NCBI GenBank assembly: GCA_030040915.1
Contig: JASHSI010000153.1
Span: 1-32,999 of the forward strand
Direction of reading: 5' to 3'
From: Thermoplasmata archaeon
GTDB lineage: Archaea > Thermoplasmatota > Thermoplasmata > Lutacidiplasmatales > UBA184
Length of the DNA stretch: 32,999 nucleotides
The first letter of the stretch is position 1. Each line of letters starts with the position of its first letter. The notes beneath the pieces were generated by a model that worked only from the letters and a program-made list of their open reading frames with translations, did no database searches and was not told the origin of the DNA. The translations under genes and the position numbers were made by a program. Positions 1-32,999 of the stretch are shown here, one piece after another.

Positions 1-2
1 AC

Positions 3-1415
3 ACCTTCGGAGGGCACCCCTACGACCAGTGGTCGTTCAAGGTCTGGATCGACGCGCTGCAAGAGGGGGGGATCCGGGGGCTGTACGTCCAGCCGCAGTT
101 CGTGGGGGACGGGGTGATCCGCACGGTGCCCGTCCCCTGGTCGACGACAGGGTTCGCCTACGGGCCGCTCTGCGCGGTCCTCTTCGCGGGATTGGCCCGG
201 ATCGTCCCGCCGCTCGCGGGGTTCCCGAGCGCCGCCGCGCTGAACGGCTCGGTGGCGGTCCAGGCGGAGATCAAGTTCCTCCTCGGGTCGTTCACGGTCG
301 CGGCCGGCGGGGTCCTCTACCTCGCCATCCGCCGCGCGACCGGTCGGACGGGGTGGGGCGCGGTGGCGCTCGCCCTCTTCGTGCTGAACCCGGCCATCGT
401 CTTCGACAGCGTCGTCTGGGGGGAGACGGACTCCATCCTCTACCTCGTGTTCGTCCTGTTCGCCGTGGCGGCGGCGTACCGGCCCGAGTGGGCGATGGCC
501 CTGGCCGCGGTCGCGATGGCGTTCAAGGAGACCGGGCCGATCCTGCTGTTCCCGGCCGCCCTCCTCGTCCTGGCACCCGGGCTCCCGCTGCTGGCCCGGG
601 TCCGCCGGGTGACGATCGCGGTCGTGGTCCTCTTCCTCGCGACCCTCCCGGTCGTCTGGTCCGGCCTCCTCCCCTCGGTCGTCCTGACCCCCTACTCGAG
701 CCTGTTCGGGGTGTTCGTCGTCGGGAGCCATCTTTCGCAGCCGTTCGTCTCGCCGGAGACGTACACCGTCTGGACCCTGTTCACGGGCTTCGCCGGCGGG
801 AACGGACTGACACGACTCTTGTTGCCGTCGTCGAGGGTCCTCCTTGCGGGGATCTCGTTCTCCACGCTGGCGGTCGGCCTCTTCGCGCTCACGTGGGTCG
901 CCGCCCTGGCCCTCGCCCGACGCGCCGCGGCCACTCGGGACCTCACTTTCTGGTTCCTGACCACCGCCTTCGGGGCCGTCACGTTCACCGCGCTCCTCAC
1001 CGGGACCGGGTCGCGCTACTACACGCTCGCGCTCCCCGGGCTCGCCGGCGCCACCGTCCTCGCCTGGGACCGGTGGGTGGGCGGGCCGCGGTGGGCCGCG
1101 GTCGCGACGTACGTGGGGGTCTCCGCCATCTCCTTCTGGACGATGATCGGCCTCTTCACCGTCATCATGCGGACGGGGTATCTGACCATCCGGGGGCTCG
1201 GCGGCTCGTACAACCCCGTGAGCGGCTTCGTCTCCGAGTGGTACGCGAACAACTGGGTCATCACCCTCGGGTCGGCAGGGGCCGTGGCGCTCGTGCTCGG
1301 GACCGCGCTCCTTCTCCGCAAGACGGCCCGGGGCGCGACGGTCCCTCCGCCGGGCCGGGACGCGTCCGCGGCCCCCGCGGCGCTGGGGCCGGGAGGCCGG
1401 GGGGAGGAGGGGTGA
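3..1415 (+). CDS. Polytopic membrane protein, GT87/DUF2029-like (mannosyltransferase-type) glycosyltransferase, 5' truncated by the window edge
   Basis: The reading frame is open from base 3 (TFGGHPYDQWSFKVWIDALQEGG...) into the listed 437 aa ORF. It has many hydrophobic helices and the motifs 'VWGETDSILYLVFVLFAVAA' and 'AFKETGPILLFPAALL', resembling GT-C polyprenol-sugar-dependent transferases. Confidence 0.7.
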   Translation, partial: TFGGHPYDQWSFKVWIDALQEGGIRGLYVQPQFVGDGVIRTVPVPWSTTGFAYGPLCAVLFAGLARIVPPLAGFPSAAALNGSVAVQAEIKFLLGSFTVAAGGVLYLAIRRATGRTGWGAVALALFVLNPAIVFDSVVWGETDSILYLVFVLFAVAAAYRPEWAMALAAVAMAFKETGPILLFPAALLVLAPGLPLLARVRRVTIAVVVLFLATLPVVWSGLLPSVVLTPYSSLFGVFVVGSHLSQPFVSPETYTVWTLFTGFAGGNGLTRLLLPSSRVLLAGISFSTLAVGLFALTWVAALALARRAAATRDLTFWFLTTAFGAVTFTALLTGTGSRYYTLALPGLAGATVLAWDRWVGGPRWAAVATYVGVSAISFWTMIGLFTVIMRTGYLTIRGLGGSYNPVSGFVSEWYANNWVITLGSAGAVALVLGTALLLRKTARGATVPPPGRDASAAPAALGPGGRGEEG

Positions 1416-2224
1416 CGTCGACCGACCCCGCCCGGTCGCCGGCTCCCGATCTGCCGGGGGCGGCCCGGGGACTCCTGGGCGCCCTCGCCATGGAAGAGGC
1501 GACGACCGAGGAGGCCGGGCCGTACATCGCCTGGCATCGGGAGCGGATCCGCCGCACCGCCGAGCTCGTCCGGGCGTGCACCGCCGAGAGGGCCCGGATC
1601 CTCGACGTGGGGGCGGGTCCGCTGACCTCCGAGCTCGTCGGGCGGTTGAGACCCCGCGAGGTGCACGTCCTCGATCCGGCCGCCCGGTGGTCGGAGGAGG
1701 GGGCCGTCCCAGGGGCGCGATTCCACGTGGGGTCGCTCGCGGACCCGGAACTTCCGTTCGCTCCGGAGACGTTCGACGCCGTCCTCGCCGCCGAGGTGTT
1801 CGAGCATCTCACCGAATGCCCCCGCCACATCGTGCCGAGGATCGCCCGCATCGTCCGTCCGGGCGGGGTGCTGATCGTGACGACGCCGAACCAGGCCCGC
1901 TGGCTGAACCGGGTACGCCTGCTCCTCGGCGTCAACATCCAGGAGCTCCCGGAGAACCTCTTCCACAAGGGCTGGATGGGGTACGGGCACATCCGCGAGT
2001 TCACGATCGCCGAGTACCCCGGCGAGTTCGGCGTGTCGGGCCTGCGGGCCGAGCGGGTCGGCGGCTGGAGCCCCCACCCCATGCCCCGCGGGGACCTCGT
2101 CCGCCGGATCGTGGATCGGGTGGGTCCTCCCTCGCTCGACCAGGTCCTCTACGGCGTGTTCCGCAAGCCGGGTCCCCCCGATCGAGCGGCGGATGCTCCC
2201 GACGCCCCGGTCCGGGTCGGATAA
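1412..2224 (+). CDS. SAM-dependent class I methyltransferase
   Basis: GTG start overlaps the upstream TGA. Motif I 'ILDVGAGPLTSELV', 'FDAVLAAEVFEHL', 'IVRPGGVLIVTTPN'. Confidence 0.85.
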   Translation: MTSTDPARSPAPDLPGAARGLLGALAMEEATTEEAGPYIAWHRERIRRTAELVRACTAERARILDVGAGPLTSELVGRLRPREVHVLDPAARWSEEGAVPGARFHVGSLADPELPFAPETFDAVLAAEVFEHLTECPRHIVPRIARIVRPGGVLIVTTPNQARWLNRVRLLLGVNIQELPENLFHKGWMGYGHIREFTIAEYPGEFGVSGLRAERVGGWSPHPMPRGDLVRRIVDRVGPPSLDQVLYGVFRKPGPPDRAADAPDAPVRVG

Positions 2225-2291
2225 TCCGACGGTCCCGGACCGGCTCGGTGTCCGGGGCAGCGACGGCCGATCCACCCTCGGGGGGGACCCG

Positions 2292-3479
2292 CTACGGAGA
2301 GCCCGCCGCCGTCGCGGGGGGCTCCCCCGGCCGGGCAGCGCGATGGGGGCGTTCCGACCCGGCCCGGGGGATCGACTCGACCCAACGGCGAAGCCCGGGG
2401 TCCGACCCGGCCCGGGTGAACCGGCCAGCGACGGCACGGGCCCCGTCCGATAACCGGGTCCATTCGTCCCGGTCCGTCAGCAGGCGGCGGATCGCCTCGG
2501 CGTACCCGTCGAGGTCCCCGATGGGGAGTCGGCGGCCGTTCCGCCCCTCGACCACGACCTCCTCGGGGACTCCGACGTTGGCGACCGCCGGGACCCCGAA
2601 CGCCCCCGCCTCGATCACCGTCCAGGCGAGCCCCTCGATCGGGCTGTGGACCGTCACCACCTTCGCGAGCGCGAGGATCTCGTGCTTCTCCGACTCGGGG
2701 ACGTCCCGGCGGATCTCGACCGCGTCCCGGACGTCCGGGGCCTGGGACCGCTCCTCGAGCCGTCGGGCGTACGCCGGGTCCGAGGCGCGTCCCACGATCA
2801 GCAGTTCGACATCCGGCACGGAGCCGCGCAACCGGGCGAGGACCTCGATCGATTCGTGGACCCGCTTCAACGGGCGCAGATTGCCGATGCACACGATCCG
2901 GTTCCGGCGTCCGTCGAACGGTCGGAGGCCCGCCCCCGGGAACGGGATCGGTTCGCGGCGGGGATAGACGACGACCCGGGACGGATCCATCCCCTCGGCG
3001 ACCACCCAAGCTCGGGTCGCCTCCGAGGGGACGAACGCCCATCCGTCCCGGTAGATCCGCAGGAGCCCGGCCTGGACCGCCCCCGCGAGGCGGGCGAGCG
3101 GCTCTCGGTAGGTCTCCCGGAACAGCGGGCGGTTGTCCTGGAACCACATTCCCGCGTGGGGCCGGCGAGCGAGGATCGCGGCGCCGAACGGGAGCCGTGC
3201 CCCACCGACGAGGTCCTCGATCACGAGGTCGTACCGACGCGCCCCCCCGGTCAGGAAGTGACCCCAGACGGCGGGTGCGAGGAGCGGTAACGGCGCCACG
3301 CGCCGGACGAGGATCCCCTCGTAGCGCTCCTCCCTCGGAAGGGACGGGCGCGACGAGCACCAGAGCGTCACCTCGTGGCCCCAGCTCGCGATCTCCTGGG
3401 CGAGCAGCGTCAGGTGCTGGTCGCCGCCCGCGGACGTCGGGTTCCGCCCGTCGCGGGCGACCACCACGAGGACCTTCAT
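2292..3479 (-). CDS. Glycosyltransferase family 4 (group 1)
   Basis: Starts MKVLVVVARDGRNPTSAGGDQHLTLLAQEIASWGHEVTLW. 'IVCIGNLRPLKRVHESIEVLARL', 'HSPIEGLAWTVIEAGAFGVPAVA' is the GT4 donor-site signature. The start is uncertain: a GTG at 3557 lies about 25 nt past a TATA-like element at ~3579-3586. Confidence 0.85.
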   Translation of the reverse strand: MKVLVVVARDGRNPTSAGGDQHLTLLAQEIASWGHEVTLWCSSRPSLPREERYEGILVRRVAPLPLLAPAVWGHFLTGGARRYDLVIEDLVGGARLPFGAAILARRPHAGMWFQDNRPLFRETYREPLARLAGAVQAGLLRIYRDGWAFVPSEATRAWVVAEGMDPSRVVVYPRREPIPFPGAGLRPFDGRRNRIVCIGNLRPLKRVHESIEVLARLRGSVPDVELLIVGRASDPAYARRLEERSQAPDVRDAVEIRRDVPESEKHEILALAKVVTVHSPIEGLAWTVIEAGAFGVPAVANVGVPEEVVVEGRNGRRLPIGDLDGYAEAIRRLLTDRDEWTRLSDGARAVAGRFTRAGSDPGLRRWVESIPRAGSERPHRAARPGEPPATAAGSP

Positions 3480-3671
3480 CCGACGGGGTCCCGGGGCGGT
3501 CGGTCGTTCGGGGGCGTCCGGTGCGGCCGGTCCAGGGGGCCCGGCCGGGGGGTTCACGGGCCTCCGTATCTCGGTCTCGTATAATGGTCGGGGGCCCGGC
3601 GCGGAGGCGGGGACGATTGCCCGGGCCCGCCTCCGTTCCCCTTTTGCCCATGGCCGATTGCCCCCTCCCGA

Positions 3672-4052
3672 ATGCCGTCGCTCGGCACCTCCAAGGCGCA
3701 CTGGCCGGTCGTGGCCTGGATCCGGTTGAGGGTCCCGCCTCCGGCGGCGCCGGTGATGCTGACCGGCGGGCCCCCTCCACCCCCGGACCCGCCCCTCGAC
3801 ACGCTCAGCCCGAACCCGGTCCCGACCGACCCACGACGTCGGATCTACGCCTCGGAAGAGGACGTCGCGGACGGCGTCCTTCGTCTCGTGTGGGACTCCG
3901 ACGACCCGGAGTTCCTGGAAGCGGAGCTCCGCGCCCCGTTCTACGGCGGTCGCCTCCCGCCCGACCGGGTGCGGGAGTTCTGGAGGGAGGTGAAGGAACG
4001 TACCCGACCGCTCGGACCGCTCCCGGTCGACGGGGCGGACCCCGCCCCGTGA
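3672..4052 (+). CDS. Small hypothetical protein
   Basis: ORF with a protein-like C-terminal half (RRRIYASEEDVADGVLRLVWDSDDPEFLEAELRAPFYGGRLPPDRVREFWREVKERTRPLG), just upstream of the exonuclease gene. Start uncertain (3672 or 3756). Confidence 0.5.
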   Translation: MPSLGTSKAHWPVVAWIRLRVPPPAAPVMLTGGPPPPPDPPLDTLSPNPVPTDPRRRIYASEEDVADGVLRLVWDSDDPEFLEAELRAPFYGGRLPPDRVREFWREVKERTRPLGPLPVDGADPAP

Positions 4053-4072
4053 GGGGCCCGGAAACCCCCCCG

Positions 4073-4876
4073 ATGATCCGCTCCACCTTCCTCCATCTCC
4101 CGGGGATCGGCCCCGCCACCGAGACCGCGCTCTGGGCCCGCGGGGTCCTCGATTGGGAGGAGCTGAGGGCCCTCGCGACGACGGGGACCGCCCGCCCCGG
4201 GACCGCGACGCCCGGGCTCGCTCGGGAGCTCGAGGAGAGCGAAGCGTCGCTCCGCGCGGAGCGCGTCGACTGGTTCGCCCGACGACTTCCCGCGTCCGAG
4301 GCGTGGCGCCTCTACCCCGCCTTCCGGCGCCACGCGGCGTTCCTCGACATCGAGACGACCGGCCTCTCTCCGTACGAAGGGATCGTCACGGCGGTGACGA
4401 TCCACGGGGGCGGGGGAACGCGCACGTTCGTGGCGGACGACGACCTCGAAGAACTCCCGGCCTACCTGCAGCGCTTCGGCCTTCTCGTCACGTTCAACGG
4501 CTCGCGCTTCGACGTCCCGTTCCTTGAGTTCCGCTTCCCGGGCCTCGTCGTACCTCCCGCGCACATCGATCTCCGCTACCTGTTCTACCGGATCGGCTAC
4601 GCGGGGGGCCTGAAGCGGATCGAGCAGACGCTGGGGATCGGGGACCGCCAGGGGGTGGAGGGGATCCACGGGCTCGATGCGGTCCGCCTCTGGGAGGCCC
4701 ATCGGCGCGGGGACGCCGGAGCGCTCGACCGCCTCGTCCGGTACAACCGGGCCGACACCGTCAACCTCGAGCCGCTCCTCGAGTTCGCGGTCGCGGAGAT
4801 CACCCGGCGCCTCCTTCCGGAGCGCCGGCGGGAACGGGCGGGCCAGGGAACCCGGCCTCCCGCCCCCCCGGCCTGA
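4073..4876 (+). CDS. Helix-hairpin-helix plus RNase H-like (YprB/DEDD-type) 3'-5' exonuclease domain protein
   Basis: N-terminal 'LHLPGIGPATETALWARGVLDWEEL' (HhH), then 'FLDIETTGLSPYEGIVTAVTIHGG', 'LVTFNGSRFDVPFLEFRFP', 'YNRADTVNLEPLLEFAV' (DEDD-like acidic motifs). Confidence 0.85.
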   Translation: MIRSTFLHLPGIGPATETALWARGVLDWEELRALATTGTARPGTATPGLARELEESEASLRAERVDWFARRLPASEAWRLYPAFRRHAAFLDIETTGLSPYEGIVTAVTIHGGGGTRTFVADDDLEELPAYLQRFGLLVTFNGSRFDVPFLEFRFPGLVVPPAHIDLRYLFYRIGYAGGLKRIEQTLGIGDRQGVEGIHGLDAVRLWEAHRRGDAGALDRLVRYNRADTVNLEPLLEFAVAEITRRLLPERRRERAGQGTRPPAPPA

Positions 4877-4971
4877 CCGGCCCCGGTGGTCCTTCCCGGC
4901 CCGGGAGGCCGCCACGGCGGGCGCTGAAAAAGCACCCAAACGGTTTATTCCCCGCCCGGTGGACGGGGGCC

Positions 4972-6108
4972 ATGCCCATCCGTCTCGCCGTGCCGAGGGA
5001 GACCGCTCCCGGCGAGCGCCGGGTCGCGATCGTCCCCGAGGTGGCCCAGAAGCTCGGAAAACAGGGCTTCGAGATCGTTGTCGAGACCGGGGCGGGGGAG
5101 CGGGCCGGCTACCCCGATTCGGCCTACGAGGCCGTGGGAGTGCGAATCGCCCCGGACGCCTCCGCGCTGGTCGCCGCGTCCATCCTCGTCGGCGTTCAGC
5201 CGCCGGAGCCGGCGGCCCTCCGACGCTTCGCCGCCGGGACGACCACCATCTCCCTCCTCTACCCGTCCCGCCGCCCGGCGACCGTCCAGGCGCTCGCCTC
5301 GGGCCGCTTCCGGTCGTTCGCTCTCGAGCTCCTCCCGAGGATCTCCCGGGCCCAGAGCATGGACGTCCTCTCCTCGCAGGCGACGCTCGCCGGCTACGCC
5401 GCCGTCATCCTCGGCGCCGAGCTCACCCCCCGGATCTTCCCGATGCTGACGACCGCCGCCGGGACGATCCGGCCGGGAAACGTCCTCGTCCTCGGGGCCG
5501 GCGTCGCCGGCCTGATGGCGATCGCCACCGCCCGCCGGCTCGGGGCCGTCGTCGAAGGCTACGACGTCCGGCGGGCGGCGGGCGAGCAGGTCCGCAGCCT
5601 GGGGGCGAAGTTCCTCGAGCTCAGCATCAACGCGGAGGGGAGCGGGGGGTACGCCCGCGAGCTCACCGCGGAGGAGAAGGTCCAGGAGCAGGCGATGGTC
5701 GGGGAGGCGCTCGCCCGCTCGGACGTGGTGATCACGACCGCGAACGTGCCGGGGAAGAAGGCCCCGATCCTCGTCGCCAAGGAGGTCGTCGCCCGGATGA
5801 AGCCCGGCGCGGTGATCGTGGACCTCGCGGCCGAGTCGGGCGGGAACTGCGAGCTCACCCAGCCGGACCAGACGATCGTCTCGGGCGGGGTCACGATCGC
5901 CGGCCCGACGAACCTACCGAGCCGGGTCGCCTTCCACGCGAGCCAGATGTACGCCCGGAACGTCCAGGCGTTCCTGGGGATCCTCGTGAAGCCGGACGGG
6001 TCGTACGCCGAGGAGGCGACCGACGAGATCCTGCAGGCGACGATGGTGACGAAGGACGGGTCGATCGTGCACGGGCCGACCCGCGAGCTCCTCGGGGCGA
6101 AGGCATGA
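4972..6108 (+). CDS. pntAA: Proton-translocating NAD(P) transhydrogenase, alpha-1 subunit (soluble dI)
   Basis: PETAPGERRVAIVPEVAQKLGKQGFEIVVETGAG; alanine dehydrogenase/PNT-type Rossmann fold 'VLVLGAGVAGLMAIATARRLGAVVEGYDVR'; first of three consecutive pnt genes. Confidence 0.95.
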   Translation: MPIRLAVPRETAPGERRVAIVPEVAQKLGKQGFEIVVETGAGERAGYPDSAYEAVGVRIAPDASALVAASILVGVQPPEPAALRRFAAGTTTISLLYPSRRPATVQALASGRFRSFALELLPRISRAQSMDVLSSQATLAGYAAVILGAELTPRIFPMLTTAAGTIRPGNVLVLGAGVAGLMAIATARRLGAVVEGYDVRRAAGEQVRSLGAKFLELSINAEGSGGYARELTAEEKVQEQAMVGEALARSDVVITTANVPGKKAPILVAKEVVARMKPGAVIVDLAAESGGNCELTQPDQTIVSGGVTIAGPTNLPSRVAFHASQMYARNVQAFLGILVKPDGSYAEEATDEILQATMVTKDGSIVHGPTRELLGAKA

Positions 6109-6401
6109 TCGCCGAGGTCTGGGCGGCGCTGTACATCGTCCTCCTCGCGGCGTTCGTCGGCTACGAGGTGATCCGGAGGATCCCGGTCCTCCTCCACACG
6201 CCGCTCATGAGCGGTTCGAACTTCATCCACGGGATCGTCCTCATCGGGGCGATGGTGGCGCTCGGCTTCGCCACCACGGTGCCGGAGGAGGTCCTCGGCT
6301 TCCTCGCGGTGGTGATGGGCGCGATGAACGTCACCGGCGGCTACGTCGTCACCGACCGCATCCTCCAGATGTTCGACCGCTCGAAGTCGAAGGGGCCGTA
6401 G
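6105..6401 (+). CDS. pntAB: NAD(P) transhydrogenase, alpha-2 subunit (membrane)
   Basis: 98 aa; ATGA overlap with pntAA; 'HTPLMSGSNFIHGIVLIGAMVALGFATT...GAMNVTGGYVVTDRILQMF' is characteristic of the PntA C-terminal membrane subunit. Confidence 0.95.
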   Translation: MIAEVWAALYIVLLAAFVGYEVIRRIPVLLHTPLMSGSNFIHGIVLIGAMVALGFATTVPEEVLGFLAVVMGAMNVTGGYVVTDRILQMFDRSKSKGP

Positions 6402-7778
6402 ATGGTCGATCTCAACGACCCGATCTACGTCCTGACGATCCTGTTCTTCGTCCTCGCGCTCCAGCGGATGAGCGATCCGAAGACCGCCCGCTCGGGGATC
6501 GTCTACGCGGGGGGCGCGATGCTCGTCGCCGTCCTCGTCACGTTCCTGGTCCCGGGCCTCGGCAACCTCCTCTGGATCGTGATCGGGGCGCTGATCGGGG
6601 GCTTCCTCGGCTACTACTCGGCGAAGCGGGTCAAGATGACCGACATGCCCCAGATGGTGGCGATCTTCAACGGGATGGGCGGCGGGGCCGCCGCCGGGAT
6701 CGCCGCCGTCGAGCTCGTCGCCTACGCGGAGGCCCCGCAGTACCTCGGCCTCGCCCTCGCCGGGGCGCTCATCGGCGCGACCTCGTTCGCGGGGAGCGTC
6801 ATCGCCTTCCTGAAGCTCCAAGGGTGGATGACCCAGAAGCCGGTCACCTTCCCCGGTCAGCAGCCGCTGAACCTCGCCGTGCTCGCCGGGGCGGTGATCT
6901 TCGCCGGCGCGACGCTCTACCTCGCGACGAACGCCTGGCTCGCGGTGTTCTTCGCGCTCGCGCTCGCCTACGGGCTCCTCATGACGCTCCCGATCGGCGG
7001 GGCGGACATGCCGGTCGTCATCTCGATGTACAACGCCCTCACGGGCGTGGCGGTCGCGCTCGACGGGTTCGCCCTCATCGACTCCTCCGCGGGGGCGGCC
7101 GCGTACGCGATGATCATCGCGGGGACGCTCGTCGGCGCGGCCGGGTCGATCCTCACGATCGTCATGGCGCGGGCGATGAACCGGTCGATCGGGAACGTCC
7201 TCTTCGGCGCGTTCGGGGCGACGACCGAGACGGGCGCCCAGGTGAGCGGCACGATGCGCACGATCGAACCGGACGACGCGGCGGTGCTCCTTGCCTATGC
7301 CGCGCGGGTCGTGATCACCCCGGGCTACGGGCTCGCCGTGGCCCAGGCGCAGCACAAGGTCAAGGAGCTCATGGACGTCCTCGAGTCGAAGGGGGTCATC
7401 GTCCGGTTCGGAATCCATCCGGTCGCGGGCCGTATGCCCGGGCACATGAACGTGCTCCTCGCCGAGGCCGGCGTGCCCTACGACCACCTCCTCGACCGGG
7501 ACGAGGTGAACCCCGAGTTCGCCAGCACCGACGTGGTGCTCGTGATCGGCGCGAACGACGTGGTGAACCCGGCGGCCCGCCGCGCGGGAAGCCCGCTCCA
7601 GGGCATGCCGATCCTCGACGTCGACCAGGCGAAGAACGTGATCGTCCTCAAGCGCGGCCAGGGCAAGGGGTTCGCGGGGATCGAGAACGACCTCTTCTAC
7701 AAGGACAACGCGCGGATGCTCTACGGCGACGCCCAGGAGAGCGTTTCGAAGCTCGTCCAAGCCATCAAGAAGCTCTGA
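6402..7778 (+). CDS. pntB: NAD(P) transhydrogenase, beta subunit
   Basis: 458 aa; 'QMVAIFNGMGGGAAA', 'GADMPVVISMYNALTGVAVALDGF', 'VITPGYGLAVAQAQHKVKEL', 'HPVAGRMPGHMNVLLAEAGVPYD', 'LVIGANDVVNPAAR'. Confidence 0.97.
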   Translation: MVDLNDPIYVLTILFFVLALQRMSDPKTARSGIVYAGGAMLVAVLVTFLVPGLGNLLWIVIGALIGGFLGYYSAKRVKMTDMPQMVAIFNGMGGGAAAGIAAVELVAYAEAPQYLGLALAGALIGATSFAGSVIAFLKLQGWMTQKPVTFPGQQPLNLAVLAGAVIFAGATLYLATNAWLAVFFALALAYGLLMTLPIGGADMPVVISMYNALTGVAVALDGFALIDSSAGAAAYAMIIAGTLVGAAGSILTIVMARAMNRSIGNVLFGAFGATTETGAQVSGTMRTIEPDDAAVLLAYAARVVITPGYGLAVAQAQHKVKELMDVLESKGVIVRFGIHPVAGRMPGHMNVLLAEAGVPYDHLLDRDEVNPEFASTDVVLVIGANDVVNPAARRAGSPLQGMPILDVDQAKNVIVLKRGQGKGFAGIENDLFYKDNARMLYGDAQESVSKLVQAIKKL

Positions 7779-7853
7779 GCGGGGGCCGCGGGCCGAGCCA
7801 CGGAATCGCATACCCTTAGCTATTTGACCGACGGACGCGCACGGGCGCTCCAG

Positions 7854-10028
7854 ATGCGCGGTTTCCGGACCCGGACGCTTCCGGTGGCGCTCGCGATCGC
7901 CCTGCTCCTCTTGGGCACCGGCCTCTCCCTCTCGAGCCCGACGACCCGCTCGGCCGCGGGGGCTCCGGTGTCCGGCGCCGCCCCGATCGCCGCCGGCTTC
8001 CCCCCCTCGGCGCGGCCGGCGGTCCCGGCGTCGGAGCTCGGGCCGCTCCCGGCCGTCCTCGTCGACCACGGCGCGCCCCCGCTCGGCGCGATCCGGGGCG
8101 CGTCCACGCGGGCCGCCTGGGGGATCACCGACGCCGGCGTCACCGACAACGAGACCGCGAGCTACAGCTACTCGACGTCGGCGTTCATGGGAACGCTCGA
8201 CATCCAGGCGATGGACGCGGAGTACCTCTACACCTACCACAACACGACCTACGACTACGCGGGCAACACGATCCAGCTGAACGCCGTCCTCGTCCTCTCC
8301 AACGGGACGAACCTGACCGCGTTCTGGATCCAGGACGTGCCGTTCTTCGAGCCCCCGGACGACGGGATCGCCCTCGAGGACAACATCTGGAACCTGTCGA
8401 GCTCGGACACGCTGCAGGCGAACTCGGTCGTCGGGTACGGCGGCGAGGAGTCGGCCGGCGGGGGCGTCACGATCTACGCCGACTCGGCGAACACGACCCT
8501 CCCGGGGAACGACCTCGATCTCGGCTTCCCCGCGAACGTCTCCGCGCTCGTCGTCACCGGGACGGCCTCCGGGGTCCCGTACGTCGACTTCGAGTACAAC
8601 GACGGGTACGGTTGGCAGACCTACGACAACGCGACGTTCCCGTGGGCCGCGAACGGCTGGACGAACGACGGGTTCGTCGTCGACGGGTCGATGACGACGC
8701 CGCTCGGCCTCTACTACGACGCCGAGTGGGTGTACGGGGGGCCGGGCGGAGGGCTCGACTCCACCAACGTCCAGGCGAACTTCACGATGACCCTGCAGTA
8801 CTGGAACGGGCACAACTTCCAGGCGGTCCCGAACGCGATCAACGTCGCGCTCGACACCGGCGAGGCGATGCAGGACGTCCTCGACTCCCCCGGCATCGGG
8901 GAGGGCGCGGGGATGCCCTCCGCCACGATCACCGTCGGGACGTCCACCCCGGGCTTCCTCTACCAGCGCTCCCAGATCGCGCTCGTCAACATCACGAGCT
9001 ACCTTCCGGACGCCACGATCACCGTCGGGGGGGCGAGCTACCCGTTCCAGGGGACCGACGCGAACGTGACCCTCGCCCCGGGTACCTACTCGTTCACCCT
9101 CTGGGCGGACGGGAAGGCCGTGGAATCCCAGAACGCCTCGCTCACCGCCGGGGAGTACCTCGCCCTCGAATTCGCCACCCCCCCGAAGCCGAGCGCGGTC
9201 GCGTTCGACGCGTCCGGGTTGCCCGTCGGGGTGGAGTGGCATGTCGTCGTCGGGAACACGACCTACACCTCGTCCAACGCCTCGATCTCCCTCGAGCTCC
9301 TGAACGGAACCTACGCCTATGCGGTCGTGCCGGTCCCCGGCTACTACCTCTCGAGCTACGCAGGGACGTTCCGGGTCGCCGGACGGAGCGTGACGCTCTC
9401 CGTCCACTGGTCGGTCTACGTCCTTCCCGTGTCGATTCAGGCCGTCGGGCTGCCGGACGGGATCGCCTGGTCGGTCGACCTGACCCCCCTCGGGGCCTCG
9501 GTCGGGGCGGAGGAGTATGGGAACGGCTCCGGCACGCTATCGGCCGAGCTCGCGAACGGCTCGTACGCCGTCTCGGTCTCGGTGCCGTACCTCTACGAAG
9601 CGGTCCTCGGCGACGATTCGATCACCGTCCAGGGGGCGGCGGTGGAGGTGGAGGTCCAGTTCGGCGTCCGCGAATCCTACCTCGTAGGGACGGTCGGTCC
9701 GACGGGCGCCGTCTTCACCATCGACGGCACCGTCGTCCCCCTCGGGGCGAACGGGAGCTACAACGAGACGCTGACGCCCGGCACCTACGACGCCTCGGCG
9801 AGCCGCCCCGGGGACGTCTCCGTGAACGAGACCGTCGTCCTGACGCCCGGGAACGCCACCTCGTTGAACCTCACCCTCCAGCCGGTCGCCCACTCCGGGG
9901 GCGCGCCGTCGAACCCACAATCCCCGTCGAGCCCGTTCTCGACGGAGGTGCTCCTGGGCCTCGGCCTGGCCGTCGCCGTCGCGCTCCTCGGCGCGGCGAT
10001 CCTCGTCCGGCGCCGCCGCCCGACGTAG
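7854..10028 (+). CDS. Secreted thermopsin-family (peptidase A5-like) protein with C-terminal Ig/PEGA-like repeats and a C-terminal membrane anchor
   Basis: Signal peptide (RTRTLPVALAIALLLLGTGLSL); 'GITDAGVTDN.TASYSYSTSAFMGTLDI', 'TNLTAFWIQDVPFF...FEPPDDGIALEDNIWNLSS', typical of thermopsins; repeated 'GLPxGxxWxVxx' modules; C-terminal TM 'LLGLGLAVAVALLGAAILVRRRRPT'. ATG at 7854 preferred over the TTG at 7824 because of a TATA-like element at ~7816-7825. Confidence 0.82.
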   Translation: MRGFRTRTLPVALAIALLLLGTGLSLSSPTTRSAAGAPVSGAAPIAAGFPPSARPAVPASELGPLPAVLVDHGAPPLGAIRGASTRAAWGITDAGVTDNETASYSYSTSAFMGTLDIQAMDAEYLYTYHNTTYDYAGNTIQLNAVLVLSNGTNLTAFWIQDVPFFEPPDDGIALEDNIWNLSSSDTLQANSVVGYGGEESAGGGVTIYADSANTTLPGNDLDLGFPANVSALVVTGTASGVPYVDFEYNDGYGWQTYDNATFPWAANGWTNDGFVVDGSMTTPLGLYYDAEWVYGGPGGGLDSTNVQANFTMTLQYWNGHNFQAVPNAINVALDTGEAMQDVLDSPGIGEGAGMPSATITVGTSTPGFLYQRSQIALVNITSYLPDATITVGGASYPFQGTDANVTLAPGTYSFTLWADGKAVESQNASLTAGEYLALEFATPPKPSAVAFDASGLPVGVEWHVVVGNTTYTSSNASISLELLNGTYAYAVVPVPGYYLSSYAGTFRVAGRSVTLSVHWSVYVLPVSIQAVGLPDGIAWSVDLTPLGASVGAEEYGNGSGTLSAELANGSYAVSVSVPYLYEAVLGDDSITVQGAAVEVEVQFGVRESYLVGTVGPTGAVFTIDGTVVPLGANGSYNETLTPGTYDASASRPGDVSVNETVVLTPGNATSLNLTLQPVAHSGGAPSNPQSPSSPFSTEVLLGLGLAVAVALLGAAILVRRRRPT

Positions 10029-10069
10029 TCCGGACGATCCGACCGCCGGCCGGGCCCGTCCGGCCCCAA

Positions 10070-10089
10070 CCTACTACAGCCGATGTAGG
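10070..10089. promoter_or_regulatory. Inverted repeat CCTAC-N10-GTAGG upstream of the membrane/redox gene pair; candidate operator
   Basis: Read directly: CCTAC tacagccgat GTAGG, about 50 nt upstream of the ATG at 10140. Confidence 0.3.
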
Positions 10090-10139
10090 TACGACGGGCC
10101 TATCAATCCCCGCCGGACACCCCGGGGGGTCCCTGGGCC

Positions 10140-11414
10140 ATGCCGGAGGGCGGAGGACCGGCCGATCCGACGACCGGAGCCGAGGTCTGGTTCGACCGCG
10201 TCGTGGCGCTCGCGAGCCTTCGCCGGACCCGGGGCCAGTTCCGCCGGCCCCGCGAGACCCTGCTCGCGGTCGCGATCGGCGGCGTCTACGCGATCGCCGC
10301 CCTCCTGGTCGGCCAGATGCTGGAGATCGGCCCGACCGGGTCGACCACGACCTACTTCCAGGTCCTCCGCGACCCGAACTCCCTCCAGTGGTGGAACTAT
10401 CCGGCGCTCGTCGTCGTCACCCCGCACTGGCTCCTGGCCCTGCCGTTCCTGGCCACCCTCGCGATGGGGATCGTCTCCGCCGGGGTCGGGCTCGGAATGG
10501 GAGCGGGGCTCCTCCTGGGGATCCGGGTGCTCCGCGCCCGGCGCCCCGCCCTCGGTCGTGCCGGCGCGCTGAGCTCGCTCGCGGGACTCACGCCCGGCCT
10601 CCTCGTCCTCCTGACCCTCGGGGCCTGCTGCTCCACGACCGCGGCGGCCGTCGCCGGCATCGGCGCGATCGCCCAATCTGGGGGGACGACCGTCAACAAC
10701 CTCCTCCTCAACACGTGGTACCTCAACGCCTTCCAGATCGGGGTGCTGTGGGTGGCGCTCCTCGCGCAGGAGCAGTTGATCGGGGTCTACCAGGGCCTCC
10801 TCTCGGAACCGGCGAGCGCGCCGGGGACCGGGCCGCGTCCGTGGCCGGAGCGGCTCCCCGGACTGGCTGCTCGGGTCTTTCTCCTGTCGGCCGGGACGCT
10901 CTGGGGCCTCGCCGGCCTCCTCGAGCTCTCGACCCCGACCGGGGCCGGCCCCTCCGCCGGCACGCTCGTCGGGGTCCTCCTCCAGCACGGGCTCGTGGGG
11001 GCCGCCGCGATCGGGGCGGGTCTCTTCCCCGCCGAACTGCGCACCCTCGGGGGCCCGGCGCTGCGCCCCGTCCGGACGGGGGCGCGCGTGCTCCTCGCCG
11101 TCCTCGCGCTCACGCTCGCGCTCGGGACCCCGCCCCCGCTCCCCGCCCTCGGGGTGTCCGGGTTCGGGAACCTGTTCGCCGGGCTCGCGCACGTGCCCCT
11201 CTCGGGCGGTGGCGTGGCCCCTCCGGCCGGTGATCCGACCGCCCTATTCCTCGGATGGGGGGCGGTCTACGCCCTCCTCGGCGCCGTCCTCCTGGTTGGC
11301 GCGGTCCGGCCAGCGTGGCTCCTCGACCGCCTCGCGGGGGGCGCCCCGCTCCGCGTCCGTTCGACCGGCTCCCCGTCCGACCCCGCGATCCGGGAAGAAG
11401 GCCTCCCCGCCTGA
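10140..11414 (+). CDS. Uncharacterised polytopic membrane protein with an intramembrane CC motif
   Basis: 424 aa with multiple predicted TM helices; 'LTPGLLVLLTLGACCSTTAAAVAGIGAIAQSGGTTVNNLLLNTWYLNAFQIGVLWVALLAQEQ'; 9 nt upstream of the Fe-S membrane protein. Confidence 0.8.
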   Translation: MPEGGGPADPTTGAEVWFDRVVALASLRRTRGQFRRPRETLLAVAIGGVYAIAALLVGQMLEIGPTGSTTTYFQVLRDPNSLQWWNYPALVVVTPHWLLALPFLATLAMGIVSAGVGLGMGAGLLLGIRVLRARRPALGRAGALSSLAGLTPGLLVLLTLGACCSTTAAAVAGIGAIAQSGGTTVNNLLLNTWYLNAFQIGVLWVALLAQEQLIGVYQGLLSEPASAPGTGPRPWPERLPGLAARVFLLSAGTLWGLAGLLELSTPTGAGPSAGTLVGVLLQHGLVGAAAIGAGLFPAELRTLGGPALRPVRTGARVLLAVLALTLALGTPPPLPALGVSGFGNLFAGLAHVPLSGGGVAPPAGDPTALFLGWGAVYALLGAVLLVGAVRPAWLLDRLAGGAPLRVRSTGSPSDPAIREEGLPA

Positions 11415-11423
11415 CCCTGGATC

Positions 11424-13547
11424 ATGCTCGACCCCGCCCCGGCCTTCCTCCTCCTCGCGTCGCTCGCCGCCGGGATGGCGGCGATCACCGCCTACCTCGT
11501 CCGATGGGCGGCCGAGGCGCGGACGGTCTCGGCCGGCGCGGTCGTGCTCTTCCTCATCGGCATGATGATTGCGATGCTCGCCGGGGCGCTCCTCTACTAT
11601 CGAAGCCCGGGACGGACCGGGCTCGTCGACGGGCTCTGGCTCGCGAGCGGCGTGATGTCGCTGAGCGTCTTCCCGGTCGTGACGATCTTCCTGAAGGAGA
11701 CGACGGCCCGTGTGCGCGCCGGGGCCGCCTACGTGGCCCCCGTCCTCCGGCGCCGCTGGGCGTTCGCGCTCGCCGTCGTCGGCCTCGTGCTCCTCAACGA
11801 GCTCCTCATGGGCTACACGTTCGGGCGCGCCGCCGGCGCGATCCCCGCGGTCTCGGGAGGCACGCTCCTCGGCAACCTCGCGCTCGCGGTCAACTCGCCG
11901 TGGTTCCTCCTCCCGATGGCCCTCGAAATGGGACTGTCCGTCCTCCTCCTCCGCGACCTTCTCCCCGCCTCCCTGCGCGGGCTCCTCCTCGCGCAGGCGG
12001 GGCTCATGGCGCTCGCCCCCACCGCGTTCTCGGGCACGGGGGCGGTCCGGGCGGCGACCGTCCTCGGGAGCGCGGTCATGATCGTCGTCGTCATCGTGGT
12101 GATGGAGCACCTCTACCGGCACCCCGCGATCGAGACGGCCCGGGCGGCGTACATCGCGGGCCTGTTCGGCGCCTACGCCGCCATGATGGCCGGCCTCTAC
12201 GTGTGGCTCACCGGCGGGGGTGGGTTCCTCTTCGCCGGGTCGGTCCTCCTCGAGATGGCGCTCTTCTTCGAGGTCGCCCTCCTGCCGGAGCGGTTCGGCC
12301 GGGAGGAGCGGTTCACCTGGCAGCTCGAGCCGGAGTGGACGTTCGCGCTCCTCTCCGGGATCTTCCTCGCCGAGCTCTTCATGGGCGCGGTCCTCGACCT
12401 CGCCGTCGAGCCAGCGGCCTACGCGGGCGTCTTCCCGGCCCTCCCGCTCACGGGCTCGCTCGCCACGGCGCTCTCGAACGCGGCCTCGAACGGGTTCTGG
12501 TTCCTGGCGGACGTGACCGGATCGACCTGGTTCCTCGCGATGATGGGGGTCGAGATGGGAGCCCTCGTCGCGTTCAAGATGCGCGAGGTCCGCCAACGGG
12601 AGACGAAGGTCCGGATGGGCCTCATGCTCGCCTGCTACGCCGCCTTCGCGGTCTTCTTTCCGAGCCTGTACTACTCGACGCTCTTCCCGAACGCGCCGAC
12701 GGGCACCGCGGTGCCGTTCCTCGGCTGGAGCATGGGGATCGGATCCGCCCCTCTCGCCCCCTCGGTGTTCACCGTCTTGATCGTGACCTACGCCGTCACC
12801 GGGGCGCTCGCGCTGCTCTTCGGACGCCGTGCGATCTGCTCGGTGTTCTGCACGGCCGCGGTCATGTACCAGGGGACGACGATCGACCGGATGAAGTCGT
12901 TCAACCGGACCTCGCGGATCGGGCACAAGTACCTCGGGAGCCGATTCTCCCGGGCGTACTCGGTGACGACCGGCGCGGTGATGGCCGGGCTGATCGGCGC
13001 CTCGGGCCTCTCCTACCTCGACTCGATCGGGCGCCTGAACGTCACCGTGGGCGGGACCGACCCGACCGTCTTCCTCTTCGCCCTATCCTTCGGGGTCCTC
13101 TGGTACGTGACGTTCGTCTCGATCCCGTACGTCGGGAACTACAACTGCGTCACGCTCGGCTACTGCTACACCGGTACGATCGCCTCGGCGTTCCAGAAGA
13201 TCGGCTTCTTCTCGCTGAAGGTCCGGGACAAGAAGATCTGCCAAGCGTGCACGACGATCGATTGCGCGAAGTCCTGCCCGGTCGGGCTCGTCGACATGCC
13301 CGGGCACTTCCGCACGAAGGGGGTCTTCCGGAGCACGAAGTGCTGCGGGGTGGGAAGCTGCGCGGACGCCTGCCCGTACGGGAACCTCTACCTCTTCGAT
13401 GTCCGCCACTGGATCGCCGAGCGCGTGGGCCTCCGGCGGGGACCATCCACCGCGAACCGGCTCACGGTCTTGCCGAACCCCGGCGCGCGGTCCGCTCCGA
13501 CCAACCCGCCGCCGGCGATCGCCGCGTCCCCCGGTCCGGCGAAGTAG
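11424..13547 (+). CDS. Large polytopic membrane protein with a C-terminal polyferredoxin-like (NapH/NosR/CcoG-like) 2x[4Fe-4S] region
   Basis: 707 aa. About 450 aa of hydrophobic helices, then 'RRAICSVFCTAAVMYQGTTIDRMKSF', 'CVTLGYC', 'KICQACTTIDCAKSCPVG' and 'KCCGVGSCADACPYGNLYLF'. Confidence 0.85.
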   Translation: MLDPAPAFLLLASLAAGMAAITAYLVRWAAEARTVSAGAVVLFLIGMMIAMLAGALLYYRSPGRTGLVDGLWLASGVMSLSVFPVVTIFLKETTARVRAGAAYVAPVLRRRWAFALAVVGLVLLNELLMGYTFGRAAGAIPAVSGGTLLGNLALAVNSPWFLLPMALEMGLSVLLLRDLLPASLRGLLLAQAGLMALAPTAFSGTGAVRAATVLGSAVMIVVVIVVMEHLYRHPAIETARAAYIAGLFGAYAAMMAGLYVWLTGGGGFLFAGSVLLEMALFFEVALLPERFGREERFTWQLEPEWTFALLSGIFLAELFMGAVLDLAVEPAAYAGVFPALPLTGSLATALSNAASNGFWFLADVTGSTWFLAMMGVEMGALVAFKMREVRQRETKVRMGLMLACYAAFAVFFPSLYYSTLFPNAPTGTAVPFLGWSMGIGSAPLAPSVFTVLIVTYAVTGALALLFGRRAICSVFCTAAVMYQGTTIDRMKSFNRTSRIGHKYLGSRFSRAYSVTTGAVMAGLIGASGLSYLDSIGRLNVTVGGTDPTVFLFALSFGVLWYVTFVSIPYVGNYNCVTLGYCYTGTIASAFQKIGFFSLKVRDKKICQACTTIDCAKSCPVGLVDMPGHFRTKGVFRSTKCCGVGSCADACPYGNLYLFDVRHWIAERVGLRRGPSTANRLTVLPNPGARSAPTNPPPAIAASPGPAK

Positions 13548-13618
13548 ACCCCGGGAGCTCCCTCGGCGCTTCGCCGGCCCCCGTTGGTTGAAAGCCCCGG
13601 GAGGCCTCGGGCCGGCCG

Positions 13619-14308
13619 ATGCCTACGCGGTCGAGGACCCACCGGACCACCGAGGAGCCCCCGGGTCCCTCCTCGGCCGGGGAAGGTGCCGTTCGACGGC
13701 ACGCCGTGTTCGTCCGCGGGCTCAACGTCGGGGGGCGGACCGTACGGATGGATCCGTTCGTCCGGTCGCTCGCCCCCCTCGCCGTCGCTAGCGTAGGGGC
13801 GGCCGGTTCCTTCGCGGTCCGGACGGCGTCCGCGCGGAGCACGATCGCCGAGGCATTCGCGCGGGCCCTGCCATCGATCCCGTTCGCGATCCTCTCGGAG
13901 GACGAGCTGGCGGCGATCTTGGAGAGCGGACCGGTGGGCGCCTCCTCCCCCGAGCCCGAAACGCGTTGGTCGGCCTCGCTCCTCGCATCCCGGCCGACGA
14001 AGGCTCCCCGGCTCCCCCTTGAGCGGCCGGAGGGGGCGAGTTGGCAGACCCGTCTCCTTGAGCAGCGCGGATCGGCGGTACTCGGCGTCTACCGGCGCCG
14101 TGCGGATCCCAAGGAACGGCTCGTGTATCCGAACGAGGTGGTCGAACGCGAGTTCGGTTCGCCCGCCACGACGCGCTGGTGGGAGACGCTCCTCGCCGTC
14201 CGGGACGCCTTCGGACCGGCGCCGGTTCCGCGGCGGCCCCCGTCGGCCCTTACGGTCCCGCCCGCCGACGCCCCTCGGGGCCGGCGACGACGGTCGAGTT
14301 CGAGCTGA
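13619..14308 (+). CDS. DUF1697-family protein
   Basis: 'HAVFVRGLNVGGRTVRMDPFVRSLAPLAVASVGAAGSFAVRT' matches the DUF1697 N-terminal signature (FLRGINVGG...); 'LVYPNEVVEREFGSPATTRWWETLLAV'. Confidence 0.75.
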   Translation: MPTRSRTHRTTEEPPGPSSAGEGAVRRHAVFVRGLNVGGRTVRMDPFVRSLAPLAVASVGAAGSFAVRTASARSTIAEAFARALPSIPFAILSEDELAAILESGPVGASSPEPETRWSASLLASRPTKAPRLPLERPEGASWQTRLLEQRGSAVLGVYRRRADPKERLVYPNEVVEREFGSPATTRWWETLLAVRDAFGPAPVPRRPPSALTVPPADAPRGRRRRSSSS

Positions 14309-14788
14309 AGCGGGTCGGAGCGAGCCGGGTCAGGACGATCGCGAGCCGGAGCGGCGGGAAGCCGAATGCCCTCCAGGAGGAGTTCGGGGGGTTGGTCGCG
14401 CGGTCCCGCCCGCAGGGCCCGAAGACCGGCCTCTGGTCCTCCCTCAGGTCGAACATGGACCGATGGGTCGCGGCGCCCGAGTTCAAGGGGTCCCGGCCGA
14501 TCGACCGGCCTGGTGAGGGTCCGCCCCCTTCCGGCGACATGGGTCGCGGCTGTCGCGTTCGACCCGAATGTGGCCTCGCCCGAGGTCGTCGACCACCGGC
14601 TCAGCGATCGGTGCCGCCGCCAGAAGAAGGAGAGGAAGATCCGCGGGGTAGCGTCGGCCCGTGAGGTCGACCCGAGCGACCCGCGGCGGGAACGCCGGAA
14701 CGAATCCCGCACGGAGGCCCAGTTCCTGGTTCGCCGTTAGCGTCCGACCGTCCCTCCGGCCCGCGGTCGGTGCCAGGCGGCCCGTTTC

Positions 14789-15235
14789 CTATCGAGCGTT
14801 CGACCTCGGTCGGCCGCGGCCGGGGCGCCGTTCCTTGGGGGGGAGGTCCCCCACGAAGCGGATGGCCCGCTCCACCCACGGTCGGAGGGCGGTCGGGTCC
14901 TCGAAGATCGCCGGGGGAAGCGCGATGTACCCGGCCATCGACCGCCCCGCCATCGGGGAGAACGGATGGGCGCCCGGGAGGCGTCCCGCCTCGTCGGCCC
15001 CCTTCGGACCGAGCCGGAGGACGAGCTCGCCCCCGAAGGTCCCGAGGCAGAAGTGGCCGGAGAGGAACGCGCTCGGCTGACCGAACATCCTCCGGACCTC
15101 GAGCCGGGGCTCGGACCGCGCGATCTCCTCGAACCGGGCCACCGCCCCGGCGCTCGCAGCGGGGAGCTTCACCACCCGGGGTGAGAGGGAAGCGGCAGGT
15201 AGCCGTTTCGGCCGGGTCGAGGCCACGCAACTCAT
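14789..15235 (-). CDS. TfoX N-terminal-domain-like protein
   Basis: 'RFEEIARSEPRLEVRRMFGQPSAFLSGHFCLGTFGGELVLRLG...ARRLPGAHPFSPMAGRSMAGYIALPPAIFEDPTALRPWVERAIRFVGDLPPKER' resembles the TfoX_N fold. Confidence 0.75.
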   Translation of the reverse strand: MSCVASTRPKRLPAASLSPRVVKLPAASAGAVARFEEIARSEPRLEVRRMFGQPSAFLSGHFCLGTFGGELVLRLGPKGADEAGRLPGAHPFSPMAGRSMAGYIALPPAIFEDPTALRPWVERAIRFVGDLPPKERRPGRGRPRSNAR

Positions 15236-15348
15236 ATGGAGGGCGGCTTGCTCCCTCGCTCGAGCGAGGTCACCCGGGAGCCGCGCGACCCCTCGGTCGG
15301 GGAACGACCGGCGGTCGGCTCGGAGCGCCCCTGGGCGGTCGCACGACG

Positions 15349-16269
15349 ATGATCGAGACGCAGGGGCTCACCCGCCGGTTCGGCGAGCGGACGGCGGTCG
15401 ACGACCTGACTTTCGAGGTGAAGGACGGCGAGGTGTTCGGCCTCCTCGGCCCGAACGGCGCCGGGAAGACCACCACCGTCCGCATGCTCGCCGGCCTCAT
15501 CCGGGCGACGGGGGGAACGGCCCGCGTCGGCGGGTTCGAGGTCGGGTCCCCGGAAGGGGCCCAGCACGTGCGGGAGATCGCCGGGGTCGTCCCCGATAAC
15601 GTCGGCCTCTACGAGCCCCTGAGCGCCTACCGCAACCTCGACTTCTTCGGACGGCTCTACGGCTGCCAAGAGCCCCGCCGGGGGGAGAACATCCGCCGGC
15701 TCCTGGGCCAGCTCGGCCTCTGGGAGGAGCGGGACCGCCCGGTCGCCACCTATTCGAAAGGGATGAAGCAGAAGATCGCGATCGCGCGGGCCCTCGTCCA
15801 CGAACCGAAGGTCCTCTTCCTCGACGAGCCGACGGCGAACCTCGACCCGGAGGCGTCGCTCGCGGTCCGGGAGCTCCTCCTCGAGGTCCGGAAGGAGGGG
15901 CGCACGGTCCTCCTCAACACGCACAACCTCGATGAGGCGCGCCGGATCTGCGATCGGATCGGCATCCTCAAGACGCGGCTCGTCGCCCTCGGCACGCCCG
16001 AGATGCTCTCGGGGACGGTGCACGGCCGCCGTACGGCGATCCGGCTCGAGGCCGTGACCCCGGCGGTCCTCGAGGCGGTCCGGGCCCTCGCTCCCCGCGA
16101 GGTCCGTGCCGAGGGGGACCGGCTCCTCCTCGACCTCGCTGACCCGGCCGCCGAGACCCCGGGGATCGTCGCCGCCATCGCCCGGGCCGGCGGGCGGATC
16201 CGGGAGGTGACCGAGGAGAGCGCGTCGCTCGAGGAGGTCTACCTGAAGTACGTCCGGGAGGGCCGATGA
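15349..16269 (+). CDS. ABC transporter ATP-binding protein
   Basis: Walker A 'GLLGPNGAGKTTTVRML', signature-like 'YSKGMKQKIAIARALVHEPKVLFLDEPTANLDP', H-loop 'LLNTHNLDEARRICDR'. Confidence 0.95.
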   Translation: MIETQGLTRRFGERTAVDDLTFEVKDGEVFGLLGPNGAGKTTTVRMLAGLIRATGGTARVGGFEVGSPEGAQHVREIAGVVPDNVGLYEPLSAYRNLDFFGRLYGCQEPRRGENIRRLLGQLGLWEERDRPVATYSKGMKQKIAIARALVHEPKVLFLDEPTANLDPEASLAVRELLLEVRKEGRTVLLNTHNLDEARRICDRIGILKTRLVALGTPEMLSGTVHGRRTAIRLEAVTPAVLEAVRALAPREVRAEGDRLLLDLADPAAETPGIVAAIARAGGRIREVTEESASLEEVYLKYVREGR

Positions 16270-17000
16270 GGCTCGAGAAGGTCCGCGCAATCGCGGGGAA
16301 GGACCTCGCCGTCCTCCGCCGCCGGCCGAACCTCCTCGTATCGCTCCTCCTCTTTCCGATCGTGGTCGGCATCGGCCTGCCGCTCATCCTCGATATCACG
16401 GTCAGCCGCCACCACACCACGTTCGCGTCCCTCCTCCCCCTGACCGACGCGTTCGGGTTCTTCTTCCTCATCCTCGTCGTCGTCCTGACGACGACCCTCG
16501 CCGCCTACGCCATCGTCGGCGAGAAGGTGGAGCGGAGCCTCGAGCCGCTCCTCGCCACGCCGACCACTGACGGGGAGATCCTCCTCGGCAAAACGCTCGG
16601 CGCGTTCCTCCCTCCGCTTGGGGCCACCTACCTCGGGCTCGGCCTGTTCATGGCCCTCGTCGACGCGTTCAGCCGCGCGAGCCTCGGCTACTACCTCTAC
16701 CCGGACGCGACGATCGCGGTCTTCGCGGGCCTCGGGGCCCCGCTCGCCGGCCTCTTCAGCGTGGAGATCAACGTGATCGTCTCCTCGTGGGCGGCCGACG
16801 TGCGGAGCGCCCAGCAGTTCGGGAGCCTCGTCATCCTCCCGTTCATCGCCCTCTATGTCGCGGGCGAGATCGGGCTCGTCACCCTCGACACCAACGCCGT
16901 CCTCGTGGTGGCGGGCGTGCTCGCCATCCTGGACCTGGTCCTCTTCTTCGTCAGCCGAGGGCTGTTCCGGCGCGAGGAGATCCTGACCCGCTGGCGCTAG
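16266..17000 (+). CDS. ABC-2 type transporter permease
   Basis: ATGA overlap with the ATPase; 'AYAIVGEKVERSLEPLLATPTTDGEILLGKTLGAFLPPLGATYLG' is typical of ABC-2 permeases. Confidence 0.9.
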   Translation: MRLEKVRAIAGKDLAVLRRRPNLLVSLLLFPIVVGIGLPLILDITVSRHHTTFASLLPLTDAFGFFFLILVVVLTTTLAAYAIVGEKVERSLEPLLATPTTDGEILLGKTLGAFLPPLGATYLGLGLFMALVDAFSRASLGYYLYPDATIAVFAGLGAPLAGLFSVEINVIVSSWAADVRSAQQFGSLVILPFIALYVAGEIGLVTLDTNAVLVVAGVLAILDLVLFFVSRGLFRREEILTRWR

Positions 17001-17025
17001 GCCGGGCGACGACGCGGATCCCGCG

Positions 17026-17472
17026 CTAGTGGACCTCGTCCCGGCGGTCGTCCCGGCGCCGAGGTCGTCCGAAGGGGGGGACCGGCTGCGACGGCGCCCC
17101 CCGACCGGCCGCCCCGACGACCTTGGCGACCTCGATCGACCAAGGGGCGGAGAAGCCGAGCCCAGCCGACGGCGGCGCGCCCGGCGTTCGCCGGCCGGGG
17201 GCGTAGGTCCGGCCCCCGCTCCGGCTCGCGGCCCTCGGTTCCTGGGGGTCCTCCGCGTCCGAGTCGACGATCAGCCGACGGGTCCGGCGGACCTCGTGGG
17301 GTTGGTGGCAATAGGCGCATTCGACCGGGCCGGGGCCCGAGTGCTCGGCGGGCTGCTGGGGGTCCGTGGCGGCCGGGATCCGCTGGGCCGGCTGGGCCCA
17401 CGGCGGGATCGGCCAGGGATCGGAGTCCGGCGGAGGGAACCGGCGCTCCCCCCGTTTCTCGGAGGCGCTCAT
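17026..17472 (-). CDS. Small hypothetical protein with a single CxxCxxxH motif (VECAYCHQPHEVRRTRRL)
   Basis: 148 aa from the ATG at 17472; Pro/Arg-rich. The only recognisable element is the zinc-knuckle-like motif. Confidence 0.5.
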   Translation of the reverse strand: MSASEKRGERRFPPPDSDPWPIPPWAQPAQRIPAATDPQQPAEHSGPGPVECAYCHQPHEVRRTRRLIVDSDAEDPQEPRAASRSGGRTYAPGRRTPGAPPSAGLGFSAPWSIEVAKVVGAAGRGAPSQPVPPFGRPRRRDDRRDEVH

Positions 17473-17493
17473 CGGAGGGAATGGGCGGGCTCG

Positions 17494-17507
17494 GGGTTCT
17501 TGAACCC
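17494..17507. promoter_or_regulatory. Palindrome GGGTTC-TT-GAACCC upstream of the minus-strand 17472 start
   Basis: Perfect 6-bp arms with a 2-nt centre, read directly. Confidence 0.3.
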
Positions 17508-17687
17508 TCGACGGATAGATGCGCGAAGTATTGCATCCCGGGCGGACCATCGAGGGGGAGTGGCGGTCGGGGCGCGGGAGCGGCGACCCGTCGCTTGCAC
17601 GTCGACCCGGAGCGATGTGTCGAACCGAGGCCTAGCGGGAGGCGGGGATTCGCTCGGTGGTCGTCCTTGGTCCTGGACCGGCGGTGC

Positions 17688-18878
17688 TCAGAACCTCGGA
17701 TCCGGGCCTTCGTCGAGCGTGAACCCCGGCCGTATCGGGAACGGACCGAGCTCGCCCCGGAATCGGCTGGGGAGGACCGGGGCGAGCGCGGCGAGCTCCT
17801 TCGTCCCGCTCCCCCCGGACGCGATGAGGTCGGCAAGGCGCGCCGCGGCGGCGCCCGCCCGCATGACCCCGAACCCGTTGAATCCCCCGAGAAGGTACGC
17901 TCCCTCGGCGCCCGGGAGCGGGCCGATCAGGGGGCGCCGGTCCGGCGTCGCGAGGCAGAGGCCCGCCCAGCTCCCCTCAAGGCGCGCCTCCTTCCATACC
18001 GGGAGCCGGCGGTCGAACACCTCGGCGAGGTGGGCCTCGAAGGAGGCGTCCGCGGCCCACCGGGCCCGTTCTGGGTCGACTGCCACGAGCTCAGTCCCGT
18101 CGCCCGCGAGGACGCGGCCCCGGCTGTCCGGGCGCGCGTAGACATCCTCATCAAGGTCGTGGAAGGAGGGGAACACGTCGGCCCCTGGTTCGGGGCGGAG
18201 AACGGCCGCCTGGGTGCGATACGGGACCATCGGCACCATGCGGTGAATCCGGCGCAGGATCCCTAGGCTCCAGGCCCCGGCGGCGACCACCACGTGGCGG
18301 GTCCGGATACGGGTCGAACCGGCCCCCACCTCCCAGCGCTCCCCCCCGGAGGCCAAGCTGGTCATCGCAGACCCGGCCTCGAGCGATACCCCCGATGCCC
18401 GGGCGAGGTCGAGGTAGATGGTCGCGATCGAGCTGGGGGTGACGATCGCATCCCCCGGCGAGTAGAGGCCACGATGTTCCGCCTCGAACCGCGCGTACGG
18501 GGCGACCCGGGAGAGCTCCCCAAGGTCGATGGGCCTCGCGTCGACCGACCAGCAACGGAGGCGTTCGGCGGCCGCATCGAGCGAGCGCAGCGCGTCCGGT
18601 CCGCTCGCCCACCGGACGAACCCGTTCACGGCGTACGCGCTCGGATCCCGGCTCGCCGAGAGCGAACGATACTCCTCCTTCGTCTCCCGGACGAGCTCGA
18701 TGTCCCATGGGTCCCACAACTGCTCGGTGAGGATCCCAGCGGCCCGGCCGGTCGCGCCGGAGAGCGGCTGCGGGTCGAAGATGACCACCGGGCCGACTCC
18801 CCGTCGCGCGAGGTGGTAGGCGAGGGCGCTCCCCGCGACGCCCGCGCCGAGGACCACCACCTCGGGCGTCTCCAGCAC
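17688..18878 (-). CDS. FAD-dependent oxidoreductase (DAO family)
   Basis: 'VVVLGAGVAGSALAYHLARRGVGPVVIFDPQPLSGATGRAAGIL'; C-terminal 'CLATPDRRPLIGPLPGAEGAYLLGGFNGFGVMRAGAAAARLADLI'. GTG start. Confidence 0.9.
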   Translation of the reverse strand: MLETPEVVVLGAGVAGSALAYHLARRGVGPVVIFDPQPLSGATGRAAGILTEQLWDPWDIELVRETKEEYRSLSASRDPSAYAVNGFVRWASGPDALRSLDAAAERLRCWSVDARPIDLGELSRVAPYARFEAEHRGLYSPGDAIVTPSSIATIYLDLARASGVSLEAGSAMTSLASGGERWEVGAGSTRIRTRHVVVAAGAWSLGILRRIHRMVPMVPYRTQAAVLRPEPGADVFPSFHDLDEDVYARPDSRGRVLAGDGTELVAVDPERARWAADASFEAHLAEVFDRRLPVWKEARLEGSWAGLCLATPDRRPLIGPLPGAEGAYLLGGFNGFGVMRAGAAAARLADLIASGGSGTKELAALAPVLPSRFRGELGPFPIRPGFTLDEGPDPRF

Positions 18879-18934
18879 GGTCGGGGGATGTCGGTCCCCC
18901 CGATGAACAGAACGCTAATGGGGGAGGAACCGTC

Positions 18935-20491
18935 ATGGTCCGTCCCGGAGCGCGTCGAGCAGCTTCGATGAGCAACGGAGCGAGCCGAACTTCGGGCCAG
19001 GACGATCTGACGGGCTTCCTCGTCCAGCTTCTCGAGAGGTCCGGGCCGCGGCTCCTCCTGCTCCACGGACCCGCCGGCGCGGGAAAGAGCTCGCTCCTCC
19101 ACGCGCTCGCCTCTCGGCTGTCGACCCCGTGGGTCTACACGCTCTACCTGCAGCCGGCGGTCGAGGCGTCCGAGGCGGACGCTCGCCCGAAGATCGGCGG
19201 TGCCACGACGATCCTCTGGATGAACCCCCGTCGAGGGGCGGAGGGCGCCGCTCCCGCTCCTCCGATGGCGCGGGGCCACCTGCCCAATGGCGTCGAGGAC
19301 CTCCCACCCGAGTTCATCGAGGAGGTGGGACGGCTCCAGGCGACCCCGTCCGCCACCACGCTCGTCGATTCATGGGACCGAGACTCCGAGCGGTTCGTCC
19401 GCGACCTTGCCCCGGGTCCGTCGGCGATCCTGACCGCCGATATACCCGCGTCCGGCTTCGCCGGTCTCCAGTCGACGCTCCTCTCGCTCCGGGTCAACGC
19501 GGTCCTCGCGGTCGTCCCCGAGCTCGCAGCGCCGCTCCAATCGCTCGCCGACAGCGTGGTCGAGCTGCGGGAGGAATCGAAGGACGGGGCACGGCTGCGG
19601 GTGGCCCATATCACGAAGCTCCGCGGGGCGTCCCAAGGTCCCCGCGACCAGCTCTACACGCTCGTGGACGGATATTTCCGCTGCTTTCCGGACCTTCCGA
19701 AGGGGTTCCTCCCGCCTCCCGCGACCCCGGACCCGGATCCCGCCGGGGACCCGGTCTCGTCGCTGTGGCCCGGGTCGGCCGATTTCGCCCGGGCCTTCGG
19801 ACGCCTGCGCTTCGGCGGGTTCACCGGCCTCTCGATCTCCGCCGGCGTGACAGAGGCGTTCGCCACGGCAATCGCCCAACCGATCGCGGCCCACGTCATT
19901 CGGAGCCACGGACGGGTCGTCTGGGCCCCCCCGCCCGCGCTGCGGCCGTCCCGGGTCCTGGCGCTCCTCAAGGAAGGCGTACCCCCCGACTGGCTCCGCG
20001 AGCGGTTGCGGATCGTCTCGCCGCTCGGGGTCGAACCGGGGCTCGGCGACCTGGGCGAGGTGGTCCTGCCGCTCCGGCGGGAGCTAGGGACCGGCGGCGA
20101 CCTGCGGACCGCCACGGCCCCCGGGGTCGGGCCCGTCTTTCCCGACGCCTACCATTTCCTCCAGCGGGCCCCCGACGGAGCCCCGGCGCTCTACATCCTC
20201 TCGGTCGAGGGGCTCAAGGCGAGCGCCGCCGTCGTGGGCCTTCCGCTGAACCCGTCCACCCTTCCCGCGGTGCTCGCTTCGTACACCAAGCTCCCCCGCT
20301 TCCATGGGTTCGGATACGGCCAGATCGATGACCCGCTGTCGACCGCGTTGCTCCCCGCCGTCGACTCCCACCTCGATCTGAGGATGCAGTACGGCCGCGC
20401 GGTCCTCACCGGCCAGCGACCGCGGACGACGACCTACGTCCTCGATTGGCCCGGGAGCGAACGACGCTACCAACTGGTGCCCTGCTCGTAG
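18935..20491 (+). CDS. P-loop ATPase, RecA/GvpD-like, of unknown function
   Basis: Walker A 'LLLLHGPAGAGKSSLLHALASRL'; SD-like GGAGGAA 7 nt before the ATG. No further motif assigned. Confidence 0.7.
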   Translation: MVRPGARRAASMSNGASRTSGQDDLTGFLVQLLERSGPRLLLLHGPAGAGKSSLLHALASRLSTPWVYTLYLQPAVEASEADARPKIGGATTILWMNPRRGAEGAAPAPPMARGHLPNGVEDLPPEFIEEVGRLQATPSATTLVDSWDRDSERFVRDLAPGPSAILTADIPASGFAGLQSTLLSLRVNAVLAVVPELAAPLQSLADSVVELREESKDGARLRVAHITKLRGASQGPRDQLYTLVDGYFRCFPDLPKGFLPPPATPDPDPAGDPVSSLWPGSADFARAFGRLRFGGFTGLSISAGVTEAFATAIAQPIAAHVIRSHGRVVWAPPPALRPSRVLALLKEGVPPDWLRERLRIVSPLGVEPGLGDLGEVVLPLRRELGTGGDLRTATAPGVGPVFPDAYHFLQRAPDGAPALYILSVEGLKASAAVVGLPLNPSTLPAVLASYTKLPRFHGFGYGQIDDPLSTALLPAVDSHLDLRMQYGRAVLTGQRPRTTTYVLDWPGSERRYQLVPCS

Positions 20492-20630
20492 AGGGTCGGC
20501 TCGGACCGTAGCGCCTCGCCCGGTCCGTCGAAATCCTCCCGAGCCGGCGCGCCATAGGACCCGCGAGGGCGGCCGTCCGCGCCGTCGGCCGCCCGTTCGT
20601 TCCGAAGAATGCGCGAATATGTATAACTCC

Positions 20631-20657
20631 CATGACATACCGTAGGTCATGTATGAC
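20631..20657. promoter_or_regulatory. Near-perfect palindrome (CATGACATACCGTAGGTCATG) plus a third half-site; candidate operator over the predicted TSS/start codon
   Basis: 9 of 10 arm positions pair; half-sites ATGAC (20632-20636), GTCAT (20646-20650), ATGAC (20653-20657); TATA-like AATATGTATAAC just upstream (~20616-20627). Confidence 0.55.
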
Positions 20658-21083
20658 TCAGGAGGGACCAAACACCTACGGGGTTTATGGTCCCATCTCC
20701 TGCCCTTGGCGATCGGCGTCCTGGCCGTCCTCGTGGCGGTCGCGGCGCTCGGCTTCCTCAACGACATGCGGCCGGGCGGCCCCCTCAACCCGGGGCCGGT
20801 CGTCCGCGTCTCCCTGATCGGGTGGACGAGCTCCGGTCAGGTCCTCTCGTCGGGGCCCGGGGCTCGGCTCGCTCCTGCCTCGCACACGACGTTCACGCTC
20901 GTCCTCACCAACGCCGCGGGCGGAACGATCGAATTCGGCTCGGCGACGACGAACGCGACCGGATTCTACGTGGTCTCGACCGACCTGCCAGCGGTGCCGT
21001 CCGGGGCCAGCGAGAACCTGACCGTCACGCTGTCGACGCCGTCGACGGCCTACTCGGGCCCGCTGTGGATCAATCTCGAGTAG
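20649..21083 (+). CDS. Small membrane-anchored/exported hypothetical protein
   Basis: 144 aa; N-terminal TM 'LLPLAIGVLAVLVAVAALGFLNDM', then a beta-rich Thr/Ser region (HTTFTLVLTNAAGGTIEFGSATTNATGFYVVS...NLTVTLSTPSTAYSGPLWINLE). Confidence 0.7.
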   Translation: MYDSGGTKHLRGLWSHLLPLAIGVLAVLVAVAALGFLNDMRPGGPLNPGPVVRVSLIGWTSSGQVLSSGPGARLAPASHTTFTLVLTNAAGGTIEFGSATTNATGFYVVSTDLPAVPSGASENLTVTLSTPSTAYSGPLWINLE

Positions 21084-21144
21084 GGCCCCCGCCTCGCGAC
21101 AGTTGATGAGCGGGGGAGCCTACCTCCCCCTCCGAGCCCCGTTC

Positions 21145-21402
21145 ATGGTCCGATCGGTGCACGTGCTCCTCTTCGCCTCCGCCCGGGAGGCGGTGGGCCG
21201 GCCCCGCCTCGAGCGAGCGGTCCCCCCGGGGGGCGTCCCCCTGCGGGAGCTTCTCGAGGGACTCGGGAGGGAGTACCCCGCGCTCCGCGCCCTGCTCGGT
21301 TCGTGCCGGGAGGCGTTGAACGGTCGGTACGTCCACGGTCGGTCGGTCCGGGTGCGGCCCGGTGATGAGCTCGCGATCCATCCACCGTTCAGCGGGGGAT
21401 AG
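21145..21402 (+). CDS. moaD: MoaD-like ubiquitin-fold sulfur carrier (molybdopterin synthase small subunit)
   Basis: 'VHVLLFASAREAVGRPRLERAVPPGGVPLRELLEGLGREYP...ALNGRYV...VRPGDELAIHPPFSGG', ending in the required -GG and followed by moaE. The ORF can extend to an upstream ATG at 21103. Confidence 0.88.
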   Translation: MVRSVHVLLFASAREAVGRPRLERAVPPGGVPLRELLEGLGREYPALRALLGSCREALNGRYVHGRSVRVRPGDELAIHPPFSGG

Positions 21403-21406
21403 GCCG

Positions 21407-21805
21407 ATGAGCGTCCGTCTCAGCCGGCGGCCCCTCTCCGTCCCGGCGGCGTACCGGGAGCTCGGACAGGGCCCGGCGGGAGGGATCGCGATCTTCCTGG
21501 GGCGCGTCCGACCCGACCGGGTTGGCGCCCGGATCGTACGAGCGCTCGACTACGAGGCGGACGAAGGGATCGCCCTGGCCGCGATGCACCGGATCGAACG
21601 GGGCGCCCGGGCGCGTTGGGGGGCCGACGAGATCGTGCTCCACCACCGGATCGGACGGCTCCGCGTCGGCGAGATCAGCGTCATCGCCGGCGCCGCGGCC
21701 GCGCACCGCGCCGATGCGTTCCGCTCGGCCCGCTGGATCATCGAGCGCTTGAAGTCCGACGTCCCGATCTGGAAGCAGAACGTCCTGTCGGGCGATCCCC
21801 GGTAG
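21407..21805 (+). CDS. moaE: Molybdopterin synthase catalytic subunit
   Basis: 'GGIAIFLGRVRP...ALDYEADEGIALAAMHRI', 'IVLHHRIGRLRVGEISVIAGAAAAHRADAFRSARWIIERLKSDVPIWKQN'. Confidence 0.93.
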   Translation: MSVRLSRRPLSVPAAYRELGQGPAGGIAIFLGRVRPDRVGARIVRALDYEADEGIALAAMHRIERGARARWGADEIVLHHRIGRLRVGEISVIAGAAAAHRADAFRSARWIIERLKSDVPIWKQNVLSGDPR

Positions 21806-21908
21806 GGGAGCGCGCCCGAAGAGCGTCGGGCCCGCCGAACCACCGGCTCCCGCGCGGGAATCCCCGGTCCGCCCCCCACTGCCTCCGTCGGGAAACGGCG
21901 CGTTACGC

Positions 21909-21953
21909 CATAACTATGTAGTTATGTCAATAATTATATTGTTATGGTCAATA
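21909..21953. promoter_or_regulatory. AT-rich multi-half-site element upstream of the phosphoesterase gene; candidate activator-binding region
   Basis: Perfect inverted repeat CATAACTA-TG-TAGTTATG (21909-21926), then a direct repeat GTTATG(G)TCAATA at 21921 and 21941 (20-bp spacing), followed by a TATA-like region (~21951-21965). Confidence 0.5.
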
Positions 21954-21997
21954 TATCGTTAAATCCCAATGAAAGGCATAGCCCATGAGGTCCCCCA

Positions 21998-23470
21998 ATG
22001 GGCGAACCAAATCGAACGAGGAGCCATCGGACGAGCGGCGTGATCCTGGCGACGGCGGCGATCGCGGTCATGGCGCTGGCGGGGCTCGCCAGCGCGCAGG
22101 CCCCCGGGGGATCCAACACCCTGACGGCGTTCTCGAGCCATCCGTACAGCTCGGGACCGGCCCTGCCGACCCCGATCAAGCATGTCTTCCTGATCGTGAT
22201 GGAGAACGAGGGCACCGACCAGATCTACGGGGTCGAGCCATACGAGACCCAGCTCGCGAACACCTACGCCTTCGCCGGGGACGCCAACAGCAACCCCGAC
22301 GGGGTGGGCTACTACGCGATCTGCCACCCGTCGGCCCCGAACTACCTCGCCCTGACCTCCGGGCAGACGCTGCAGTGCGGCTCGGACAACTACAACAGCT
22401 ACTCGGCGAACAATCTCGGCAACCTGCTCCAGACGAAGGGAGAGTCGTGGGTTGCCTACTCCGAGAGCGCGACGGTCCCCTGCCAGACCACGAGCGTCGG
22501 CGAGTTCGCGGTCAAGCACCAACCGTTCCCCTACTACAGCGACCTCGGCGGCCGAACGAACGGGTCGGTGTGCATGACCCACGTGCTCCCGATCGCGAAC
22601 CTGACGAACGACTACCCGTACAATGCGACGCCCCCGGCGTTCACCTACATCGCGCCGAACCTGCTCGATGACGGCCACGACACGTCCGCGACCTACGCCG
22701 ACAACTGGCTCAAGGGGTTCATCCCGAAGCTGATCGCCTCGCCGTGGTTCTCGAGCTCGGTGATCTTCATCACCTACGACGAGTCCTACGGCGCGAACCC
22801 CGACAGCGGCTACGATGGCCTCGCCGGCGGCCCGGTCTACACGGTGGCGGTGAGCCCCTACACGAAGGGCATGGGCTCGCTCGACACGAACTCGAGCCAC
22901 TACAACACCCTGACCACGATCGAGTGGCTCCTCGGCCTCCCGGGAACGGGGACCGGGAACGACTCGACCGCGGCGTTCCCCGCGATGACGAAGCTGTTCC
23001 AGCCGCGCGTGTTCGGACCATCGGTGAGCCTGCCGTACACCGATCTCCTGGCGGCGAACCTCTCGCGCGAGGACCTGCGGGGGGACCAGCTATCGTACGC
23101 GAACCTCGGACTGACGAACCTCTCCGGGGCGGATCTCGCCGGCGCGGACCTCCAGTACGCGAACCTCTCGGGCTCTGATCTCGCGGGGGCCGACCTCCGG
23201 GGGGCGAACCTTCAGTACGCGGACCTCGCCGGGGCGGACCTGCAGGCAGCCAGCCTCGCGGGGGCGAATCTCGAGTACGCCGACCTCGCCGGCGCGACGC
23301 TCACGGGGCTCGGGGCGAGCTACGGGCAGGCGACGGTCTTCGACAGGGCCAACCTGTACGAGGCGAACCTCGCTGGCGCGGTCTGCGGCAGCCCGAACTA
23401 CATCGAGGCATCCGGCGCGCACGTCGCCTTCGTGAACGCCGTTCCCTCGGGGTGCGCTCCGCCGCTGTAG
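21998..23470 (+). CDS. Secreted phosphoesterase (acid phosphatase/phospholipase C family) with a C-terminal pentapeptide-repeat domain
   Basis: Signal peptide 'GVILATAAIAVMALAGLASAQA'; 'IKHVFLIVMENEGTDQIYG', 'CHPSAPNYLALTSG', 'DDGHDTSATYADNWLKGFIPKLIASPWFSSSVIFITYDES', 'SHYNTLTTIEWLLGLPG'; C-terminal A(D/N)LxX repeats. Confidence 0.88.
   Translation: MGEPNRTRSHRTSGVILATAAIAVMALAGLASAQAPGGSNTLTAFSSHPYSSGPALPTPIKHVFLIVMENEGTDQIYGVEPYETQLANTYAFAGDANSNPDGVGYYAICHPSAPNYLALTSGQTLQCGSDNYNSYSANNLGNLLQTKGESWVAYSESATVPCQTTSVGEFAVKHQPFPYYSDLGGRTNGSVCMTHVLPIANLTNDYPYNATPPAFTYIAPNLLDDGHDTSATYADNWLKGFIPKLIASPWFSSSVIFITYDESYGANPDSGYDGLAGGPVYTVAVSPYTKGMGSLDTNSSHYNTLTTIEWLLGLPGTGTGNDSTAAFPAMTKLFQPRVFGPSVSLPYTDLLAANLSREDLRGDQLSYANLGLTNLSGADLAGADLQYANLSGSDLAGADLRGANLQYADLAGADLQAASLAGANLEYADLAGATLTGLGASYGQATVFDRANLYEANLAGAVCGSPNYIEASGAHVAFVNAVPSGCAPPL
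23061..23300 (+). repeat. In-frame pentapeptide-repeat coding tract with 15-bp units and a 60-bp super-period
   Basis: Repeated 'gcggacctcgccggg'-type units; TACGC recurs at 23096, 23156, 23216 and 23276 (exactly 60 bp apart). Confidence 0.9.
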
Positions 23471-23621
23471 GGACGAACCACCCGGGCGGCCGGGGTCCCG
23501 ATCGTCCGGGGGCCCCGGTCGCCAACCCATTCCTCCGAAAGACGGGTTCGGCCACGGCGCGCTTGGCGGCCCCGGTGGAACTGGCCCGGCGCGTTATACG
23601 GGACGACCCCCGTGGGGAGCG

Positions 23622-24488
23622 ATGGCCGGAACCCCTCCCCCCGGATCCCACGCGACGAGCACGCCCCCCGGAGGGCCACAACGCCGACCGGGCGGGGGGC
23701 TCATCCAGAAGATGGACAAGGGCCAGATCGCCCACGTCCTGGCGATTGGATCGGGGAAGGGCGGCGTGGGGAAGTCGTCGACCACGGTCCTCCTCGCTTC
23801 CGAGCTCCAGCGATCGGGCAAGCGGGTCGGCATCCTCGACGCGGACATCACTGGCCCCTCGATCCCGAAGATGCTCGGTCTCTCCGGACCCCTCGTGGAC
23901 CGGGGGGAGGGGATCGAACCGGCGACGACCGGGAGCGGGATACCGGTCGTCTCCTCCCAGTTCATGGTCGAGGATGAGAAGACGCCCGTGATCTGGCGGG
24001 GCCCGCTCGTCACCCGCCTCATCATCCAGTTCTTCTCCGGCGTCAACTGGGGGAAGCTCGACTACCTCCTGATCGACATGCCCCCGGGGACGAGCGACGT
24101 CCCCCTCACCGTCTTCCAGACGATCCCGATCGACGGGATGGTCTTCGTGCTGACCCCGCAGGACCTCGCCGCGCTGATCGTCAAGAAGGCGATGAACATG
24201 GCCCGCGACCTCCATGTCCCGCTCCTGGGCCTCGTCGAGAACATGGGTTTCCTCGTCTGCCCGCACTGCGGGGAGAGGATCGAGCTGTTCGGACGGGGGC
24301 GCGTGGAGACGATCGCGACGGAGTACGGAGTGCCGTTCCTGGGGCGCGTTCCGGTCGACCCGAAGATGTCCGACCTCGCCGACGCCGGGAACCTCCCGGC
24401 GTTCCACACCCCCGAGACCGAGAGCCTCGCCGCCCGCCTCGAAGAGTCCATCGCGGCCCAGGCGAGGGCGCGCCCGACGACGCTCTGA
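23622..24488 (+). CDS. Mrp/NBP35/ApbC-family Fe-S cluster carrier P-loop ATPase
   Basis: 'HVLAIGSGKGGVGKSSTTVLLASEL', 'VGILDADITGPSIPKMLGL', 'DYLLIDMPPGTSDVPLTVFQ', 'GLVENMGFLVCPHCGERIELFGRG' (CxxC). Confidence 0.95.
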   Translation: MAGTPPPGSHATSTPPGGPQRRPGGGLIQKMDKGQIAHVLAIGSGKGGVGKSSTTVLLASELQRSGKRVGILDADITGPSIPKMLGLSGPLVDRGEGIEPATTGSGIPVVSSQFMVEDEKTPVIWRGPLVTRLIIQFFSGVNWGKLDYLLIDMPPGTSDVPLTVFQTIPIDGMVFVLTPQDLAALIVKKAMNMARDLHVPLLGLVENMGFLVCPHCGERIELFGRGRVETIATEYGVPFLGRVPVDPKMSDLADAGNLPAFHTPETESLAARLEESIAAQARARPTTL

Positions 24489-24527
24489 TCCGGCCGTCCC
24501 GGACCCGAGGGACCGGGGCGGGTCGGC

Positions 24528-25724
24528 CTACGGCGGCGCGGGGCGGAGGAGGGCCTGCGCGATCTGGCTCGGTACAGTCGCGAGGTCCGTTCCCGTGGGA
24601 TGGAGCCCCTTGAAGTTCCGGCCGCTCGCCGCCCTCCCGGCCCAGTTCTGCGAGGTGACGCTGCCCGCCCGGATCGTCAGGTTGAACGCCCCGGGGACGG
24701 TCGGGCCGGCGGCCGCCCCCGGCTCGGGGGCCCGGGGAGCGTAGAGCACCCAGACGATGTCGGAGTCGAAGGAGCCGGCGGCCGCCACTGAGGTGAACGC
24801 GTAGCCAAAGAGGAGGCCGGCGGGGAGGGCCAGCAGCCCGAGCTCACTGCCCGCGGCCGCCGCGCCCCACAGGGCGCCCGCGGCGCAGACGGCCCCGGCG
24901 ACAGCCGCTGCGACACCTCTCCCGAGCGCGCGGCGTCGCAGCCCGGCATCGACCCGGAGGTTCCGCTCGCCCACCACGAACCCTTGGTGGGGGTCGACCG
25001 GGCCGGGCTTTGCCGGCTTGGCATCGAAGCGGGGGGGTTGGTCGAGGACCACCTCGAACCCCAGGCCGTAGAGGACCTCGGAAAGGCGAGACTGAAGTCG
25101 CGAGGCGGTAACCCCGACGATCTCGGCCGATGTCCCCACGGGGAACGGCCTGCCGGCCATCCGTCGGTCGGTCCAGCGGTACGGCCTCGGCCCGGTCGGG
25201 GCAGGCGCGCTAGACGGAGGGATCGGCGGTGGGGTCGAGAACGAGGTTGACGGAAGGCTCGGGAGCGCCGAGGAGCGGAGCGGCGGGGTCGACGGGGTAG
25301 GGCTCACCGGCAGGGTGGCCAGGTACCGCTCGAGGGCCCCGAGCAACTCCAATCCCCGCTTCCGGGGGACCCCCGCCACGGCGAGGGTCGTCGATACGAA
25401 GTCGTACTCCTTGCCCGCCCAGCCAATCCCCCGCCCGGTGACGTATCCCTCCGCGTGAGCGGTCGATCCCTCGGCCAAGGCCCGGACCCCGATTTCGAGG
25501 ATGATCTCGGTGTTGCCCCTCGATCCCGACCGGATCGCTAGGAGCTGACCGGGCTGCGGATGGAAGATGAAGTCACCGTCCCACCTCGGAAGGCGCTTCT
25601 CGCTCCCGTCCGTATGGGGATCGAGCACCGTGAACTCGTTCTGGTCGAGCCAAGCCAGGACGACCTTCTCAAGCTCCGCCGGTGACCGACCCGGTACCGG
25701 GAGGTCTCGGACGGTCCGCCCCAT
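24528..25724 (-). CDS. Uncharacterised protein with two C-terminal TM helices
   Basis: Long ORF; ATG at 25724 preceded by the strong SD-like GGAGGAAGG; TM 'GVAAAVAGAVCAAGALWGAAAAG' and 'LGLLALPAGLLFGYAFTSVAAAG'. Confidence 0.75.
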   Translation of the reverse strand: MGRTVRDLPVPGRSPAELEKVVLAWLDQNEFTVLDPHTDGSEKRLPRWDGDFIFHPQPGQLLAIRSGSRGNTEIILEIGVRALAEGSTAHAEGYVTGRGIGWAGKEYDFVSTTLAVAGVPRKRGLELLGALERYLATLPVSPTPSTPPLRSSALPSLPSTSFSTPPPIPPSSAPAPTGPRPYRWTDRRMAGRPFPVGTSAEIVGVTASRLQSRLSEVLYGLGFEVVLDQPPRFDAKPAKPGPVDPHQGFVVGERNLRVDAGLRRRALGRGVAAAVAGAVCAAGALWGAAAAGSELGLLALPAGLLFGYAFTSVAAAGSFDSDIVWVLYAPRAPEPGAAAGPTVPGAFNLTIRAGSVTSQNWAGRAASGRNFKGLHPTGTDLATVPSQIAQALLRPAPP

Positions 25725-25797
25725 TCCTTCCTCCAATCGCTACGGCCGATCCGGACCACGTTCGGAGGAGAATAACGGTTCCTCGGCGCGGCCATCC

Positions 25798-26031
25798 TCA
25801 CCCCCGACGGGCCGGCCAGCCGCGGGGCAGGTGCGCGTCGACGACGAGGCGGCCTCCCGGGGGCCGGCGGTGTCCTTCGCGCCGCGCTCCCCGTGGAACC
25901 TCCCGGGTGACCTCCGCCCAGGTCAGTCGCGTCGCTCCGACCTGCCGAACGGCCTCGGTCAACCCGCGAGGGGCTCCGGGCCCCGCGCCCCATCCGAACG
26001 GCGATGCGCGTGGCCCCCGGGAGCCGCTCAT
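25798..26031 (-). CDS. Possible small protein downstream of traB-like gene
   Basis: 77 aa ORF with ATGA overlap with the upstream TraB-family gene; no recognised domain. Confidence 0.25.
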   Translation of the reverse strand: MSGSRGPRASPFGWGAGPGAPRGLTEAVRQVGATRLTWAEVTREVPRGARREGHRRPPGGRLVVDAHLPRGWPARRG

Positions 26032-26774
26032 GCCGGCGGGGCCCCAGCTCCGGCGGGCGCCTCGCGTCCCGGGCCTCCGACCGCCCCCCGCAGGACCCCG
26101 AGCGCGACGGTCTCCACCGGGATCCCACGCCGCCGCAGGGACTCCGCGAGGCCCGGGACGTGCGCGTCGCCGACCACCACGGCGAGGCGGCCGTATCCCC
26201 GAGTCCGGAGCTCCTTGAGCCGGTTCGCCATGTGGTCGTTCCGTTCATCGAGGAGGACGCGGGCGACCCCCGGATACGCGCGGCGGAGCTCGTCCACGTA
26301 CTGGGAGGGGTCCTCGGTGTACGCGTCGATCTGTCGCTCGACCATCCGGGCCGGGATGACGAGTCCCAGGATCCCTCCGAAGACGAGGAGAATCCGCTCC
26401 TTGCCGCTCATCGACCGAAGGAGGCGCTGGAGGGTCTCTCGGATCGGGTCATCGATGAGGAAGAGCGGAAGCGAGCGCTCCTTGGAGATCGCGGCCGCCG
26501 TCCGCATCTCCGCGCCGGCGACCCCCCCACCCATCTCCTCGCCGAGCCGACGTTGCAGAAGGCCCCAGAGACGGACGAAGATCGGGACCCCGGGGCCCGG
26601 CCGGCCCGCCGTGGGTTGGTCGGAGAGGAGGGCCCGCGCCCGCTCCGCGTCGAGCTCGACCGCGATGCCGTCGAGCTCCCGCGGACCGAGCACGGCCCGC
26701 AGCGGCGCTTCGAGGTCGACCACGTGGGCCGAACCGATGAGCAGGATGGGGGATTCGAGCGTGCTCGCGTACAT
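26028..26774 (-). CDS. TraB/PrgY-family protein (TIKI-like fold)
   Basis: 'PILLIGSAHVVDLEAPLRAVLGPRELDGIAVELDAERARAL', 'LLDERNDHMANRLKEL', 'LAVVVGDAHVPGLAESL' (paired HxH-type GSAHV/GDAHV motifs). Confidence 0.85.
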   Translation of the reverse strand: MYASTLESPILLIGSAHVVDLEAPLRAVLGPRELDGIAVELDAERARALLSDQPTAGRPGPGVPIFVRLWGLLQRRLGEEMGGGVAGAEMRTAAAISKERSLPLFLIDDPIRETLQRLLRSMSGKERILLVFGGILGLVIPARMVERQIDAYTEDPSQYVDELRRAYPGVARVLLDERNDHMANRLKELRTRGYGRLAVVVGDAHVPGLAESLRRRGIPVETVALGVLRGAVGGPGREAPAGAGAPPA

Positions 26775-26891
26775 TCGAGGGTCCGAGCCCGCGGGAGGTT
26801 ATCGGGCTGCGGGCCGGGGCCCGGACGGTCCCTCGGGCTCCTTCGGATGGTCCGGGGCAATCCTATTAGCGGCTCGCCCGTGCGAGCGGCC

Positions 26892-27194
26892 ATGCCCACG
26901 ACCCTATTCCTCATCCCGACCACGAAGCGCGGCGAGCTCGACCAGGCGCTCAACGAGGACATGGTCGCCCGCCAGAGCCGCAAGATCCGGGAGGCGCCGG
27001 CGATGGGCGGGCCCGCGGGCCAGCTCTACGTGATGATCGAGGGGTCGGTCGACGCGATCGCCAAGGCCGACGCGCTGCTCGGCCCCCTCGGGAAGAAGCT
27101 CCCGGCGAACGAGGCCGCCGATCTCGAGCGGCGCTTCCGCGAGGAGGACGACTCCGCCTCCGCCGGGATGGGACTGTTCTTCACCGAAGGGTAG
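26892..27194 (+). CDS. Small conserved-looking hypothetical protein (100 aa)
   Basis: MPTTLFLIPTTKRGELDQALNEDMVARQSRKIREAPAMGGPAGQLYVMIEGSVDAIAKADALLGPLGKKLP...; TATA-like CTATTAG at 26863-26869. Confidence 0.7.
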   Translation: MPTTLFLIPTTKRGELDQALNEDMVARQSRKIREAPAMGGPAGQLYVMIEGSVDAIAKADALLGPLGKKLPANEAADLERRFREEDDSASAGMGLFFTEG

Positions 27195-27205
27195 CGCGAC
27201 CCGCG

Positions 27206-28000
27206 CTAGCCCTCGTCGGGCGGGGCCTGGGAGACCTCGAGGTCCTCCCCCCCGCCGAACAGGAGCTGGATGTGCCGGTAGAGCGGCTCGAGCCCGGACG
27301 CGTCCCGGCTCGAGGTGGGAAGGAGGGTCATCATCGGAGCGATCGTCTCCAGGGCCCGGAAGATCCCGGTCGAGAGCTGGACGTCCGGCGTCGGGCCTTC
27401 CGACTCGACGGCGTCCCCGAGGCGGTCCGGGTCGGCCCCCCAGCCGACGACCTCCTCGAGGGCGCCGGGCGCGAGGAGGTCCGTCTTCGTCAGCAGGTTG
27501 ACCGTGGGCAGCCGAAAGCGGAACTCGACGAGCGCCGAGAGCATGAGGAGCGAGACGAACCCGTTCGCGCTCTTCGCGAGCGCGGGGTCGAAGAGGAAGG
27601 CGATCAGCGAGCGGTCCCCGCCCAGGGCGTCGACGATCGCCTTCGACGACTCGCGGAAGGCGAACAGCTCGACCTGGCCGGGCGTGTCGACGAGGACGTA
27701 ATCCGAGCGCAGCTCGGAGAGCGCCTGCTTCACGTCGAAGACCTTGAGGGCGATGAGGTCCGCCGCGGCGATCTGGGCCCCGTTCGGCCCGAGCCTGTGC
27801 TCCTCCATCACGTCCGGGAGCCGCACCCATTCACGGATGTCGACGTCCGGCTCGAGCTCGGTCGACTCGCCGCCGGGGTCGAGGTTCACCACCGAAGCCG
27901 AGTAGCCGGCCGAGGAGAGCCAGGCGTGGAAGGCGGCGACGAGGCTCGTCTTGCCCGCCCCGGCGGTCCCGGTGAAGAAAATCGTCGCCGGTTCGTCCAT
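27206..28000 (-). CDS. GPN-loop GTPase
   Basis: 'IFFTGTAGAGKTSLVAAFHAWLSSAGYSASVVNLDPGGE', 'EHRLGPNGAQIAAADL' (GPN loop), 'DYVLVDTPGQVELFAFRES', 'NLLTKTDLL'. Confidence 0.95.
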   Translation of the reverse strand: MDEPATIFFTGTAGAGKTSLVAAFHAWLSSAGYSASVVNLDPGGESTELEPDVDIREWVRLPDVMEEHRLGPNGAQIAAADLIALKVFDVKQALSELRSDYVLVDTPGQVELFAFRESSKAIVDALGGDRSLIAFLFDPALAKSANGFVSLLMLSALVEFRFRLPTVNLLTKTDLLAPGALEEVVGWGADPDRLGDAVESEGPTPDVQLSTGIFRALETIAPMMTLLPTSSRDASGLEPLYRHIQLLFGGGEDLEVSQAPPDEG

Positions 28001-28300
28001 CTACTTCTTCCGCTTGCCCGGATGGGACTTCGATAGCTCTTCGGCGAGGCGGCGCAGGAACGCCGCCTTGGTGGTCCCCGACCGCTTCTGGACCTTCACG
28101 CGCCCCGCGTAGCGGTGGAACTCGCGGGGGTAATGCTTCTCGGGCTCGGTCTCCGCCTGGAAGCCGAGGACGCGGGCGGCGTGGACAATCTCCTCGAGCG
28201 TCACCGGCCCGAGGGCGATCGCGTCCGGGACGCGCCGACCGAGGGAGCGGGACGTCTCGCTCGATAGGTAGGAGGGGTAGACGTAGAAGTAGTCGGCCAT
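28001..28300 (-). CDS. srp19: Signal recognition particle 19 kDa subunit
   Basis: 'DYFYVYPSYLSSETSRSLGRRVPDAIALGPVTLEEIVHAARVLGFQAETEPEKHYPREFHRYAGRVKVQK'. Confidence 0.93.
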   Translation of the reverse strand: MADYFYVYPSYLSSETSRSLGRRVPDAIALGPVTLEEIVHAARVLGFQAETEPEKHYPREFHRYAGRVKVQKRSGTTKAAFLRRLAEELSKSHPGKRKK

Positions 28301-28320
28301 CCGACCGCCCTAGGGGGCCG

Positions 28321-28719
28321 CTACGTCGAGGCCGGGCTCTCGGCGATCCGGACCGCGTTGATCACGCCGTCCTGGCCCGGGCGAGAGCGGACCCGGACGA
28401 GGCCGACCTCGGTGGAGAGGATGGCCCCCTTGGTGATGACGTTCCGTTGAACGTAGTTCGGGTTCGCCGGGTTCTCCCGTACGGTGATGATCTTTGCGAC
28501 CGAGCTCTTCCGGGTCGCTGGATCGAACACGTTGACGCTCGTGGCGGTCAGGATGCGCTCCTTGCGGTTCCCGCCCCGCACCCGGTAGGTCTTGACGGTC
28601 CCCGCGCCAATGGTGGCGTGCTGGAGCTCCCGCCCGATCTCGAACCGGCGCTTCTTGCGGATGGGCCGGAGCCGGCCGCCTGTTCGCTTGCGTCGGGAGC
28701 GCGCTTGCCAGATCCCCAT
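28321..28719 (-). CDS. rps8e: 30S ribosomal protein S8e
   Basis: 'MGIWQARSRRKRTGGRLRPIRKKRRFEIGREL...RVRGGNRKERIL...NPANPNYVQRNVITKGAIL...VRVRSRPGQDGVINAV'. Confidence 0.98.
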   Translation of the reverse strand: MGIWQARSRRKRTGGRLRPIRKKRRFEIGRELQHATIGAGTVKTYRVRGGNRKERILTATSVNVFDPATRKSSVAKIITVRENPANPNYVQRNVITKGAILSTEVGLVRVRSRPGQDGVINAVRIAESPAST

Positions 28720-28862
28720 GGTCGTCGGTGAGGGAGCCGTCGATGAAGGGGTCTCTATAAGACGTTAGCCCGCCCCTTCGTCGACGGGAAACGGCGGCGG
28801 GTCGTACTATAGCCGGGAACGCCCCCGCCGCGGGCGACGGGAGTCGAGGAAACCGGACCGCA

Positions 28863-29879
28863 TCAGCCCGCGTGGATGATCTGGCTGCCGTCGATCCCGA
28901 TCTCGATGGGCTTCGGGCGGAGCCCCATCCGTTCGAGGGTCCGGGCGAGGCCCGCCCGTCGTTCCGGCGGCACGACGAAGAACAGGAACCCCCCGCCCCC
29001 CGCGCCGAGGAGCTTCCCGCCGAGCGCCCCCGCCTTCTTGGCGGCCTCGTACCACCGCTCGACCCGGTCGTCGGTGACGCCCTCGGCCAGGGTCTTCTTG
29101 AGCTCCCAGTTCTCGTCCATCAGGCGGCCGATCTCAGGGTAGTTGAGGCGCTCGATGGCCCGCGCGACCTCTACGGCGATCGCCCGCATCCGGTCGTAGT
29201 CCGCGAGGTGCTCGTCCATCGCGTCGGCCTGCCGGGCGTGGATGGCGGCCGAGGAGCGTTCCACGCCCGTGAAGAAGAGCATCAGATGATCGTTCAACGC
29301 CGCGAGGGCGTCGTGGTCAAGGTTCAGGCTCTGGACCGATACGGTGTCGTCCTTCTCGACCCGGATGAGGTTGAGCCCGCCGTAGGCGGCCGTGTACTGG
29401 TCTTGGATCCCGCCGGCCTCCTTGAGGATCTCCCGCTCGACCCGGACGGCCTCCCGGGCGAGCTGGTGGGGGCCGACCCGATCGCCCCGCCAGGCGTGCA
29501 AGGCGTTGAGGACGCCGACGGCGCAGCTGCTGCTGGAGCCGATGCCCGTCCCCCGCGACGGCATCTGGGTCGCGGTGATGACCTGGATCCCGCTCGGGAT
29601 GTTCAGCATCCGCATCGACTCCCGGATCGTCCCGTGGGCGATCTCGTCGAGGCTCCGCTTCGCGTCCTCGGTGATCCGGTAGCTCACCCGGATCTCCTCG
29701 GAGCTGAAGTTATCCACGACCATGACGAAGATCCCCTTGTTGATCGCGCCAGCGACGCACGCACCGGGTCCGTGGCGGCGGTAGAAGGCCGGGAGGTCGG
29801 TCCCGCCGCCCGCGAACGTGACGCGGAAGGGCGTCCGGGAGACCACGGCGTCGGATCGGGTCATCATCGGACGGTTCAC
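28863..29879 (-). CDS. GHMP kinase, D-glycero-D-manno-heptose 7-phosphate kinase (HddA)-like
   Basis: 'SRTPFRVTFAGGGTDLPAFYRRHG', 'PSRGTGIGSSSSCAVGVLNAL', 'GGIQDQYTAAYGGLN', 'KLLGAGGGGFLFFVVP'. Confidence 0.9.
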   Translation of the reverse strand: MNRPMMTRSDAVVSRTPFRVTFAGGGTDLPAFYRRHGPGACVAGAINKGIFVMVVDNFSSEEIRVSYRITEDAKRSLDEIAHGTIRESMRMLNIPSGIQVITATQMPSRGTGIGSSSSCAVGVLNALHAWRGDRVGPHQLAREAVRVEREILKEAGGIQDQYTAAYGGLNLIRVEKDDTVSVQSLNLDHDALAALNDHLMLFFTGVERSSAAIHARQADAMDEHLADYDRMRAIAVEVARAIERLNYPEIGRLMDENWELKKTLAEGVTDDRVERWYEAAKKAGALGGKLLGAGGGGFLFFVVPPERRAGLARTLERMGLRPKPIEIGIDGSQIIHAG

Positions 29880-30012
29880 CGCACGGGACGACCTCGTCTC
29901 GCTCGCGGCCTATTCAAGAGTTGTGGAGGACGGGCCGCGGGACCCGTTGGCGCGCCGCCGCGGCGTTGCCGTTAAGCCCGGGGACGGGCTCGCCGGGCCG
30001 GCGCGGCCGGGG

Positions 30013-30693
30013 ATGGCGGACGGATCCCGAGGTGCGGAGGTGCTCGGGCTCGACGAGGCCGGCCGGGGGAGCCTCCTCGGACCCCTCGTGGTCGGCGGCT
30101 TCCGCTGTCCGGCCGATCGGATCGGCGAGCTCTCCGACTGGGGGGTCCGGGATTCCAAGTTGCTCAGCCCGTCCCGTCGGGAGGAGGTCTACCGTCGACT
30201 TCGCCGGGAGGGGCTCTGCCTGAGCGCCGTGGTGAGCCCCCGGACCGTGGACCGGTTCGTCCTCCGGCACGGCCTCAATGAGCTCGAGGCCCGGACCTTC
30301 GCACACCTGATCCGGCGCGCCGAGGATCCCGGCGAGGTGTTCGTCGATGCCTGCGACGTCGACGCGGGACGGTTCGGCGAGCGGGTCCGTTGCCTCGCCG
30401 GCCGCGCACCGCCGGTCGACGCCCGCCACAAGGCGGACCGGGACAACCCCGTCGTGGGCGCCGCGTCGATCGTCGCCAAGGTCGTCCGGGACGCGGCAAT
30501 CCGGCGTCTCGAGACCGATCTCGGCGAAGCGATCGGCAGCGGGTACCCGAGCGACCCGATCACCGTCGAGTTCGTTCGTTCGTTCCTCGGGCGTGGCGGG
30601 CCGATGCCCGCGTGGCTCCGCGCGTCGTGGGCGACCACGCGAAGGCTTATCCAGCGCCGGACGCAGCCTCCCCTCGAGGCGTTCGGCCCATGA
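30013..30693 (+). CDS. rnhB: Ribonuclease HII
   Basis: 'VLGLDEAGRGSLLGPLVVGGF', 'VRDSKLLSPSRREEVY', 'VFVDACDVD', 'ARHKADRDNPVVGAASIVAKVVRDAA'. Confidence 0.95.
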   Translation: MADGSRGAEVLGLDEAGRGSLLGPLVVGGFRCPADRIGELSDWGVRDSKLLSPSRREEVYRRLRREGLCLSAVVSPRTVDRFVLRHGLNELEARTFAHLIRRAEDPGEVFVDACDVDAGRFGERVRCLAGRAPPVDARHKADRDNPVVGAASIVAKVVRDAAIRRLETDLGEAIGSGYPSDPITVEFVRSFLGRGGPMPAWLRASWATTRRLIQRRTQPPLEAFGP

Positions 30694-31022
30694 TCGAGGA
30701 GGCGCTCGCCCGGCTCGTGGGCCGCTTCAACCAGAAGGTCGACGCGAGCCCGAAGCTCCAAGAGGAGCTCTCCGGCCTCGACAAGACAATCGCCGTCCAC
30801 CTGACCGACGGACCGACGTACGCGGCCGACCTACGGCAGGCTCACCTCGTCAACCTCCGGCCCGAGGCGACACCGAAGGCGGACCTCACGATCACCACCG
30901 ACTCGGAGACGTTCACTCGCCTCGTCGCGAAGGAGATGGGCCCGATGAAGGCCCTCGCGCTGCGCAAGCTCGTCCTCGAGGGGAGCCTCGAAGACAAGCT
31001 CACGCTCCGCAAGCTGCTCTGA
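30690..31022 (+). CDS. SCP2 sterol-binding-domain protein
   Basis: 110 aa; 'TIAVHLTDGPTYAADL...PKADLTITTDSETFTRLVAKEMGPMKALALRKLVLEGSLEDKLTLRKLL'; ATGA overlap with rnhB. Confidence 0.85.
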   Translation: MIEEALARLVGRFNQKVDASPKLQEELSGLDKTIAVHLTDGPTYAADLRQAHLVNLRPEATPKADLTITTDSETFTRLVAKEMGPMKALALRKLVLEGSLEDKLTLRKLL

Positions 31023-31048
31023 AGCCGGTACGGCGGCGGGAGACGCCC

Positions 31049-31546
31049 CTACGGCAGGAAGACGCACGCGGCGATGCAGACGCCGTAGTGGTCCATCGGG
31101 ATGGCGAGCTCCTCGGTGCGGTAGTGCACTCGGCGGAGCTCGACGCCCCGGAAGTGCGCGATCTCCTGCATGCGCCAGCGCAGGAACTCCTTGAGCGACT
31201 TCTGGGTCCCGTGAAGATGGCCCTCCGCGACGTACCCACCCTGGCCGTCCGTGCGGAATCCGTAGGCGATCCCGGCGCTGATCACCTCGCCCTCGCCCCC
31301 GCCGTGGCGGGCGAGGACGCAGTGGGTGATCGCCCCGCGGGGGAGCTTCATCCGGTCGACCTGGCGGATCCCGATGGGGAGCACGGAGGATACCGAGACC
31401 AGGTTCTGTTCGCCGATGCCGGCGGTCAGGAGCGCGAGGTCGAACGCGTTGAGGTCGCTCGTCTTGTTGATCCCCTTGCCGCTCGTGACGAAGAAGCGCG
31501 TCGGGACGGGGACGAGCGTCCCCGACGCCTCCGGCTTAGGGGCCAC
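31049..31546 (-). CDS. pdaD: Pyruvoyl-dependent arginine decarboxylase
   Basis: 'PTRFFVTSGKGINKTSDLNAFDLALLTAGIGEQNLVSVSSVLP' (Ser-Ser self-cleavage site), 'EGHLHGTQKSLKEFL'. GTG start with a TATA-like element about 27 nt upstream. Confidence 0.95.
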   Translation of the reverse strand: MAPKPEASGTLVPVPTRFFVTSGKGINKTSDLNAFDLALLTAGIGEQNLVSVSSVLPIGIRQVDRMKLPRGAITHCVLARHGGGEGEVISAGIAYGFRTDGQGGYVAEGHLHGTQKSLKEFLRWRMQEIAHFRGVELRRVHYRTEELAIPMDHYGVCIAACVFLP

Positions 31547-31596
31547 GAAGCCGTGGGAACTTACTCGCCATTTAAGCTTGGCCCGAGCGGATCGAT

Positions 31597-32169
31597 CTAG
31601 ACCATGATCGCATGACGCCGACGCATCGAATCCTCGGTCTCGCCGCGCCGCTCCATCACCGCGGCGACGAGCGCGTCGGTCAGCCGAAGGCTCGCGGACT
31701 CGAAGAGCGTGCCGAGCGGTGCGTAGCGCGGCCGATCGGCGTCCTCGGGGAAGTCAAGCGGGACGAGGACGCTCGCCGCGTGGGCGAGCTTCGAGGCCGG
31801 CCGCGCGGTGACAACGACGAGCTCGGCCCCCTCGCGCCGGACGATGTTCGCCGTCTGGATCGACGAGTTGCTCTCGCCGCGACCGGAAAGGATGAAGACG
31901 GCGTCCCCCTTGCGCACGATCGGGGTCACGCTCTCGCCGATCACATAGGCGGTGAGCCCGGCCTGGACGAGCCGCATCGCGAACGCCCGACCGACGATGC
32001 CGCTGCGGCCGGCGCCGTAGACGAACGTCGCCGGGGCGGTGCGCAGGAGCTCGACCGTTCGGTCGACGAGGGCGGGGTCGATCGACCGGAGGCTCTCGGA
32101 GACGCGCTCGCCGATGTAGGCCTGGGCCCGGTGGAACGTCGACGCGCTAGTGGCGGCGCGCTCGGCCAT
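31597..32169 (-). CDS. hxlB: SIS-domain protein, 6-phospho-3-hexuloisomerase-like
   Basis: 'ATFVYGAGRSGIVGRAFAMRLVQAGLTAYVIGESVTPIVRKGDAVFILSGRGESNSSIQTANIVRREGAELVVVTARP'. Confidence 0.88.
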   Translation of the reverse strand: MAERAATSASTFHRAQAYIGERVSESLRSIDPALVDRTVELLRTAPATFVYGAGRSGIVGRAFAMRLVQAGLTAYVIGESVTPIVRKGDAVFILSGRGESNSSIQTANIVRREGAELVVVTARPASKLAHAASVLVPLDFPEDADRPRYAPLGTLFESASLRLTDALVAAVMERRGETEDSMRRRHAIMV

Positions 32170-32998
32170 GGTCCTTTCCCTTCGTCCTCTTCGGCGGCGG
32201 CTGGCGGGGGGGCTTCGCGGCCGGCGGTGGGGCCTTCCCCGGTCTCGCCGCGGGGGCCTTCTTCGCCGCGGCGGCCGCGGGCGGCGTGGGCGGGTGGCGC
32301 TTCACCCACCGTCGGGTGAGCGCCCGCTCGTAGAGGAGCTTCATGTACATCGCGTCGTGCTCGAGGAGCGGCGAGCTCGAGATCACCGTGACGTCGTAGT
32401 CCCGGTCGGCGAGGAGCTCGGCGATCGGATCGAACTTCAACTGGCCGCGCTTGATCGGGGTGAGGCGGAACTCCCCGGGCCCGTAGAACTCCGTGCCGGA
32501 GAAGTTCGCGTACAGCTCCCCGCCGCTCGCCTTCACGAAGTCGGTGACGAGCGGGGCGAGCACCTCGGGCTTGTCGAGGTCGATCTTCTCGCGCGCCGCG
32601 AGATGGGGGATGTTGAGGACCGGGACGACGCCCTTGACCTTCCGGGCGAGCTCGAGGACCTCCTCGGCGGAGCCGAAGACGTCGGGGTGTCCGCTCGGCT
32701 CGACGCCGAGCCGCACGCCCCCCTTCGTGAACTTCTTGAGCCAGTCGGCGAGGTCGCGCGTGATCTGGGTCAGCACCTCGACGCTGTCCGCGCGCTCGCC
32801 GGAACCGTAGAAGCCGAGGTGCGTGAGGGTCAGGCGGGCGCCCAGGCCGTCCGCGAGCGAGCTCGCCCACTGGATCTGGCGGATCGAGCGGTCCCGCGCT
32901 TCCTCGCTCCCGAAGAAGTCGACGTAGTAGGGCGCGTGCAGCGTGAGGTCGACGTCGAGCGCCTTCGCGAGCGCCCGCGTCTGCGCGAGGTCGGCGCG
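32147..32998 (-). CDS. AP endonuclease family 2 / endonuclease IV-like TIM barrel with a basic Ala/Pro/Lys-rich C-terminal tail; 5' end outside the window
   Basis: Open through the window edge: 'LTLHAPYYVDFFGSEEARDRSIRQIQWASSLADGLGARLTLTHLGFYG...VRLGVEPSGHPDVFGSAEEVLELARKVKGVVPVLNIPHL'; overlaps hxlB by 23 bp. Confidence 0.85.
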   Translation of the reverse strand, partial: RADLAQTRALAKALDVDLTLHAPYYVDFFGSEEARDRSIRQIQWASSLADGLGARLTLTHLGFYGSGERADSVEVLTQITRDLADWLKKFTKGGVRLGVEPSGHPDVFGSAEEVLELARKVKGVVPVLNIPHLAAREKIDLDKPEVLAPLVTDFVKASGGELYANFSGTEFYGPGEFRLTPIKRGQLKFDPIAELLADRDYDVTVISSSPLLEHDAMYMKLLYERALTRRWVKRHPPTPPAAAAAKKAPAARPGKAPPPAAKPPRQPPPKRTKGKDHGRARRH

Positions 32999-32999
32999 G

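Follow-up and report, generated by a model that had tools for sequence, protein, structure and literature searches.

A duplicated Met/Glu membrane module fused to an Fe-S domain in archaea: a possible copper-handling factor

Background

What is the function of a large archaeal membrane protein in which glutamates recur at equivalent places inside apolar helices? The protein, here called F0, has 707 residues and is encoded in the window, by which we mean the whole stretch of 32,999 nucleotides of a Thermoplasmata archaeon that was analysed (contig JASHSI010000153.1, assembly GCA_030040915.1). The original prediction proposed that its membrane domain is internally duplicated, that each copy carries conserved glutamates, and that these could form a pseudo-symmetric site for ions, quinone or metal. 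Two questions follow: whether the duplication is real, and which of the three kinds of site is the most plausible.

The question of a metal bears on a gap in the biology of these organisms. Copper loading of complex IV and of the blue copper carriers in aerobic acidophilic archaea lacks a convincing Sco1, Cox11 or PCuAC candidate in this class, and our literature searches found no named copper factor for an archaeal oxidase. Met, Glu and Cys serve as Cu(I) ligands in known transporters, and Met-based copper sites are present in CcoA and in the copper ATPases (PMC7558416). The importer CcoA/CalT is needed for the copper supply of the oxidase, and CcoG, which is encoded with the cbb3 oxidase, carries two [4Fe-4S] clusters and acts as a cupric reductase (PMC7558416).

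Results

The membrane part of F0 has no match in the catalogues searched

The reading frame and coordinates of the original prediction were correct, aa 112-178 corresponding to positions 11757-11957 and aa 305-388 to 12336-12587 (Table 1). The AF2 model of F0 had a mean pLDDT of 80.4 and a pTM of 0.82, with most of aa 11-300 above 90. A scan of public genomes gave homologues at 43 loci, and 39 of 61 genomes carried F0 when relatives were included. One locus (L108:6665-8583, genome G157) has F0 as two overlapping reading frames of 375 and 276 aa, with the break near aa 400, which may be a split gene or a frameshift; the protein is whole in its relatives.

The family of the membrane module is unnamed in the catalogues searched, in line with the original prediction, which named no family for this arrangement: Pfam, NCBIfam, the PDB by sequence or profile, and Foldseek against the PDB returned no match to the membrane part, and Foldseek of F0 against the PDB gave nothing at E <= 0.001. 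Searches of the PDB with F0 and its profile found essentially the ferredoxin part only, plus an insignificant match to NuoJ, and the Pfam and NCBIfam scans of F0 gave Fer4-type matches only, all below cut-off. The C-terminal part had no tblastn match in plasmids.

Table 1. Positions in the window of F0, its partner F1 and the features described in the text
Feature	Position	Strand	Remarks
F1, partner membrane protein, 424 aa	10140..11414	+	immediately upstream of F0; invariant Cys163-Cys164 (GACCST)
F0, 707 aa	11424..13547	+	15 TM helices predicted; two Met/Glu modules followed by a C-terminal Fe-S domain
Repeat 1, aa 35-232, TM2-7	11526..12119	+	hhalign to repeat 2, E 2.2e-7; with TM1, a stand-alone protein family
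MM-xx-M motif (Met47, Met48, Met51), TM2	11562..11576	+	Met48 and Met51 invariant; Met47 conserved to 96% in the near set; depth 0.48-0.64
Met78, TM3	11655..11657	+	invariant; depth 0.50
Glu126, motif NE-xx-MG (Met129), TM4	11799..11801	+	invariant in 64 homologues; depth 0.60
Glu168, motif M-xx-EM (Met165, Met169), TM5	11925..11927	+	invariant; depth 0.56
Met219, TM7	12078..12080	+	invariant; depth 0.52
Repeat 2, aa 238-466, TM8-13	12135..12821	+	partly degenerate in deep branches
Glu317 (with Met320), TM10	12372..12374	+	repeat-2 counterpart of Glu126; Glu317 invariant; Met320 varies among deep branches
Glu377 (with Met374, Met378), TM11	12552..12554	+	repeat-2 counterpart of Glu168; Glu377 and Met378 invariant
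C472-xxx-C476, after TM13	12837..12851	+	cytoplasmic side; invariant in 64; paired with CSWVC in the alignment to E. coli NapH
C575-x5-C581, after TM15	13146..13166	+	cytoplasmic side; invariant in 64
Ferredoxin-like 2x[4Fe-4S] domain	13233..13385	+	Pfam Fer4_7 4.5e-5, Fer4_10 4.5e-4, below curated cut-offs; cytoplasmic by positive-inside rule

The membrane part is a parallel duplication

Local alignment of aa 100-230 with aa 286-420 of the single sequence scored 76, and the maximum among 6000 composition and local shuffles was 73. Comparison of the two repeats as profiles gave E 2e-5 with 47 sequences, and profiles of aa 1-236 and aa 236-470 from 64 sequences gave E 2.2e-7 with a score of 53.3, the maximum in 60 column shuffles being 30.8. 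Since no shuffle reaches the single-sequence score and the profile E-value is 2.2e-7, the internal duplication first claimed by eye is real. It is more extensive than that claim: both motif blocks match, but each copy comprises six helices and not the motifs alone. The profile alignment spans approximately aa 45-175 against aa 252-384; helices outside this span were paired by their order and by topology. In the AF2 model TM2-7 and TM8-13 have the same orientation, so the repeats are parallel. The block LLEMALFFEVALL, which had been taken for an extra element between the copies, is not an insertion; it is the counterpart of helix 3 of repeat 1 (aa 64-90, with Met78), and Glu283 inside it is not conserved.

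Repeat 1 together with TM1 also occurs by itself, as a protein of about 300 aa that adjoins F0 in many loci, and hhalign of repeat 1 with two sets of these single-module proteins gave E-values of 7.6e-14 and 3.2e-26. The set from Thermoplasmatales (group A) retains the motifs MMxxM, ExxM and MxxEM, and that from Lutacidiplasmatales mainly ExxM. Given these stand-alone proteins, the functional unit is a seven-helix Met/Glu module, of which F0 is a duplicated and fused version. A shorter paralogue of the N-terminal module (about aa 6-294) lies directly beside F0, usually upstream, at loci L013, L014, L015, L017, L023-L026 and L035.

A core of invariant Met and Glu is predicted at mid-membrane

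Conservation was analysed in 47 full-length homologues and then in 64, down to 28-36% identity, a column of aa 1-466 being counted as near-invariant at a threshold of 97%. All 64 homologues, the most distant at 28% identity, have Glu126, Glu168, Glu317 and Glu377, and these residues sit mid-helix at matching positions of the two parallel repeats, as proposed. The original prediction missed the methionines. Of the 24 near-invariant columns of aa 1-466, Met accounts for 11 and Glu for 5, and the 243 Leu, Ile, Val, Phe and Ala positions contribute only 3; the hypergeometric probability of such an enrichment is 5e-10 for Met and 1e-3 for Glu. The invariant Met and Glu are M18, M48, M51, M78, E126, M129, M165, E168, M169, M219, E228, M278, E317, M374, E377 and M378, and in the predicted model all except Glu228 are at a fractional helix depth of 0.3-0.72. 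Within membrane helices Leu or Ile can normally take the place of Met, and packing alone therefore explains its invariance here poorly.

Of ions, quinone and metal, metal fits best, because 11-12 invariant Met share the same helices as the glutamates. The pseudo-symmetry of the proposed site survives only in part, the two halves being unequal. Among the deep branches, about half have lost Met255, Glu277, Met373 and often Met320 from repeat 2, as seen in two of three Thermoplasmatales homologue groups, whereas repeat 1 retains its Met/Glu set nearly everywhere, apart from single substitutions. The site would therefore be quasi-symmetric at best and centred on repeat 1; a model with two strictly symmetric sites was rejected on account of this degeneracy.

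No invariant His was found anywhere in aa 1-466 of the homologue alignments, which argues against haem in the membrane part and sets F0 apart from haem-binding quinol oxidoreductases such as NarI, CydA and cytochrome b; with the excess of Met, it weakens both the haem and the quinone readings. This bears on the main rival to a copper function, namely that F0 is itself an enzyme of the respiratory chain, a ferredoxin-type dehydrogenase in which electrons from cytoplasmic ferredoxin travel via the Fe-S domain and then via a membrane cofactor bound by Met and Glu to quinone or to an outside cupredoxin, perhaps with proton pumping by the glutamates. A quinone site has no need of a dozen invariant Met, the membrane part matched neither NrfD, NarI nor other quinone-site membrane proteins, and the single-module relatives have no redox domain. 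Some features of the gene neighbourhood and of the distribution, given below, favour the dehydrogenase, which overall we consider unlikely.

The C-terminal part resembles NapH and CcoG in layout

The two [4Fe-4S] ferredoxin motifs, whose Cys are invariant, are predicted to face the cytoplasm by the positive-inside rule, basic residues being located in the loops expected on that side. The order of C472xxxC476, two TM helices, C575-x5-C581 and the two [4Fe-4S] motifs is that of NapH and YccM from E. coli. The profile of the C-terminal part is co-linear with NapH over 174 columns (hhalign E 1.5e-6) and matches YccM at 3e-6, values that include the ferredoxin part; without it the membrane match is weak (NapH E 0.009, YccM 0.08). 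CcoG/RdxA, YccM and NapH/NosR share with F0 the layout of (K/R)RxxC-S-xx-C, two TM helices, a second Cys pair with Gly, and two [4Fe-4S] motifs. F0 differs from CcoG and NapH in having no CxxxCP prolines (no Pro follows either of its Cys pairs), in the C-x5-C spacing of the second pair, and in its additional 13 TM helices, which include the Met/Glu module; Pfam Fer4_5 had no match in 49 F0 members. By sequence, then, the C-terminal part looks like a NapH/CcoG-like electron-transfer domain in layout, and membership of that family is less well supported.

F1, a membrane protein with an invariant Cys pair

In most Lutacidiplasmatales loci a second membrane protein, F1, is encoded within one or two genes of F0. 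F1 had no match in Pfam, NCBIfam or the PDB, and Foldseek against the PDB gave nothing at E <= 0.001. It resembles the MerT-type metal carriers in that a membrane helix holds two adjacent Cys (GACCST, GASCCLS); it differs in being much larger, and no homology to MerT was detectable. In other lineages Cys-bearing membrane proteins are found near F0, with CQCE in Thermoplasmatales and GxxCC in Nitrososphaerales, which are likened to F1 by their Cys motif only.

Gene neighbourhood of F0

F0 or a single-module relative is linked to genes of complex III/IV in three lineages. In Thermoplasmatales loci F0 adjoins COX1, COX2, UbiA/CtaB (haem O synthase), a plastocyanin-type cupredoxin, Rieske protein and cytochrome b. 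A coxAC-coxB-Rieske-cytochrome b cluster lies beside F0 in an unclassified archaeon (L044) that groups with Nitrososphaerales in the tree, and in a complete Lutacidiplasmatales genome (G028) a single-module gene, truncated at the end of the segment retrieved, adjoins CoxB and a protein with a sulfocyanin domain. These complex III/IV neighbours would suit the dehydrogenase as well, and so would the NAD(P) transhydrogenase genes pntAB, which recur beside F0 in five loci (the window, L013, L014, L015 and L025).

In the window F0 is surrounded by pntAB, a thermopsin-like gene and an ABC transporter; the COX1 gene of the same genome is on another contig (C9). Both points count against the copper function. 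The transhydrogenase genes (pntA, a part with 4 TM, and pntB; positions 4677-7778) lie upstream of the thermopsin-like gene and F1. The thermopsin-family protein (7824-10028; E 6.6e-55) combines a PEGA domain with what looks like a TM anchor at its C-terminus, and the gene directly after F0 (13619-14308) has a weak match to DUF1697 (E 8.3e-5, just under cut-off). An unnamed membrane protein of 82-87 aa, conserved in length, is encoded next to CoxB in Thermoplasmatales oxidase clusters (L110, L109, L112, L098). Two groups of neighbours were set aside: a 238-aa protein beside the T. volcanium homologue that looked like sulfocyanin by eye and had no Pfam match was dropped as evidence, and proteins of about 260 aa in L101, L103 and L107, CtaA-like by eye, were not counted, two having been scanned without a Pfam match.

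The genome of the window has a second F0 (L003, G000:C11:7965-10052) with 59% identity and its own F1-type partner (GACCST). This paralogue adjoins a gene for a NicO nickel/cobalt transporter, which is compatible with import of another soft or transition metal, such as Fe(II), Ni or Co, reduced on arrival by the polyferredoxin. Iron uptake systems of the FtrABCD and P19-FTR1 type do couple a metal permease to a membrane polyferredoxin, FtrD, and Met and carboxylates coordinate Fe and Mn in NRAMP and VIT1; the habitats concerned are acidic and often rich in Fe(II). F0 differs from FtrABCD in being one fused protein with a Met-dominated core, and the REXXE motif of FTR1 is absent from its invariant positions. 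Met far outnumbers the carboxylates, which favours Cu(I), and the repeated linkage is to copper enzymes and not to iron uptake genes. We therefore regard another metal as improbable.

By eye only, genes resembling thiolase, 3-hydroxyacyl-CoA dehydrogenase and acyl-CoA dehydrogenase were seen near F0/F1 at seven loci (L009, L011, L020, L021, L034, L037, L041). Such fatty-acid oxidation genes, and an invariant polar residue set at mid-membrane with its own electron input, would be expected if the core were the active site of a membrane enzyme (an oxygenase or reductase that uses copper, for instance) and not a trafficking site. No substrate-pathway neighbour is consistent, and stand-alone modules exist without the electron-input domain; we give this reading very little weight.

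F0 follows the haem-copper oxidase within its class

In 392 sampled genomes of the phylum, with COX1 counted above its Pfam cut-off, 55 of the 56 COX1-positive genomes from the window's class had F0, against 0 of the 136 COX1-positive genomes outside it. Six genomes, five of one genus and G159, have F0 without COX1, so that the haem-copper oxidase cannot be its sole client; their existence also favours the dehydrogenase. Cox11 and PCuAC were absent from 120 genomes of the class in searches that detected the positive controls, and no Pfam match to the Sco1, Cox11 or PCuAC domains (PF02630, PF04442, PF04314) was found in F0, F1 or the single-module proteins. The best Sco1 match in the class was at 1.4e-8 and most were near 1e-4, whereas Sco1-bearing families outside it typically reached 1e-15 to 1e-31 in the same 392 genomes; strong Sco1 matches are thus distributed opposite to F0. 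This split follows the class boundaries and is confounded with phylogeny, and it may represent one or two, or a few, independent events. The reported separate acquisition of coxA by Poseidoniales, from bacteria, agrees with the pattern (PMC9287336). As F0 prefers aerobic lineages, it may be tied to respiration as a whole and not to copper.

Discussion

Taken together, the Met/Glu core, the Fe-S tail and the oxidase neighbours suggest that F0 may be an undescribed factor that handles or reduces copper for aerobic respiration in acid-loving archaea. Our best reading, to which we give a probability of about one half, is that F0 has an intramembrane Met/Glu copper site that receives electrons from the cytoplasm and supplies Cu(I) to respiratory copper proteins. 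A more specific form of it, which we propose more tentatively, is a new membrane fold whose repeat forms a Met/Glu copper centre in mid-bilayer, wired to a cytoplasmic ferredoxin domain, and which would both make Cu(I) and bring it to haem-copper oxidases and cupredoxins.

According to the copper reading, the Met/Glu core would bind copper, and a cytoplasmic ferredoxin-like donor would pass electrons through the Fe-S clusters and the Cys at the membrane edge, keeping or making the copper as Cu(I). F0 and F1, whose Cys pair recalls MerT, may then move copper across or along the membrane, and the metal would be delivered to sites of the complex IV chain, CuA/CuB and the cupredoxins. The copper ligand, the reduction by ferredoxin, the delivery and the partnership with F1 are inferred and form a hypothesis that can be tested.

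Parallels exist for both halves of such a protein. CcoA/CalT, a copper importer of the MFS, likewise has intramembrane Met-containing copper motifs and 6+6 parallel helices, and CcoG serves the assembly of a copper oxidase (PMC7558416), as we propose for F0. F0 differs from CcoA/CalT in having Glu instead of His and a fused redox domain; no sequence relation between them was found, and Foldseek matches of F0 to the MFS fold appeared only at E >= 0.5 with a TM-score <= 0.2. F0 might thus take the role held elsewhere by CcoA with CcoG and by Sco1/Cox11, by means of unrelated membrane machinery.

The module would be a new membrane family for the protein catalogues. If the copper reading is true, F0 would be an archaeal solution to the supply of Cu(I) in lineages without recognisable Sco1, Cox11 or PCuAC. 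The F0 gene, conserved but without a name, follows the oxidase in this class, adjoins it in several lineages and encodes an invariant Met/Glu core, which makes it a candidate that can be tested directly.
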